Assembly (NCBI GenBank): GCA_016935665.1
Contig: JAFGQN010000173.1
Coordinates: forward strand, 1-64,000
Length of the DNA: 64,000 nt
Reading direction: 5' to 3'
Source of the DNA: Deltaproteobacteria bacterium
Lineage (GTDB): Bacteria > Myxococcota_A > Polyangia > JAAYKL01
The position numbers and the translations under genes were made by a program. The notes below the pieces were generated by a model. The model was not told the origin of the DNA. It worked only from the letters and a program-made list of their open reading frames with translations, and did no database searches. Within the stretch, counting starts at the first letter, position 1; every line of letters begins with the position of its first letter. This document shows positions 1-64,000 of this stretch, piece after piece.

Positions 1-117
1 GCTGAGAGCGGCCGGGCATAAAGCCCGGTCCCTACATCTTTTAGAAAACATTTCATTCTTGCGATTGCCCTGCTTGTCCAGGATGTATTTGTTGCAATTG
101 AACTAAGAAGTGTTATT
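1..117. other. Left-edge intergenic stem-loop
   Basis: No gene is visible before the first small lipoprotein. Positions 12-28 form a perfect 6-bp stem (CCGGGC / GCCCGG) around the loop ATAAA, extended outward by possible G-T and G-C pairs. No T-run follows, so it is a hairpin of unknown role rather than a clear intrinsic terminator. Confidence 0.35.
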
Positions 118-125
118 ATGTTCAC

Positions 126-377
126 ATGCGATATTTGTTGTTATTGGTCTTGGTTTGGGGAGCATTTTCGTGCGGTGGTGCTGCGAATGTCAGTGGCGAT
201 GGTAATGCGAGGGGCGGAGACTTTAAGATTCACGTTCAGATGCAGAAGTGGTCGAACCGATGCTACCCCGACAATAGCGATGGATACCATTGCTACGTAC
301 AGCAAGCTGGATATGTTGGTATGGAATGCTGCTGTTTTAACAATTGGGGAACATGTGTTCCCGGGAGGTTTGAATGA
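126..377 (+). CDS. Small lipoprotein, tandem copy 1
   Basis: An 83-residue protein with a short hydrophobic leader ending in a lipobox (GAFSC, lipidated Cys about residue 16), so it is probably an outer-membrane or periplasmic lipoprotein. Directly after the Cys comes GGAANVSGDGNARGGD, almost the same as in the next gene. The C-terminal half is Cys-rich (about six Cys, including a CCC run), unlike the acidic tail of copy 2. Its stop overlaps the next start (ATGA at 374-377), so the two are translationally coupled. No family recognised. The start has only a weak ribosome site, and an overlapping ORF in another frame is not credible. Confidence 0.6.
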   Translation: MRYLLLLVLVWGAFSCGGAANVSGDGNARGGDFKIHVQMQKWSNRCYPDNSDGYHCYVQQAGYVGMECCCFNNWGTCVPGRFE

Positions 378-595
378 GAGTAACTTTGATTCTCTTTCTT
401 TTGGTTTTTTTCATAGCTGGATGTGGCGGTGCCGCAAATGTTGGACGAGATGGTAACGCCTACGGTGGAGATGTTGATGTTAACGTCGAAGCCGACGCGG
501 ATGTTGATGTTGCGAGAAATATTGATAACAATAGCACTGTAGTGGACGACGTAGAAAATTCTTCAAATACTGGTGACACAGACGCATCGAATTAG
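374..595 (+). CDS. Small lipoprotein, tandem copy 2 (acidic)
   Basis: A 73-residue protein with a classic lipoprotein leader (FFIAGC, Cys about residue 17) followed by GGAANVGRDGNAYGGD, the block shared with the preceding gene. The rest is an acidic Asp/Val/Asn-rich low-complexity tail with no Cys, so the pair keeps the leader and motif but has unrelated C-termini. It overlaps the upstream gene by four bases and is surely co-transcribed. Function unknown; nothing suggests an enzyme. It lies in the AT-rich segment left of the tRNA-Leu. Confidence 0.6.
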   Translation: MRVTLILFLLVFFIAGCGGAANVGRDGNAYGGDVDVNVEADADVDVARNIDNNSTVVDDVENSSNTGDTDASN

Positions 596-616
596 CTCAA
601 CGAAGACCGATTCTGA

Positions 617-958
617 AGTTTCAATACCGCTGCAAAATTTACCGGCTGTCCCAATTCCCCAATCCCGCATTATTGGTGCGATAGCTGCCAACCCGAATCC
701 GACGCCGCGCCACTTATTATTGCATCAACCTTCAAGGAAATTTTCAATTTTCTCAAAGTCTGGTGCGCCAAAAACAACCGGAGATTTGGTCGCGTGCTAT
801 TGCGGGAAATTGCTTCGGCCCAAGGGATGCCGAAAACGATGACGGAGAAAGCTGTGATCGAGTTTTTGAATATTAAAGAAACGGGCGGCGGTGCGAGTCA
901 GGAAGAATTATCAATACGTACATTAGCATATTTGGAGTGGTTTCCTTGCAAGAAATAG
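617..958 (+). pseudogene. Possible gene relic or unstarted ORF
   Basis: This frame is open from just after the TGA at 614-616 to the TAG at 956-958. It reads protein-like: a Cys-containing start (CP..., then WCDSC), then a helical stretch around FNFLKVWCAKNN and REIASAQGMPKTMTEKAVIEF, ending YLEWFPCKK. The only in-frame ATG is at 827, which would leave 44 residues, so the upstream part is a decayed gene, a gene with a rare start, or chance. An alternative ORF at 573-842 in another frame looks less natural. No family recognised. Confidence 0.25.
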
Positions 959-1290
959 AATTTATACTGAACGAGTGTACCGCAAATAAGGTTTGATCTG
1001 TGAAAAAAAATTCTTTTTTGGGAGGCTCGAAGTTGCACGAATTTTACCCAGTGGGACGTAACCTACCGTAATCCAGTTGAAATATAGAAACGAAAAAAAT
1101 AACATCGCAATAGGGCTTTTTATAACCGTCACTTATTTGTTTTTCTATCGCTTGAAAGTAACTATAATATTAAAAGGGTTGACTGTTTGATGCGTGCAAC
1201 CGAAGAGAGAAACAACGAGTTTGGAAAGAGACTAGTAGGCCGAAGCATTTATTTTTCGACAGTGAGAAATATCGATACAAGGTCAATAAT
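959..1290. other. AT-rich gap, nothing recognised
   Basis: About 330 bases of AT-rich sequence with poly-A and poly-T tracts. No ORF, repeat or clear promoter can be supported. The next gene is preceded by a weak AAGG. Confidence 0.3.
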
Positions 1291-1677
1291 ATGAGTGTTG
1301 CTAGAAATTTATTAAATGATCGGAAACGGACAGAAATTGCGGTGCGGACTAAGGTGCAAGACCTTTGCTCGATGTCAGCATCTTTTAGAATGCAAGGTCA
1401 TTTTTTTAATAAGTTTTCTGAACTTCAGCCGCTTCTACGCAATTTGGATGCTGAAGGGGAACGACTCGCGTCATTTGCTTCAAGTCGAATTCAAAAATTC
1501 GTACAAGAGTATGAGCGACTTGGACGTCCTACAGAAATAAAAGACTCCGCAAGTCAGAGCTATTTGAGAAACGTACAAGAGTTCGCGGATTTGTTTATGG
1601 ATACCGTTCTTGATGCGTATCCTCCCCCCCCATATGTTCCTTCGAATTCATTTCGACGAAGCAATTCCCATATTTGA
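1291..1677 (+). CDS. Hypothetical helical protein
   Basis: A 128-residue protein with no signal peptide or membrane segment. The middle, about residues 20-105, is rich in Lys, Glu, Leu and Phe with helix-like periodicity. The C-terminus carries a Pro run (YPPPPY) and a basic Ser/Arg tail. Coding is supported by ORF length in an AT-rich region and an ATG preceded by AAGG. It lies about 150 bases upstream of the receiver/methyltransferase gene on the same strand, so the two may be linked, but no function can be given. Confidence 0.45.
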   Translation: MSVARNLLNDRKRTEIAVRTKVQDLCSMSASFRMQGHFFNKFSELQPLLRNLDAEGERLASFASSRIQKFVQEYERLGRPTEIKDSASQSYLRNVQEFADLFMDTVLDAYPPPPYVPSNSFRRSNSHI

Positions 1678-1831
1678 AAAATTTAACGAATTTCGGCCGG
1701 AAATACTAATTTTTGAAACGATATATTATTCTGGATACGATTTTTCGATTAATATTTTGACTTTTATTTCTTAGCGGTAATTTTAATCTGTATCTCAGAA
1801 CTTTTCTAAACAATTTTGAAGGGGGCGCAAA

Positions 1832-3148
1832 TTGCAAGTAAAATTCAAGAAAAAAGTATTATTTGTAGATGATGAGATACCCAAATATGGTCCGCAGCTC
1901 AAGTCGGTAATTGGTGAGGCATTTGATGTGATTTGCGTTCAAAATCCCAAGGAGGCACTCGAAAAGTATAAGTTTTCAGAGCTGCAGCCGGACCTCATCG
2001 TTCTTGACATAAATTTTGGTGAAATTTGGGATGAAATTGAAGATGATTTCGAACAGGAAACGCCTGATTATATTGGAGTGGAAGTATTGCAGCAGTTTCG
2101 AGAAATGGATCCGGACATTCCAATAGTCATTCTCACTGGGTTTAAAAATTTAACAAGTGCTTTTAGATCTGGGGAGCACAATGCCAACTTGTTCTTGATA
2201 AAAAAGGAAACACTAACAGGAAAGAAAAATGATATTTTAATTAATCAACTTCTTGCACTTCTCGAAAATAGCACTCCAAGTCATGATCGCCAACAACAAA
2301 ATCTAGCGGAAGAAGTCGCGCCAGAATATCGCAAAGTTGAAACTACAAAGCCTGGAACAGTCGCATATTGGCATTTTGAAGAAGAGCAAATTGTGGGGAT
2401 CATTAAGCCTCTCGTTGATAGATTGAAAAGGCCTGTAAAAGTATTGGATATTGGGATTGGGGACGGGCGTTTCGAGCAAGTGCTTTTTAGTGTTTTTGAT
2501 AATGAGCTAGAAATTACGGGGATAGATTTTTCCGGTAAAATGTTGGCTCAGTGTAAGCGACATATGTCAAACGAAGTCGATTCAGGAAAACTTATATTGA
2601 AGCGTTGCATTGCGGAGCGATTACCATTGAAAAATGAATTATTCGATTTGGTTATCGCAGGGTTTGGGTTTCTATCTTATTGCAATATCGATAATGTTTT
2701 AGAGGAAATACACCGAGTTGCAACGCACCAAGGTGAGTTCTTTTTGGGGTCGTACAATTTTGATGCGCTATTTTATAAAGTCTGGAGCACTCGAATGGAT
2801 GATGAAAATGTTCCAATAAGTGGAAAAATAGACCGTGATCGCGGACTTCTTTATTTGGGAAACAATCGAATTATTAAAGTACGCCCAACCGGAATCGAAG
2901 AAACGGAAAGAAGATTACGGCAGCATGGTTTTGCAATAAAGGCGCAATGGACATTTCCAGTGTTATACTCGACCATAGGTTGCGATATGGCAAAACCTGT
3001 AAATGGCATCACCGTCGATGAAAAAAAATATCACAATTATTCGAATTTTAACGAGCAATTGTATCTGCAGGATAAACTGATCTCTGATTCATTGGGAGAA
3101 AAGGGATACTACGCAATTCATCATTGTAAAAAATTTATTTCCGAGTAG
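1832..3148 (+). CDS. Receiver-domain / SAM methyltransferase fusion
   Basis: A 438-residue protein starting at a TTG with GAAGGGGG just upstream. Residues about 8-130 form a CheY-like receiver: acidic pair DD at 13-14, phospho-acceptor Asp about 59 in VLDI, the Thr region ILTG, and a conserved Lys near 124. After a linker, residues about 195-320 form a class I methyltransferase: motif I VLDIGIGDG around 204-212, then GIDFSGKML as the acidic-loop strand, and a later LVIAGFGFLSYC segment. The likely role is phosphorylation-controlled methylation of a small molecule or protein; the substrate is unknown. No kinase is adjacent, so it is an orphan. The stop lies inside the first copy of a 20-bp tandem repeat. 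Domain calls are strong; function is inferred. Confidence 0.8.
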   Translation: MQVKFKKKVLFVDDEIPKYGPQLKSVIGEAFDVICVQNPKEALEKYKFSELQPDLIVLDINFGEIWDEIEDDFEQETPDYIGVEVLQQFREMDPDIPIVILTGFKNLTSAFRSGEHNANLFLIKKETLTGKKNDILINQLLALLENSTPSHDRQQQNLAEEVAPEYRKVETTKPGTVAYWHFEEEQIVGIIKPLVDRLKRPVKVLDIGIGDGRFEQVLFSVFDNELEITGIDFSGKMLAQCKRHMSNEVDSGKLILKRCIAERLPLKNELFDLVIAGFGFLSYCNIDNVLEEIHRVATHQGEFFLGSYNFDALFYKVWSTRMDDENVPISGKIDRDRGLLYLGNNRIIKVRPTGIEETERRLRQHGFAIKAQWTFPVLYSTIGCDMAKPVNGITVDEKKYHNYSNFNEQLYLQDKLISDSLGEKGYYAIHHCKKFISE

Positions 3149-3182
3149 GTGGCAGTATAATTGAGTAGGTGGCAGTATAATA
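3143..3182. repeat. 20-bp tandem repeat ending in a palindrome
   Basis: Two adjacent copies of GAGTAGGTGGCAGTATAATW (3143-3162 and 3163-3182). The first contains the stop codon of the receiver/methyltransferase gene. At the end of the second copy, CAGTAT-A-ATACTG (3173-3185) is a perfect inverted repeat and directly abuts a TTGACA. Confidence 0.8.
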
Positions 3183-3345
3183 CTGTTGACATAAAAGCAT
3201 AACAATACGGGTATCATCATCCTCGGAAATTTTACAATGCACGTCTTAAGCCGTCCACACCACTCCAGGGACCACGCCAGGGACTTGGTAAAAACCCACA
3301 TCATTTCATTAAAATCACGCACGCCGTAAGCTGTTGATTAGAAAC

Positions 3346-3379
3346 AAAAAAAGCCCCGACTGCATCAGTCGGAGCTTTT
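3346..3379 (-). terminator. Intrinsic terminator, probably bidirectional
   Basis: A strong hairpin just 3' of the tRNA on its strand: arms GCTCCGACTG / CAGTCGGGGC with a short ATG loop, flanked by A/T runs on both sides. On the minus strand it ends in TTTTTTT, as expected for tRNA transcription. On the plus strand it also ends in TTTTT, so it could stop reads leaving the island. Confidence 0.75.
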
Positions 3380-3464
3380 TACCAGAGGAGGGACTTGAAC
3401 CCTCACAAGCGTAAAGCTTACTGGATTTTGAATCCAGCGCGTCTACCAGTTCCGCCACTCTGGC
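3380..3464 (-). tRNA. tRNA-Leu (anticodon CAA)
   Basis: The reverse strand reads GCCAGAGTGGCGGAACTGG at the 5' end and GGTTCAAGTCCC in the T-arm. The anticodon stem-loop CTGGA-TTCAAAA-TCCAG gives anticodon CAA (codon UUG). The 85-nt length and long variable arm fit a class II leucine tRNA, and the discriminator base is A. CCA is not encoded. The acceptor stem closes with a G-T pair. The gene is followed by a hairpin and T-run, and its 3' side faces the AT-rich segment, the usual arrangement for an integration site. Confidence 0.93.
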
Positions 3465-3586
3465 ACGGAAAGTGTTGGAGTTGATATCACAGGGGTTTTA
3501 AAATGTCCAGAGGGTGGTTTGAAAAAAATGATGGTTTGGGGGGTGACGGATGGGTATGTGGCGATTTACAGATTGGTTCTTTAAAA

Positions 3587-4171
<585 letters not shown>

Positions 4172-4296
4172 AGTGAATCTCCTTAGGTCTTAAAAATGCG
4201 TTATGCTGTTCCATATTTTTACAGAATAGAACCATTCTGAAGCGACAGGTCAATAAATGAGTTGGAAAATGAAGGGACGCGTTGAGCCACGACGGG

Positions 4297-5952
4297 CTAT
4301 TTATCGCGTTTGGCGATCATTCGGGCAGCCATGTAACCGGAGACCTGGGCCATGCTCACGCTGTGGGAGGGAAATACCCAGGAGCCTGCCATGTACAATC
4401 CGGCGATGGGGGTTTCGGCCTCGAAGCGATCGCGTTGATCGACGGTGAAGTCCATGCCGTAGGGGGCGCCTTTGTAGTTCATGGTGTAGTGGTGGATGGT
4501 TTTGGGGGTCATGCCTTCCTGGTACATGATGTGGTCTCGCAGGCCGGGCATGATGTCTTCGGCCATGGTGATGAGGGAGTTGATCATGTGTTCTTTTTGC
4601 TGCTCATAGATGACCTCGTCGTCGCTCCAGTAGTCGTAATCGGAATAGGTGTGCAGCACGAGCGCGGCTTTGTCCGGGGGGGCGTAGAAGTCGTCGGGAA
4701 GGTTGGAGTAAAAGGTCATGGAGACGAGGCCTTCGTCGTAGCGGGCGTTGAGCATGGCGTCGTACATCTCGTCGTAGTCCCAGGTTTTGTTGTAGAAGAT
4801 TTCGTAGTCATCAATGCCCCAGTAGGCGGCGGGCACGTCCAGCCCCAGGTAAACACCGGCGAGGGAGGTGCTGGGTTTCATGTCGTGCAGTTGCTTTATG
4901 ATTTTGCGGGGGGTTTTGTCTTCGCCCACCAGTTTGTAAAAGGTTTGAAAGGGGTCGGCGTTGGAAACCACAAAACGGCTGGTGAAGCGCTCGCCATTGA
5001 CGGTTTCCACCCCTGTGACGCGGCCGTCATCCACCAGGATTTTGGTGACCAGAGTGTTGGTGCGCACTTCGCCGCCCAGCTCCTGGATGCGGTCGGCATA
5101 GGCTTCGGAAAGGGACGACGATGACCCTTTGAACTGCCAACCGCCGTTTATGAGATATGAGTTTTGAGCCACGAGGTAAATGATGGCCCACTGCTTTGAA
5201 GGCGGTGGTCCGTGGTACACCCAAAACTGGGACACGGTCGCTTTGAGTTCTTTATTGTGGAAAAACTCATCGAGAACCTCCTGCAGGGTTCTTTTGTAAT
5301 ATTTGGCCAGCGTGCGCTGCCGTAAGGGAATGGCCATTTTGGTGAGCAGCGCTTTTAACGGATTGCCTAAAAAAATTCCGCGCAGCTCCGTGACTTCGGT
5401 GTTGATGCGACTCATCAGCTGAAAATAGGCGCGAATGCCCTCTTCTTCTTCGGGCCAGTTTTTAATGAGGGTGGCCTGGTAGTTTTCGATGCCTTCAGTT
5501 TGAATGATTTCCCTGCCGGGAAAGATGGACCGACCCAGTTTGGGCAGGCGAATCCACTCGACTTTGTCGTAAATGCCCGCCTCCTTGACAATTTTTTTTA
5601 CAAATCCACCGTCTCCCCCGCCCACCGCCATCTCGTGCAGTGCTGTATCGAAGGCGAAATCGCCACGAACGAATGAGGAGGTACATCCCCCCACTTTGAA
5701 ATGCTGTTCCAGTACAAGAACTTTTTTGCCGGCCAGCGCCAGATGGGTGCCGGCAGAGAGCCCGCCCATACCGGAACCAATGACGATGGCATCGTAGTCT
5801 GTTTTAACCGTTTTGGGCAACGGCGTGGCGCCGCATCCCAGTAGAAGCGACAACACCATCAACAGTACTGAAAATGCGATGTGGCCCGGCAAACAAACGC
5901 ATCGACTGCCGCTCAAAAAAGTGGACAATGAGCGTGGAAGGGAGAATATCAT
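4297..5952 (-). CDS. FAD oxidoreductase, phytoene desaturase / retinol saturase type
   Basis: A 551-residue flavoprotein. An N-terminal hydrophobic stretch ends in a lipobox (LLLGC, Cys about 40), suggesting export as a lipoprotein; the 39-residue leader is long, but AAGGAAA lies correctly before this ATG. The Rossmann FAD motif is IVIGSGMGGLSAG, followed by VLVLEQHFKVGG as in CrtI and RetSat proteins. The C-terminus has the family signature GLYMAGSWVFPSHSVS. The expected chemistry is saturation or desaturation of a conjugated lipid or polyene. An exported version is unusual for a FAD enzyme and worth checking. It is monocistronic as far as visible. Confidence 0.85.
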   Translation of the reverse strand: MIFSLPRSLSTFLSGSRCVCLPGHIAFSVLLMVLSLLLGCGATPLPKTVKTDYDAIVIGSGMGGLSAGTHLALAGKKVLVLEQHFKVGGCTSSFVRGDFAFDTALHEMAVGGGDGGFVKKIVKEAGIYDKVEWIRLPKLGRSIFPGREIIQTEGIENYQATLIKNWPEEEEGIRAYFQLMSRINTEVTELRGIFLGNPLKALLTKMAIPLRQRTLAKYYKRTLQEVLDEFFHNKELKATVSQFWVYHGPPPSKQWAIIYLVAQNSYLINGGWQFKGSSSSLSEAYADRIQELGGEVRTNTLVTKILVDDGRVTGVETVNGERFTSRFVVSNADPFQTFYKLVGEDKTPRKIIKQLHDMKPSTSLAGVYLGLDVPAAYWGIDDYEIFYNKTWDYDEMYDAMLNARYDEGLVSMTFYSNLPDDFYAPPDKAALVLHTYSDYDYWSDDEVIYEQQKEHMINSLITMAEDIMPGLRDHIMYQEGMTPKTIHHYTMNYKGAPYGMDFTVDQRDRFEAETPIAGLYMAGSWVFPSHSVSMAQVSGYMAARMIAKRDK

Positions 5953-6269
5953 TCGGTTTCCTTTTTTTGAAACGCATCAGAAGCGCTTGGTTATTTGTTG
6001 AAATGGCGTATTGAGACGGCTCAATCTTTTAAAAGATATATGTCCTATCCCTGAAAAAACCACAAATTCTTTTGCCGGCGTCGTGCAGGAACGAAAGCGT
6101 GACAATTACTAACATATATCAATAACAGAATAAAAGTTGACATGTTCAAAAATGGAAAAAGAAGTAAATATCTTGCATTCGGCCGGAAAAAAAATGAAAG
6201 TTTGGAAACAAATTGCGGTTTACGCACGTATTTGGAGACAATTAACTGACTGAACGTCGAACTGATATT
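5953..6269. other. Divergent intergenic region
   Basis: About 317 AT-rich bases between the divergently transcribed flavoprotein and TonB/TolA-like genes, so it should hold promoters for both. A TTGACA occurs at 6137-6142, but no convincing -10 lies at 16-18 bases. No ORF is credible. Confidence 0.4.
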
Positions 6270-7085
6270 ATGGATTTTTCGCACATAGACATTATACCCT
6301 TTGACAACATCAAACCTTCCGAAACGGGGACGGACCCGGTGGCGCTGGCCGGTGGCACGGCGGGCGTTATCGTTTTTGTTGTACTGATGCTGCTCCTGCC
6401 TCTGTTACAGAAAGCAGGTGTCGGCGTCGATTCGGATGCGTCGCAGGAGGCCCCGTTTGAGTATATTGAGGCCCGGCTGCTCAAATCCGGCGAGATTAAA
6501 GATGAAAAAGAGCTGCCCGATCGCATCGTGCCCGCCAAACCCACAGCACCTAAAGAGGTGATTCCCCTGGACCGCAAAGAGAATAAACCGGAGCCGCCTA
6601 AAAAGGAGGAAAAGCCCGAGCGCCAGGTCGATGCACAGGACGACGACAAGCTGCGCGAGGTGTTTGACAAGGCGCGGGCCTTTGCGGAAATTCAGGACGA
6701 TTACGTGCCGGAGGGACATCCCGATGGTGTGCCGGATGGTGATGTTACCGATCCGAATCTGGCGTCGCTGGGCGCAACGTATGGGCGGCGCATTACCCGA
6801 TTCATAAAAGAGCGCTGGGTGGTCCCCACGCTCATTTCCGATGCGGAACGCAAGGGGCTTAAGGTAAAAGTGAATTTGAAATTCAATGCCGAAATGACCA
6901 TTATTGAGTACCGAATTATGAAACCCTCTGGCAATCAGATGTTTGACGACTCAGTGAAAAATGCCATTGAGCGAACCCAGAAGGAAGTCCGCCATCTGCC
7001 GGAACCCCCGGAAGCCATCGCGTCCAGAATTTACGGGGGAGGTCTGGCGTTAACACTTCATGGTGCGGATGCGCCGTCCAACTGA
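6270..7085 (+). CDS. TonB/TolA-like energy-coupling protein
   Basis: A 271-residue protein with the classic TonB/TolA layout: a short cytoplasmic N-terminus, one transmembrane helix (about residues 27-48), a Pro/Lys/Glu-rich periplasmic spacer (about 75-115), and a C-terminal TonB-type domain (about 165-262) with FIKERWVVPTLIS and the VKVNLKFNAEMTI strand. It should couple inner-membrane proton-motive energy to the outer membrane. tolB follows 66 bases downstream, so a TolA role is favoured. tolQ, tolR and pal are absent here. The start has no strong ribosome site. Confidence 0.8.
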   Translation: MDFSHIDIIPFDNIKPSETGTDPVALAGGTAGVIVFVVLMLLLPLLQKAGVGVDSDASQEAPFEYIEARLLKSGEIKDEKELPDRIVPAKPTAPKEVIPLDRKENKPEPPKKEEKPERQVDAQDDDKLREVFDKARAFAEIQDDYVPEGHPDGVPDGDVTDPNLASLGATYGRRITRFIKERWVVPTLISDAERKGLKVKVNLKFNAEMTIIEYRIMKPSGNQMFDDSVKNAIERTQKEVRHLPEPPEAIASRIYGGGLALTLHGADAPSN

Positions 7086-7151
7086 GGGGCCGGGGGACTG
7101 GGAACCGGCCATCTGGCATAGAGGAATCAGGACAACAGGAAAGAGTGGAAA

Positions 7152-8474
7152 ATGAGAAGATTTTCATTACAGATGATGAGTTTTACGGTGCTGGCAATCA
7201 TCGCGTTGGCCATGCCACAGGTGCTGGTGAGCCAGAATGACAAAGAGAAAAAAAGCAAGGAAGAGGCGCTGCCGGTAATGTCGGAAAATGCGCCGCTGGA
7301 GGTGGAAATATGGGGGGGAATTCGCGATTTGTATTCGATTGCGGTGCCCATGCCACTGGGAATGGCCACCGTGGCCAAAGAGGTGAAAGAGGTTCAGGAG
7401 AACGATTTCACGCTCTCCAGTCTGTTTAAAGTGCTGGACAGTCGTTCGTTTCTGGCAGATTTGAATGCCGAGGGCATGGGAATCGACAAGGACCCATGGG
7501 TCCAGGTGGGGGCGCAGGGGGTGACCAAATGTTCAGTGACCCGTGCTGGCAACACGGTAAGCCTGAGTTTTGCGCTGTTTGAAGTAGCCAGAGGCAACAC
7601 GGCGGTACTGTCTAAAAAATACACCGGCGGCAGCGATGAGATTCGCTCCATGGTGCATAAATGGGTGAATGAGGTGATTCTCCATTTTACTGGAGAACCG
7701 GGTGCGTTTGGGACCCGACTGGCCTTTGCCAGGCGCATCGGCCCCAAAGTAAAACACATTTTTACAGCAGACTGGACCGGCGGTAGCGTAGGCAAAGTAA
7801 CGAAGAATAACTCCATTAACATATTGCCGGCGTTTGGACCGGGCGGTTCCATTTACTACACGTCCTTTGTGGAAGGCGCTCCCTTCCTGTATCGCACGGG
7901 GCAGCGCAGTCCGGTGTTGAATCATCCGGGATTGAATATGGGCGCGGCGTTCCACGGCGGCAAGATGGCGGTGGTTTTGTCCAAAGACGGCAACCCGGAA
8001 ATCTACGTGGGCAATGCGGACGGTTCCGGGTTGCGTCGGTTGACCAATTCAGGCTCCATTGATGTATCTCCGTCGTTCAGCCCGGACGGGTCGAAAATCG
8101 CGTTTGTGTCCGATCGCCACGGCTCGCCACAGATTTTTGTCATGGGCGCCGGCGGTGGTGGCGCCAAACGTGTAACCTACAAGGGGTCTTACAACCAGAC
8201 GCCTTCGTGGTGCCCGCGTCCGGGGTCAAACCTGATTGCATTTACGGGTCGGGACGGCGGCAAGTACGATGTGTTTACGGTGGATGCCGGCAGCGGAGAA
8301 ATTCGACGCCTCACGCAGCATCAGGGCAGCAACATGGACCCCGCGTTCAGCCCGGATTGTCGTCAGGTGGCGTTTCATTCCTCCAGAGGCGGCATCTTCA
8401 TCTCGAATCCCGAAGGTCTGAATCAAATCAAGGTGATTGGTGGCGCCGCTGAAACCATCAAATGGTCCCGTTAA
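7152..8474 (+). CDS. tolB: TolB, periplasmic Tol-Pal protein
   Basis: A 440-residue protein of normal TolB length. An N-terminal signal peptide (about 1-27) is followed by the TolB N-terminal domain (about 50-180), including the IRSMVHKWVNEVILHFTGEPGAFG block. A beta-propeller then carries PD40 repeats such as DVSPSFSPDGSKIAFVSDRHGSPQIFVM and the C-terminal MDPAFSPD...VAFHSSRGG. TolB links Pal and outer-membrane lipoproteins to TolA for outer-membrane constriction at division. It is co-transcribed with the TonB/TolA-like gene. AGGAAAG precedes the ATG. Assignment is secure at family level. Confidence 0.9.
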   Translation: MRRFSLQMMSFTVLAIIALAMPQVLVSQNDKEKKSKEEALPVMSENAPLEVEIWGGIRDLYSIAVPMPLGMATVAKEVKEVQENDFTLSSLFKVLDSRSFLADLNAEGMGIDKDPWVQVGAQGVTKCSVTRAGNTVSLSFALFEVARGNTAVLSKKYTGGSDEIRSMVHKWVNEVILHFTGEPGAFGTRLAFARRIGPKVKHIFTADWTGGSVGKVTKNNSINILPAFGPGGSIYYTSFVEGAPFLYRTGQRSPVLNHPGLNMGAAFHGGKMAVVLSKDGNPEIYVGNADGSGLRRLTNSGSIDVSPSFSPDGSKIAFVSDRHGSPQIFVMGAGGGGAKRVTYKGSYNQTPSWCPRPGSNLIAFTGRDGGKYDVFTVDAGSGEIRRLTQHQGSNMDPAFSPDCRQVAFHSSRGGIFISNPEGLNQIKVIGGAAETIKWSR

Positions 8475-8612
8475 TCGACCGTTCGCTTCCCCTCCCCTTA
8501 TGACGCCCGCGGTTTAAACGCAGCAGCATTCTTTCATTTTCAAAAAAAAATTTTCATGGCCTTTGCCCCTTTGGCCGTGCAACTGTTACTATCAGACTGA
8601 GAGGAGAGATGC

Positions 8613-10340
8613 ATGAGACATTTGATACCGATTTTATGGCTGGCTTTTGCCCTGTTAACATGGGGATGTGGGCAGAATTCGTCTGAAAACGGTTCGGACA
8701 GCGAAAGTGATGATCTGTTCTCGGATTCGGACGCAGATGGGGACTCGGACAGCGATTCGGATACCGACGGTGATTCAGACTCGGATAGCGACACGGATTC
8801 GGATACCGACGGCGACTCGGATACCGACGGTGATATAGACATTGATTCGGACGGGGACAGCGACACCGATGGCGACGGGGACATGGATGGGGATGGCGAC
8901 ACCGACTCGGACGTTACCTTGCCCGATGAGGCCGTTCTGGAAGAAGACCACATCTGTGCGTTGGATGGCGAACTGGAGTCGGAACACGGTGGTGCGGCGG
9001 GGAACGGATATGCCAATTCCGCCAACGAGGTGGGGGCGTCCATTGAATGGCAGGTGACAGCGGCGACGGCAGCGGACTATACTCTTTCCTTCAGGTATGC
9101 GTCGGAATCGGATGCACGTGGGGCACGCGTGTCGGTAAATGGCGCCTCGGCGGGAAGCGTGTCGTTTGATGCCACTGGCGCCTGGGATTCCTGGGACGAA
9201 GACGGGGTGACCGCTGCACTTAACGAAGGCGCCAACACGATTGTGCTGTCATCGGCGTCGGCGGCGGGACTGCCTAATATTGATTCATTAAAAATCAGTG
9301 GTCCAGGAGTTTCAGCGGCGGCGTGCGATGCCGACGGCGACATGGACACCGACGCCGATGGCGACACCGACGGGGACACGGATGCGGATGGCGACACGGA
9401 CACCGATGCGGATGGGGACTATGGCCCCTGCGAGGTGGCGTTGTATGGCTGGCCTACTCAGAACAATGGCATTACCGGCGGAAAAGGGGGCAATACCGTG
9501 GTGGTGAATAACATGGCCGATCTGCAGCAGTATGCCGGCAGCAGTGACCCCCATGTGATTTATATATCCGGAAATATTGGCGATACGGGCAATCCCACCG
9601 GGGATAATTCGCGGGTGCGGGTGGGCTCCAATACCACCCTGTTCGGGCTTCCTGGCAGTGTGATTCACGGTTGGATTACGGTGGGTACCATGTCCAATGT
9701 GATTTTGCAGAATTTGACCATTGTGGGCCCCGGGGCCGTTGACGTGGATGGTCGGGATACGTTGAATCTGGATAATTCCACCAATGTCTGGGTGGACCAC
9801 TGCGACATTTCGGACGGCCAGGACGGAAACTTTGATATTGTCAACGGCGCCAATTATATCGCTGTTTCCTGGACCCGCTTCAGTTACAGCAATAAATCGA
9901 GCAACCATATGTTTTCAAATCTGGTGGGCAATTCGGATTCAAAAACCAGCGACCGTGGCCGTTTGAAGACGACATTTTACTTTAACTGGTGGGACAACGG
10001 TGTCCAGGAGCGCATGCCCAGGGTTCGTTTTGGAGAAGTTCATGTGGTGAACAATCTGTTTACCAGCAATAATTCATCCACCTGTGTGCGGGCCGGACTG
10101 GAGGCCAATCTGCTGGTGGAGGCCAACGTATTTAAAGGTGTGAAATCGCCCATCGACTTTTTTGAGAACAATTTTACGGCGGTGACTGCCAAAGACAATA
10201 TTTTCCAAAATACATCGGGCAATACAAGTGGAAGAGGCAACGCCTTTTCACCGCCCTACAACATGCCCATTGAAAACGCGGCCAATGTGGAATCCAGAGT
10301 ACGCGAATGCGCCGGCGCCAAACTGCTGGATCCCAGATGA
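8613..10340 (+). CDS. Stalked pectate lyase lipoprotein (CBM + PL1)
   Basis: A 575-residue surface enzyme. The leader has a lipobox (TWGC, Cys about 19), then a Ser-Asp/Asp-Gly stalk (about 30-100). A CBM35/6-like module follows (about 110-225; signs are WQVTAATAADYTLSFRYAS and LNEGANTIVLSS). A second DADGD linker (about 230-268) leads to a family 1 pectate lyase (about 270-575) with WVDHCDISDGQDG (Ca-binding Asp), the AVSWTRFSYSNK strand and the catalytic Arg motif ERMPRVRFG. It would cleave polygalacturonate by Ca-dependent beta-elimination. GAGGAGAG precedes the ATG. A CBM placed between two acidic linkers on a lipid anchor implies display on the outer surface. Confidence 0.9.
   Translation: MRHLIPILWLAFALLTWGCGQNSSENGSDSESDDLFSDSDADGDSDSDSDTDGDSDSDSDTDSDTDGDSDTDGDIDIDSDGDSDTDGDGDMDGDGDTDSDVTLPDEAVLEEDHICALDGELESEHGGAAGNGYANSANEVGASIEWQVTAATAADYTLSFRYASESDARGARVSVNGASAGSVSFDATGAWDSWDEDGVTAALNEGANTIVLSSASAAGLPNIDSLKISGPGVSAAACDADGDMDTDADGDTDGDTDADGDTDTDADGDYGPCEVALYGWPTQNNGITGGKGGNTVVVNNMADLQQYAGSSDPHVIYISGNIGDTGNPTGDNSRVRVGSNTTLFGLPGSVIHGWITVGTMSNVILQNLTIVGPGAVDVDGRDTLNLDNSTNVWVDHCDISDGQDGNFDIVNGANYIAVSWTRFSYSNKSSNHMFSNLVGNSDSKTSDRGRLKTTFYFNWWDNGVQERMPRVRFGEVHVVNNLFTSNNSSTCVRAGLEANLLVEANVFKGVKSPIDFFENNFTAVTAKDNIFQNTSGNTSGRGNAFSPPYNMPIENAANVESRVRECAGAKLLDPR
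8697..8918 (+). repeat. SD/GD-encoding DNA repeat (pectate lyase stalk)
   Basis: Degenerate GAYTCGGAYAGCGAC / GAYACGGAYGGCGAC hexamer-type repeats encode the acidic stalk after the lipidated Cys. The same repeat family occurs at 9337-9420, 30432-30600, 40417-40605, 48655-48924 and 55926-56150. Such DNA is prone to slippage and to recombination between copies. Confidence 0.9.
9337..9420 (+). repeat. Second SD/GD linker repeat
   Basis: A shorter run of GACACGGAYGCGGATGGC-type repeats encodes the Asp/Gly/Thr linker between the carbohydrate-binding module and the pectate lyase domain. Confidence 0.85.
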
Positions 10341-10706
10341 GTTGAACTTCTGGAATCATGCCCTCCCCCTCCCGATACGACGCGCAGCCAGGGAAATCGA
10401 GTTCTCCAATCGTAAAGACAGGGCTTTGTTCCCGGCCTTTGCGGGGCAAGGCAGCAGTGTATCTGCCGCCCAACATTTTTTTCCTTCCCTCGCATAGAAC
10501 CCGACCTGATCGAAAGTGCTGTGCGCTATGATTTTTTAAAAATGGCATGAGTTTGTGGCATTTTGCTGCAATGCGAGTTATCCTGGAACAATCAAGAGAA
10601 TAACAGACCACACTGCTTCAAGCTGACGCTGACCTACTGACGTTGAACTGGCAGCTGCTCCTTGTCCATCACTTCCGTTGCGCTTTCCTGCTGATCTACC
10701 CGAACG
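10341..10706. other. Gap before the hybrid kinase, nothing recognised
   Basis: About 366 bases with no supported gene. ORFs on either strand are short and read as non-coding. If the kinase starts at the later ATG (10782), the gap is about 440 bases. Confidence 0.3.
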
Positions 10707-12776
10707 TTGAATTGCAAACGGTGCACAATATACATCGTATCTGGCTCCATCTATGATTGTTCTGATTTTGGATATATTTTAATGTACGAGTCCGGAAAGG
10801 AAAATACAAATTCGATGACTGAAAAGGTGCAGCAGAATGCTCTGCAGAACACAGCGGAGGGCGTGGCGTTTTTGCGCCATGAACAGGAAAAGAAGATTTT
10901 ATCAATAGTGGGTGCCGTTACGAGCAGCGAGGAAGCGTTTCGCGCGTTTCTGGATTCCTCCACAGAAGCAATTGTATTGGCGGATGATAGACTGAATCTG
11001 GTGGCGTTGAATCAGGCGGCGCTGCGACTAATGGCTCCCCATTCGTCCATTCAAAAAGTGGTGGGTAAAAATATAGTTGATTTGGTGCCTGGCATACGGG
11101 AAAGCGGGCGCTTTGCCGCGTATCGTCGGGTCATCGAAACCGGAGTGCCTTTTATGGCGGATGATGTGATTCCCCATCCCAGTTTTGGGGAGCTGTATTT
11201 GAGCGTACGCGCATTTCGGGTAGGCATTGGAATGGGACTGATTGTTTCGGATTTTACCAAACAGAAACGGGCCGAAAAAGAACGGCGCTTAAGCGAAAGC
11301 CGGTTTCGGCGTCTGTACGATTCCAATCTGCTGGCGGTGGCATTCTGGAATGCGGACGATACATTACACGACGCCAATTCGCTTTTTGGGCAAATCATCG
11401 GAACTCCGGTAGACGATTTGAAGGCGGCCGGGATGACTCACGAATCCATGACACAGCCCAAATATTTCCCAGTCGACAAACTGGCCAGGCAACACATTGC
11501 CCAAAACGGCGTTTGCCTCCCATACGAAAAGGAATTTGTGCGTCAGGATGGAACCTCGGCCCCTGTCATCATTGGCGGTGGCGCGCTGGACAGCACCGAT
11601 GGCGGATACGTCACCTACATGATTGACATTACTGAACGCAGAAAATCGGAGGAATTGTTGCTTAGAACCGAAAAGCTGGAGTCCCTGAGTCTGCTTGCCG
11701 GGGGCATTGCACATGATTTCAATAATCTGCTTAGCGGCATTTTCGGTTATATGGATTTGGCACTGCAGGTGTCGCCGTCAGACAGTGATGCGGCCCATTT
11801 TCTGAATCTGGCACTCCGGACGATTGAACGTGCGCGCGGCATTACGCAGCAGCTTCTCACATTTGCCAAAGGTGGTGCACCCAACCGAAAACCTGGTTCT
11901 CTCTTCCCGATGGTGGAGGAAACGGTGCGCTTTTGCCTCAGTGGGTCCAATGTGGCCTGCGAATTCAATGTGGCCGACGATTTGTACCAATGTGATTTTG
12001 ACAAAACGCAAATGGGACAGGTTATCGAGAACATCACCATTAATGCACAGCATGCCATGCCCAACGGGGGGATTCTGCGCGTTTCAGCCCAAAACTGTGC
12101 CCACGTTCCCGAGGCGTTGCTGTACAGCGGCATTGGCGACTGGGTGGAACTCTCCATTTCCGACACGGGTATTGGCATTCCGGAAAACATTCTGCCGCGA
12201 ATTTTCGATCCGTTTTTCACAACTAAACATCGCGGCAGCGGACTGGGACTGGCCACCTGTCATTCCATTGTGCGCCGTCATGGGGGCAGCATTGATGCAA
12301 CTTCTTCTCCGGGGCAAGGCACCTCATTTCGCATTTTTCTGCCCGCCAACGCCACCCCGCTCGATGAGCTCGCGTCAAAGGAGGAGACGATTCACCAGGG
12401 AACAGGAGAAATTGTTCTGATGGATGACCAGATGGTGGTGCTGGACGCCTTTACGTACATGCTAAGAAGCTTCGGCTATTTGGCCACGCGCACGGGAGAC
12501 GGCGATGAAGCGCTGGAACACCTGGTCAATGCGAAGAAAAATGGTCTGATGCCCAAAGCAATGATTCTCGACCTGACGGTTCCCGGCAAAAAAGGCGGAC
12601 TGGATATCATCAAGGCTATTCGACAAATCGACGCCGCGCTACCGGTATTTGTCACCAGTGGATACAACAATGACCCAATCATGGCAAATCCAACCAGTTA
12701 CGGATTTACGGACCAGATTCCCAAACCATTCACGCTGGATGAACTGTCCACGGTGCTCAACAGGCACCTGCACTAG
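10707..12776 (+). CDS. PAS hybrid sensor histidine kinase with receiver
   Basis: About 689 residues (about 664 if the ATG at 10782 is used; neither start has a good ribosome site). No membrane helix is seen, so the sensor is probably cytoplasmic. Two PAS domains (about 75-195 and 205-315) precede the HisKA box LAGGIAHDFNNLLSG (phospho-His about 335). HATPase_c motifs follow: NITINAQHAMPNGG (N box), SDTGIGIP (G1), FDPFFTTKHRGSGLGLAT (F/G2). A C-terminal receiver (about 565-689) has Asp about 621 in ILDL and the PKPFT Lys. It probably phosphorylates its own receiver. The signal and output are unknown; it lies directly downstream of the pectate lyase. Confidence 0.88.
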   Translation: MNCKRCTIYIVSGSIYDCSDFGYILMYESGKENTNSMTEKVQQNALQNTAEGVAFLRHEQEKKILSIVGAVTSSEEAFRAFLDSSTEAIVLADDRLNLVALNQAALRLMAPHSSIQKVVGKNIVDLVPGIRESGRFAAYRRVIETGVPFMADDVIPHPSFGELYLSVRAFRVGIGMGLIVSDFTKQKRAEKERRLSESRFRRLYDSNLLAVAFWNADDTLHDANSLFGQIIGTPVDDLKAAGMTHESMTQPKYFPVDKLARQHIAQNGVCLPYEKEFVRQDGTSAPVIIGGGALDSTDGGYVTYMIDITERRKSEELLLRTEKLESLSLLAGGIAHDFNNLLSGIFGYMDLALQVSPSDSDAAHFLNLALRTIERARGITQQLLTFAKGGAPNRKPGSLFPMVEETVRFCLSGSNVACEFNVADDLYQCDFDKTQMGQVIENITINAQHAMPNGGILRVSAQNCAHVPEALLYSGIGDWVELSISDTGIGIPENILPRIFDPFFTTKHRGSGLGLATCHSIVRRHGGSIDATSSPGQGTSFRIFLPANATPLDELASKEETIHQGTGEIVLMDDQMVVLDAFTYMLRSFGYLATRTGDGDEALEHLVNAKKNGLMPKAMILDLTVPGKKGGLDIIKAIRQIDAALPVFVTSGYNNDPIMANPTSYGFTDQIPKPFTLDELSTVLNRHLH

Positions 12777-12971
12777 CGCGGCAACCGGTTTGATTCCGCC
12801 AGAACCTGGTTTGATTTTGAGATTCGCAGTTGTTTGTTCATAATTGGCTGCCTCCTTGACTCAGGTGCTCAATTGGCGGGATGAGCTGCAAAATTGATGG
12901 GATGAGTAACGTTGTTGAAAACCGCAAGGTTGAATATACTTGTCTGCAGTGGTGCTCAATGGACCTTCGGA

Positions 12972-14021
12972 ATGGAAATGCAAATGTACCCAATGTCCAA
13001 AACAACAACGATTCGTTACCTGCTGATAACAGCTGTTTTCAATACCCTGGTGGCATTCACCATTAATTATCTTGTACTCAAAAAAGATTCCGTCCTGGAT
13101 GTGCTTGTCGTTTCCCAGTTTGTGGGATTATCCATATGGATGTGCGTGGCGGGCGCCATTAAATACGTTGCAAACAGCAGCGTAGTGCAAACCTCAATTC
13201 TGATTTTTGTTGCGCTGTTGTGCGGCGTGATCGTTGGCGCGACGTTGAGTTACCTCTATTTGTATTTGCGCAATGAGGCCGACGTGGACCATTTCTTTTC
13301 CCGTGTTTTTTCGTACGTGTTTATTTTTGGTCTCGTGTTTGGACTGCCAGTGATTTACTTTCTGGTGTCCTGGCATCAGATTCGCGAATCGGAAAAACGC
13401 GTGGAGCAGGAAAAAATCAAACGGTTGACCCTTGAAAAGCAGTCCGCCATGACCACGCTGAAGCTGCTGCAGGCGCAGATTGAACCCCATTTTCTATTCA
13501 ATACGCTATCCAACATTTCCGCGCTTATAAACACGGATGGGAACAAAGCCAGACTGATGCTGGAAAACCTCAATGAATTTCTTCGCATCTCATTGACACG
13601 CACCCGGCAGGATATGACCACGCTTGAAGAGGAACTGCTGCTGGTCAGGAGGTATCTGGAAATATTTCAGATTCGACTGGGCGGCCGATTGCGTTTTTCG
13701 ATTTTGAACAACACCGGACTTATCGATGTGCCATTTCCGCCGCTGGTGATTCAGCCACTGGTGGAAAACAGTATTCGCTATGGCATTGAGCCTCAGGTCA
13801 ACGGCGGAGAGGTCACCATTGAGTGTACCATAACAGATGACCTTCTCGAAGTGCGTATTATCGACACCGGCTTAAGCCTGGAAACCGATGGCAACAAAGC
13901 CGGCGTTGGAATTGACAATGTGACCCGGCGGCTGGACGCCATTTACGGACAGCAGGCCTCCCTGACGCTTTTGGCAAATAAACCGGTAGGCGTTGTGGCT
14001 AAAGTGAAGGTTCCTCTATGA
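12972..14021 (+). CDS. LytS-type membrane histidine kinase
   Basis: A 349-residue kinase of the His_kinase (PF06580) class. About four hydrophobic helices lie in the first 140 residues, followed by a coiled linker and the family box LLQAQIEPHFLFNTLSNI (His about 173). The ATP-binding half has PPLVIQPLVENSIRYGI and IIDTG. The ORF extends upstream to a TTG at 12912, but the ATG at 12972 gives a more natural N-terminus. The last bases overlap the response-regulator start (ATGA at 14018-14021), so the two form a translationally coupled two-component system. The ligand is unknown. Confidence 0.88.
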   Translation: MEMQMYPMSKTTTIRYLLITAVFNTLVAFTINYLVLKKDSVLDVLVVSQFVGLSIWMCVAGAIKYVANSSVVQTSILIFVALLCGVIVGATLSYLYLYLRNEADVDHFFSRVFSYVFIFGLVFGLPVIYFLVSWHQIRESEKRVEQEKIKRLTLEKQSAMTTLKLLQAQIEPHFLFNTLSNISALINTDGNKARLMLENLNEFLRISLTRTRQDMTTLEEELLLVRRYLEIFQIRLGGRLRFSILNNTGLIDVPFPPLVIQPLVENSIRYGIEPQVNGGEVTIECTITDDLLEVRIIDTGLSLETDGNKAGVGIDNVTRRLDAIYGQQASLTLLANKPVGVVAKVKVPL

Positions 14022-14797
14022 CGCAGACAGGCGATGTGCAAATTGTAATTGCCGAAGATGAATCGGTGCTCAGGGATGAAATTTCGTCTCTCCTGCAAAG
14101 GTTGTGGCCAAAGGCGCGCATTGTGGCGCTCTGTAAAAACGGCCCCGAAGCCATTGACGCGATTCAATTGAAACGACCGCATGTAGCATTCCTCGATATT
14201 CAGATGCCTGGCATGACTGGCATTGACGTGGCCAGACGCATTGTGGGACTGTGCGAAGTGGTGTTTGTGACCGCATACGATCAGTACGCAGTGGCCGCGT
14301 TTGAGGCAGAGGCGTTTGATTACATTCTTAAACCGGTATCGGTTGAGCGGATGAAAAAAACCCTGGAACGGTTGAAACTCAAATTTGAGAGCGCATCTTT
14401 CATGGCGTCAGAAGATGACCGTCTGCAAAAAATAATTCAGATTCTCGAGCATCGGGAGGCTCCCCCCTGGTTACAGTTGATTCGGATAAAAGACGGCACG
14501 GATGTAGTGTTTGTGCCGGTCAGCGAGATTCTCTTTTTTAAAGCGGATGACAAATACACCACGGTTCAGACGAGGCGAAAAAGCTATCTGATGAACACAC
14601 CGCTTAAAGAGCTTAAGGGGCAACTGAATCCTAAAATGTTCTGGCGGGTTCATCGAAACGCCATCGTGAATGTGGAGCGAATCCATCGTGTGGCGCGCTC
14701 GTTTCCCAATCAGATGCGCATTCGCTTTCACGATTGTGACATTGAAATATCGGTGAGTCGCACTTTTGAACATTTGTTTAAACCCAGTGGGCAGTGA
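14018..14797 (+). CDS. LytTR-family response regulator
   Basis: A 259-residue regulator. An N-terminal receiver (about 1-125) has the acidic pocket ED at 13-14, phospho-Asp 60 in FLDIQMPGMTG and KP near residue 105. A C-terminal LytTR DNA-binding domain (about 155-255) has ILFFKADDKYT and MFWRVHRNAIVNVERIH, typical of AlgR/LytR/BtsR proteins. It is the cognate partner of the overlapping LytS-type kinase. LytTR regulators bind pairs of short direct repeats; none could be assigned here. Targets may include the adjacent surface lipoprotein gene, but this is only proximity. Confidence 0.9.
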   Translation: MTQTGDVQIVIAEDESVLRDEISSLLQRLWPKARIVALCKNGPEAIDAIQLKRPHVAFLDIQMPGMTGIDVARRIVGLCEVVFVTAYDQYAVAAFEAEAFDYILKPVSVERMKKTLERLKLKFESASFMASEDDRLQKIIQILEHREAPPWLQLIRIKDGTDVVFVPVSEILFFKADDKYTTVQTRRKSYLMNTPLKELKGQLNPKMFWRVHRNAIVNVERIHRVARSFPNQMRIRFHDCDIEISVSRTFEHLFKPSGQ

Positions 14798-14942
14798 CTG
14801 AGGCGTTGCATGTGGAGGCAGCGGAACGCAGTGCGTCTATACAAAACCTGAAGAGATATTATCTGTCTCTTTGTAAATAGTGGGAATTGGCCAGTTCACC
14901 ACCAAACCATCAAACGAAAAAAAAAAAATGTTGGAGGAATTC

Positions 14943-16652
14943 ATGTTTAGCTTGAAAAATAGTCAACGTATATGCACCGTTCTGGGGATACTCATTATTG
15001 GTATGGCCCCTGGCTGTGGAAACGACAAATCGTCCACGTCACCGGACACAATCATCGATACAGGGGGCGGAAGCGATGGCAGCACCGGTACGGATTCGCA
15101 GCCATCGCTTGAGCAGGTACTGCCGGAGATGATGGGAAAAATTCCCGAGCTGTTTCATCTGAATCAACAACGCCAGCGAGAAGGATACTACATGGCGGAG
15201 TTTGAATTTAAAATGCTGGGGCTCGCTTACTGGCTGGACCAGGGCCAATACGAACAGGCGGTCACTGGCCTGCAGACGCTGGCCCAACAGTTGGAAACCA
15301 CCGACGGACTCATTAAGGTTCCTGCATTTACGTCAGTGAGAGAAGAATACGAATTTTACCGTTCGATGCAAAATCCCACCACCGGCGCGTTCATGGATGA
15401 CAGCTTTCCCGTTTGCACTTACGCGGGCCCGACACACAATGTGATTTTGCATCTCGAAGAACTGGCGGCGCAGCTGGGAGAACCTTTACAACTGAAATAT
15501 CCCCTCACCTTTTTAAACGAATTCAATACCCCCGCCACATTGGTACCCCTTTTAGACAGTCTGGCGAGTGTGGGCCCCATCGTGGCCAATATGCCCCAGA
15601 CCCCATTTGAACTGGCGCGGGAAATACTGGGACTTTACCAAAAAAGCAAAGATGACTCTCAGCCTCTTTTTGCCTTCACCGCCGAATTTGAAAAGGCTAT
15701 TCTCACATGGTTTTACAACCATCAGGACAGCACCACCGGACTTTGGGGGCCCACATCAAGGGAAACCGGCGAGTTGATTTCCCTCGACGTGGATAATACC
15801 GCATCTATTGTCAAAACGTTTGTGGACCGCGAAGGGAACACCATTCATCCATCATTTCCGCTGCGCTATAAAACCGAGCTGATTGCCACCACACTGGCTG
15901 TATTGAACCACCCGCTGCCCGACGATGATGCTCTGGATGAATGGCATGAATGGGGGCTAAAAACAGGTAAAGGGATGTACCTGCTTTTGCGCTACCTGTG
16001 GAAAGACATGTCTGCAGAAACAACGCAGGCAGCGCGTCTGGCGTTTGAACGCATCGTGCGAATCCGATTTGAAAAGTTCTATGTTAAAGAAGAGGGCGCG
16101 TTCAGTTACTATCCCGCAACCGGCGCCGCCACTCTGGAGGGGACCAACGCGGGATTCAACGCCCTTAAAGAGGTGGGCGCGGTGTCCACCGCACTGCAAA
16201 ATGAATTGTGGCACAATCCGCTAAAAAGCGCTTTAGCTCTGCCACCGCAATCCATTTCGGATTTTTCAGGTGCGGACATGTCTTCTCTGGCCGCCTGCAA
16301 TGGTGTCGCGTCGATTCGATTTTACCAGGGCGAAACCGTCGTTGATGTGCTTACAGGAATTATTGCCGTCTATTACCCAGGACAACCCGTTACCCTGGAT
16401 ATGGTTCATCTCATGCAGGGCATAAAAGCATGGCTGGATACGATGGACCAGAGCATGGGCAACTGGGTATCCAAAGAAGCGTTGTTGGGCGCAGTCGCGG
16501 CGTTTCCCGAAATCAGCGCGCCTGTCAATACCGACTTGCCCATCTCCCTGCTGAACGCGACGCTAAATGAGGCTGGGTTTGTCACCGCCATCGGATTCGA
16601 CACGCTGCAAATCCCCATGTGCAAACTTGTTTTCTTTGGCCCGTCTAAATAG
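14943..16652 (+). CDS. Unknown large lipoprotein, possibly alpha/alpha-barrel
   Basis: About 569 residues from the ATG at 14943, chosen because GGAGG lies five bases upstream; the frame extends further but without a ribosome site. The lipobox is MAPGC (Cys about 25), then a Gly/Ser/Thr-rich linker. The body is largely helical with repeated Trp/Tyr-rich turns (WFYNHQDSTTGLWG, the NAGFNALKEVG segment), recalling alpha/alpha-toroid glycan-active enzymes, but no catalytic motif is recognised. It follows the LytS/LytTR pair on the same strand after about 145 bases and converges with gnd. A carbohydrate-related surface role is only inferred from context. Confidence 0.7.
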   Translation: MFSLKNSQRICTVLGILIIGMAPGCGNDKSSTSPDTIIDTGGGSDGSTGTDSQPSLEQVLPEMMGKIPELFHLNQQRQREGYYMAEFEFKMLGLAYWLDQGQYEQAVTGLQTLAQQLETTDGLIKVPAFTSVREEYEFYRSMQNPTTGAFMDDSFPVCTYAGPTHNVILHLEELAAQLGEPLQLKYPLTFLNEFNTPATLVPLLDSLASVGPIVANMPQTPFELAREILGLYQKSKDDSQPLFAFTAEFEKAILTWFYNHQDSTTGLWGPTSRETGELISLDVDNTASIVKTFVDREGNTIHPSFPLRYKTELIATTLAVLNHPLPDDDALDEWHEWGLKTGKGMYLLLRYLWKDMSAETTQAARLAFERIVRIRFEKFYVKEEGAFSYYPATGAATLEGTNAGFNALKEVGAVSTALQNELWHNPLKSALALPPQSISDFSGADMSSLAACNGVASIRFYQGETVVDVLTGIIAVYYPGQPVTLDMVHLMQGIKAWLDTMDQSMGNWVSKEALLGAVAAFPEISAPVNTDLPISLLNATLNEAGFVTAIGFDTLQIPMCKLVFFGPSK

Positions 16653-16691
16653 ACCGACAGCTCATCGGCAATGGGCGCAACACCGTGCGGT

Positions 16692-18116
16692 CTACTCCAA
16701 CCACTCCGTATGCACAAATCCTTCATCAGGAGTATCCACGCGCTGGTACGTGTGGGAACCGAACGCGTCACGCTGGGCCTGGACCAGATTCTGAGGAAGG
16801 CGACCAGTGGTGAATGCATCAAAGTAATTGAGTGATGCGGCAAATGCGGGCATCGGAATACCGTTTTGCGCGCCCATGGCCACTACCTGTCTCAATCCAC
16901 CGATGTTCTTTTTAATCACCTCGGCAAATTTTTCGTCCAGCAGCAGGTTGGACAACGCCGCATTTTTTTCATACGCCGCCATGATTTCATTGAGCAGGGC
17001 CGCCCGAATGATGCAGCCCCCTTTCCAGATGCGCGCGGTTTCCTTCAGATTCACATTCCAGCCAAATTCCGCTGCTGCGGCGGCAATAAGATACAATCCC
17101 TGCGCGTAGGCAATGATTTTGGAACTGAGCAGCGCCTGGTGCACCACGTCAACAAATGTGGCGTCCACATTCTGAAACGCCGGCGTTTGTGCCCCATACA
17201 CCTTTTCCGCCGCCACTCGGGCATCTTTTAACGATGACAACGTACGGGCATCCACCGCTGCCGCGATGCTGGGAATGGAAACCCCCAGGGAGAGCGCCGC
17301 CTGATTGGTCCATTGCCCCGTGCCCTTTTGTCCCGCCTTATCCAGAATCATCTCCACCAGCGGATTGCCCGTTCGCGCATCCGATTTGGTGAACACTTTG
17401 GCGGTCAGCTCAATGAGAAACGACTCCAGCGGTCCCTTGTTCCAGTTACCAAAAATGTCTGCCAGTTCCGTTGAGTTCTTATGGCCCACGCGTTTAAGCA
17501 AATCGTACGACTCCGCAATCAGCTGCATATCGGCGTACTCAATCCCGTTGTGGACCATCTTCACAAAATGTCCCGCGCCATCCGCGCCCACATGAGTGAC
17601 GCACGGCCCGGAATCGGTCTTTGCGGCAATGGACTGTAAAATGGGAGAAATCCGCTCATACGCATATTCGGTTCCACCCGGCATCAGACTGGGTCCCAAA
17701 CGCGCCCCTTCTGAACCGCCCGACACCCCCATGCCCACAAAGTGAATCCCTTTTTCCTTGAGCATTTTTTCACGCCGCTGCGTATCCTCATACCAGGAGT
17801 TGCCGCCATCAATGATGATATCGCCTTCATCGAGCAACGGCAAAAAGCGATCAATGGTTAAATCAATCGGCTTGCCGGCGGTAATCATCAGAATCATCGC
17901 CCGCGGGCGCTCAATGGACGCCACAAACTCTTCTGCGGTTCTGGCGGGAATAAAGCGCTTGCCCGCTTCTTTTTTTACAAACGCATCGGTCTCTTCGTAT
18001 GTCAGATTCCACAGCGCCACGTCCGTGCCGCGGCTTTCGATATTTGCTGCGAGGTTGGTGCCCATGACACCCATTCCCACAACGCCAATACTCGCTTTTC
18101 CATTGCTTTGTGTCAT
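16692..18116 (-). CDS. gnd: 6-phosphogluconate dehydrogenase (decarboxylating)
   Basis: A 474-residue enzyme of full family length that oxidises 6-phosphogluconate to ribulose-5-phosphate and CO2. It has the Rossmann start IGVVGMGVMGTNLA, the substrate-site block GVSGGSEGARLGPSLMPGG, and the catalytic segment GAGHFVKMVHNGIEY (Lys and His). The C-terminal helical domain holds WKGGCIIRA and the final RVDTPDEGFVHTEW tail. It is third in a zwf-pgl-gnd operon, 21 bases after pgl, giving the complete oxidative pentose-phosphate branch for NADPH. Confidence 0.97.
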   Translation of the reverse strand: MTQSNGKASIGVVGMGVMGTNLAANIESRGTDVALWNLTYEETDAFVKKEAGKRFIPARTAEEFVASIERPRAMILMITAGKPIDLTIDRFLPLLDEGDIIIDGGNSWYEDTQRREKMLKEKGIHFVGMGVSGGSEGARLGPSLMPGGTEYAYERISPILQSIAAKTDSGPCVTHVGADGAGHFVKMVHNGIEYADMQLIAESYDLLKRVGHKNSTELADIFGNWNKGPLESFLIELTAKVFTKSDARTGNPLVEMILDKAGQKGTGQWTNQAALSLGVSIPSIAAAVDARTLSSLKDARVAAEKVYGAQTPAFQNVDATFVDVVHQALLSSKIIAYAQGLYLIAAAAAEFGWNVNLKETARIWKGGCIIRAALLNEIMAAYEKNAALSNLLLDEKFAEVIKKNIGGLRQVVAMGAQNGIPMPAFAASLNYFDAFTTGRLPQNLVQAQRDAFGSHTYQRVDTPDEGFVHTEWLE

Positions 18117-18137
18117 ATGCTGAAGCTCCTTTTGCTG

Positions 18138-18839
18138 CTATTTCAAGTTCAATAGGGAGGCCGCCGCCTCATCCACCAGCCATGTGGCATCCAGCACCAG
18201 CTGGGCAGGCCTGGCGGATGGATTTATGGGTTTGGAAAAAACGTCAGACAACGCCTGCGCCTTTTCAGCGCCAGTAGCCAGAATGAATGTCTGTATAGCG
18301 TCCTGAACCACCTTTGGCGTAATGCTGATGCGCCACGGGGGCGGTTTGGGACATTGAACCGCCATGGCCAGAGCACTGCTGTGCGCGAACGCCACCGACC
18401 CTGGAAAAAGAGATGCAATATGCGCGTCGGGCCCCATCCCCAGCAACTGCACGTCGATGGGGGTCTGCAGATGGGCTTCGTACAACCGGGCCGCCTCCCC
18501 TTTTTCCAGCTCACCTTTTACCCGATGCACCGCCTTAAAGTGGTCAAACGCATCACCAAACGCCTCTTTGGCCATGGCAAAATTGCTGTCGGGATGTGTG
18601 GCGGGAACACAACGTTCGTCGCCAAACAGTATTTCAATTTTGTCAAAGGAGAGCTCCCCCACCGCGTCAGCGTTGGCCAACATGCGGTATGCCGGTTCCG
18701 GAGTAGTGCCACCGGCCAACGAGAATCGACAGGTTTCTTTTTGCTTCAACGTCTCGCGAATGGCGCCGGCCAGCAAATGTGCGGCTTTTTTTACCAACTC
18801 CGATTTGCTTTTGCACACAACAATATTGGTGGGCGTCAC
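18138..18839 (-). CDS. pgl: 6-phosphogluconolactonase
   Basis: A 233-residue DevB-type lactonase that hydrolyses 6-phosphogluconolactone to 6-phosphogluconate. Visible motifs are FSLAGGTTPEPAYRML, ILFGDERCVPATHPDSN, and LLGMGPDAHIASLFPG containing the His of the active site. Length is normal. The start overlaps the end of zwf by four bases (ATGA at 18836-18839), showing translational coupling, and gnd follows closely. Confidence 0.95.
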   Translation of the reverse strand: MTPTNIVVCKSKSELVKKAAHLLAGAIRETLKQKETCRFSLAGGTTPEPAYRMLANADAVGELSFDKIEILFGDERCVPATHPDSNFAMAKEAFGDAFDHFKAVHRVKGELEKGEAARLYEAHLQTPIDVQLLGMGPDAHIASLFPGSVAFAHSSALAMAVQCPKPPPWRISITPKVVQDAIQTFILATGAEKAQALSDVFSKPINPSARPAQLVLDATWLVDEAAASLLNLK

Positions 18840-20323
18840 GGTTTCACCTCCGGACCCGCGCTCCCCGGTTCATATGTGCCCATGGGAATACTGCCATCCT
18901 GGGCGCCGTCCAGCAGCGGGGCCACGAAGTGCCACATGTGTTCCACTTCTTCCTGACGGGCAAACAGCGTCTGATTCCCGCGCAGGCAATCCAGCAGCAG
19001 CTTTTCGTAGGCTTCCTGCTGTGCTTTTTCCTTAAAACTCTGATTGAAATCAAAATCCATCTGAACCGGCGAAACATCTTCTTTTTCGCCTGGGGTCTTG
19101 GTGCCGATGCGCAAAGAAATGCCCTCCTCGGGTTGAATTCGAATGGTCAGCACATTTGGTTCCAGCTTCATGCATACATCGTTTTCCTTAAACAGACACA
19201 AAGGCACAGGCGTGTACACAATTTCGATTTGCGTCATTTTCTTTTTCAGGTTCTTGCCCGTGCTCAGGATAAACGGCACACCGGCCCATCGCCAGTTGTC
19301 AATAAACAGCTTCACCGATGCATAAGTAGGCGTACGGGAGTCTCTGTCCACGCCGTCCTCTTCGCGGTAACCGGCATACTGCGCAAGCGACACATCGCTG
19401 CCAACGGAACTGGCATCCAGATGCCTCAGCGCTTTAAACACCTTGGCCCGTTCATCGCGAATATGTTCCGCCTCAAAAGAGTTTGGGGGTTCCATGGCAC
19501 ACAAAGCCAGAATCTGTAGCAGGTGATTTTGAAGCACATCCCGAATGACACCCGCTTCTTCATAAAATGCGCCACGCCCTTCAATGCCAATGTTTTCAAA
19601 GGCTGTAATACGCACATGATGAATGTATCGGCGATTCCAGATAGGCTCGAATATGGCGTTGGCAAAGCGGAATATCAAAATGTTCTGCACGGTTTCCTTG
19701 CCCAGATAATGATCCATTCGAAACAGCTGTTCTTCGTCCAGATACTGATGCGCCAACGCGTTGAGTTCCAGCGCGCTCGACAAATCCCTACCAAAGGGTT
19801 TTTCGAAAACAACGCGTGTGGGCGGGCCGGCATTGTGATGCGCCGGAGTTACCAGACCGTTTTTTCCAAGCCCCTCTATTATCACATTAAAAGATGTGGG
19901 CGGCGTGGAGAGATAAAACAGATAGCGACGCTGTGCGTTGTCCTGTTTATCCATTCCCAATTCTGCTTTCAGGGTGGCGTAGCTTTGCGGGTCGCCGTAA
20001 TTCACCTGCACATAGGTGGTTCGCTCGGCCAGCTGCTGCCATATTTCCTCTTTGAATCCGCTGCGGGAAAAACGCTGCACCCCACTTTTAAACCGCTCTA
20101 GAAGACTTTCCAGCGTTTTGTTGCTGCGCGCCACGGTGACTATTTTGAAATCATCGGGCAATAACCCGTCCACACGCAGATTGTACAGCGCGGGAAACAA
20201 CTTGCGCATGCTTAAATCCCCTGTGGCCCCAAAGATAATAAAAGTGGCATCATGCAGGGATGCCTTGTTAAACAGACCGCTAACGCTTGGTATGTCGGCT
20301 TTGGTGATAATTGAATTTTCCAT
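18836..20323 (-). CDS. zwf: Glucose-6-phosphate 1-dehydrogenase
   Basis: About 495 residues from the ATG at 20323, chosen for the preceding GGGAAAGG; the frame extends to 20362. It catalyses NADP-dependent oxidation of glucose-6-phosphate, the entry step of the oxidative pentose-phosphate pathway. It has the dinucleotide motif IFGATGDLSMRKLFPAL, the catalytic signature RMDHYLGKETVQNI, and FEKPFGRDL. First gene of the zwf-pgl-gnd operon; the end overlaps pgl. Confidence 0.97.
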   Translation of the reverse strand: MENSIITKADIPSVSGLFNKASLHDATFIIFGATGDLSMRKLFPALYNLRVDGLLPDDFKIVTVARSNKTLESLLERFKSGVQRFSRSGFKEEIWQQLAERTTYVQVNYGDPQSYATLKAELGMDKQDNAQRRYLFYLSTPPTSFNVIIEGLGKNGLVTPAHHNAGPPTRVVFEKPFGRDLSSALELNALAHQYLDEEQLFRMDHYLGKETVQNILIFRFANAIFEPIWNRRYIHHVRITAFENIGIEGRGAFYEEAGVIRDVLQNHLLQILALCAMEPPNSFEAEHIRDERAKVFKALRHLDASSVGSDVSLAQYAGYREEDGVDRDSRTPTYASVKLFIDNWRWAGVPFILSTGKNLKKKMTQIEIVYTPVPLCLFKENDVCMKLEPNVLTIRIQPEEGISLRIGTKTPGEKEDVSPVQMDFDFNQSFKEKAQQEAYEKLLLDCLRGNQTLFARQEEVEHMWHFVAPLLDGAQDGSIPMGTYEPGSAGPEVKP

Positions 20324-20687
20324 AAAAACCTTTCCCACAGAGTCATTTACCCAGATTTTCACATGTGCATTTCAGAACGACAAAAGTGTCTTGTGAGACA
20401 GTATAGTGACGCAAAGATGAAAATAAAGGCACTGCAGGATACTTTTTTGGAAAATGCCGAAACGGCATGTAATTCAAAAATCCATTGTGTCAATTGCCAA
20501 TAATTATTTTTTTTTAAAAAAAAGTCACATCTGCCATTTATCGCCTAACTCCCCGGATCACTGCCTGTTATCAGAAAAGAATTTTCTGTTGGAAGCATAT
20601 TGCACCGGAACACGATTGGACATTTTCGTCTGAGGTCCTCATACTAAGGAATGCGAAGGCCATTGCCCAGAAAAGCAGGAGGTGTAC
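20324..20687. other. Divergent intergenic region
   Basis: About 360 bases between zwf (minus) and the BON-like gene (plus), which should contain promoters for both. A long A/T tract (about 20502-20522) stands out. No ORF, palindrome or riboswitch-like structure could be supported. Confidence 0.35.
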
Positions 20688-21017
20688 ATGAACAATATAA
20701 AAACGGACGAAAGTGAAGAGGGATATATATTAGACAACACATCCCGCGACAAAAGCGATGATATTGACCCCGCGCAAATGAAGGTAGTGCACGCTGTCGA
20801 AGAGTTGATGGACGAGCTGGACACAGAGTGCCATTGCGATGTGGACGTCACCCTTGACGGCAAATGGTGTACTTTTGAAGGCACCGTTGATTCCCAGGAA
20901 ATCCGGACCGCTTTATTCGATTTAGTACCCAGCCGAAATGGCAAGCGGTATATCGTCGACCGACTGCACGTGACCTATGATGTGGGACATGAATCGGGAA
21001 ATGAAGTCGGGCACTGA
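20688..21017 (+). CDS. Small BON-like domain protein
   Basis: A 109-residue protein. The ATG at 20688 is chosen because AGGAGG ends six bases upstream; the frame also offers a GTG at 20682. The N-terminus is acidic and Ser-rich with no signal peptide. Residues about 35-98 read like a BON or similar alpha-beta domain: a helix (AVEELMDELD), a strand pair around VDVTLDGKWCTFEGTV, another helix, then YIVDRLHVTY. BON domains bind phospholipid or small ligands. It precedes the first HAD phosphatase by 46 bases, so they may be co-expressed. The domain call is tentative. Confidence 0.6.
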   Translation: MNNIKTDESEEGYILDNTSRDKSDDIDPAQMKVVHAVEELMDELDTECHCDVDVTLDGKWCTFEGTVDSQEIRTALFDLVPSRNGKRYIVDRLHVTYDVGHESGNEVGH

Positions 21018-21063
21018 CATCCCCTTGCTACATCACTTTATGGACCAAAACCAGGGAGAACAT

Positions 21064-21831
21064 ATGGGATTTCAACATCTGTTGGTGAGTGACATCGACG
21101 GAACACTACTTAGGGATGGTCAGGCGACCCCCGGATTAAAAGCATTAAAACGACTATTCCAAACACATTCTGATACAGTGGCGCTGGTGTATGCCACTGG
21201 GCGCTCCATTGCATCCACGTTGAGACTGGTGGAAAAAGGGATATTGCCGCCACCTCAAGCCATTGCCCCATTTGTGGGTACAGAGGTCTGGCTTCCCGGC
21301 TGGTACCCTTCACGGGAATACAGCCGGATGCTGGAGCAGGGATGGCATCCCATTCGAATTCAGCGTCTCATCCGGGAGAAACTGGCACTGCGCACTCAGG
21401 AAGCCCGATTTCAAAGCTATTTTAAACTCAGCTATTTTCTGGAAGATGCCACGCTGCTCCCCCAATTAAAGGCGCTTTTACAGCAGCATCGACTCCAGGC
21501 CAAAATTGTTTATTCCTGTGGAGAGTATCTGGACATCATTCCCGTCCGGGCGGGAAAAGCGAGCGCCGTGCGCTTTTTATGTACCCGCTGGCAGATTGAA
21601 CATCAAAACGTGCTGGCCTGCGGCGATTCGGGCAATGACGTGGATATGCTCACTGTGCCGGATACCTGCAATGTTGCTGTGGGAAACCTGGAAGAGGAGT
21701 TGCAGACACTGGCGGGAAGCGGACGATTTTATGTGGCGGAACTGCCCTATGCCGGCGGAGTGCTCGAAGGAGCGGCGGCATTCGATTTCTGGCCGCCCAC
21801 CGAAGAGCGCACCGACACTGCAACGCCCTGA
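21064..21831 (+). CDS. HAD-family sugar-phosphatase-like hydrolase, copy 1
   Basis: A 255-residue HAD type IIB hydrolase of the Cof / sucrose-phosphatase group. Motif I is SDIDGTLLRDG (nucleophile Asp about 10), motif II is VYATGRS, the motif III Lys sits in VRAGKASAVRF, and motif IV is ACGDSGNDVDML. It should dephosphorylate a sugar phosphate; the substrate is not predictable. GGGAGAA precedes the ATG at 21064. A close paralogue lies at 25040-25816 in the same orientation, with motifs and the C-terminal VAELPYAGGVLEGAAAFDFWP block nearly unchanged. Confidence 0.88.
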   Translation: MGFQHLLVSDIDGTLLRDGQATPGLKALKRLFQTHSDTVALVYATGRSIASTLRLVEKGILPPPQAIAPFVGTEVWLPGWYPSREYSRMLEQGWHPIRIQRLIREKLALRTQEARFQSYFKLSYFLEDATLLPQLKALLQQHRLQAKIVYSCGEYLDIIPVRAGKASAVRFLCTRWQIEHQNVLACGDSGNDVDMLTVPDTCNVAVGNLEEELQTLAGSGRFYVAELPYAGGVLEGAAAFDFWPPTEERTDTATP

Positions 21832-21949
21832 ATCCGCCCCGCACAGGAGCGATTGTATCGATTCTGTCGAGGGATTGGGGCGTACAGTTGTTTTTTTAAA
21901 CAGAAAAACGAAGCGCTCTTAGCGAAAAGAAATTGACGCGGTTAATCCC

Positions 21950-23497
21950 CTACTGAACGGGAACGTATTCCACAGCGCCAATGTCCAGTTGCGCCGTGCC
22001 GTCGCCGTCACCATCAACCACCCGGGTCTGCATCAGGTAATCCAGAGGAACAGATTCCGCAACGTCGGTGTCTTTGTCAATATCACTCACATCGGTGATT
22101 TGCAGCGACGCGTCGCCCGCATCAATACACGGCGACGAGTTCATTAACCCAAAATCGCCGTTGTTGGCGTCTCTGAATACCGGGTTCTGGCCAGTAATAT
22201 TTGGTCCACTGCAATTGAGCCACGAGAGATGTTCGCAGGGAGTCTGCAGCAGGTTGTTGCTCACACTGATGATCACGCCAGTGCCGTTGATTTCCGGAGC
22301 AATGTTACCGAAAAAGATACTGTTGGAGACACGCAAGTCATTGGAATTATCGCCGGCAATAATAACTGCCGCACCTCCATTGGGCACTTCGTTGCGATAA
22401 AAGGTATTGCCGTCCAGAATGACATTGTTGCTCTTGTTGTAAATAGCAAACGCAGCGCCCGCCTGCGCATAATTATTGAGAAATACGCAGTTTGTCGTTT
22501 TTAGATCTGGCGCTTCAGCCACAAAAATACCGCCACCGGGACCCGCTGGAGCGCTGTTGTTCCGGAAGATGGAATGGTCAATAGTTGCACCGGCCTGGGC
22601 GGTCAGCGCAATACTCGCACCCGTTCCGGGATAGACCCTGTTGGAGTCGAAGGTGCATCCGGTAATTTTTCCACCGAACCCGGACGATAAATAAACGCCA
22701 CCGCCTCTGGCCTGGGCCACATTGTTGCGAATAGTGCAGTTCTCGATGGTTGGCGCCATTCCAAACGAAATAATGCCACCACCGGACTGGTGTTTCATTG
22801 TCGCATCATTTTCGATCACCAGATCTGCATAGCCGCCTTCAACTGTAAAACCATCCAGTCTGCAACTCGATACAAAGGTCACCACATGGTATGAATTGTT
22901 GTTTAACGTCGTCTCTTCGTCAGGGTCATCGTCGCCCTGCAAATCACCACTTAAAATCGTTGGGTTGGCGTCAATGTTTCTCTGTGTGCGCAGCGTTTCT
23001 GTTCCGGCGAACCCACCATAAATGGACATGGTCGGTTTCTTTAAAATAAATGTTTTACTTCTTTCATCTCCGGCAATAGTAGATTCTATTGGAATGTATT
23101 TTCCCGCGGCCACCCAGATTTCGCAAAAAATATCCGCACGCGCGGCGTTGACAGCCTGCTGGAGATTTTCAAACGCTTTATCCCAGCTACTGCCGTCACT
23201 CTCATCGTAGCTGGCCAGACCCTGTTTTACAAAAACGACGCAGCCATTTCCCGTCGGCGGCGACCCCGTAGACGTATCAATGGATGTATCGCTGTCACGA
23301 GCGGTAGCCGAATCCACGGTATCCCCTCCGGAATCCGGATAAGAATCTGAATCGGAGTCCCAATCACTCGCGCTCGCTGTGTCTCTGTCCACTTTTGCAA
23401 TGGCCATTGGGTCGTGGCTACAGGCAGAGGTGGCAAGCAATACGGCAAGTAAAACAATCAGTCGTCGGTTGTGCAGGTAGATCATTATCTTTTTCAT
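21950..23497 (-). CDS. Beta-helix repeat lipoprotein
   Basis: A 515-residue lipoprotein: lipobox ATSAC (Cys about 26), a short Asp/Ser/Thr-rich spacer (about 38-80) related to but more diverged than the SD stalks elsewhere, then a right-handed parallel beta-helix. The helix opens with a DGSSWDKAFENLQQAVNAA segment typical of PMP-like or choice-of-anchor-Q proteins, continues with repeated N-[IT]-F/I-x-N-N turns such as CTIRNNVAQARGGGVYL and CVFLNNYAQAG, and ends near VPLDYLMQTRVVDGDGDGTAQLDIGAVEY. Likely a surface adhesin or glycan-binding/lyase-like protein. Its start directly follows the stop of the TPR gene, so the two are co-translated. Confidence 0.85.
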   Translation of the reverse strand: MKKIMIYLHNRRLIVLLAVLLATSACSHDPMAIAKVDRDTASASDWDSDSDSYPDSGGDTVDSATARDSDTSIDTSTGSPPTGNGCVVFVKQGLASYDESDGSSWDKAFENLQQAVNAARADIFCEIWVAAGKYIPIESTIAGDERSKTFILKKPTMSIYGGFAGTETLRTQRNIDANPTILSGDLQGDDDPDEETTLNNNSYHVVTFVSSCRLDGFTVEGGYADLVIENDATMKHQSGGGIISFGMAPTIENCTIRNNVAQARGGGVYLSSGFGGKITGCTFDSNRVYPGTGASIALTAQAGATIDHSIFRNNSAPAGPGGGIFVAEAPDLKTTNCVFLNNYAQAGAAFAIYNKSNNVILDGNTFYRNEVPNGGAAVIIAGDNSNDLRVSNSIFFGNIAPEINGTGVIISVSNNLLQTPCEHLSWLNCSGPNITGQNPVFRDANNGDFGLMNSSPCIDAGDASLQITDVSDIDKDTDVAESVPLDYLMQTRVVDGDGDGTAQLDIGAVEYVPVQ

Positions 23498-24553
23498 CTA
23501 GAACCTCATCGTAATGGCACCGGGAACAAGTGCAACTGCGCCGGATTCAAGTGCCATGTTTTCCTTGTGCTTAACCAACAGAATAATCCCACTCACAGCG
23601 GTTGCCGTGGTAAAGACGGCAGAGCTGATGACCATGGCCGTGGTCAATGCGTCATATCGATCCACTTCTTCCCGCAAATCGTACGCCTTTGCCTCCAATG
23701 ATTCATTGGGAGCGCTCGCCGCTTTCAATTGGTTGGCCGCTGCGGTTAAGTCATCGTTTTTTTTGCCGGCTAAAACCCAGAATGTTACAGCGGCGCCTCC
23801 TGACGCCAACGCAAGAATACCGGATGTCAGAGTGAAAATTTTCAACGGCTTCAAGTTGGCCGGCGCCTTGGGCAACGGTTGGATTAGTGTGGGGCGCTGC
23901 CGCGTTGTCAGATTCAACGCCGGGTTCTCACCTTTTTTTTGTGACGCGGAATTAAAGTCATCATCGGTGACCGAAAACGGCATTGCCAGCGCCCGCTCAC
24001 GGCCGCCTTTGACACGTACTACAACGATTCCGGCACTGCCCACCGTCAGCGGCTGCGAATGAATAATATTACCGTTATAAATAATGTCCACCTGATGGGG
24101 AATTCCCGCAGCGACGCGCAGTTCCGATACCAGTGGCAATTTACTCCGAAAGGTTTCGTCCACGTGAATCTCGGCGCCATCCGGTGCGTTCTCCACTTCA
24201 ATTTTCCCAACCAGTTCACGCAACAATTTGACTTCGCGAATCACGTTTTCCATATCCAGCGCCGGTATTTCGTCGCCTCCCAGCGCCAGATACTTTTCAA
24301 ACGCTTCAAGCGCCAGACCGTAGTGTTTGGCGGCGGCCTCGGACTGGCCAATATTGAACCACAATTTCCACACCGGCGATAGAGAATAGGCTTGCCTGAA
24401 AAGTGCCGCCGCTTCTACATAATTTTTAATGCTAAAGTTTTCTGCACCCGCTTCGTAAAGGCGTTTGGCCTCGTCGCTGTTGGTTTGTGATGCTCCGGTG
24501 ATTGGCAGACAGGACATGAGCAGGCAGCAGGTAATACAAAGGACGCGTTTCAT
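23498..24553 (-). CDS. Exported TPR protein with PEGA-like domain and C-terminal helix
   Basis: About 351 residues from the ATG at 24553, which has AAAGGAA upstream; the frame runs on to 24655. A signal peptide (about 1-23) precedes two or three TPR-type helices (AKRLYEAGAENFSIKNYVEAAALFRQAYSLSP) and a PEGA-like beta domain (VENAPDGAEIHVDETFRSKLPL). After a Lys/Pro-rich stretch, two hydrophobic helices (about 235-260 and 310-335) lie near the C-terminus. This layout is common in Myxococcota cell-envelope proteins of unknown role. Its stop abuts the start of the beta-helix lipoprotein, forming a two-gene unit. Confidence 0.75.
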   Translation of the reverse strand: MKRVLCITCCLLMSCLPITGASQTNSDEAKRLYEAGAENFSIKNYVEAAALFRQAYSLSPVWKLWFNIGQSEAAAKHYGLALEAFEKYLALGGDEIPALDMENVIREVKLLRELVGKIEVENAPDGAEIHVDETFRSKLPLVSELRVAAGIPHQVDIIYNGNIIHSQPLTVGSAGIVVVRVKGGRERALAMPFSVTDDDFNSASQKKGENPALNLTTRQRPTLIQPLPKAPANLKPLKIFTLTSGILALASGGAAVTFWVLAGKKNDDLTAAANQLKAASAPNESLEAKAYDLREEVDRYDALTTAMVISSAVFTTATAVSGIILLVKHKENMALESGAVALVPGAITMRF

Positions 24554-25039
24554 TCTAATTCCTTTCCGCGTAATGATCTGGTGTTCCGATAACAGCGGGA
24601 AAAAGTACGTCGTTATTTTAAACATAGTGCGAGACAAATTTCGAGCATATTTCATACTTTTCTATAGAACCCACAGGTTCAAAAAGTTTATTTTTTTTGA
24701 ATCGGTGAACATTTCAGCAGTGGTTTTTAACGCGGTTTCCAGCAATTCCAATCCCACTGCTTTAATCGGAAATTCAATGTCCCGCACCGTTGAATAATTC
24801 GCGTTCAACGCGGCACCGTTATGACTCAAAACCACAATAAAAAGCAAGCGGGACTATGCGGTAATACAATTGTTGCCACAAATTCGAGGAGAAGTTTCGA
24901 AATGGTCACATCGCGCTGTCATAATTTGCATGCCTTACAGTGTAGGGACAACGGGAAGAGCTCATGCAACAGATCATCAGTGAGGCAGACAGTACCTTGC
25001 ACATGTTCGCCAATAACTGCTGAACAAAGGTAAACAATT
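24554..25039. other. Divergent intergenic region
   Basis: About 486 bases between the TPR gene (minus) and the second HAD gene (plus). Short ORFs on both strands (for example 24465-24797 and 24821-25033) have no ribosome sites and unnatural composition. Promoters for both flanking genes must be here but cannot be assigned. Confidence 0.35.
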
Positions 25040-25816
25040 ATGATTTCCAAACACATACTTGCCAGTGACATTGACGGCACACTGCTTCGTGATGGCCGAG
25101 CGACACCAGGGTTGAAGGCGTTAAAACGACTTGTTGAAAATCATCGGGATGCGGTGGCCCTGGTATACGCCACCGGACGCTCCATCGGGTCAACTCTAAG
25201 CTTAATCGAAACGGGTGTGTTGCCCAAACCAAAGGCCATTGCATCTTTTGTTGGCACCGAAATATGGTTTCCCTCGTGGTATTTTTCGGACACGTATCGC
25301 CACTACATCTCAGAGGGATGGCATCGCATGGAAATTCTGCATATTGCACAAACCGTTTTTCGGCTCCAACTCCAGGACGCTCATTTTCAAAGCCCTCACA
25401 AACTCAGTTTTTTTCTAAATAGCCACGCCACCGTTTTCGACTTGAAAGAATACCTGACAAACAAAAATTTCCCTGCGCGGGTGGTGTATTCATGTGGCAA
25501 ATACCTGGATATTTTACCTGCCCGTGCCGGAAAGGCGAGTGCGTTACGATTTTTGCGCCAAAAATGGCAGGTGTCCTCCCGCAACGTGTTGGCGTGTGGG
25601 GACTCCGGCAACGATATTGATATGCTCACGGCGCCTGGCACCTGCAATGTGGCGGTGGGAAATCTGGAACGTGAACTGCAGCATTTGTCCAGCGAAGGCC
25701 ATTTTTATGTAGCTGAACTGCCATATGCGGGCGGTGTTCTGGAAGGCGCGGCCGCTTTCGATTTCTGGCCCCGGCGCGTAAGTGCCTGGGATGACGGCTC
25801 TGGAGCCCCGTTGTAA
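25040..25816 (+). CDS. HAD-family sugar-phosphatase-like hydrolase, copy 2
   Basis: A 258-residue paralogue of the protein at 21064-21831 with the same HAD motifs: ASDIDGTLLRDG, VYATGRSIGS, ARAGKASALRF and CGDSGNDIDML. The middle cap domain differs most. The two genes point the same way, about 3.2 kb apart, and bracket the TPR / beta-helix pair; this looks like an old duplication. The substrate is unknown and could be a sugar phosphate. AAAGG lies upstream of the ATG. It may be redundant with copy 1 or specialised for another substrate. Confidence 0.88.
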   Translation: MISKHILASDIDGTLLRDGRATPGLKALKRLVENHRDAVALVYATGRSIGSTLSLIETGVLPKPKAIASFVGTEIWFPSWYFSDTYRHYISEGWHRMEILHIAQTVFRLQLQDAHFQSPHKLSFFLNSHATVFDLKEYLTNKNFPARVVYSCGKYLDILPARAGKASALRFLRQKWQVSSRNVLACGDSGNDIDMLTAPGTCNVAVGNLERELQHLSSEGHFYVAELPYAGGVLEGAAAFDFWPRRVSAWDDGSGAPL

Positions 25817-25862
25817 CAAAACGGCGACTGCCCGGAATTAAAGCGAAGCATTATCCCGTTCG

Positions 25863-27851
25863 TTAAGGCAGCTCAATGACAAACCGAGCGCCGCCGTACT
25901 GCCCCTTTTCCACGCGAATCTGTCCGTTGTGTTCCTGGACAACTATGAAGTAGGATATGGATAATCCCAAACCGGTGCCCGCCCCTACCTGCTTGGTGGT
26001 AAAAAAAGGCTCAAAAACGCGACGCGCAATGTTTTCGGGGATACCGGGACCGTTGTCCTCAAATTCAATTTTGACCATTTCCTTTTGCGGCTGGATTCGA
26101 ATAAAAATCCGTGGTTCACTGACCTGCGCCTCAAAAAGCGCCTGTCCCGCATTTTTTATAAGGTTCAGCAGAACCTGTTGAATCTTACCCGCATCGCAAT
26201 TCACTGTCCGAACGTCACCTGCGTACGCACGCTGTATCTTGATTTTACGAAAATCTGTTTTACGGGCGAGATCGTAGTCGTTTAATGCCATCTCCAGAGT
26301 GGTTTCCATAAGTTCCGGCAGATTGCAGGGCAAATGTTGCTTACCGCTGATACGCACAAAACCCAGCATGTTTTTCACAATGGTGGCCGCCCGCGTACCT
26401 GCGTCGTAGATGGAATCCAGCATGCGCGGAATATTTCGGGCTTCAAGGTAAGCGGTCATTTTTTCCAGAGAGGCGTCCACTTTTTTTGCGGTGCGCACAT
26501 TGATTGGATGCTCCGGCGCCAACCGATTCATTATCACCTGAACATTCTGAAGCACGGCGGCCAGGGGATTGTTGATTTCGTGGGCCATCCCCGCTGCCAG
26601 TCCACCCACGGACAAAAGCTTTTCAGAGTGAACCAGCATCTCTTCAAAACGCACCTGTTCGGTAATATCATCAATCCGAACCACCACATCCGCCGAATTG
26701 GAATTATGCAGCGGGGTGATGTAAATGTTGTAAAAGGACATACGCTCACTGTGGGACCAGGGAATGCGGGCGCATTCGATGGAAATCTGTTCCTGCTGCG
26801 CTTTTCGAATGTTATCCAGATGGTCTCCCAGCATGGGAAACACATCGGTCACCTGGCGATGCAGCGCATCCGATTCCAATATACCGGTCAGGGTTTCCGC
26901 CTCCTTGTTCCACTGGGTCACCCCCCCCTGAGAATTGACGCCCAGAACCACCGATGGCAGCGAATTTAAAATGTCCGCCAGCTTGCGCTCATTTTCCTCC
27001 AGCGCTGTTTTCAACAGGTGCTGCTCAGTGATGTCAAACATGGTCCCGGTGGTAAAGAGGGGTTTTCTCTCGCCGTTGACATTGCCAAACGTGGTTTGCG
27101 CACGTGCGTGCATCCATCGTATCTCGCCCGACGGTTTCACAATGCGAAATCGGTTTTCGTACTTGCCATCGCCATTGGGATCGTGAGATTTGCGCACCCC
27201 TTCCATGTCGCGGTCGTCCGGATGAACCGCGGTGTCAAACTGTCCAAAATCCATTTCCCTGTCCGTGGGAAATCCATATATTTCCCGCATTCGCCGCGAT
27301 GAAAAAATGGTGCCATCCTGATGATGATGCTCAAACAGCCCCACATTCCAGACATCTGTGCCCACTCGATGCCGACGAATGTCGTCGCGCATCGACTGCA
27401 ACAGTTCGCCGGTCACAGGAGTAAAATAAATCGTACATAGCTGGTCGTCTTTCTGGAATTCCGTATCCAGTGTCATTTCTGCGCAGATGGGATTGCCTGC
27501 ATTTCCTTTCAACATCACAACCATCGAATTCCGGTTCAGGCGCGACACCCATGTCTCTTTGGACTCACTGTTGGATTCTTCGTTGACGAAAATGGCCGAC
27601 AACGGCTGCCGCATCACATCCGCCGGACAAAGCGCCAGCATCCTAAGCAAATCGGGGCTGCACCCGTGGATGATATCATTTTTCAGTGTAATAAACATTG
27701 ATGTGGTCGGCATACTATCCATTTGGAAACTCATTTTTCGGAAATCTCTGGTATCCCGATGCTCATTATTTCCCCAGCGTCGGGTATCTGTCAAAGTTTC
27801 GGACTTTAATATGTTGTAGACGGAAAGATCAACCAATAATGAAAAAAACAT
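25863..27851 (-). CDS. Multi-PAS sensor histidine kinase
   Basis: Up to 662 residues; the true start could be later, since no clear ribosome site marks any of the early ATGs. No membrane helix is visible. An N-terminal PAS-like segment is followed by a PAS_3/PAC region (about 165-285, with MREIYGFPTDREMDF and GEIRWMHARAQ), another PAS (about 295-405), HisKA (GLAAGMAHEINNPLAAV, His about 422) and HATPase_c with NLIKNAGQAL, DNGPGIPE and FEPFFTTKQVGAGTGLGLS. No receiver is attached, so its regulator is elsewhere. It lies alone on the minus strand next to an aminotransferase relic. Confidence 0.87.
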   Translation of the reverse strand: MFFSLLVDLSVYNILKSETLTDTRRWGNNEHRDTRDFRKMSFQMDSMPTTSMFITLKNDIIHGCSPDLLRMLALCPADVMRQPLSAIFVNEESNSESKETWVSRLNRNSMVVMLKGNAGNPICAEMTLDTEFQKDDQLCTIYFTPVTGELLQSMRDDIRRHRVGTDVWNVGLFEHHHQDGTIFSSRRMREIYGFPTDREMDFGQFDTAVHPDDRDMEGVRKSHDPNGDGKYENRFRIVKPSGEIRWMHARAQTTFGNVNGERKPLFTTGTMFDITEQHLLKTALEENERKLADILNSLPSVVLGVNSQGGVTQWNKEAETLTGILESDALHRQVTDVFPMLGDHLDNIRKAQQEQISIECARIPWSHSERMSFYNIYITPLHNSNSADVVVRIDDITEQVRFEEMLVHSEKLLSVGGLAAGMAHEINNPLAAVLQNVQVIMNRLAPEHPINVRTAKKVDASLEKMTAYLEARNIPRMLDSIYDAGTRAATIVKNMLGFVRISGKQHLPCNLPELMETTLEMALNDYDLARKTDFRKIKIQRAYAGDVRTVNCDAGKIQQVLLNLIKNAGQALFEAQVSEPRIFIRIQPQKEMVKIEFEDNGPGIPENIARRVFEPFFTTKQVGAGTGLGLSISYFIVVQEHNGQIRVEKGQYGGARFVIELP

Positions 27852-28119
27852 AAAATGACGGAGGAATGCTATTATGAGGCGATTATTGGATAATTCGAAA
27901 TCCCGTCAATGGCGCGGAGTGACTCCCAGCGATGTATCGAGTTTAGTCAGGGGAAAACCCGCTGGGACAGGTATATTCACTGCCTTGCGCTGACATCAGC
28001 CGGGTAGTGCGTCGTGGCCCTGCGATTTCAATTCATCGGATAACCCATCCTGGAGCGCTCACGGCTCCATTGTCTCGTTTTCAACCAGGCCGTACGGAGA
28101 AGCGTATCCCGGGGTCTAG

Positions 28120-28718
28120 CTGAGCTATTGGATGAATTTCCATTTCCACGCAAAACCGCCACTACGGCATCAGCGTCTTCTTTTTGGGTTTCCAGGCCAA
28201 AACTGATGCGCACCACCCCCTGGAATATTGCGCCACGGCAAATCATTCGAGGAATGCTCCAAAAGTATGGTTACCACGACCGGCCGCACACCGTTGGCAA
28301 TGGCATGGGCCACATATCGGGTCGCAAGATGCACTGCTTCAGTGGCGCCGGATGTATACATGACTTTGTATCGATCACCCGGTGCATCGAAAAAATCACC
28401 TCACACGGCGCGGGCCTGTTCGACAATGTTCTGTTGAGCGGACCATTCATGGCGCATGGTTCGGCAAAACGCATCAAACACCGGTACAAAAGAGGGTGTA
28501 CTGACACTGTGATCCCAATGAATATAGCGCGTCATGCCATTGGTGGTGGGAACGGCAATGTCCCTGCCGATGCGGGTATCCAGCAAGGCGTCCAGCAGCG
28601 CCACACCGTTTAGATGCGTCAAATGGTCATCGTTCAGAATATCCTCAACATCATGAGCTTCATTGGCTTCATTGGCCGACGTTTCATTTGAGAGACTGGG
28701 AGCGTTTGTTCCAGTCAT
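28120..28718 (-). pseudogene. Broken class-V aminotransferase (cysteine-desulfurase-like)
   Basis: The N-terminus from the ATG at 28718 (AAAGGGAA upstream) contains the family start RYIHWDHSVSTPSFVPVFDAF and runs to an in-frame TGA at 28401-28403. The same frame then continues with GDFFDAPGDRYKVMYTSGATEAVHLA and LLEHSSNDLPWRN, the PLP-phosphate and substrate regions of class-V transaminases. Near 28220-28228 the reading jumps frame directly to the family's C-terminal motif VVRISFGLETQKEDADAVVAVL. So a nonsense codon and an internal deletion of roughly half the gene, including the PLP-Lys region, are both visible. It is a non-functional relic. Confidence 0.85.
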
Positions 28719-29178
28719 ATGGTTTTTCCCTTTACCGGGCAATGGGCGCCCTGAAAAAAGAGTTGCCTTTGTGCCCAGGTCATACCAGGAATGTACGCCG
28801 CAATGAGGTGGCACTCAAATGAGTAGCGATGGGACTGAAGGCAATGTCGGCGAAACGACGAAATCCCGGCGTGAGTCGCAGCTGACAACCATTGGGCACA
28901 GCGTCCAGGAATGCTCTTAGAGAGACAGCCGACGACGTGGAGGCGGCCGGTCGTCAAAGAAAATATACGTCACACCGGCACAAAGTGTGCACATGTAAAA
29001 CCGATGGATTCGAGGGTAAATACTGAATTGCTGCTGAAAAAACACATTTTATTTTGTTTACTGCAACCTGGTACTCTGATTGCATTACAACAAAAAATGG
29101 CGCGGTTGGGGATACATGAATCCGGGATTTGCGCCAGCTTCGGTTTGTTTTCGGTTTGTTAAAGAGGAATGAAAGCTA
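28719..29178. other. Gap between the aminotransferase relic and the GT2 gene
   Basis: About 460 bases. A short minus-strand extension of the relic's frame reaches 28814 but has no better start. Nothing else recognised; small ORFs here look like chance. Confidence 0.3.
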
Positions 29179-29895
29179 ATGAATTGTTCAACGTTGTCCA
29201 TCCTGTTGCCTGCCTATAACGAAGCATCGCGAATTGTGCGCTGCATTGAAGAAGTGGTCTCCTACTTTTCAACCACATCCATTTCTTTCGAAATCATTGT
29301 AATGGACGATGGTTCTTCCGACAACACGTTTCAACGGGCGCAAAACGTTACGCACCCGTGCGTTTTTGTGCATCAATCACCGGCCAATGAAGGCAAAGGC
29401 AGAGCGCTGCAACGGGCATTCACGTTTGCCAAAGGAGAATGGATTCTTTTTCTGGATGCAGATTTGGACATTCATCCCAGCCAATTTTTGCCCTTGTGGC
29501 AGCAGGTGCAAAAAACCGGAGCACAGGTGGCCATCGGCTCAAAACAGAACGCTATTCATCGGACCGGCTATCCGGCATATCGACAGACCATGTCGAGAAG
29601 TTACAGCCTGATAATTCAAACCCTCTTCAAATTTCCGTTTCAGGATACGCAAACCGGCATCAAACTGTTTCACCGCAGCGTTCTGGACTCTGTATTTAAG
29701 GACGTACAGGTCCACGGCTACGCATTCGATTTGGAGTTGCTCGCCCGTATTCATAACAATGGATTTGAAATTGCGGAAGTGCCCGTTAAAATTCAATACG
29801 GCAAAAAACAACTTCACATTACTCCGCAAATGATCCTGCGCATGCTTGGCGACACCATGTCCATCTTCTGGCGCATTCGTTTTCTGGAGCGATAG
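29179..29895 (+). CDS. Family 2 glycosyltransferase (dolichol-phosphate type)
   Basis: A 238-residue GT-A fold enzyme resembling dolichyl-phosphate or polyprenyl-phosphate glycosyltransferases. Visible features are LSILLPAYNEASRI at the N-terminus, IIVMDDGSSDNT (nucleotide-sugar Asp), ANEGKGRALQRAF, and the metal-binding ILFLDADLDI. A later QDTQTGIKLFHRSVL matches the acceptor-loop region of DPM1-like proteins. No membrane helices follow, so it is the short soluble type. AAAGAGGAATGAAAG lies just upstream. It stands alone and could supply polyprenyl-linked sugar for glycoprotein or envelope glycan synthesis. Confidence 0.9.
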   Translation: MNCSTLSILLPAYNEASRIVRCIEEVVSYFSTTSISFEIIVMDDGSSDNTFQRAQNVTHPCVFVHQSPANEGKGRALQRAFTFAKGEWILFLDADLDIHPSQFLPLWQQVQKTGAQVAIGSKQNAIHRTGYPAYRQTMSRSYSLIIQTLFKFPFQDTQTGIKLFHRSVLDSVFKDVQVHGYAFDLELLARIHNNGFEIAEVPVKIQYGKKQLHITPQMILRMLGDTMSIFWRIRFLER

Positions 29896-30337
29896 CGGCG
29901 TTATTCAATAGCAACCGACCCCAACGCGACACAGATTTTTCAGAAAAATTGAAAGCGAAACACAGCATATTGTATGGTTGGCCACACGTTGCACCACAAG
30001 ATATGGTGACATCGGACTTTCTTCTCAGTGCGGCCTGACTATGTCCCGTTTGTTCCCCAACGTCGATTCCCCAGGACGCACACAGATTCACCCGACAAAA
30101 ACTCACAATCAACTACAATTGAGTATCTTTCAATTCATTACCCTCTGAAGATTCCAATCGATTGGATTTTTCATCCTTCCTCACCAGAAATGGTACCGGA
30201 AATAATTCGTCAGGACAGACGCATCCTCAAAATACCCCGACCATCCCCCCTGTCCACAAAGAAAAGCGCATCTGCAATTATTCAGAAAGGGTAAAAATGT
30301 GTACAATAGCACAGAGGCCATCTTCAAAAGGGAACCA
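29896..30337. other. Gap before the CotH gene, nothing recognised
   Basis: About 440 bases without a supported gene. The CotH start at 30338 has AAAAGGGAACC just upstream, making the longer frame from 30299 unlikely. Confidence 0.35.
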
Positions 30338-31843
30338 ATGCACCACAACTCATTTCTATTTTTACTATCGACCTTTTTTATTTTTTCTTCGGGTTGCACC
30401 GAAAAATCATCGTCATCGGGCGAGGATACGGGCACCGACAGCGCCGGCGATTCCGACACGGATTCGGATTCAGACTCCGATATCGATATCGACGCAGATT
30501 CGGACACCGATACCGATTCAGATACCGATACCGATACGGATTCAGATGCGGATACCGTCTTTGACACCGAAACATCGCCGGATTCTGACACGCTGCTTTC
30601 AGATGGCGTGAAACACAGCGACTGTGTCTATGTGCCCCGGGAAATCGACACCATGGAACTGCCCGAAGCCAACTTGACAGTGAATATCAATATCACCGCA
30701 GCGCAGATGGCTGTCCTCGATGAGAATCCGTATCACGCCGAAGATCAGCCTGGCAGCTTTGAAGATGCGGCTGGTACGCTGTATTCAGACATCGACATCA
30801 ATTATCGGGGCGCCTATGCCCTTGAGACATTGATGAGCGGCAGGACAACCAGTGAACTGCGCAACTGGAAAGTGAAGTTCAAAAAAGACGAACCGTATCG
30901 CAGTCGCCGGGAATGGAACTTTAACTGGGAACCTCACCTGCGACAGAAGCTGGCCCTGGACCTGTTTAAGTTCAATGGCGTTGCGGTTCCCTCGGCCCGG
31001 CACGTGACGCTGAGTGTAAACGGGGTTGTCCAGGGCACGTATCTCGAATACGAAGATCCGGACAACAAAGACTGGCTCTGCGATATGTTTGGCCACGACA
31101 ATGGTGATCTGTTCAAGGCGGCGTACGACGTGCCCGAAGAAGACCGATACTTTGGCTCCCTTGAGATTCTGGGCAGTGAAGACGCCGACTACCGGCCAAA
31201 CTACAGCAAGAAAACCAATCACAAGGTGGCCCCCGATGATTTCAGCGTGCTGCGTACATTCATTGAGGACTTAAACAACACACCGGATGCGGCGTTCGAG
31301 CAATGGCTGGATACCCATTTCGATGTGGACTCGTTCATCGCCTATCTGGTGGTGTCCAACTTCATATCCAACTGGGACTCCTATCCCCAGCGCCCGAAAA
31401 ACTACTGGCTCTACGAGGATCTTCACCAGAACAGAATCGTTTTTATTCCATGGGATCTGGATGCCACGTTTGAAGAGCAGTATGAAGCATTCCCGGGATT
31501 TCCAACGTTCAACCAGATGGGCACAGAGTGCTCCATTTTTTACAATCTCACAACCCAGGAATATGAACCGCCCCACGAGGACGAAGGCGTTGACCGTCCG
31601 CTGGTGCGACGCATGATGGCCATCGATAAATACATGAATGCCTACGTGGCCAACTACCGCAACGCCATTGACACCATTTTCAACCCCGAATATCTCATCG
31701 ATCGCATCGATCAGCTAACCGTTCTGATTGGCGACGATTTATCAATGCGTGATCAGGAAGCCCTCGATGAAGCCAATGAACAGATGAAGGAATACATGCA
31801 GCTTCGCCACGACTTCATCGCCGCGGAACTTGATGCACTGTGA
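30338..31843 (+). CDS. Stalked CotH-type kinase lipoprotein
   Basis: About 501 residues. The lipobox is FSSGC (Cys about 20), then a Ser/Asp/Thr stalk (about 25-90). The rest is a CotH domain: LTVNINITAAQMAVL near its start, the DINYRGAYALETL strand, NWKVKFKKDEPYRS, LALDLFKFNGVAVPSARH, then NYWLYEDLHQNRIVFIPWDLDATFEEQ with the metal-binding Asp residues, and a C-terminal helical region. CotH proteins are atypical protein or small-molecule kinases, known from spore coats and found attached to cellulosomes. Here the same acidic stalk used by the plant-wall enzymes carries it, suggesting surface phosphorylation linked to that array. The substrate is unknown. Confidence 0.88.
   Translation: MHHNSFLFLLSTFFIFSSGCTEKSSSSGEDTGTDSAGDSDTDSDSDSDIDIDADSDTDTDSDTDTDTDSDADTVFDTETSPDSDTLLSDGVKHSDCVYVPREIDTMELPEANLTVNINITAAQMAVLDENPYHAEDQPGSFEDAAGTLYSDIDINYRGAYALETLMSGRTTSELRNWKVKFKKDEPYRSRREWNFNWEPHLRQKLALDLFKFNGVAVPSARHVTLSVNGVVQGTYLEYEDPDNKDWLCDMFGHDNGDLFKAAYDVPEEDRYFGSLEILGSEDADYRPNYSKKTNHKVAPDDFSVLRTFIEDLNNTPDAAFEQWLDTHFDVDSFIAYLVVSNFISNWDSYPQRPKNYWLYEDLHQNRIVFIPWDLDATFEEQYEAFPGFPTFNQMGTECSIFYNLTTQEYEPPHEDEGVDRPLVRRMMAIDKYMNAYVANYRNAIDTIFNPEYLIDRIDQLTVLIGDDLSMRDQEALDEANEQMKEYMQLRHDFIAAELDAL
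30432..30600 (+). repeat. SD-encoding DNA repeat (CotH stalk)
   Basis: A run of GATTCGGACWCCGAT-type repeats encodes alternating Asp-Ser, Asp-Thr and Asp-Ile dipeptides after the lipidated Cys. It belongs to the repeat family first seen at 8697-8918. Confidence 0.85.
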
Positions 31844-32275
31844 AACTGAAATCCTTTGGGTCGCGGAAGGAACAGCGCTTAGCACAAATGGGTTCGAGCT
31901 GCCCCCCGCACAGATACCAGCGGGCGGAACTATCGCAATGGACTCGCACCTCGGGTGTTTGGCGTAGAATCTGCTTTCCGGATATGGATGAAGTATACGT
32001 GCGGGAGGGAGACAGCGAGTTGTTATTCGATTCATCCGGCCCCAGAGGAGGGCCTGCTCGCAGGCGCGAATCTGGTGATGGTTGAAGGTGGCGGCGAAGC
32101 GTATGTCCTTCATACGGTTTTTTTTAACGCTCTTTACTTGAACATCGGCCACGTTTTTGAAGGGATTGGGGAGCCGCTTCAAAAACTCACCCGACCTTTT
32201 CGCGTGTGGTTTATGCATTGAAACAACCGCCGCGATACACCGACTGCCTGTGTATTCCAATCCGGAAAACAGGCG
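31844..32275. other. Convergent gap, nothing recognised
   Basis: About 430 bases between the ends of the CotH gene (plus) and the unknown gene (minus). No clear terminator hairpin. A minus-strand ORF (31742-32260) overlaps the CotH coding region and reads as a shadow. Confidence 0.35.
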
Positions 32276-33268
32276 TTATGGATGATGCGCGACCGGGGTA
32301 TTTACTTTTTGCACATGGATGACTTTCCATTTGCTTTTTAATGTCGGGCTATTTTTAAAAACGTTGAGGGCTATCTGCAGTCGCGAGGGCACCTGGTTGA
32401 TGTCGTTGGCGTACATATCGAAAGGGCTTTCAAATCGAAGCTGAAAACCGGTATCCCATACGCTGAGATTTGCCGGTGCACCGATGGCTTCGCCGTCCAT
32501 GACCACGATTGCACTGGACCCACTTTGCATTTTTTGGCTCTGCAGTGTGTTCAAAATTGCTTCTTTTTCACTGGAAGGCGGTCCTGTAATGAAATCCGGG
32601 TCGTACACGGTGACGTCAATTCCGGTCGTAAAATCCGAGTAATCCACATAGGTGCCTATTGCATCGAGATTTTCGGCACGCAGTTGCAGCGCACGGTTTA
32701 GCACCTGCAATGCGCATTGCAAAGTTCCTTTTTCGGTTTGGCGACAATACACAAACGGAATCAAGCCCTTTTTTTCCAGTATCGGAAACTGCGTTTTGAG
32801 CAATTCCTTTTGCCCGGATACGAAAGTGGGCCGATCAAATGGCGCCATGGTCGCCAACGATATGCCATGGGGCAGTTGCTCTTTGGGTGGCAGGTATTGT
32901 TGCCAGGATTCTGATGGTGCCACATCCCCTATATCCAGGTTGCCGGACACCAGAATCCATTCAAATTGATCTAAATCCCATCTTGAATCTGTAGCATTTG
33001 TCACGTGTAATACCACCCACCCGCCTTCCTGATGCACGACATCCACGTCCAGTGACATGGCCGCAAGCCTTTGTTGGATATAGGCCAAATCATCGGCCGC
33101 GTCCTGCTCTTCCGCCTCGATAAACACCAATGCGCTCTGAGGCGACGGCGGGTGCAATTGGGGTGTCGTATGCCAGCTGGCATTGGGTTCGGTGATACCC
33201 AGCAAAACCATCAATCCCTTAAGGAGCAATTCTACGGACGAAAACAATGAAAGCGGTTCATTTGCCAT
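32276..33268 (-). CDS. Hypothetical cytoplasmic protein
   Basis: About 330 residues from the ATG at 33268; an in-frame TTG lies at 33286. No signal peptide, membrane helix or catalytic motif is recognised. It may contain two similar-sized alpha/beta halves: an early ALVFIEAEEQDAADDLAYIQQRLAAM segment like DUF4261-type proteins, then LPHGISLATMAPFDRPTFVSGQ, the ENLDAIGTYVDYSDFTTGIDVTV stretch and a C-terminal basic tail ending near WKVIHVQKV. Codon use matches its neighbours. It is 76 bases downstream of the GH5 gene on the same strand and may be co-transcribed with it. Confidence 0.6.
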   Translation of the reverse strand: MANEPLSLFSSVELLLKGLMVLLGITEPNASWHTTPQLHPPSPQSALVFIEAEEQDAADDLAYIQQRLAAMSLDVDVVHQEGGWVVLHVTNATDSRWDLDQFEWILVSGNLDIGDVAPSESWQQYLPPKEQLPHGISLATMAPFDRPTFVSGQKELLKTQFPILEKKGLIPFVYCRQTEKGTLQCALQVLNRALQLRAENLDAIGTYVDYSDFTTGIDVTVYDPDFITGPPSSEKEAILNTLQSQKMQSGSSAIVVMDGEAIGAPANLSVWDTGFQLRFESPFDMYANDINQVPSRLQIALNVFKNSPTLKSKWKVIHVQKVNTPVAHHP

Positions 33269-33344
33269 TTGTCTTATGTAGTGCAACGCGTGTAATAATC
33301 AAACTCTTTATCGATGGGGATACAGGGATTAAACTGGAATGGGG

Positions 33345-34406
33345 TCAGTGCGCCTGCAGCAGTTCCACCATTTCGTTGTCCAGGCGCTTTGGATTGGCGT
33401 ATCGGTCAAGATGGCTGTGCAGCGATTCGCCTTGTGAAATCAGGCCAAAATCCAGGTTTTTGTAATTCCAGTAGGAAAACCCGATGTCGTTCTTTTCAAG
33501 CACACTCAAAAAGTCGGCCATCCAGCGCAATTGGGGCTCACGGGGGACCCCGGCAAATACACCGAACTCATTGCATATCACCCTGGCATTATACCTGTCA
33601 CGAAAGGCGAATACGGGCGCCAATTCTTTTTCGAGTCGTTCCTTGTCCCAAAGGCCTTCCGACATGCGCAGTCCATACTGGCGTATGACGCCCTCACCGT
33701 AATCGGCGGGATAATCATACTCTTTCTGATATATGGGTTCGGGCATCCACGGGGCTTTCTGGTGGGTAAACAAAAGGGGCTCGTAATAATGAAAACAGTA
33801 CAGCACATTGTCGTCGTCGAGGGGCGTCATGTCGGGATACGTGCTTGGCCAGTTCCACATGTTGGACCCCACAACGATGGTGGTATCAGGCGCCACCTGG
33901 CGAATGGCCAAACAGACTTTGTCCTTGACGTTGTTCCAGACCTCTGCGGTGGGCGCCACCGGTTCGTTGAGCACTTCGAAAATGGTATTGGTAAAACCGG
34001 CGTATCGTTCCGCCATAAACTGCCAGACCTTTATGGTCAAATTCACATGGGTATCCCCTATAAACAGCTGCTGTACCTCGCCGCTCTGGTCGTGAAAATA
34101 GTGACCGGGGCATTTATGCAGGTCCAACATCACCTGGAGCCGATTGGCCTGAGCTGCTGCCACCGCCTCGTCAATGAAAATAAATCGCTTTTTAATTGGA
34201 TTTGCCTGCTCATCGAAAAAGTAATTGTAATCAATGGGCAATCGGACATGGTTGAAACCCCATTTGGCCACCTGGGTGAAGTCGTCGGGTCTCATAAATT
34301 GACGCATATGGTTTTCTACACCAACAAACCCGTCCGGGTCTTTTTCCTCTATCGCGTCGATTTGGCTTAACCATCCACCGAAATTGATACCGCGCAATCG
34401 GTCCAT
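33345..34406 (-). CDS. GH5 glycoside hydrolase, apparently cytoplasmic
   Basis: About 353 residues from the ATG at 34406, which has a strong GAGGGAGG upstream. It has the GH5 layout: RGINFGGWLSQ at the N-terminus, NHVRLPIDYNYF, the VMLDLHKCPGHYFHD strand, the acid/base Glu about 148 in FEVLNEPV, then YCFHYYEPLLFTHQ, and the nucleophile Glu about 280 in VICNEFGVFAG. It should cleave a beta-glucan or similar. Unlike the other polysaccharide enzymes here it has no leader or stalk, so it may act on imported oligosaccharides. A hypothetical gene follows. Confidence 0.9.
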   Translation of the reverse strand: MDRLRGINFGGWLSQIDAIEEKDPDGFVGVENHMRQFMRPDDFTQVAKWGFNHVRLPIDYNYFFDEQANPIKKRFIFIDEAVAAAQANRLQVMLDLHKCPGHYFHDQSGEVQQLFIGDTHVNLTIKVWQFMAERYAGFTNTIFEVLNEPVAPTAEVWNNVKDKVCLAIRQVAPDTTIVVGSNMWNWPSTYPDMTPLDDDNVLYCFHYYEPLLFTHQKAPWMPEPIYQKEYDYPADYGEGVIRQYGLRMSEGLWDKERLEKELAPVFAFRDRYNARVICNEFGVFAGVPREPQLRWMADFLSVLEKNDIGFSYWNYKNLDFGLISQGESLHSHLDRYANPKRLDNEMVELLQAH

Positions 34407-34707
34407 GAGTCCTCCCTCTGTGAAAATATGTGGTTGTATTTGCTGCACTGCTTTTCACCGTGAAAACAGCGAGCCATCATATTAAGGCGCATTACCTAAT
34501 AATTCAATATTATTGTAATTCACGACAACTCCAAAAAATTGTGCCACAGCGAAGGGGAAGTTTTGGAAAACGATGATATTTTCATCCGGCAAAGATGTAT
34601 CATTTCGTTTTTTCAGGCAGTAGCTTGGCAAATCCTTTTGTGCTATTAGAGCGAATCACCTTTTATTATTATTTTGAAGAGTAGAAAAGATTGGACAGTA
34701 TATCCAT
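34407..34707. other. Divergent AT-rich promoter region
   Basis: About 300 AT-rich bases between the divergent GH5 (minus) and LonB-type (plus) genes. Both promoters should lie here, but no -10/-35 pair or heat-shock operator can be assigned with confidence. Confidence 0.35.
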
Positions 34708-37164
34708 ATGACAAAAAAGACGACCACCACGCACCGATTAAAACCACAGGACCTCGTGTATCAACTGCCACCGGACTGTCTGAAGTTCGAAACCACAGAA
34801 GAACTGGGCCCCCATGAAGGGATGATTGGCCAGGATCGCGCCATGAAGGCAGTGGAGCAGGGGCTGGAGATTACCACTCGGGGCTACAATATTTTTGCAG
34901 TGGGCGAACAGGGTTCCGGCAAAACATCCACCCTGAAGCGCATCATTAAAGCCAGAGCCGCCAAAGAACCGGTGGCCGAGGATATTTGTTACGTGTACAA
35001 CTTTGATGCGCCGGAAACCCCCAAGCCAATTATGGTTCCGGCCGGCACCGGCAGAAAACTGGCCCGCGATATGGAACGGCTGGTCAAAGAACTGAAAAAA
35101 ATGATTCCCCGCATTCTACTGGAAGGGGCGTCCGGACACATTCGCGCCGGAATTGTGGCAGAAACCAAAACCCGCGCCGACGATCTCACCGCTAAAGCGT
35201 CCAGGGTCGCCCAGGATTTGGGACTGATGCTGCAGGAATCGGAAAACGCCATTCATGTATTGCCACTTTTCCGTGGTAAACCCATTACCGAAGCAAAAAT
35301 GGAAGAGCTGCCCGATCGCACCCGGCGGCGTCTCGAAAAAAAGATCATCGAATTTCAGGAGCGGGCCGAAAGCTTTGCCTATGCCCGCAGGCAGCTGGAG
35401 ATTGACCATGATGAACGCGTGCGACAGGCGGAAATTCGCGCCATTGCGCCCATTGTGGAGGAACGCATTGGACAGGTGATTGAACAATATCGGGAATTGG
35501 GCAATGACATCGTCAATTATCTGGAAAACGTGATGAACCATTGCGTTGAAAACTACCACCTGTTTGTGCAGGAGGAGCACGATATGCAGGAGCAGGAAGG
35601 GGCGGCTCTGGCGGCGCTGCTGGAGCGGGACTCCGGTCCGGGCAACGACGACCCGGAGACGCTGTACCACGTAAATGTGCTCATTGATCGTTCCGGAGAA
35701 GAAGGCGCCCCCGTGGTGGTGGAGCGATTGCCCACAGCCGCGGCCTTGTGCGGTTCATTTGAGTACCGGGAAACCGCCGGTGGACTGAGCACCGATCACA
35801 CCCTGCTGCGTCCCGGCGCGCTTCATCAGGCCAATGGGGGATATTTGCTGCTCCAGGCGCAGGATGTGCTCAGCCATGACAACGCATGGAGTTCGCTGAA
35901 ACGTGCCCTTCGACACAAGGAAATCATCATCGACGAAGGCATGGGCCAGGGGGAGAGGCCCAAATTGGCCGGGGCGTTGAAACCCGGAGCGGTGGCGCTG
36001 AATACCAAGGTTATTTTGATTGGTGGCCACGAAATCTACTATCTGCTGCGAATGGAGGACGACAATTTCAGCCGTCTGTTTAAAATTCTCGCGGATTTTG
36101 AACCCAGTATGTCGGGCACAAAAACAAACGCGGCCAAGTTGGCCAGATTCATTGGCCAGGTGTGTCGGGAAGAGGATTATCTGCCGGTACATCGTAGCGG
36201 TGTGGCACGTTTACTGGAGTTCGCCGCGCGTCAGGTGGCGCAGAAACAGAAGCTGCTGACCCGACAGGCCGTTATTCTGGATCTGGTGGCGGAAGCCAAC
36301 ATGTTCGCCCATAAACGCAAATCCACCTCTATCCGCAAATCCGATGTGGAATCCGCCATTGAGGCCAGAGAACATCGCCATGGCGCTATTCGTCAGGCCG
36401 TGGCGCGGGAAATTGATTCCGGCACTGTTCTAATACGCTCCAAAGGTGGCTCGGTGGGGCAAATCAACGGTATCGCCGTGTACGATGTGGGCGGGTTTGC
36501 GTTTGGCACGCCGGTGAGAATCACCGCACGAACCTGGGTGGGACGCAGTGGTGTCGTCAATATCGACAGGGAAGTGCATCTGTCCGGCGCCATTCACGAC
36601 AAAGGCGCACTCATCATGATTGGATACGTGGGCGGAAAATTTGCCGTTCATGAACCACTGGCATTCTCCGCATCCATCACGTTCGAACAGTCTTACGACG
36701 AAATAGATGGCGACTCCGCGTCCAGCGCGGAGCTGTATGCTCTTCTTTCGTCCCTCTCCGGCTGCCCCATCAACCAGGGCATCGCCGTCACCGGGTCCGT
36801 GAACCAGTTGGGGGAACTGCAACCCATTGGCGGCGTGAATGAAAAAATTGAGGGCGTCTTTGACATGTGCGCCCACCGGGGACTCACCGGTGATCAGGGT
36901 GTTCTGATTCCGGTGCCCAACGTGAAAAACCTGATTTTGAAAAAGGAAGTGGTGGAGGCGGTTCGCAAAGGCACATTTCACATATATGCCGTATCTACCA
37001 TTGATGAAGGCATGGAAGTGCTCACTGGCATGAAAGCAGGCAAACGACAGGCCAACGGGCACTGGCAAAAAAATTCCATTAACGCCCTGGTACAGCGCCG
37101 ATTATCAGAGTTTGTTGCAGCGACCAGGGATGATGTGCGGTCTGTGCTGGATAAGAATCTGTAA
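34708..37164 (+). CDS. LonB-type ATP-dependent protease (AAA_32 / Lon_C)
   Basis: An 818-residue protein of the bacterial Lon-related family, distinct from classical LonA. Residues 66-73 form the Walker A GEQGSGKT; a long helical insertion (about 130-300) is followed by an AAA module with GGYLLLQAQDVL and KVILIGGHEIYYLL, then the LonB AAA-lid. The C-terminal protease domain (about 590-780) has VHEPLAFSASITFEQSY, the catalytic Ser about 669 in GDSASSAEL, and the catalytic Lys about 713 in GGVNEKIEG. Expected to degrade misfolded or regulatory proteins in the cytoplasm. Monocistronic; a zinc-ribbon gene follows after 126 bases. Confidence 0.92.
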   Translation: MTKKTTTTHRLKPQDLVYQLPPDCLKFETTEELGPHEGMIGQDRAMKAVEQGLEITTRGYNIFAVGEQGSGKTSTLKRIIKARAAKEPVAEDICYVYNFDAPETPKPIMVPAGTGRKLARDMERLVKELKKMIPRILLEGASGHIRAGIVAETKTRADDLTAKASRVAQDLGLMLQESENAIHVLPLFRGKPITEAKMEELPDRTRRRLEKKIIEFQERAESFAYARRQLEIDHDERVRQAEIRAIAPIVEERIGQVIEQYRELGNDIVNYLENVMNHCVENYHLFVQEEHDMQEQEGAALAALLERDSGPGNDDPETLYHVNVLIDRSGEEGAPVVVERLPTAAALCGSFEYRETAGGLSTDHTLLRPGALHQANGGYLLLQAQDVLSHDNAWSSLKRALRHKEIIIDEGMGQGERPKLAGALKPGAVALNTKVILIGGHEIYYLLRMEDDNFSRLFKILADFEPSMSGTKTNAAKLARFIGQVCREEDYLPVHRSGVARLLEFAARQVAQKQKLLTRQAVILDLVAEANMFAHKRKSTSIRKSDVESAIEAREHRHGAIRQAVAREIDSGTVLIRSKGGSVGQINGIAVYDVGGFAFGTPVRITARTWVGRSGVVNIDREVHLSGAIHDKGALIMIGYVGGKFAVHEPLAFSASITFEQSYDEIDGDSASSAELYALLSSLSGCPINQGIAVTGSVNQLGELQPIGGVNEKIEGVFDMCAHRGLTGDQGVLIPVPNVKNLILKKEVVEAVRKGTFHIYAVSTIDEGMEVLTGMKAGKRQANGHWQKNSINALVQRRLSEFVAATRDDVRSVLDKNL

Positions 37165-37290
37165 ATATCGACCTGGTGAATTGTTCACTTTGCAATTGCA
37201 GCCAGTCGTACTATAAATTCGATTCGTTGTTTTATAAACAGGCAACGGCTGCCATCTTTTATCCGATGAAAAACAAAGCGAGAAACACAC

Positions 37291-38496
37291 ATGATTATAA
37301 AGTGTCCTGAATGTTCAACCGCTTATAACGTTCCCGATTCCACGATGGGTGCTAAACCCAGAAAAATGAAATGTGCCAAATGCAAGCACATTTTCACAAT
37401 TGCCCGTCGTGCCGAGCGTCCGCCCGAAGGATATGTGGAATTTACCGGTTCAGAGAAGTTGCCACCGGAATTTGCTTTCCTGAAGGCATCTGTGCCACCG
37501 GCTCCAGCGGTGAGCGCAGGTGGAACATTTGTGGGCCCACCGCCCACAGCGCCTCCAGGAATGTCAACGGAAAACATGATGCGTTCGGTCGTCGGCAGAC
37601 CCGCTCCCCCTGCTCACGCGCCGGTTCGCAGACAGCGGCCACCTGTGCCCGAAGCGCCCACAACATCTGCCGAAAAAGACGAAAATATTGCACCGATGGC
37701 GCCCAATCCCGAGCCCGAACAGGGATCGTTCATGGATGGCGTCCCCAAAGAAGCACTGGAGCAGGCCCAGACGCCCGCAGCCCAGGCGGCGGTGGCGGAG
37801 ATGAAACAGGGCGGCTCGACTCCAATCAAAAACAGTCTTCCCGCCGAAAACATGTTTGGTGGCGGCAATGCCATTGCGTGGGAAGTTGAAGCGCCCATGG
37901 AGTTAGACAGTTTCGCAGTGCAGCAACACGGGGTACCCGTACATCACGGTCATCAGATGGCGGGAAAAGTTGCGTTTGGTGTGATTGTTTTTCTCATCTT
38001 CTTCTTCCTTTTTGTGGCGTTCCGCAACGGCTGGTCCCTTTCATTGTCGGATTTGCCCGAGCAGATTGGATTTGCATTCTCTGGAGAAACCATGGAGAGC
38101 ATCCCGGACGAGGCGGAAAACATCGAAGCGGTGGTGGTCAGCAAAAAGGTCCTCACGTCCAAACTGGGAACCTGGTTGAGTGTTGCCGGTGAAGTCATCA
38201 ACAATAACCCCGGCTCTCGCAGCAACATCATCATGAGTGGTCGTTTGTATGACAGCAAAGGGGAATTGCGCAGCGAAACGCGCATGCCCTGTGGCCGTTC
38301 ACTGGATGAAAAAACCATTCGCAAAACCGCCATTGGCAGCATACAGCAACAATTCCTGGCCAACGGCACACTTTACAACTGTAAAATCGGCCCCAATGAC
38401 GGCCGCGTTTTCCAGCTGATTTTTGAGGACGTCCCCGACGACTACGACGCGGGATTTGAGGTAAAGGTCAAAGCGGTGGCCGCCACAGCGCCGTAG
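37291..38496 (+). CDS. Zinc-ribbon (MJ0042) / DUF3426-type membrane protein
   Basis: A 401-residue protein. The N-terminal MJ0042 zinc ribbon (about 1-40) has paired CxxC knuckles, CPECSTAYNV and CAKCKHIF. A long Pro/Ala-rich linker (about 65-200) contains a PAPPAHAPVRRQRPP stretch. One transmembrane helix lies about 230-250, then a C-terminal DUF3426-like beta domain (about 275-400; VSKKVLTSKLGTWLSVAGEVINN). This layout is common in Deltaproteobacteria and suggests a cytoplasmic zinc finger linked to an extracytoplasmic sensor domain; the function is unknown. It is first of a close cluster with the next two genes (7 bases, then 48 bases apart). Confidence 0.85.
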   Translation: MIIKCPECSTAYNVPDSTMGAKPRKMKCAKCKHIFTIARRAERPPEGYVEFTGSEKLPPEFAFLKASVPPAPAVSAGGTFVGPPPTAPPGMSTENMMRSVVGRPAPPAHAPVRRQRPPVPEAPTTSAEKDENIAPMAPNPEPEQGSFMDGVPKEALEQAQTPAAQAAVAEMKQGGSTPIKNSLPAENMFGGGNAIAWEVEAPMELDSFAVQQHGVPVHHGHQMAGKVAFGVIVFLIFFFLFVAFRNGWSLSLSDLPEQIGFAFSGETMESIPDEAENIEAVVVSKKVLTSKLGTWLSVAGEVINNNPGSRSNIIMSGRLYDSKGELRSETRMPCGRSLDEKTIRKTAIGSIQQQFLANGTLYNCKIGPNDGRVFQLIFEDVPDDYDAGFEVKVKAVAATAP

Positions 38497-38503
38497 CAAA
38501 ATC

Positions 38504-39262
38504 GTGTTCGAACCGTCTGCATATCTGTCGGAATTTCATCATAGACTGCTGGGCCTCGATACACCGTTGCAGCGATCCGCGGTTTTTTTGGCAGAGGTGG
38601 TCGAAGTGGCGCCGGAAATGGCTGCGCCACTGTTTTCCGAAATTTGCAGGCGTCCTGTGTTAACGCGCGCCCCCGAGGATATTGTCGTGGCCGAAGCCGC
38701 GTTTCTCTCGCTGGTGAACAGCCAGTGGCCGGTTGAACACTTACAACATACCCGGGAAGCAGCGGCATATGTTGAAAATGCGGTGACACTGGCCTTTCTG
38801 GTACAAACGCAGACGGTGGACACATCGTCCGATTCTTTCCAAATTCCCAAATATACCAGTGATAGGGTGCTCACACTTGGGGAACGAAAATCGCTGGCGT
38901 CACGGCCCTCCAGACACACCCTAGAAAAGGCAATGATGGATCCCCATCCCGATGTGGCTCAAAAACTGCTGGCAAATCCCAGACTCACCGAAGATGATGT
39001 GGTGCGCATCGCCGCCAAATCCACCGTGGCCCCATCGGTCCTGTGTCAGATTGCTGCGAGTCCCCGATGGCGGCGGCAGAAAATTGTCCAGAAAGCACTT
39101 GTGCACAATCGACTGTTGCCCGCGGATTTTGCGATAACGCTCATTCCGTTCCTGGAACATCGCGTCATGGCGGATGTTGCCAGAGATGCCCGCCTGGATG
39201 AAACAGTGCAATGGGCCGCACAGGTATTACTGGCCAGCATTGAACCTGCAACCGACACATGA
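38504..39262 (+). CDS. Hypothetical HEAT-like or DUF2336-like helical protein
   Basis: A 252-residue protein starting at GTG, seven bases after the zinc-ribbon gene. All-helical, without signal peptide or membrane helix. The central part carries repeat-like units (SRHTLEKAMMDPHPDVAQKLLANPRLTEDDVVRIAAK, then PSVLCQIAASPRWRRQKIVQKALVHN) of the degenerate HEAT / DUF2336 kind. This points to a protein-interaction scaffold. It sits between the zinc-ribbon gene and comF, and the tight spacing suggests one transcript. Confidence 0.65.
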   Translation: MFEPSAYLSEFHHRLLGLDTPLQRSAVFLAEVVEVAPEMAAPLFSEICRRPVLTRAPEDIVVAEAAFLSLVNSQWPVEHLQHTREAAAYVENAVTLAFLVQTQTVDTSSDSFQIPKYTSDRVLTLGERKSLASRPSRHTLEKAMMDPHPDVAQKLLANPRLTEDDVVRIAAKSTVAPSVLCQIAASPRWRRQKIVQKALVHNRLLPADFAITLIPFLEHRVMADVARDARLDETVQWAAQVLLASIEPATDT

Positions 39263-39310
39263 TTTTTCGCGTTTTTCGCAACAAATTCGCCAACTGGCCG
39301 ATAAGGGGAT

Positions 39311-40051
39311 ATGAATGCATCCCAATTAATCGCCGAATTGCTGGATTTTGTTTTTGTTCCCAGGTGCCTCGCCTGTGGAGACATGCTCCATCGTCCCCCG
39401 AATACCAAAGGCGCGGCGCACAGTTTCTGCATGGTTTGCAAGGAGGCGCTGCTGCCCCTCACTTCCCCCAGCTGTCCATGCTGTCGGGAGCCGTTTACAG
39501 TGGGTAATGGTGATCATCTCTGCAGCATGTGCCTGTCGTCACCCCCGTCGTTTCAGCGCATCGACACGCTGTACGAGTATGGTGGCCCACTGGCCACCGC
39601 CATACTCAAATTTAAATATGCGCCCGCCCCGCATCTGGCAAAGTCTTTGAGTGAATTGCTCCATCAGGCGTCGTGTGAGGGAATGGACTATATTATCCCG
39701 GTTCCGTTGCACCCCAAACGTTTGACACAACGCGGATTCAATCAAGCCGCACTGCTGGCCAAAGCATTGGCGAAACAGCAGGGGAAACGGGTGCTATTCG
39801 ATGTGTTGCATCGGGTATTGCACATGAACACCCAGGTGGGCAAGAACCGCAAGGAACGTATCCACGGAATGAAAGGTGCGTTCGCTGTGCGGGATTCCAA
39901 AGCCCTGTTGGCCAATAAACACGTGCTACTGGTAGATGATGTAGTGACCACCACTGCCACTGTTCGCGCTGCTGCCCGTTGCCTGAAACGCGAAGGAAAT
40001 GTGGCAAGTGTGCGCATCGTGTGCATCGGCCGTTCGTCCAACATCACATAA
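39311..40051 (+). CDS. comF: ComF-family phosphoribosyltransferase-like protein
   Basis: A 246-residue ComF protein. An N-terminal four-Cys zinc knuckle pair (CLACGDML and SFCMVCKE) and a second zinc pair (CPCC and CSMC) precede the phosphoribosyltransferase domain. Signs of the latter are IIPVPLHPKRLTQRGFNQA, GKNRKERIHGMKGAF and the PRPP-binding motif VLLVDDVVTTTATV. ComF is needed for late steps of DNA uptake in transformable bacteria; in others it has an unclear role. AAGGGG precedes the ATG. Confidence 0.93.
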   Translation: MNASQLIAELLDFVFVPRCLACGDMLHRPPNTKGAAHSFCMVCKEALLPLTSPSCPCCREPFTVGNGDHLCSMCLSSPPSFQRIDTLYEYGGPLATAILKFKYAPAPHLAKSLSELLHQASCEGMDYIIPVPLHPKRLTQRGFNQAALLAKALAKQQGKRVLFDVLHRVLHMNTQVGKNRKERIHGMKGAFAVRDSKALLANKHVLLVDDVVTTTATVRAAARCLKREGNVASVRIVCIGRSSNIT

Positions 40052-40304
40052 ATGTAAAAAATGCCTGTTGCTCCCCCCTGGGTGCAGCTTGTTCTCGAAC
40101 GTCACAATCGCGTCAATCCCCATTGGTGAATGGTTTAACCGAATTTTAGTGCTGATAAAAATACGCATACGGATTACAATCAATTTCGTCAGTTATTCGG
40201 CATGCAACATCAAATGCCTTATAAGGAATACATTATAACGAGCCCAACGGCATAAATCGTTTTTTATTTTTTTTAACTTTTACACACCAGTAACAGAGGA
40301 AGCG

Positions 40305-41174
40305 ATGCCTGGAAAACACCTGACTATCATTCTTATCGCATTAATGGCCTTTTGGACCATGGCCTGTGAAAAAGACAGTTCATCTGGCCAAAACAATTCC
40401 AACGATGACAAAAAAGACTCAGAATCCGGATCAGACGGAGACAGCGATGGGGATTCCGATTCGGATTCAGACGCTGACAACGATACGGATTCCGATAGCG
40501 ATGCGGACAGCGTATCCGATGGGGATTCCGATACAGATGGGGATTCCGATTCGGATGGCGACACCGATGCCGATGGTGACAGTGACTCGGACTCGGATAT
40601 ACAGCGTCCGTCGAAACCGGTGCCAGTGTGCGTAAAAGAATGCTCGGGGCCATCGGATTGCGTTGAAGTGGGCGCTGACAAATTGCACCGTGCTCCAAAC
40701 TACACATGCGAAAGCGGCCTGTGTAAGTATATCGGCTGTACCAATAACGACAATTGTGACGATGAATATCCTGGTTTTAATTATGTGTGTTCTGCCAACG
40801 GTGAGTGTCAGTATCCCTGCCAAACGGTGGCGGATTGTTCTTTGGGCACCAAACACGAAGACGACGACAACTGGAACTGCCAGGGGGGCGGATGTCAATA
40901 TCTGGGGTGTCTGAACTCCTATGAATGTTCTGTGGAATTTGGCAGTGAGTACACCTGTCACGACGTCTGGCATCTGGGTGTTCCCCAATGCTTTGGCTCC
41001 TGCGACGCCCCGGCCGATTGTGTCAAAACAACGGACGCGGACAAGGAGGCCTACGACGGCGATAATTATCAGTGCATTCTGTTGTCCGATGATGAACTGG
41101 TCAATTCATGTGACTATCTGGGATGCAGTGACGATGCCGAGTGCGGCAGCGGATATCGCTGCGTGAAACCATAA
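40305..41174 (+). CDS. Stalked Cys-rich lipoprotein
   Basis: A 289-residue protein. The lipobox is WTMAC (Cys about 21), then an Asp/Ser/Gly stalk (about 40-103). The rest has about 22 Cys in four tandem EGF-like or disulfide repeats of roughly 45 residues, with the shape C..C....DC......(Y)TC..G.C.Y.GC, for example [15 protein letters not shown] and [15 protein letters not shown]. No catalytic motif. It is probably a surface binding or adhesion protein. The GH8 lipoprotein starts 47 bases downstream, so they are probably co-transcribed and act on the same substrate. GAGGAA precedes the ATG. Confidence 0.85.
40417..40605 (+). repeat. SD/GD-encoding DNA repeat (Cys-rich lipoprotein stalk)
   Basis: Repeats of GAYTCCGATKCGGAT / GATGGGGATTCC encode the acidic stalk after the lipidated Cys. 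Same family as at 8697-8918, with different codon choices in places. Confidence 0.85.
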
Positions 41175-41221
41175 ACACAAGAGGAACCGTTTTCGTTATA
41201 AATTAAAAGGGAGTAATAAAA

Positions 41222-44200
41222 ATGCTTTTCAACCGCAGCACAATGCTTTTTATAATCGGGGTATTGGCGACGTTACTTTTGGGATGCAGCAAGGAAACGT
41301 CACCGGGCAGAGAAGGTGACCCCGGAGACAAAGACAAACCTGGCGATACCAGCAGGGATCCCGATGACACCAACAGGGATCCCGATGACACCGGCAGGGA
41401 TCCCAATGATACCGAAAAACAAAATCCCAATGATACCGAAAAACAAAACCCTCTGGATACGGAGATCAAAGAGGGATGCGAGTGCATTCCCGGGGGCGCG
41501 GAAAAATGCGATGTAAATGGTGCACTGGGACTGCGCCTGTGCGAAGCCAACTGCAAGTGGACTCCCTGCTCGTCCCTGGTGGCTGAAGATACCGACACAG
41601 AGTCGGAAGAAGTCTTTTTGCCACCGGAAGAACATTGCCCTCCTGGATTTTTCGAATTGAATATTAAAGATATATTCACGGCGGACGCCTCTCCGCACCT
41701 GAACAACAAAGGCGGAACCACCGGACCGTTGCCATTTGCCACGCAGCCCAATACCCTGCGGGTGATTCTAGACAATTCCGAGACCATGCTGTTTGGGGCA
41801 CAACCCCATGCATCCAATTGCGGGTACTATCGGACCTGCATTCCAAAGGGCACCGCTGAAATTATTCTGCAACCCAACGACCCCGCGGATGAGTGCGGCA
41901 ACGGCACGCTGCGGTCTGCCCCTATTGACATTTCCGAAGTCTCCGACAACGACTTTGTCACCATGTTCCACGAAGGCACCGACGAACAGCTCACCACAGA
42001 TTATTTTGACGCCTATTACATTGGTCAAACCCACAGATTCCAGTTCACCTTTGAGCGACCCGAAGAACTGGTGGAACTCGACCCGCTGGAGGCCATGCCC
42101 CTTTGCACCAATCAGGAAGAATACGTCACCCTCCATTTCCGCTGGCCCTGGGGCGACCCGGAAGCCACCGGTTTTGCAGGTACCAACTGCGAAGACGAGG
42201 AAGGCATTAATACCGGCGGTGAAATTGGTGCGCGGGAGTATCCGCCATCATTGATGGCCGTGCTGGACAGCTGTCAGACCGCCATTGCCATTCTGGAACG
42301 CAACGATGGATTCTGTCCCTGGTACAAGGTGCTCATTCCCAAAGAGAATTTCAATTCCAACAACACCATCTCATTTAAATACGCCAATCAGTCCAAGCTG
42401 CTGCTCAATCCCATGCCGCTGCACGATGAACCGGCCGACGAATTCTGGATTGTGTACGAAGGCCCCGACGATCATACGGGACAGGGAACCCCCTGCAACA
42501 ACTACAGTTACCGTGCCGAAATGTTCCACATGTACACCGCCAACCTCGGGCCGGCATATCCCGGTTGCGGCGGTCCCGAGCCACCGGCGAAGTGTTCGGA
42601 TATTAAACCGGTGGGATTCTCGGTGGTTCACTTTCGCTATCTGTGGGCAGGGCAAAAAACGTTTACGTACTTCCCCAAAAACGAGTTCATGCCCAATACC
42701 ATTTTCCTCCACGTGAACGGCACGGAGTATCCCTGTGTGCAGGAAGGCGACAGCCCGTGGTTCCGCTGCCCCATTCCCAATGAGGAGTTTTTCCCTGGCG
42801 CCAAATGGCGCGCCGTGGACAAGGATCATACTCCGGAATGGAACACCGTTGCCCAGGAACCCACATTCCCCTCTGAACCCGGAGAGTACTGGATGCGCTG
42901 GTACGATGGCAAACCGGACATCCCCGAGCAGTCGGAATACGACGTCACGGACTATTACCCGGACGGCGTGGAATGGGCCAAGGCGGGGTCATGGGGCGAT
43001 GATTTCTGTTTCAGCGAAGACGGCATGGACTGGAGCAACCGACCCCCCATTGAATCGGATGGCTTCTATCCATGGAACGAGACCAACTGGGCCTACGCCA
43101 ACGGTCAATCTCTTTCCAAGTACTACCCCAACTGGATAGCCATTCAGGATTTGCTCGACTACTTTGTGTACGAGCGTTACCTGCTATGGAAGAAAAAATA
43201 CGTTCGCTACGACGATGACGCCTGTGGCGAAGGTACGGCCCGCGTGGATTCATCCGACTCCGTATCGCCCACCGTGAGCGAAGGACAGGGGTACGGGATG
43301 GCCATTACCGCTGCTATTGGCGATAAAAAATTGTTCGACAAACTATGGCGCTTTGTAAACCATTTCCTCTCCCAGTCCGCCGACAAGTACTGTGGCGGTC
43401 TCATGGGATGGGACTGGAAAGGCCCCGAAGATTGTCAGGCCTACGGCGTTCCCCACCAGGGCACCGGTCAGGACAGCGCCTTTGACGGCGATGTGGATAT
43501 CGCCATTGGTCTGGTGTACGCCGCGTGGCAATGGCCCGAATACACCGAAGACGCGGTGCACTGGCTCATGAAAATGGAGTGCGAAGTCAATAAACGATAC
43601 GATGGCGAATGGTATTATCCCTCGCCCGGTGACACATGGAATAAGAACTGCCCCAATTTCCCCGAAGAACCCTGCGACTACAGCGAGGGTATCGAAGGCG
43701 ATGTGAATATGTCGTATTATCCCCCCGGTTTCTTCCGGGTATTCGGCGAATTCCTCATGGGCAATCTGAATCCCGTGGAATACAATGCAGCCGAACGGCG
43801 CAATCATCGGGATTTCTGGTATCGCACCGCCGAAACGGTTTGGGAGATGACCGAACGCTGTTACGACCAGCCAGGCATGCACCCGGCATTGCTCGAAGAT
43901 TTCGGGTTCTACGAAACGCCTTGCAGCCGCGCCACCGACAACTACAACTGGTCCCGCGGATTGTGGCGGCTGGCCATTGACGCGGCCTGGTACGGAGGCG
44001 ATGACACCTTCAACTCCGCCTCGGGCACATCGTCGTATCATTACGATGGCAAAAGCCAGATGCAGGCCAAAATGGACCTGATTCAGGATTACTACGCTCA
44101 GGAATTCCCATTGACCAACCCGGGAGAAGAAAACGCCAACCGGTTCTCCACCATCTGCCAGCAACTCACGCCGGCTGGCGATGTGTCGGATTGTGACCCC

Positions 44201-44440
44201 GCATACAGTCACAACTCATACTTCGTGGGAACCGCGTTGTCATCGTTTGTAACCTATTACGACGACGACGGGAAAACCACCCCTGAGATTCGCCGCGAAG
44301 CACTGGAAGAAGCCGTCTCCGTATCCATTCAGGACGCCAACTACTACCAGGAATCCATCGGCGTCTACACCCTGCTGTTCATCACCGGCAACTTCCCACG
44401 CCCCTTCTCCAAGGTGGTCCCCGAAGTGATTCTCGAATAA
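41222..44440 (+). CDS. Large GH8 lipoprotein with tandem N-terminal modules
   Basis: A 1072-residue enzyme. The lipobox is LLLGC (Cys about 22), then a repetitive linker of (DPDDTNR/G)n and (NPNDTEKQ)n type (about 40-85). A short Cys-rich segment precedes roughly three tandem beta modules of about 130 residues (about 150-580; each has an HFRW/HFRY-type strand and a C-Pro-W-Y/F turn), probably carbohydrate-binding. The C-terminal GH8 domain (about 630-1070) has the general-acid Glu about 687 in SEGQGYGMAIT and the FDGDVDIAIGL Asp cluster about 754-758. GH8 enzymes cleave beta-1,4-glucans, xylan, chitosan or mixed-linkage glucan. AAGGGAG precedes the ATG; it lies just downstream of the Cys-rich lipoprotein. 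Confidence 0.88.
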   Translation: MLFNRSTMLFIIGVLATLLLGCSKETSPGREGDPGDKDKPGDTSRDPDDTNRDPDDTGRDPNDTEKQNPNDTEKQNPLDTEIKEGCECIPGGAEKCDVNGALGLRLCEANCKWTPCSSLVAEDTDTESEEVFLPPEEHCPPGFFELNIKDIFTADASPHLNNKGGTTGPLPFATQPNTLRVILDNSETMLFGAQPHASNCGYYRTCIPKGTAEIILQPNDPADECGNGTLRSAPIDISEVSDNDFVTMFHEGTDEQLTTDYFDAYYIGQTHRFQFTFERPEELVELDPLEAMPLCTNQEEYVTLHFRWPWGDPEATGFAGTNCEDEEGINTGGEIGAREYPPSLMAVLDSCQTAIAILERNDGFCPWYKVLIPKENFNSNNTISFKYANQSKLLLNPMPLHDEPADEFWIVYEGPDDHTGQGTPCNNYSYRAEMFHMYTANLGPAYPGCGGPEPPAKCSDIKPVGFSVVHFRYLWAGQKTFTYFPKNEFMPNTIFLHVNGTEYPCVQEGDSPWFRCPIPNEEFFPGAKWRAVDKDHTPEWNTVAQEPTFPSEPGEYWMRWYDGKPDIPEQSEYDVTDYYPDGVEWAKAGSWGDDFCFSEDGMDWSNRPPIESDGFYPWNETNWAYANGQSLSKYYPNWIAIQDLLDYFVYERYLLWKKKYVRYDDDACGEGTARVDSSDSVSPTVSEGQGYGMAITAAIGDKKLFDKLWRFVNHFLSQSADKYCGGLMGWDWKGPEDCQAYGVPHQGTGQDSAFDGDVDIAIGLVYAAWQWPEYTEDAVHWLMKMECEVNKRYDGEWYYPSPGDTWNKNCPNFPEEPCDYSEGIEGDVNMSYYPPGFFRVFGEFLMGNLNPVEYNAAERRNHRDFWYRTAETVWEMTERCYDQPGMHPALLEDFGFYETPCSRATDNYNWSRGLWRLAIDAAWYGGDDTFNSASGTSSYHYDGKSQMQAKMDLIQDYYAQEFPLTNPGEENANRFSTICQQLTPAGDVSDCDPAYSHNSYFVGTALSSFVTYYDDDGKTTPEIRREALEEAVSVSIQDANYYQESIGVYTLLFITGNFPRPFSKVVPEVILE

Positions 44441-44895
44441 TCATTTCGTTCAGTTCACACATCTGTTTTTCCAGCAACAAGCGTTTCAAGAAATGACGGG
44501 CTGGTGTAGACATCATCTATTCGGCCCAGATTCAGGGCCATACAGTTCTCTTCATTTGATAAATTGATATTAAATTGTTGAATCATTTCAACACGTACGA
44601 AATGCCCAGGGAGTGTCCGGGAGCCCAGGGGCTTTTTTCCCGATGCTCGCTGCGCCTCCGGTTTCCGTTTCTTCTCTTCGTAATCCGCCTGTTTGGTCTC
44701 GCGTGTTCCTCTTCATAGCGCGCCTCAATGAGCTTCCGCGCCTGCTTCATACTTTACATTCGGTCTTCCCGTCTGGCGATTTCTTCAGGAATGGTCAGGA
44801 GTCGAAGAGCAAGGACATGAATCACCGTCATCGATCTCAGAGAATGATCCAGACCCCAAATGTTGAGATCCAATGCTGAGCCGATGCTCTCTAAA
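44441..44895. other. Gap after GH8, possible decayed sequence
   Basis: About 455 bases between converging genes. A plus-strand ORF at 44613-44879 and a minus-strand reading with KQARKLIEARYEEE look like scraps of decayed coding DNA, but neither is interpretable. No terminator hairpin is convincing. Confidence 0.3.
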
Positions 44896-46659
44896 TCAGA
44901 AGATTAGAGCGATACCTGCGCCGGCATACAATTCCATCCACATAAATGCGAATTTGTTGGAATCGGTATTTTTGCCGTAAATTTTATGCATCGTCCATCC
45001 GCCCTCGAGGAATAGCCCGATAGAGTTTGAAACGTTGAATTGGACCCCGATAAGAGATATCACGTTCCAACCAAAGCTGCCCCATTTTTCGCGCTCACCT
45101 ATCAACTTCTCATCGCTCGCACCCAGCTCATACAAATCATCTTTGAGGGGATCTTTTTTGTTAATGTAGGTGGTCATCCCTGCGCCTCCTGCAAAATACA
45201 AGTCGGCGACCCGACGCCCTTTCGACTTAATTGGCACCTGGAATCGAAGCATCGGATCCAGATCCAGTGACAGGTCACCTCCAAGTCCCTTATACGTAAA
45301 GTTGGCGTGCACACCGAGACCGACATAAGGAGCGAAAAGATGTGTAAATCCAAGCGCAAGACTCATTTTGGCGTCGGAAGCTTTATAGTTTTTGGATTTG
45401 TCGTCAATTCCACTGATGTCGGTGCTCGTCAGTTTGGTTGGTCCAAACAAACCAAAAGTAGCTTTCAGGGTAAGGTAGTTCTTCATACCTTCGACTTCGG
45501 TATACTCAAGCACAGCATGGATGCTAACCTTCTCGCCTTTTTGGGGAAAGATTACCTCCTTATATTCTGAGTATCCTTCCTGGCGGACATAGAGAGTGGA
45601 CCGTTTGGTGGGAATGTCTACGTCAGAGAGAGGGGTAAAACCAATACTGGATTCATCAATGAAGACCTCGGCCTTGCCTTCATTTACCGTCACATCAAGT
45701 TTGGCAATAGCGTACAGATTTACAGTAACAACGTTTTGCTTGTTTCCTTCAACAAAGATTGTCTCTGCATTGCACGTGTAATCAGGCGCCTTTACCTCAA
45801 TCTTATGATGTCCCGAAGACACGACACCACTCCAGGGGGAGGGCCCCTTTGCCACATCGTCGACAAACACCTGTGCATTTTCTACCGCAGGTTCTGCTGC
45901 AACCGAAAGCTTACCGGTCTTTGTATCATCGATCAGTTTGATTGTTACATCGGACTTTTTACCTGTCTCAACAAGAACGGTCTGAGCGGTTCCGGAAAAG
46001 CCGGGCGCTTTTACGTTTACTGTATATTGCCCCGGCGGAAGTTTGCCGGACCAGGGGACAGGGCCTTTATTCTCGTCGTTGATGAACACAAACGAATCTT
46101 TAACAGAGGGTTGGGCAGCTACATTGACATCCCCCAGATCTGCTTCGAGTTCAACCTTCACATCGCGTTTTTCAGCTTGTTGTAGCTCAAACCACCTGGA
46201 CCATTTTTGAAATCCATCTTTGGTTATTTCAATAAGATGGCGCCCCGATGGAATTTCAAGTTCCTTTTTTATTGTTCCTTTTGAATCTCCGTCCACAAAC
46301 ACTTCCGCATCCGAAATACTGGGGTCGGAAATAAAATGAATTTGGGCGACATCTGGAATCTTTTCCAGATCTACACGTATGGTCTGACGACGGGGTTTTA
46401 TTTCAACGAAATGTTCCAATGGCTTATAACCCTCCTTCTCCAGAATAATTTTATGGTTTCCTCTTTTGAGTCGCACATTGGTGGGGGTGTATCCTTTAAT
46501 CCCGTCCGCTTTGTCATCGACATAAATCGCGGCATTCGGCGGTGATGACACCACTCTCAGCACTCCGGCATTTGCCTTGGAAACTCCCCATAACGCCGCG
46601 AATACAAAAACGAATGTTACACATGCGAAACGCGTATGTTGCACTGCAAACCTGGTCAT
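44896..46659 (-). CDS. PEGA-repeat protein with C-terminal outer-membrane-type domain
   Basis: About 587 residues from the ATG at 46659, which has AAGGAGG six bases upstream; an ATG two codons earlier directly abuts it. The signal peptide ends SKANA-G (signal peptidase I, not lipoprotein). Five PEGA-like modules of about 75 residues follow (about 30-385), with repeated AxVFVDD-KGxxPWSG turns such as VFINDENKGPVPWSG and VFVDDVAKGPSPWSG. The C-terminal 180 residues read as an outer-membrane beta-barrel (alternating strands, GLFLEGGWTMHKIYG, ending in a Phe: GIALIF). The likely role is an outer-membrane anchor with a glycan- or peptide-binding PEGA arm. Confidence 0.82.
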   Translation of the reverse strand: MTRFAVQHTRFACVTFVFVFAALWGVSKANAGVLRVVSSPPNAAIYVDDKADGIKGYTPTNVRLKRGNHKIILEKEGYKPLEHFVEIKPRRQTIRVDLEKIPDVAQIHFISDPSISDAEVFVDGDSKGTIKKELEIPSGRHLIEITKDGFQKWSRWFELQQAEKRDVKVELEADLGDVNVAAQPSVKDSFVFINDENKGPVPWSGKLPPGQYTVNVKAPGFSGTAQTVLVETGKKSDVTIKLIDDTKTGKLSVAAEPAVENAQVFVDDVAKGPSPWSGVVSSGHHKIEVKAPDYTCNAETIFVEGNKQNVVTVNLYAIAKLDVTVNEGKAEVFIDESSIGFTPLSDVDIPTKRSTLYVRQEGYSEYKEVIFPQKGEKVSIHAVLEYTEVEGMKNYLTLKATFGLFGPTKLTSTDISGIDDKSKNYKASDAKMSLALGFTHLFAPYVGLGVHANFTYKGLGGDLSLDLDPMLRFQVPIKSKGRRVADLYFAGGAGMTTYINKKDPLKDDLYELGASDEKLIGEREKWGSFGWNVISLIGVQFNVSNSIGLFLEGGWTMHKIYGKNTDSNKFAFMWMELYAGAGIALIF

Positions 46660-47067
46660 TCTCATCCTCCTTGCACTTGGTCTAAATTATGAAATATCAG
46701 TTCTATTTTAATTTTTGCTCAACATTCCCAATGGTCTGTTTTAACAAGCTTTCTGAAAAGTATTCAAAACCAGTATAAACAAGATTTTATTTTAATCAAA
46801 ACGGCAATAAGGAAAAAGCCCTCAAATACCCTCACCAAAATAAACGTCAGGGGCTATTCGTCTAAATACTCCCAAATACACTCCCCCAAATGAGCTCCCA
46901 ATTAAACTCCAAGGTTAATTCGAATATATTGAATTTGCACGACAATTTGAATTTGGTCCACCAGATAATTGAAATGTGATGGGAAATATTCGAATTCAAC
47001 GCACATCGGATGATCAAATCGGTGCTCACCGTCCTGCCGAAACATGGGGCTGCTGTTGTGATTCAAA
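46660..47067. other. Gap with iterated AAATAnnCTCCC motifs
   Basis: About 400 AT-rich bases upstream of the PEGA gene. Between 46864 and 46910 an AAATA(n)CTCCC-like unit recurs at starts near 46864, 46874, 46888 and 46901, with a related AAATACCCTC at 46824. The spacing of 10-14 bases is close to a helical turn, as for a cooperative regulator, but it may be chance in AT-rich DNA. Confidence 0.35.
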
Positions 47068-47295
47068 ATGAATTGGCATTATCTACTTTTTAGACCTTCC
47101 TGCACTATATTGGCGTCAGGCGGTACACCGATGCGAGTGGCGTCAGAAATTGAACTCACACAAAAAGAAAAATCGAAGAATGCTACTCACTGGAGTACGC
47201 GCACTCTCGCAGCCAGGTTGAATGTCAGTCAAACAATGGTGCACCGCGTGCGGAAAGCCAATGGCTTGAAACCGCATATGGTTCGCATATCCTGA
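47068..47295 (+). pseudogene. IS630-type transposase remnant
   Basis: A 75-codon fragment. The second half matches the N-terminal DNA-binding region of IS630-family transposases: THWSTRTLAARLNVSQTMVHRVRKANGLKPHMVR, a winged-helix block normally followed by a DDE domain. Here a stop comes at once and no DDE domain is present. The first part (TILASGGTPMRVASEIEL) may be a piece of the preceding helix-turn-helix joined by a deletion. No terminal inverted repeats or TA target duplications are seen. A dead scrap of an insertion sequence between two surface-protein genes. Confidence 0.75.
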
Positions 47296-47310
47296 GGAAA
47301 CGCAGTCGAG

Positions 47311-49011
47311 TCAGTTTTCCTGCGTGATAAGACCCACGACTTCGGTGGTGTATGTTTGTGCGGTTTGGTAAGAGCCTCGGAACCAGAACAGGCCGGTGTT
47401 CTTTTTGTCCCATTTGGGGACGGCGGGACGCAGGTTTTCATTTTTTGAGTTCATGGTGACAGGCTCCCATGTGAATGTTGCGCCGTCGTCGCAGGTTACC
47501 CCTTTAAAGATTTCGTTGACGGGGTATTCCTTCGATTCGTCGCGAGGGTCAATATTGGTGGATACGTAAACCACGTGAGGGTTGTCGGGATCCAGTGCGG
47601 CGCCGCCCAGATAATCCTCTTCCCACCAATCGCTTTTGTTTCGGTACAGAGTGCGACCGCCTTTTACGAGACGGGTGGACTTCCAGCTGGTGCCATCAAA
47701 GCGGGAGTAGGCCACGTGATGTTTGGGATCGCAGTTGTTTTTGTCGGCACACTCATTTTCACGACCCTGCCAAAGAACAGCATTTGTTCCATCATCGTAC
47801 AGGACCACGTCAAAGTTCCACAGGCGTTTGAGGGTGACGCCGCCGAGGTTGCCGCCGGCAGCAAAGACTTTGGTGAATTCCTGAATTTTGGGGGCGTTGG
47901 AATCGTAAATGTTGCCGTCCACTTCCTTGCCGGTGGAGTCGTACGATTTTTCGCCTTTTATGTATCCGTGATAGACGCTGGTGTTGGAGTCACGCGGGTG
48001 CGACTCTGTGGCGAAGAAGTCGATGCGATCGACGCCATTGCCCCAGAATTTGTAGTAACCGGCGTTGTATCCCAGCTTGTCGCTGGCAGTAATTCGCCCG
48101 CCCCATTCCCAGCTTTTGCCATTGTCGTCGGAATAAAGGAAGGTTGGACTGGTTTCCACTGAGCGAACCAGGTTGTACAGACGCCCGCCCTCGGCACTCA
48201 TTTTATACAAATTGTTGTAGGTCACGTAGCTCGTGCTGCCATTGTTGGTCCAGGGGCAACCCTTCCCTCCCCATCCGTACTTAACCGTTGAGCTCCATGA
48301 GCTGCCGTCGTAAGTGGCAAAATAGGAATCGCATTCTTTGTTGTGATGCGCATATGCGGCAAAGTATTTCCCAGGCTCAGTGATAACGATGCCGGGATTG
48401 TTGTGATCGTCAGCGTAACTGAGCGATCCGAGGGTTTTCCTGTTGTTTGCGCCGGACGTCATGTCGTGGATGACCACATCGATACCGGAACTGGAGCTGG
48501 CCGAGCCCACAACGATTTTGCCGCCTTCGACGTCAATAAGGACGCGCTCGTCGTTGTACCAGGTCCAGGCGCCGTTATTGTTGAACACAGTGACATCACC
48601 GGCGGTCCACCCACTGGGGAACGTCGCGGGCAAATCCACACCAACGGCGGGGCACACATCAGCGTCCGTGTCGCCATCGGTATCTGTGTCACCATCGGTA
48701 TCTGTGTCGCCGTCCGAGTCCGTATCGCCGTCCGAGTCTGAATCGCCATCGGTATCCGAATCGCCATCGGTATCCGAATCGCCGTCCGAGTCCGTATCGC
48801 CGTCCGAGTCCGAATCGCCATCGGTATCCGAATCACCGTCCGAGTCCGTATCGCCGTCGGAATCCGAATCGCTGTCGGAGTCCGTATCGCCGTCGGAATC
48901 CCCATCTGCGCTACTTTCGTCGTCACTGTCGGTCTGGTTGTTTTTAGACTCACTGCAAGCCAGCCCTGCCAGCAGCGCCAGGCACAATAACCATAGAACG
49001 TATTGATTCAT
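47311..49011 (-). CDS. Stalked BNR-4-type lipoprotein, possible polysaccharide lyase
   Basis: A 566-residue protein. The lipobox is LAGLAC (Cys about 19), then the longest acidic stalk here (about 30-118, alternating DSDGD and DTDGD). The C-terminal 430 residues form a BNR-4-type beta-propeller: [13 protein letters not shown], the [12 protein letters not shown] motif, [19 protein letters not shown], and repeated SWSSTVKYG-type turns. BNR-4 proteins include ulvan/rhamnogalacturonan-type lyases and unknown glycan-active enzymes; the conserved His pair near AHHNK fits a lyase-like role. AGGGAGA precedes the ATG. Substrate unproven. Confidence 0.82.
48655..48924 (-). repeat. SD/GD-encoding DNA repeat (BNR lipoprotein stalk)
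   Basis: The longest and most regular of the stalk repeats. On the coding strand, GATTCGGACGGCGATACGGAC-type units recur about fifteen times at an 18-24-base spacing. Near-identity between units suggests recent slippage or conversion. Confidence 0.9.
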
Positions 49012-49733
49012 TACAATCTCCCTAAAAAATCGGTTCCAGTTTTGTAGGTCACTTAGTTACACAGTGGCCTTGATATCCCCGTTTGAGTCGCATCCAAAAC
49101 ATCTTTGCTGGTGGCCAACACGTGTTCGAGCGCAACCCGAGTTTATTGGTAAGTATGCTGGGCTTCAATTCGAGCTCACACTTATGGAAAAGGAGTTAAA
49201 CTTTGCGAGTATGCGAGGATAAGAGGATAAGTTGTATTGGAATATGGCACAGCAAACTTTTGGCGGTGCAACCGTACCGACCCGTGACCCCTTTTTCGTC
49301 GCTAATTGGAAAAGGGACGGCTTATCGACAAAAAGCAAAAAATGATAATGAATTTTATATCGCTATGTGTGGAAATTTGTCGCCGATAATACTCACGACA
49401 AAAAAAAGAGAAAATGAATCGACTTGTCTGGGTAGGCCTATTTTTTCTGTCTTGGATTTGTTGCCGAATAACTTTCGAAGAAACTAATGAATGTCGTTTT
49501 AGATGCCAAAAGAAAATGCGGTTTTCAATCCTTTAGGCATAGTTCAAGGATCAATCCTACATCATTCTGACTCTTCCGTTTTGTCGTCTGAAGAACTTCC
49601 TTTCTCTCACTATACAGTGTACCGAAAAATATCTCTTTAGCGACATCCACTGAAAACACAATTTACTTTTCAACCCCTTTTCCATAGCTGACTTGAAAGG
49701 GGTGGGATGTGCCACCCTAAGCGCGAGGAAACC
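49012..49733. other. 720-base AT-rich gap with a weak hairpin
   Basis: No gene is supported; the 94-codon ORF at 49203-49487 has no ribosome site and a random-looking protein. Near the esterase end, GGGTGG-GATGTG-CCACCC (49700-49717) can form a 6-bp hairpin just beyond the stop, possibly a weak terminator. The rest may hold the promoter of the BNR lipoprotein gene. Confidence 0.35.
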
Positions 49734-50618
49734 CTACTTCGTGTAGCGTTGAATAAAAGCACTTATTTCGCTGCGCGCCTGGTTTGCTTCGGGAAGGAAC
49801 TGCGGACTGAGCTGAAATATGTGCCACATTTTTTCCCATACGGTAAGTGTTACATTCGCGCCGGCGGCTTCTGCTTTTTGTGCAAACCGTACTGCATCGT
49901 CCTCAAAGACGTCATATTGAGCGGCATGAATCAACAGTGGCGGCAGACCATGCAGGTTTGAGTACAACGGCGATAGTATTGGGTCTTTGGGATTTGTGTT
50001 GGTAAAAGAATGCTTTGCAATTCCAAGAGGGTCTTTTAACCTGAAAGGATCCAGATGTGCCCTGGTTTTAAAGGATTCCCCGGTTCCCGCCATATCCAGT
50101 ACGGGACAAAGAGCCGCGCATGATGACGGTAGAGGAAGTCCCCCATTTCGAAATTCAAGTAAAGCGGAAAGACATAATCCGGCGCCGGATGAATCACCGG
50201 CAAAAGCGATACGCCTGGGTGAATATCCTTCCTGCTGTAACCAGTTATAAACGTTGACGGCATCATCAAGCGCTGCAGGCCACGGGTGTTTGGGCGCCAG
50301 GCGATAGTCGACAAGCAGGGTTCGCAGCCCGCTTTCAAGGGATATGCGCGCAACGAACTTTCTGGTGATACTTGATAGCCCCAGGCAATACCCGCCACCA
50401 TGCAGATATACGAGTACTTTATCTTCGGTTGAATACCTGGGGACAAACCATTCAGCATTCACCCCTCCCGCTGTGACCTGTTTGACTGCTACGTCCCTGG
50501 GGGGAAGAAAGCGGGAATTCCGGTTTTCGAATTCCTTTTTGATTTCGACCAGTGACTTGTTAAAGTTGATCAGTTTTCCAATTAAAAATCGGTGAAGATG
50601 ACTCTGAATGCTTGCCAT
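49734..50618 (-). CDS. Alpha/beta hydrolase, HSL-type esterase
   Basis: About 294 residues from the ATG at 50618, preceded by AGAGG; the frame extends to 50666, but that would overlap the operator. The hormone-sensitive-lipase family motifs are clear: oxyanion-hole HGGGY (VYLHGGGYCLGL), the LLVDYRLAPKHPWPAAL block, nucleophile Ser in GDSSGAG, then DPILSPLY and the catalytic His near EKMWHIFQL. It has no signal peptide and is expected to hydrolyse short-chain esters in the cytoplasm. It lies 54 bases downstream of a TetR gene, with a perfect palindrome between, so it is probably repressed by that regulator. Confidence 0.92.
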   Translation of the reverse strand: MASIQSHLHRFLIGKLINFNKSLVEIKKEFENRNSRFLPPRDVAVKQVTAGGVNAEWFVPRYSTEDKVLVYLHGGGYCLGLSSITRKFVARISLESGLRTLLVDYRLAPKHPWPAALDDAVNVYNWLQQEGYSPRRIAFAGDSSGAGLCLSALLEFRNGGLPLPSSCAALCPVLDMAGTGESFKTRAHLDPFRLKDPLGIAKHSFTNTNPKDPILSPLYSNLHGLPPLLIHAAQYDVFEDDAVRFAQKAEAAGANVTLTVWEKMWHIFQLSPQFLPEANQARSEISAFIQRYTK

Positions 50619-50636
50619 GAAAAACCTCTTCTGTTT

Positions 50637-50658
50637 TTTTGTAACGTTTGTTACAAAA
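50637..50658. promoter_or_regulatory. Putative TetR operator (esterase promoter)
   Basis: A perfect inverted repeat, TTTTGTAAC-GTTT-GTTACAAAA, with 9-bp arms and a 4-base spacer, lies between the TetR gene and the esterase. The left half-site and spacer recur upstream of tetR at 51269-51282. Size and position suit a TetR-dimer operator. Confidence 0.8.
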
Positions 50659-50672
50659 TTGGGCAAAAAATT

Positions 50673-51251
50673 TTATTCGATTATCGATAGAGCGATTTTA
50701 ATCACGGAATTAACTTGTTTTTTATCGTCAGTTCGCCTGGCCATCACGCGGAGTCCGTCCATGGCATTTACCAAAAAAAGGGCCACGTCATCGGGGGACT
50801 CGTTAAGTGCGATTTCCCCTTCGTTAACCGAACGGGACAGAGCCAGCGAGATGCAATGAACGCAATTCCGGTAATACGCAGAGACACGTTTTTGTACTTC
50901 GTTATCGAACGAGGCCAGTTCCGTCGCCGCATTCGCCATCAAGCATCCTGTCTGTTTGTTATCAGTTGCAGCGGCATCAAACAGTTTTTCAAAAAGTGCC
51001 CGGAGGGCATTTTTAATCGGCTTATGATTCAAAAGCTTTCTCAGATATTCGAGCATCAGCGACGAATAGCTATCGAGCGCCATCAAGTACAGTGCATGTT
51101 TGCTTTTATACGCATTATAAAAACTGCCACGACCAATACCCAGATTTTCAAGCAGGTACTCCATTGAGGTATGTTTGAATCCCTTTTCCCAGAAAACCGC
51201 TATCGCTTTTTCGATAATATCGTCGCTGTTGAACTCTCTGTTTCGTGCCAT
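50673..51251 (-). CDS. TetR/AcrR-family repressor
   Basis: About 192 residues from the ATG at 51251; the frame runs to 51287, but that would place the start inside the operator-like sequence. The N-terminal helix-turn-helix is typical (DDIIEKAIAVFWEKGFKHTSMEYLLENLGIGRGSFYNAYKSKHALY). The C-terminal ligand domain carries KQTGCLMANAATELA, as in the NemR/AcuR-like subgroup that responds to electrophiles or small organics. It precedes the esterase gene and has matching operator half-sites at both genes, so it probably represses itself and the esterase. The inducer is unknown. Confidence 0.9.
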   Translation of the reverse strand: MARNREFNSDDIIEKAIAVFWEKGFKHTSMEYLLENLGIGRGSFYNAYKSKHALYLMALDSYSSLMLEYLRKLLNHKPIKNALRALFEKLFDAAATDNKQTGCLMANAATELASFDNEVQKRVSAYYRNCVHCISLALSRSVNEGEIALNESPDDVALFLVNAMDGLRVMARRTDDKKQVNSVIKIALSIIE

Positions 51252-51268
51252 AAGGGGCACTATATGTT

Positions 51269-51290
51269 TTTTGTAACGTTTGGTCAAGAA
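51269..51290. promoter_or_regulatory. Second TetR operator-like site (tetR promoter)
   Basis: TTTTGTAACGTTTG matches the left half and spacer of the palindrome at 50637-50658 base for base over 14 bases. The right half (GTCAAGAA instead of TTACAAAA) is degenerate, so this may be a weaker autoregulatory site just upstream of the tetR start. Confidence 0.65.
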
Positions 51291-51554
51291 TCAACAACCG
51301 CGACATGTTTCCACTTATACTGCAATAGTAAATTGGCGTTTCTGATTCAAAAAATGGCCCTTTTCAAACCTTTGTAATGTTCTATAACTTACTGAATTTA
51401 TGAAGTTTTACCAGCTGACTGTGCTTAATTCTCATCTGCTTTTTCTTGGCCCTCATTTCAATACCACTGGAACTAATGGGCATACTGTTCCGATATAGCT
51501 GAAATTCAAAAGCTTACGAAAGCTTGGCATACTAACAAAAGGAGTAGAATTATT
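51291..51554. other. Divergent intergenic region
   Basis: About 264 AT-rich bases between tetR (minus) and the GH5 lipoprotein (plus). AAGCTT-ACGA-AAGCTT occurs just before the GH5 ribosome site, a 6-bp inverted repeat. Nothing else assigned. Confidence 0.35.
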
Positions 51555-53633
51555 ATGTTAACATTAGCCAATAGCGTTTTTCGTTTTTCTCCCTATCTGG
51601 TGTTGTCTGGGCTGCTGCTTGGCAGTTGCGGCAAGGAGGCTGAGCAGCCGTTTATGCAGGAGGGCGTAAGCAGCAATCAGAAAGACGACGAATGCGATTG
51701 TTCCTGCTGTTGCGAGAATGATGACAACAGCAGCGCAGATGACAATGACGGAAAAAGCAATGACAACGACGGCAACGATGGCAACGACAATAACCACGAC
51801 AATGGAAACGATTCCGGAACGTCTGATGATGATGCAAAAATTTATAAAGATGGCGGGTGTGCCTATCAATGTGTATGGGGAGCAGACACTTGCGCCGACC
51901 AGTTGAGCGGCGAAGTGGTCGACGGAACATGTGGTGATAATCAAGCGTGTTGTCGGGTCAAAGGGGAAGAGGCCAAACGACAGTGTCTGGGCAGTTGCGT
52001 CATGGAATGGGAAAGTTGTCAGGAGGGCAAGTTTCCCAGCGACGGCAACTGCTCCGATACACAGGCGGTATGCTGTGAAGATGGCACCGAAACCCCCGAC
52101 GACAGCAAGGGATTTGCGGATGGTGATGACGACGACGATGATGATGATGACGACGGCGTCACCGGTTCAGTGGACGATGGGGAATTCGACCTGGAAACCA
52201 CCTGGGATGATGTAAAGAATCAGGACAATACCGTGGCAGAGGTCGATGGAGATTCCATTACGGATTTAACCACCCCTGGTCAATATCGCGTAGATAAAAA
52301 CGGCAACATCACCGATGGCGGATCCAGGTTCAACGTGCGCTGCGGCAACTGGTTTGGTTTGGAAGGGCAGCACGAACCACCGGACGCCGCCAACAATCCC
52401 GGGGGCGCGCCCATGGAGTTGTATATGGGCAACATGTGGTGGAACGAATCCGGCCGCACCATTCAACAGACCATGACCGAAATAAAGGAGCTTGGGATTA
52501 ACATGATTCGATTCCCCATTGCGCCGCAGACGCTGGACCCCAGCGACCCGCAGGGCATCGGGTCGGTACAGGAAGGTGGCGTACTTAAAAATTCCCCTTC
52601 GGTAATACAGGAGAACGCGCGGCAGGCCATGGAGGACTTCATTAAACTGGCCGACGAAAACGATTTAAAAGTACTTGTGGACATTCACTCCTGTTCCAAC
52701 TACGTGGGCTGGCGTGCCGGCCGTCTGGATGCGGCCCCGCCGTGGGTGGATGCAGACCGCAAGGACTACGATTATACGCGCGAAGAGTACACCTGTGCCA
52801 GCGGCAAGGACGAGTACAACGAATCAAAATGGCTTGCCAACATCAAGGAAATCGCCGGACTGTCCGAAAGCCTTGGCGTGGATAATATTATTGGTATCGA
52901 CATCTTTAACGAGCCATGGGACTACACCTGGTCTGAATGGAAACGGCTGGCGGAACACGCATTTGAAGCCATTGATTCGGTAAATCCCGACATTCTCATT
53001 TTTGTGGAAGGCATCGGTTCAAATACTTCAGCCGAAGAAAAAATTCCCCACGGCGCAGATGAAACAAATCCCAACTGGGGAGAGAACCTGTTCAACTTTA
53101 AAACCGATCCGCTCAACATTCCCAAAGAACGTCTGGTGCTCTCACCCCACACGTACGGGCCTTCCGTGTTCGTTCAAACACAGTTTGTTACCGGCAGCGC
53201 CTGCAAGGGGTTGGAAGGCGATGCAGCAGGTGAGATAGACTGTCCCATCGAAATCAATCCCGACCGTCTGTACCCGGGATGGGAAGAGCATTTCGGGTAC
53301 CTGCGCAGACAGGGATACGCCATGGTGATTGGGGAGTTTGGCGGAAATATCAACTGGCCCGATAACACCAGCCGCGCCATACAGGACATGTGGAGTCACA
53401 TCCATTCACAGGTGGATTTGGATTGGCAAAATACCTTCGTGGACTACATGATTGATGCTAATATTCAGGCCTGCTATTGGGCCATCAATCCCGAGTCCGG
53501 GGACACCGGTGGTTTGTACACCACCCCGTACAAAGCGGACGTCAACGAAGACGCCTGGGGCACATGGGGATCGTTCGATTCCTCCAAAACGCAACTGATT
53601 AAACGGTACTGGCAGGGGCTCGAATCGAAGTAA
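51555..53633 (+). CDS. Secreted GH5 lipoprotein with Asp-rich, Cys-rich N-terminus
   Basis: A 692-residue enzyme. The lipobox is LLGSC (Cys about 25). Next come a CDCSCCC cluster, an Asp/Asn-rich linker (about 55-95), two tandem Cys modules of about 35 residues (CAYQCVWGADTC...CGDNQACC and CLGSCVMEWESC...CSDTQAVCC), a run of ten Asp (about 190-200), then a GH5 domain (about 255-690). Catalytic residues: acid/base Glu about 453 in IDIFNEPWDY and nucleophile Glu about 594 in MVIGEFGGN; also MIRFPIAP, VLVDIHSCSNY and LSPHTYGPS. It should cleave a beta-1,4-glucan or mannan outside the cell. AAAGGAG precedes the ATG. Confidence 0.9.
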   Translation: MLTLANSVFRFSPYLVLSGLLLGSCGKEAEQPFMQEGVSSNQKDDECDCSCCCENDDNSSADDNDGKSNDNDGNDGNDNNHDNGNDSGTSDDDAKIYKDGGCAYQCVWGADTCADQLSGEVVDGTCGDNQACCRVKGEEAKRQCLGSCVMEWESCQEGKFPSDGNCSDTQAVCCEDGTETPDDSKGFADGDDDDDDDDDDGVTGSVDDGEFDLETTWDDVKNQDNTVAEVDGDSITDLTTPGQYRVDKNGNITDGGSRFNVRCGNWFGLEGQHEPPDAANNPGGAPMELYMGNMWWNESGRTIQQTMTEIKELGINMIRFPIAPQTLDPSDPQGIGSVQEGGVLKNSPSVIQENARQAMEDFIKLADENDLKVLVDIHSCSNYVGWRAGRLDAAPPWVDADRKDYDYTREEYTCASGKDEYNESKWLANIKEIAGLSESLGVDNIIGIDIFNEPWDYTWSEWKRLAEHAFEAIDSVNPDILIFVEGIGSNTSAEEKIPHGADETNPNWGENLFNFKTDPLNIPKERLVLSPHTYGPSVFVQTQFVTGSACKGLEGDAAGEIDCPIEINPDRLYPGWEEHFGYLRRQGYAMVIGEFGGNINWPDNTSRAIQDMWSHIHSQVDLDWQNTFVDYMIDANIQACYWAINPESGDTGGLYTTPYKADVNEDAWGTWGSFDSSKTQLIKRYWQGLESK

Positions 53634-53900
53634 CCCTCCAGTCCCAAAAGAAGGATAGTCCGGCCAGTCGAATCGACTTCGCCCCGTTGCACCACGTCTT
53701 CACCGCTCGTTTCGACCAGCCACTTTTTTAACAAACGATTCAAACAGACAATCTGACTGCCGCCGGATGAATGCCGCATCCTCTGAATGGCTGCAGCAAA
53801 AGACTGCTGTGTCCGAAACGATTTCTGCGTTGAAAAAAAAAATTTTATCCTTTGAGCAAACCCCTTTCAAGTCCTCTTCGTAAAAGAATCGTGTGATTAA

Positions 53901-54326
53901 ATGGAGTTGCGGTTTTATCCGTCTGCCATGCACGATGCGTGGTCACACACACATGAATTTATGGACGATGGATTGCCGGGCCAGCCTGTTACCCGCGAAA
54001 AGGTGTACAGAGCTGGTCCGTTTCAACCGTGTCGATTTATCACTCCGATGCGTTTAAGGTCTGAAAGTCATATTGGCGAATATCTTGCGCGTGCGGACGG
54101 CGTCATGAACTATCCGAAAACATACCGATTTTCCACAGCTCAGCAAAACCGCGCCTTCCTGTTGCAAACACTGGCGGCTCACAATTGGAATCCGGATGCC
54201 ACCGTCGCTTTTCTAAAACAAAGTGACAACGACTTTTTGTTGAGAGTCGATAACGCGGGCTTTGCCTATTCCGTTAAAATGCTCCTCCAGCAGCAGGCCA
54301 GAAGCCGCCGGAGTCGATGGGGATGA
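53901..54326 (+). CDS. Hypothetical small protein with possible Fis-type end
   Basis: A 141-residue protein with no signal peptide. The C-terminal 50 residues (NRAFLLQTLAAHNWNPDATVAFLKQSDNDFLLRVDNAGF) recall the helix-turn-helix of Fis-type domains (an AL..TGWN...A..L....D.L...L...G shape), but the match is weak and the N-terminal part is unlike known regulators. The ORF fills the space between two lipoprotein genes with normal base composition. The start has no strong ribosome site. It could be a small regulator or a chance ORF. Confidence 0.4.
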   Translation: MELRFYPSAMHDAWSHTHEFMDDGLPGQPVTREKVYRAGPFQPCRFITPMRLRSESHIGEYLARADGVMNYPKTYRFSTAQQNRAFLLQTLAAHNWNPDATVAFLKQSDNDFLLRVDNAGFAYSVKMLLQQQARSRRSRWG

Positions 54327-54406
54327 TCATTATAATTCCTGAAACTAAAAAAAGATGTCTGTCGAGAAGAAGTGTGAACTGAGAGGCCCCCATGCCACTC
54401 CCTGAT

Positions 54407-56227
54407 TTAGTCGCATCCGCCTGACGGGCACTTTGCGGGTATAAAAGTCGATTCACCACCATCTATAGTGGCATAAATCGACGCACCCTGCCCCTTGGGG
54501 ATTTCGTTGCTGCAGCTGTCGTCGATGCAGGTGGATGGGAAATCACCGCTGGTGTTTGAATATATCTCGAACATCCTGAAGTCACCGCGCTCATACTCCT
54601 GGTACGAGTCGTGATAGAAAGTCCCATTCGCGTCTACGGCATACAGATAGTCTGTTGTGTAACCGCTTGAATGCGTTATGCGCAGGAACGTGTTGTTGAT
54701 GGTAAACCACTCGCCGTTGGCGAGCATGGTCGCGTTCCCCTTGTCAATCACCACGAATCGAAACTCGTCAGCGTCTACGTCTTTTCTGTAATTGTGCGTA
54801 CCGCCGGCATTGATGTTGTTCTGGAACCATCCCTGACCTGGTCCGTCGATGAGCCGCTCATCCTGATCTTTGGCCGAGTCCGGGATGTTCTCCATATCAA
54901 CCATTTTAAAGTCATCCCCCGCCGCCTCCGCCAATTCTTTGCCGCTCTTCAGGCCCGATACGTTCGGTTTACTGCCACTTGACTCTTCCTTCTCAAATCT
55001 CCCGATAAAACCACCGCTCATAAAACCCTGATCGGAAATAATCGACCCCTGAGTTTCATCAAGGAAGATATACGGATATTTCTGGATAGCACCTGAGCTG
55101 GGAACAAACACAAAGGCGATATTGTTTGAAGTGAACCACTGACCGTCTTTGCCATTCATTGTTGCGCTACCGTCTTCCCAAACCCTGACATCAAACTTGC
55201 CTATCGCGATGGAACCCGTCGTCCAATGGGCATCGTCGCCAGTGATCCACCGCGGGTCTCGGTAGGAATTCTCCGGTTCGCCTTCCAGACTCGGGGCTTT
55301 GATTAAGCACGTATTTTTATAATTCGGCGGGTAGTCCGCTTCTGCCGAGATGACCAGACGTAACTGGGGGCCAATGCCGTCGATGGAACGGATGAGACGC
55401 CCTGTAATGTTGTCGCCGGTGCCCTCCGCATCGCGCCGCGTCTTCTGCGTGTGCTCTCCGCTATTCGGGCCCACGGGATCAACATCGCCAGACTTGCACG
55501 AATACGATGTTTCCCAGGAGTTGTACGCCCATTCTTCACCGCTGCCTAAATCGTCCAGTTTACTCTTGTAATTTTTTGCCGCGTACTCAAACTCCGCCTC
55601 GGTCATCATACGATACGCCCTGCCTGTTTTTCTGCTTAACTCGCAAGCGAATGCATTGGCGTCATACCAGGTGATCATTAGACCCATCCCTGACCCACTG
55701 TCACCCATCACGGCTTTGTACAGTTGCGCCGTCACCTGGTTTTTCGCGATATGATAGCTGCTGACGGTAATGTTATCAACGGGGTCTGTATATTGCGGGC
55801 AAGTGCCGCCTTCACACCCTAACGTGAATGTGCCGCCCTCCACGTAAACCATGTCAAAAGTGATACCGTCTACCGTTTCCGTGAAGTCCTCGGTGGGTGA
55901 GGTTTCAGTGGGAACGAATGCACCAGCATCTGAATCAGAATCGCCATCCGAGTCTCCGTCTGTATCGCCGTCTGTATCCGAATCGCCGTCGGAATCGCTG
56001 TCTCCGTCGGAATCACCATCCGTGTCCGAATCGCCGTCACCATCGGAATCACCGTCCGTGTCCGAATCACCATCACCGCCCGCATCGCCATCGGAATCGC
56101 TGTCGCCATCAGAATCCGCATCTGAATCTGCATCGCTGTCTGTTTCGTCGCCGCCGCTGGAGCTGTTTCCACAGCCATATGCCAAAAGCGCCAAGAGAAC
56201 CATCGTTAAAACGCGTACGTGTAACAT
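54407..56227 (-). CDS. Stalked FGE/SUMF1-type lipoprotein with C-terminal duplication
   Basis: About 606 residues from the ATG at 56227, with strong AAGGAGG upstream. The lipobox is LAYGC (Cys about 19), then an SD/GD stalk (about 28-100). The FGE-sulfatase (SUMF1) domain (about 115-300) has [15 protein letters not shown], the [13 protein letters not shown] strand, a [31 protein letters not shown] block and [18 protein letters not shown]. Two similar C-terminal modules of about 95 residues follow: one with [22 protein letters not shown], the other with [24 protein letters not shown]-type domains here are often non-enzymatic binding domains. The role is probably surface glycan or protein binding or modification. 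Confidence 0.85.
55926..56150 (-). repeat. SD/GD-encoding DNA repeat (FGE lipoprotein stalk)
   Basis: GATTCGGACGGTGAT / GATACAGACGGCGAT-type units encode the stalk after the lipidated Cys. Same family as the other five tracts. Confidence 0.88.
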
Positions 56228-56545
56228 GTTTTTTTCCTCCTTTTTTAGAATTAAAAGCCAGAATCGTTCCTTAAAAAATTCTGCCATTGATTCTGTCGCG
56301 TTGTAAATAGGCGGATGCTGTTATCTGAAAAGTATTCCATTACAATCATGGAAAATTGTTCCACGACTGAAAAATACTCACATAACGCAACCCGGATTGA
56401 CCTGATTATATTGAGGACATGAGCGAAGACCGAGGGGGCGTCAGAAATTACTCCATCTTATTCAGAGAAACCCCCAATGGTGATCCGGAGGAGACCAGGT
56501 GCACCGCATGGGGGTGTCGTCAGGAATTCAAATGATTACAAATAT
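56228..56545. other. Gap between FGE and Cys-rich lipoprotein genes
   Basis: About 320 bases with no supported ORF. It should hold the promoter of the FGE-type gene. No clear terminator for the upstream Cys-rich gene. Confidence 0.3.
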
Positions 56546-57391
56546 CTAATCAATAAGCGGCTGATAGCAATATCCATCGCGCATGTTTTCACAGAATTCG
56601 CATTGGGCGTTTTCGGTATACCACAGGTGGGGTGCATCGCCTTCGTAGTCGCCCTCCTCTTCAAGTTCTCCATTTGGAACAACATGGGAAACCCAGTCCT
56701 CCACGCACCATTCATCCGTGTCACAAATACCTCCATGAGTGGACGCTCCGGGAACGCAGCCGCGCCAGTTATTGTATGCCCCTTCTTCCGTGTCCCGTTC
56801 CACCCGGCATCCCACTTCTTCGGTAATCCAGAACCCGTCATGGTTTGGGTCACAGTAACGGACGCCAATCAGATCGTTGCAATCCATGAGCAGATGTTCC
56901 TCTTTCAATGCGCACTGGGCCCCATTATCCCCGACAACACATTGTGCCGCAGATATCATCAGTTGAAAATGTTTTGGGGCCACTTCGTTGCACCGCAATA
57001 CAGAATCTCTGGAACAATTGTGGATATTGGGTGTGCAAAAATATCCATCCCTGGTTTCGTCGCAATTGCCTCCCGGCGTTAAAAGATACCCATCTACCGT
57101 GCAAATCGGCTCCTCGATAAATGACACCACACACTGTGACCCTTCGTCATCGCATTCCCCGGCGGAAAGAGGAAGTTTGCTGGCATATTTTACAATCTGC
57201 TCCATTGTCATGGCCGAAAATTCTTCAGCAGTTGGATGTGAACCCTCCAGGACTGTCTCTGAATCGCTATTTTCAGTATCCGCCTGTATGCTGTCCGTAT
57301 CGTCATCAAGGTCTTCCAATATCGCGCATCCATGGAGTCCCCACACTGTGCATACCAAAAATGCTGTTATTAAACCGTTTGTTAAATACAT
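56546..57391 (-). CDS. Cys-rich secreted lipoprotein
   Basis: About 281 residues from the ATG at 57391; an earlier ATG at 57412 lies upstream of a GGAGGG and is less likely. The lipobox is GLHGC (Cys about 22), then an acidic D/E-rich spacer without the SD repeat. The mature part has about 20 Cys in loosely repeated C.....(D/N)G(Y/F).C blocks, for example TVDGYLLTPGGNC, RDGYFCTPNIHNC, HDGFWITEEVGC and GGICDTDEWC. This resembles Cys-rich Myxococcota surface lipoproteins of unknown role, perhaps glycan- or protein-binding. It lies just upstream of the FGE-type gene on the same strand. Confidence 0.7.
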   Translation of the reverse strand: MYLTNGLITAFLVCTVWGLHGCAILEDLDDDTDSIQADTENSDSETVLEGSHPTAEEFSAMTMEQIVKYASKLPLSAGECDDEGSQCVVSFIEEPICTVDGYLLTPGGNCDETRDGYFCTPNIHNCSRDSVLRCNEVAPKHFQLMISAAQCVVGDNGAQCALKEEHLLMDCNDLIGVRYCDPNHDGFWITEEVGCRVERDTEEGAYNNWRGCVPGASTHGGICDTDEWCVEDWVSHVVPNGELEEEGDYEGDAPHLWYTENAQCEFCENMRDGYCYQPLID

Positions 57392-57598
57392 ATTTACTAT
57401 GCCCTCCGCCATTGCATCCGGTTGCCGCCTGGCGCGGCAAATAACAATGCTCTTAATAAATGGGAACCATCGATTAGTGCCGCCAGCGTACCAATCTTAT
57501 GATTTTAGAAATAAAAAATCTGGAAAAATCACGACAGCAATGGCAACAAATGTTCCATCAAATCCAATAATCCCTGAACAACTCCAGCGAACAATCCC

Positions 57599-59239
57599 CT
57601 ACTCGCATTTCTCCTCGTCGGCAATGGCCTTGTCAATGAGTAGCGGTTTTATTTCGGTGTTGCAGGCGGGATCATCGTTTGCGGCGCAATATGCCGCAAA
57701 AATGTCTGTTGCCGTGCGCGCGTTCATGTCCAGACGATTGTTGAGCAGCCACGTGGGACTGCCGTTGCGTTCCACCGCATCGGCCAGTTGAAAGCTTTTC
57801 AGAAGCAATTCGTACCCCTTTGCGCCCGTGGCACAGGTACCAATATCCTCAACTTTCATTTCACTGGAAACGCATTTTTGCCAGTCGCCGTTCTCATAAT
57901 CCGCCGCGCGGCACATCATGTAGCCCATAAATGAGTGATTTTCCGGATACAGGTCCTGAATACAGGCCATCCGCAAATCCTCGTCCACTTCGCCTTTACC
58001 GTGCATGCTGTACAGGGTGCCATCAATTTCTCTGCCAATAAACTGAAAGCGCACCGTTGCGCTGGAGCCATTGCTCTGCAAATGTTTCACCACGTGGTCC
58101 ACCGCGGGAATCATCATGGCGGCAAACGGACACTGGCTCATGATAAACAGGTCGAGACGATTTTTTACCTCTGGCCGACAGCTCAATGTTTCGCTGCAAC
58201 TCGAGTCCTCGCAATCCATCTGTTCATTGGCGTCGTCATCCTCTCCGTTGTCACAAATCTCGGCGGTGGGATCGAATCCCTCGCCAAGGGGCAAAACAAA
58301 GCCATTGGCGTATTCCACCATATACCTGGCCAGAGGAATCGCCGCCTCGCCCAAATCCTCCATGGTTTGCTCAATAAACATCAACGGCAGTATCTGCGAG
58401 CCCAAATCCGGTTGCATCTGATTGTACATTTTTTTCCCCATGGGTTCGCTGTAATCGAGCTCAGCGATTTCCATGGCGGGAAAAAGCGCCTGGACAAAAC
58501 CCATTTCCCGGGCAATGTCACACTTTTCGCCGCAGCGAACATCTGTCAACACCGTCGCTTTAAGCGATTTGGGTTTTTCCACCGTGTCACACTGTTTGGG
58601 GCGTGTCGCATCTTTACCCGCGAAATAACAGATATGGGTAAGCAACGATTTTTTTGCCACTGGCGCCACAAATTCCCGGCCATCAATAAAAATGGTGGGC
58701 GCTGCCCGGATACCTTCCGCAGCCGACGTGGCGATGGATCGCATCAATGCATCACGCCCCGCACCAGCCTTCACGCAGCGATCCACATCGTCCACCGGAA
58801 TTTTTGTGGAAACGGCGCACGTTTGCCATTTGAGCGTCACGTCGCGCCAGGTGTTGTCGCGATACAGGCACGTCATGAAATTCAGCCATGACGCTGCGTC
58901 CGAAACATTGGCGGCACACAGCTCAACCATGGCGGAAGCGACCTCATTTTCCCCATGGGCCAAATCCGGTACGCCCTGTTCATCCAGGGTACCCACGTAT
59001 TCCACCTTGAGCGACAGAGCGCCGTTCATCTCGTGATAAAGCGGCAATATCGCTTCATTGAGCGCTCTGGCGCAATGGGGACACGTCGCCATCATGTACA
59101 ACGTCATCTGCGTATGTACAGGATTGGTCACTGCCACATCCCCAGGCTGACGGGGACTGGGTTTACCGGCACCGGCGCAACTGAGCATTAAAATGCCCAG
59201 AAACGGGGCGCACCACGACCGGAAGAAAAATAATTGCAT
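57599..59239 (-). CDS. Double thioredoxin-fold lipoprotein (GILT/DsbA-like)
   Basis: About 546 residues from the ATG at 59239. The lipobox is LMLSC (Cys about 21). The first thioredoxin-fold unit (about 43-250) carries a CPHC active site at about 53-56 (MMATCPHCARAL) and a GIRAAPTIFIDGREFV cis-Pro strand. A middle thioredoxin-like remnant follows, then a Ca-binding-type acidic motif EICDNGEDDDANEQMDCEDSSC. The last unit has FIMSQCPFAAMMI, where the second Cys is lost (CPFA), plus GSPTWLLNNRLDM. This resembles gamma-interferon-inducible thiol reductase and DsbA-like proteins. It may reduce or shuffle disulfides in the many Cys-rich secreted proteins here. The start lies six bases after the hydratase stop. 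Confidence 0.82.
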   Translation of the reverse strand: MQLFFFRSWCAPFLGILMLSCAGAGKPSPRQPGDVAVTNPVHTQMTLYMMATCPHCARALNEAILPLYHEMNGALSLKVEYVGTLDEQGVPDLAHGENEVASAMVELCAANVSDAASWLNFMTCLYRDNTWRDVTLKWQTCAVSTKIPVDDVDRCVKAGAGRDALMRSIATSAAEGIRAAPTIFIDGREFVAPVAKKSLLTHICYFAGKDATRPKQCDTVEKPKSLKATVLTDVRCGEKCDIAREMGFVQALFPAMEIAELDYSEPMGKKMYNQMQPDLGSQILPLMFIEQTMEDLGEAAIPLARYMVEYANGFVLPLGEGFDPTAEICDNGEDDDANEQMDCEDSSCSETLSCRPEVKNRLDLFIMSQCPFAAMMIPAVDHVVKHLQSNGSSATVRFQFIGREIDGTLYSMHGKGEVDEDLRMACIQDLYPENHSFMGYMMCRAADYENGDWQKCVSSEMKVEDIGTCATGAKGYELLLKSFQLADAVERNGSPTWLLNNRLDMNARTATDIFAAYCAANDDPACNTEIKPLLIDKAIADEEKCE

Positions 59240-59244
59240 TGTTG

Positions 59245-60081
59245 CTATTCCGTATATTCCAACACGCAGTTGGCAATGGCTTTGACACCGGTTTCCTTCA
59301 CCGTCACGGTTAAGGCGGCCTTGCCGGCATCGAGTTTCCACCCTTCCACCACCAGAGTGTCTTTGGGCATGACCGGTTTGGCAAACAGGCATTCAAGGGC
59401 CAAAAACCGCGCCGGATCATTTCCCGCCAATTCTTTCAGTGCCACTCGGCCAGCGATGCCATACGTGCACAGTCCGTGTAAAATGGGACGATCGAATCCC
59501 GCGGCCTCGGCCACTTTGGGATCGGCGTGAATGGGATTGATGTCGCCGTTCAATCGATAAAGCAATGCCTGACTGTCCAAAGTGGGTACCTCCACGCAAA
59601 AATCCGCATCTACACCAGCGGGGGGTTTTACTTTCAACCTGGCCGGAGGCCGTTCGCCACCAAATCCCCCCTCCCCTCTCAGCAGCAACGTCCACACGGT
59701 TTTGGCAGTGGGCTCGCCGTTTACAGAGGTGATGGTGTCAATCACTACCGCGGCGCCGATTTTCATATCGTAAATACCGCGAATGGTGGCCTCCGTTTCC
59801 ATTTTCCCTTCGTGAGGAAACGGTTTGATGATTTCGGTGCGCTGAGAACTGTGCAGAAGGGTCACAAGATCCCCTCCTGTTGCTTTGAGCAGATCAAATA
59901 CCGGATCAAACGTGGGAATCACGCCGTACGTGGGCAATACCTTTGGCGCTGGGTCCATCAGATAGTCGAGGTCCGCCCGTCCGGCGCCCAGACTGATGGC
60001 ATAAAGCGCCACATCTTTCCAGTTGTATTCCTGAACCACAGGTCCCAGTTTCTTTCCCGCTGTCTGTAAATCTATCGCCAT
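59245..60081 (-). CDS. MaoC-like (R)-specific enoyl-CoA hydratase
   Basis: A 278-residue double-hotdog protein. The C-terminal half carries the hydratase-2 motif YRLNGDINPIHADPKVAEAAGFDRPILHGLCTYG, with the catalytic Asp-His dyad. The N-terminal half keeps the fold (DVALYAISLGAG, LPTYGVIPTF) as in peroxisomal MFE-2-type and (R)-hydratase proteins. It hydrates trans-2-enoyl-CoA to the (R)-3-hydroxyacyl-CoA in fatty-acid oxidation or polyester metabolism. The double thioredoxin-fold lipoprotein starts immediately after its stop, an odd functional pairing. Start context is plausible (GGAAG upstream). Confidence 0.93.
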   Translation of the reverse strand: MAIDLQTAGKKLGPVVQEYNWKDVALYAISLGAGRADLDYLMDPAPKVLPTYGVIPTFDPVFDLLKATGGDLVTLLHSSQRTEIIKPFPHEGKMETEATIRGIYDMKIGAAVVIDTITSVNGEPTAKTVWTLLLRGEGGFGGERPPARLKVKPPAGVDADFCVEVPTLDSQALLYRLNGDINPIHADPKVAEAAGFDRPILHGLCTYGIAGRVALKELAGNDPARFLALECLFAKPVMPKDTLVVEGWKLDAGKAALTVTVKETGVKAIANCVLEYTE

Positions 60082-60221
60082 ATTGCTTCCTTTCCTGGTT
60101 TTCTAAAAAATAAACCGACCACAAAACAGCTCGCAGCGATATTCGACAAAGAACCATCCCTTTTGCCACTCAGGTGCAATAAATATAGTCCCTGCCGGCG
60201 CATATCGCCCGCAAACGGTTG

Positions 60222-60800
60222 TTATTTCCTCCCGGTAGCCAAACGCTGCTGCTCATATTCTGCTGCGTTTCGCTTCACCTGACGAAGGGTATCCGACAAA
60301 CGGGTCTGTTCCCCCTTCAGCATCTCGTCAAGCAGGACGATACCCCATTTTCCCTTGACCCTCCGGAGCAAAAACGTTTCATCCCGAACCGTGGTCAGCT
60401 CCGCTTCATCGCCGTCTTTTTTCAACTCGCGGACAGCGCCAAATCCCCTTGCCAAATGTTGAAGACACTGGCTTTTCTGACAGAGCAGTGAAAACATTTC
60501 CACATCATTTTTCACTGCAGCCATTTTGTGCCACTTGCCAAAAACGGAATTGCGCAGGGCGTCATCGTCGGGATACGATTTATTGACCGTCTTTTTCATT
60601 TCCTGCAAAATTTTGTAAATGGATGAAACCGTCCATCGCGTTTCACTGTCCAATTCCCCAAACAGGCACTCGGTACTGGCCGAGTCAATGCATGCAGACA
60701 ACCGTCGAAACGCGCCCTCTGGTGACTTTTTATCCGGGATTTTGGTCTCGCAGGCGGAGAATAAGAAGAGTGCAACAAGTAAATAAAGCGTCTTTTTCAT
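60222..60800 (-). CDS. Small lipoprotein of unknown function
   Basis: About 192 residues from the ATG at 60800; the frame extends to 60836 without a better start. The lipobox is LFSAC (Cys about 17). The body is mostly helical with several charged repeats (GAFRRLSACIDSASTECLFG, then FLLRRVKGKWGIVLLDEML) and resembles a DUF4878/NTF2-like envelope lipoprotein. Divergent from the two-gene membrane operon to the right; the short intervening region must contain at least one promoter. Confidence 0.7.
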   Translation of the reverse strand: MKKTLYLLVALFLFSACETKIPDKKSPEGAFRRLSACIDSASTECLFGELDSETRWTVSSIYKILQEMKKTVNKSYPDDDALRNSVFGKWHKMAAVKNDVEMFSLLCQKSQCLQHLARGFGAVRELKKDGDEAELTTVRDETFLLRRVKGKWGIVLLDEMLKGEQTRLSDTLRQVKRNAAEYEQQRLATGRK

Positions 60801-60897
60801 GTACCGGGATGTAGCATGAGGTACAGGGTTGGACAAGCAGTATAAGAAAGTGATATACGAACAACTATTTCGTAAGATCGGACGGTTAAAACAAACT

Positions 60898-63069
60898 ATG
60901 AACGATATAAAAACAAAGAATTCTTCCCCAAAATCATCGGAAAATCAGCTGGATGCCCAGCTTCAAGGCGGTGTGAACGAGGATTCCATCGACGAGGAAT
61001 TGCTGGCCCTTGCGCCTCCGCCTCCCAGCGTGCAACAGGCGATATTCATCATTGTGATCATCGCGTTTTCCTTTATGCTGCTGTATCTTTTCTGGCCGGA
61101 ACTGCGCTATTTCATGAAGGGATTTTCCGACCCGGTCACCCTTGGGGAAGCCGCAGACCTCAAAAACACAGACCTTAAATCCGATAGTTTTGTTAAAGTT
61201 GACGGAGTGCCCCTTGTCAACCGAACGGTGACGTTCAGCACCGGTACAAAATGGTTTTCCGGCGACATTTATCGCAAAATGGCGCCCATCAGCGGCAATC
61301 CCAACCTGCTGGTGCAGTGGCACACCAACAATCCAAACATCAAACAGACCAAAGATACCCTCACCCCGCCATCCGCCTTTGCCGGTCGATTGAAACGCCG
61401 AGAGGATCTCTCAAAAAATTACAACAAGTTTTGGCCGTTTTACGATTGCCTGCGTCTGCACAGCACCAGCCAGTGTAAATTCTGTATCGGTAAAACCGAT
61501 TTGGCCGAGTGCCGTTCAGTGTTCACATGCGTGGACAATTACCCCATCGAGGTATGCGATCAGACCGCGTTTTACACTCGGGAGGAAATCCAGGAAAAGG
61601 TACAAAAGCTGAAAACCGAAATTCAGCGGCAGGCGTCATCGGATTTGGTGGCGGAAATGCAACTGAACGAAAAAGCGCTGGCCGCACTGGATAACATCGA
61701 CGTTCTTGCCAACCTGGTCACTATCGAAGAAATGTTCGACAGGGTGGATATGCTCCCGGTTTCCGGCGATAGAAAATCAGACGCCTTTGCCTTGAAGAAA
61801 AAGATTTTCAATTTGCTCGTCGAGGCATTGGAAATCAAACTTCGTCATCCCCTCGAAAAAATGGCGTCTCTCAGCCCTGCACTGCGCATTCGGCTGGAAA
61901 CAGTCGAAACAAATCTGGCCGCAGCACAAAAAGCGCTTTCCGATGTGCGTTCTGCAAAGGCCAAACTCAAGCCGCTGGTGGACGTGAACACCGAATTTGC
62001 CGAATTCGTGGAACTGATTCGTGAAATCCAGGAAAACCTGCATCGGGTGACCGAAGGCGGCGACGCGCTCAAAGACTGGTCCCTCGATGGCAGCGAGAGC
62101 GGCTCCCTCCTGCTGGCCAAAGTGAGAGATCTGGACGCTAAACTGGCGACTGTGAAACTGGCGCCCAAAACCGAGACACCATCAGACGGGAAAACCGATG
62201 CGTCACCGGGCAGTGATGAAACCGATGACAGTGCGACAACGAATGACAGCTCGACGAGCAATTCCACCGATGACGACTCATCCAGCGCAGCCGTGGCACG
62301 CATCGCTCCACCCGCTCTGACCACCGATACCGATTCAGATATGAAACTGACCGATGCCACCCTGGCCACCATTCATTCGCAGCTGGACCAGGCCGTGAAC
62401 CGGGTGGCCGAAGTGGGACGCGTACTGATTCATCTCACTCCCGGTGAAGTGCCGGAAGTCGATAAATGGGCGTCCAGCACCGATATCGTTGGCTCACTGC
62501 CCAAACCCCTTCGCGCCGATCATGTGTTTAAACACTTTGAGCAGCTGAAAAAGATGCTGGCGGGCATCACCCCAAAGGCCGATACATCTTTAAAAACCCG
62601 GTATCGCACACTTTTGGAAACAGAAAACGAAAAAGAGGCAACGGTTCAATCACTTTCAGCCACCAGCGGTCTTGCTGAATTGACTCTGGTTCAAAACTTC
62701 AAGGCGCTTAAACGTTCGGTCGAAAACGTAAAAACCGAATCCCAACTCAGCCAATCGGTGGACATGTGGCGCCAGTTGAATGGTCGCTTCGCCGGCGAGG
62801 AATTCTATCCGGGAGATTTGAGCAATTTCCCAAAAGAACAAAAAGCGCTGGTGGCCCTCGTCAAGCGCGCCAACCTTTTGGCCCTTGAAACAGAAGTGTC
62901 CGCTCTCGAAAAAACATTCGCATCGCCCATTTACGTTTTGCTGGACGATGAAAAACCCACGGACAGCCCATGGATTCTCTTTGTGTATATCGTGGTCCCC
63001 TTTATGTTAATTTTCAATATCCGTAAATTGTTGCGATTCATCGCCGACTGGAGGCAGCACGGCCTGTGA
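60898..63069 (+). CDS. Membrane-anchored coiled-coil protein
   Basis: About 723 residues from the ATG at 60898. The open frame begins at a TTG (60829), which would leave only 28 bases to the divergent lipoprotein. A short cytoplasmic end precedes one transmembrane helix (about 45-68, IFIIVIIAFSFMLLYLF). A long periplasmic region follows: a Cys segment (YDCLRLHSTSQCKFCIG and VFTCVDNYPIEVC), then extended coiled-coil helices, an Asp/Ser/Thr-rich spacer (about 445-490) and more helix. A second transmembrane helix lies at the C-terminus (about 690-712). Unknown family; it looks like a structural or tethering envelope protein. The GTG of the next gene overlaps its stop. Confidence 0.75.
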   Translation: MNDIKTKNSSPKSSENQLDAQLQGGVNEDSIDEELLALAPPPPSVQQAIFIIVIIAFSFMLLYLFWPELRYFMKGFSDPVTLGEAADLKNTDLKSDSFVKVDGVPLVNRTVTFSTGTKWFSGDIYRKMAPISGNPNLLVQWHTNNPNIKQTKDTLTPPSAFAGRLKRREDLSKNYNKFWPFYDCLRLHSTSQCKFCIGKTDLAECRSVFTCVDNYPIEVCDQTAFYTREEIQEKVQKLKTEIQRQASSDLVAEMQLNEKALAALDNIDVLANLVTIEEMFDRVDMLPVSGDRKSDAFALKKKIFNLLVEALEIKLRHPLEKMASLSPALRIRLETVETNLAAAQKALSDVRSAKAKLKPLVDVNTEFAEFVELIREIQENLHRVTEGGDALKDWSLDGSESGSLLLAKVRDLDAKLATVKLAPKTETPSDGKTDASPGSDETDDSATTNDSSTSNSTDDDSSSAAVARIAPPALTTDTDSDMKLTDATLATIHSQLDQAVNRVAEVGRVLIHLTPGEVPEVDKWASSTDIVGSLPKPLRADHVFKHFEQLKKMLAGITPKADTSLKTRYRTLLETENEKEATVQSLSATSGLAELTLVQNFKALKRSVENVKTESQLSQSVDMWRQLNGRFAGEEFYPGDLSNFPKEQKALVALVKRANLLALETEVSALEKTFASPIYVLLDDEKPTDSPWILFVYIVVPFMLIFNIRKLLRFIADWRQHGL

Positions 63070-64000
63070 ACAGTTCCACCAAATCACTTTTTAAAGGCTT
63101 TCAGATTCAATTGAATTCCACTTTGCTGGTGCTGACAGTCATGGCGTTTCTTGAGCTGCTCTTTCATCGACTGCTCACAAATATGGGTTTTTACGTGGGT
63201 GTGGGAACAGAGGGCGTACGCGCCTCCATTGCCAGTTTCAGTATCTTCACCCTGGTATTTGCCGGCTCCCTTGCCGGCATACTGTTGCTCTGGGCAGTAG
63301 CCAGACTACTCAACCACCCCCATCTCCATGGCAACTGGTGGCGAGGAATTCTGATTTTTATCTCCCCCATCTACCTGCTTTCCACCTTCTGGTCCATTTG
63401 GACGCCGCTGTCCGACTGGGTATTGCTTGGATCTCTCATTGCAGTGCAGCTCACTGTGCTGCTCCTGTGTATTCTCGTCATTTCCAGTCCTGTGACCTTT
63501 GGCATCCGTCGATTCTTTGGACTGGTGGCCATTATCATGCTGGTGGGGGCTACCAAGTGGATTGCACTGGATTTCTTTCAAATCAATCGTCTCGAAAAAT
63601 GGGGCGCCTTTCTTCTGAACGCCTTCGAGGTGGTGCAGTTTTTCATGGTATTGCTGCCATTTTTCGCGTTTCGGTTATTTGTAGCCACCTCCAGTGCGAG
63701 GCTCATGGCCACTGTTCGACGACCGCACTGGCCCGCCCTGATTCTGTCATCTGTGGCGGCGGCGGGGGGAATCGCCATTATTGTTTTGATTCAGCAATTG
63801 ACCGAAGAGGGAAACTGGCTGGACGTCGGCAGATATGTGATGCGCATTTCGTACCTGACCATTGGCCTCAAATTGGCATGGCCAATGGCTTCCATTATGA
63901 CACTTATCTCCCTGTTTTTCCTTGGCGTCACCTGTTTCACCCTCATAATCCCAAGCCGCCACTGGCAAGGGACATCGGGCGGGAAACAAATTGGGTTTGG
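63066..64000 (+). CDS. Polytopic membrane protein, 5' part (runs off edge)
   Basis: The frame opens with GTG at 63066, overlapping the upstream stop by four bases (GTGA), and is open to the end of the window: at least 311 residues. The protein starts VNSSTKSLFKGF and contains about seven or eight hydrophobic helices, for example TLLVLTVMAFLELLF, FTLVFAGSLAGILLLWAVA, the WVLLGSLIAVQLTVLLLCILVISS stretch, AFEVVQFFMVLLPFFAFRLF and the ALILSSVAAAGGIAIIVL segment. A polytopic integral membrane protein of unknown family, translated together with the coiled-coil protein; together they look like an envelope complex. The C-terminus is outside the window. Confidence 0.8.
   Translation, partial: MNSSTKSLFKGFQIQLNSTLLVLTVMAFLELLFHRLLTNMGFYVGVGTEGVRASIASFSIFTLVFAGSLAGILLLWAVARLLNHPHLHGNWWRGILIFISPIYLLSTFWSIWTPLSDWVLLGSLIAVQLTVLLLCILVISSPVTFGIRRFFGLVAIIMLVGATKWIALDFFQINRLEKWGAFLLNAFEVVQFFMVLLPFFAFRLFVATSSARLMATVRRPHWPALILSSVAAAGGIAIIVLIQQLTEEGNWLDVGRYVMRISYLTIGLKLAWPMASIMTLISLFFLGVTCFTLIIPSRHWQGTSGGKQIGF

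Follow-up and report, generated by a model that had tools for sequence, protein, structure and literature searches.

The gene at positions 41222–44440 (+ strand) of the window, the whole stretch of 64,000 nucleotides analyzed here from a Deltaproteobacteria bacterium (contig JAFGQN010000173.1), encodes a predicted enzyme of glycoside hydrolase family 8 (GH8). Computational analysis showed that it combines a GH8 barrel carrying the conserved acid Glu with three homologous tandem modules, M1, M2 and M3, in an M1–M2–M3–GH8 order fixed in one clade. M1–M3 are genuine repeats that make up an unclassified family linked to that single GH8 clade. We give about an even chance to the reading that the protein is a surface GH8 lipoprotein, in which three modules of a starch-binding-type β-sandwich fold would hold a polysaccharide for the GH8 cleft, where a β-1,4 chain would be cut.

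The gene is a single open reading frame, with an ATG at 41222 and a stop codon ending at 44440, and codes for 1072 residues. ORF and domain searches gave the order of signal, linker, Cys-rich stretch, M1–M2–M3 and GH8, all on the + strand. At the N-terminus, a putative signal peptide (41222–41290) contains a lipobox-like LLGC motif (Cys22), and from this motif, read by eye, the product is predicted to be a lipoprotein. The following acidic linker (41291–41473) had been described in the sequence-only reading as a stalk of near-identical DPDDTNR/G and then NPNDTEKQ units. Tandem-repeat analysis confirmed the units at the DNA level, where a 21-base unit recurs in 3.1 copies at 41348–41413 (88% matches) and a 24-base unit in 2.0 copies at 41400–41448 (100% matches). 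The linker is poorly conserved and is replaced by other low-complexity stretches in the relatives, which fits the stalk interpretation. Comparison with relatives delimited a short Cys-rich stretch (residues 85–117; 41474–41572) between the linker and M1, which is present in the window-family relatives that retain the N-terminus and which the other relatives did not show in this form. M1 (residues 137–285; 41630–42076), M2 (residues 295–450; 42104–42571), with an HFRWPW strand and a C-P-W-Y motif, and M3 (residues 460–604; 42599–43033), with an HFRYLW strand, were defined by the alignment of relatives, by profiles and by the predicted model. The GH8 catalytic domain (residues 605–1072; 43034–44437), with an SAFDGDVDIA motif at residues 752–761, is the sole Pfam family in the protein (PF01270, E 2.1e-16, 60.3 bits against a cut-off of 24). 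The single NCBIfam match, to a BcsZ-like model, is weak (41 bits, cut-off 299).

Comparison of the module profiles revealed that the three modules are related to one another. M1 matched M2 with an E value of 1.4e-8 (23 relatives in each alignment) and M2 matched M3 with 2.5e-6 (23 and 24 relatives). Column-shuffled profiles never reached the real score for M1–M2 (0/149), M2–M3 (0/150) or M1–M3 (0/149), the best E values of these nulls being 0.0055, 0.00081 and 0.012, respectively. The direct similarity of M1 to M3 is weak (E 0.0075), and the best shuffle score of 21.0 lies close to the real score of 22.1; the kinship of M1 and M3 thus runs mainly via M2. Independently, the M3 profile matched M2 of three relatives at E 1.7e-4 to 9.8e-4. 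Alignments A7–A9 were used here in place of the earlier and shorter A1–A3, with which M2–M3 (E 0.0014) and M1–M3 (E 0.22) both appeared weak. Locus L008, on the same contig as L010, was left out of the alignments, and L058, the frame-shifted N-terminal half of a gene (G407:C316), was left out of A6, A7 and A8, while its M3 was kept in A9.

Two patterns are common to the modules. The first strand ends in Trp, as HxRDIW in M1 of most relatives, HFRWPW in M2 and HFRYLW in M3, and a later strand has the form C/P-x-W/Y-Y/F (C200-Y202-Y203, C365-W367-Y368 and W513-F514). The sequence-only reading had placed about three repeats of some 130 residues, with HFRW/HFRY strands, between the linker and GH8. 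Three repeats were indeed found there, but each measures about 140–156 residues within a span of about 137–604, and the Cys-rich stretch separates them from the linker. The HFRW and HFRY strands hold for M2 and M3, respectively, but not for M1 of the window, where the equivalent strand reads LNIKDIF; many relatives have VHxRDIW at this place. Conserved Cys residues are C139, C200, C206 and C225 in M1 and C323, C365, C425 and C449 in M2 (each 23/23), together with C505 and C516 (24/24) and C596 (23/23) in M3. The invariant aromatic residues comprise W310, Y340, W367, Y368, W409, Y412 and Y438 of M2 (23/23) and F471, Y473, W475, F481, F484, W513, F523, W529, W540, W557 and W560 of M3 (24/24), which is the best conserved of the three modules.

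The module had gone unrecognized in the first reading, and database searches agree with this. M1, M2 and M3 gave chance-level scores throughout Pfam, NCBIfam and the PDB sequences, without a match. A Pfam CBM match was found in none of nine, and then in none of 25, module-bearing members; a plasmid search with the modules returned nothing, and a literature search found no paper devoted to this module, going by titles. We further compared the repeats by hhalign with reference profiles of starch-binding families built from the same phylum. CBM25/26 are rare in the phylum (3/140 and 2/140 genomes; none in the own genome), and their reference set comprises ten modules from three genomes. One CBM25/26-type protein of the phylum is a lipoprotein with six tandem modules and acidic linkers, in which no catalytic domain was seen by eye (L098:367–2967, genome G065). 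Comparison of M1, M2 and M3 with the CBM25/26 profile gave E values of 0.4, 0.045 and 0.055, and 81, 10 and 18 of 150 shuffles scored as well. For CBM20, found in 48/188 genomes surveyed and represented by 29 modules of the phylum, the E values were 0.19, 0.11 and 0.16, and 10, 5 and 17 of 80 shuffled profiles did equally well. As a positive control, CBM20 against CBM25/26 gave an E value of 3.5e-4. Merging the three repeats gave a score against CBM25/26 that was equalled by 1/100 shuffles in local and 14/100 in global alignment, and a score against CBM20 that was equalled by 1/80 shuffles in an alignment of eight columns. The merged-repeat scores were not accepted as evidence. The HMM–HMM comparison proposed earlier therefore found no significant relation of the repeats to CBM25/26 or CBM20, and these non-significant comparisons do not place M1–M3 in either family by sequence. 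A confident match of all repeats to an existing CBM family, the outcome that would speak against a new family, did not appear in these searches.

Structure prediction offered a more suggestive picture. The AlphaFold model of the modules only, built from 9 sequences, has a mean pLDDT of 66.5, and that of residues 136–1072, built from 25 sequences, has a mean pLDDT of 78.5 and a pTM of 0.71, with six strands at similar spacing in each module. A Foldseek search with the modules-only model gave no match at E ≤ 0.001; its list, mostly antibodies and cytokine receptors at E > 0.005, was rejected as Ig-like background. Foldseek's 1000 candidates were re-compared by a structural aligner and the best 50 rows were read, which cover M2 and M3. 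Rows 1–33 of these 50 all belong to enzymes acting on starch or to modules that bind it, many of them being the same enzyme (CGTase) and one (2j43, rmsd 12.3) plainly not fitting. The first rows of other kinds are a DUF1812 protein (Z 5.3) and IL-21 receptors (Z 5.0). Among the rows listed, the top match of M2 is CBM26 of Eubacterium rectale Amy13K (6b15, Z 6.8, 93 residues, 3.2 Å), a family to which the modules show no significant profile likeness in its phylum CBM25/26 form; the window modules, moreover, are borne by a GH8 enzyme and not by an α-amylase. M2 also matches CBM41 of SpuA (2ya1, Z 6.1; 2ya1 and 2j44 together, Z 5.8–6.1), with no match in sequence. M3 matches the CBM20-type structures of glucoamylase from H. 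resinae (6fhw, Z 6.6), STBD1 (8x8k, Z 6.5) and CGTases (Z about 5.5–6.2), all within Z 5.5–6.6, whereas the profile comparison with CBM20 was negative and the modules have no Pfam CBM_20 match. Fold claims are safe from Z 8, and values of 5–7 may reflect a mere common sandwich arrangement; the absence of other starch-binding families from the list does not argue against them. Since Z stays below 8 and the rows are redundant, a starch-binding-type sandwich fold of M2 and M3 is suggested by the models rather than shown: such sandwiches come out on top, at Z ≤ 6.8.

These structural matches could also mean that M1–M3 belong, in strongly diverged form, to CBM20, 25, 26 or 41 and bind α-glucan, so that no new family is needed. 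The start of the modules, VHFxxxW, resembles that of the phylum CBM25/26, the local alignments fall there, and the merged profile was equalled by 1/100 shuffles in the comparison with CBM25/26. We nevertheless consider this explanation unlikely, as the profile comparisons are not significant (14/100 shuffles in the merged global comparison), a Pfam CBM match occurs in no member, and α-glucan binding would be odd for a GH8 enzyme.

The genomic distribution of the modules revealed a fixed architecture. The own genome has a second copy of the gene on another contig (66% identity). On a third contig lies an M3-only relic (L038:1492–1848; G000:C176:42643–42987), with an in-frame TAA, no in-frame strand-1 motif and no adjoining GH8 in the stretch read. 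The whole protein as a query matched 14/59 close genomes, many through the GH8 part alone. The module profile was found in 1/377 phylum-wide genomes, 5/14 of the order and 11/18 of a second family. In the class survey, M2 alone as a query matched 18/317 genomes, always in the M1–M3–GH8 gene family, and M3 alone matched 20/317, the two extras being matches at E 0.007–0.008 with internal stops; these surveys overlap in genomes and sample the phylum of the window. A contig scan, which detects close relatives only, returned one locus, JAFGXQ010000056.1 (Deltaproteobacteria bacterium isolate ZodW_Metabat.4), which is the gene of genome G002. All relatives with both ends present have M1–M2–M3 ahead of GH8; the exceptions are contig-end pieces (G040, G048 and G414), the frame-shifted copy (G407:C316) and the M3 relic. 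Pfam detects GH8 in 22/25 members, and the other three (L022, L023 and L052) are taken, by their coordinates, to be contig-cut pieces. In a tree built from 23 module-bearing GH8 domains and 13 others of the related genomes, 36 in all, the module-bearing domains form one group with support of 100/100, and its stem measures 2.4 changes per column; three of these 23 rows (L056, L070 and L078) are cut at the C-terminus by a locus or contig end. No module was found on any other enzyme in the phylum, order, family and class surveys, and in this the modules differ from typical CBMs, being found with one enzyme type only.

Such constancy is what one would expect if the modules were structural, either Ig-like spacers or a scaffold that stabilizes or orients GH8, with no sugar binding of their own. 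This main rival explanation is a serious though less probable one. It accounts for the fixed order and copy number, for the lack of free-standing or rearranged copies in the class survey (M2 18/317, all in this gene family; M3 20/317, with weak or relic extras only) and for the best conservation of M3, which adjoins the barrel. It accounts less well for the many invariant aromatic residues, for the sugar binders among which the closest predicted folds lie, and for the sequence distance of two of the three modules from the barrel. The earlier suggestion of a new carbohydrate-binding family is accordingly plausible but unproven: the modules are unclassified, the fold likeness of M2 and M3 and the link to a glycosidase are all that favors sugar binding, and the modules were never seen on other enzymes in the surveys, which speaks against it.

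The assignment of the catalytic domain to GH8 is supported by the PF01270 score above the cut-off, the barrel and the acid Glu. The profile of CelA from Clostridium thermocellum matches the domain with an E value of 1.6e-20, and the GH8 model superimposes on CelA (1is9) with Z 38.7 over 340 residues at 2.6 Å, corresponding to an (α/α)6 barrel. In the full-length structure comparison, which bears on the GH8 part alone, rows 1–41 (Z 26.2–38.7) are GH8 proteins by title or, for some, by their known identity. The window protein shares with CelA (1cem, 1is9) the barrel fold, the C-terminal motifs and the acid: by HMMER alignment, Glu687 corresponds to CelA Glu95, a position occupied by Gln in the 1kwf entry, and is conserved in 23/23 clade rows. 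It differs from CelA in having 28% identity in the aligned part, in carrying three modules that the CelA core lacks, and in the residue at the Asp278 position. Here CelA reads Y-D-A-T-R and the window protein reads Y-N-W-S-R, which places Asn909 opposite Asp278 by a motif register read by eye, HMMER having a two-residue gap there. Within the clade, Glu occupies this position in 15/23 rows, Asn in 7/23 (L013 and six rows of the window family) and Asp in 1/23, and the rows with Asn carry an Asp three residues before it (Asp906 in the window protein, the site lying at 43937–43957). The chitosanase of Bacillus sp. K17 (1v5c) and its relative 7cju have the same barrel fold (Z 35.6) and likewise an Asn at the Asp278 position; the K17 enzyme shares 24% identity in the aligned part, and its solved chain is without M1–M3. 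In GH8 subgroup b (chitosanase type) the base is a Glu at another position, Glu309 in the K17 enzyme; the comparison with K17 identified no replacement base in the window protein. According to PMC5407803, subgroup a is defined by its base Asp, and the position of the base varies between GH8 enzymes. With Asn909 at the Asp278 position, the window protein lacks the base Asp of subgroup a.

An Asn at the base position might alternatively indicate that GH8 of the window family has lost hydrolysis and that the protein serves as a lipoprotein binding polysaccharide at the cell surface. The 7/23 clade rows with Asn would agree with this, and the solved structures matched include the Rex xylanase base mutant D263N, which is presumably impaired. 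We regard such a loss as very improbable, because neither the acid Glu nor the motif with the central Asp changes in any of the 23 rows, the K17-type chitosanase is an enzyme with Asn at the same place, and Asp906, present together with Asn909, might serve instead; the variation of the base position described in PMC5407803 argues in the same direction.

Directly upstream of the GH8 gene (40305–41174, + strand) lies a gene whose product, a Cys-rich lipoprotein, contains two DUF7478 stretches and has a linker rich in Ser, Asp and Gly. Counterparts are found directly upstream in G002 (60% identical) and G005 (41% identical), and this lipoprotein is a possible partner of the GH8 protein. A further Cys-rich lipoprotein gene, in divergent orientation, adjoins the 66%-identical copy of the same genome. 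Two GH5 enzymes in the window fit a polysaccharide degrader. One (51555–53633) has no Pfam match in its first about 280 residues, and its catalytic part resembles the endo-1,4-β-glucanase of entry 2zum; the other is encoded at 33345–34448 on the minus strand. Further genes in the window encode a protein with five PEGA-domain stretches (44896–46665), the C-terminal part of which might, on reading, be a membrane barrel, and a lipoprotein with a long Ser-Asp-Gly-Asp-Thr-Asp linker followed by a BNR-repeat domain (47311–49011). In the second family, a sulfatase gene adjoins the module–GH8 gene in both genomes scanned, G411 and G413 (L134:3575–5785 and L135:10337–12550), a hint that the substrate in those genomes could be sulfated or modified.

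Our favored reading, a surface GH8 lipoprotein with polysaccharide-holding modules, leads to a putative model for its action. A lipid anchor and the flexible acidic linker would keep the enzyme at a distance from the outer membrane. The sandwich modules M1–M3, with a predicted fold like that of CBM20/25/26/41, may hold a polysaccharide chain through their conserved aromatic residues and guide it into the GH8 cleft. M3, which adjoins GH8 and is the best conserved module, probably packs against the catalytic cleft or lengthens it. GH8 would then cut a β-1,4-linked chain, most likely a glucan, with xylan or chitosan also possible. More tentatively, M1–M3 may represent a new family of starch-binding-type sandwiches that joined a new GH8 clade in a single event, as a triplet that stays together, and came to hold a β-linked polymer, in an enzyme whose catalytic base has moved (Asp, Glu or Asn at the customary position, and Asp906 present where Asn909 is found); we hold this extended scenario to be possible but doubtful.

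In summary, sugar binding by the modules would make them a new family of binding modules, known from uncultured bacteria, and would show that a starch-binding-type fold can become a fixed triplet on a β-glycan-cutting enzyme. The clade also forms a natural Asp/Glu/Asn series at the GH8 base position within one alignable family, which is useful for tests of the base shift.
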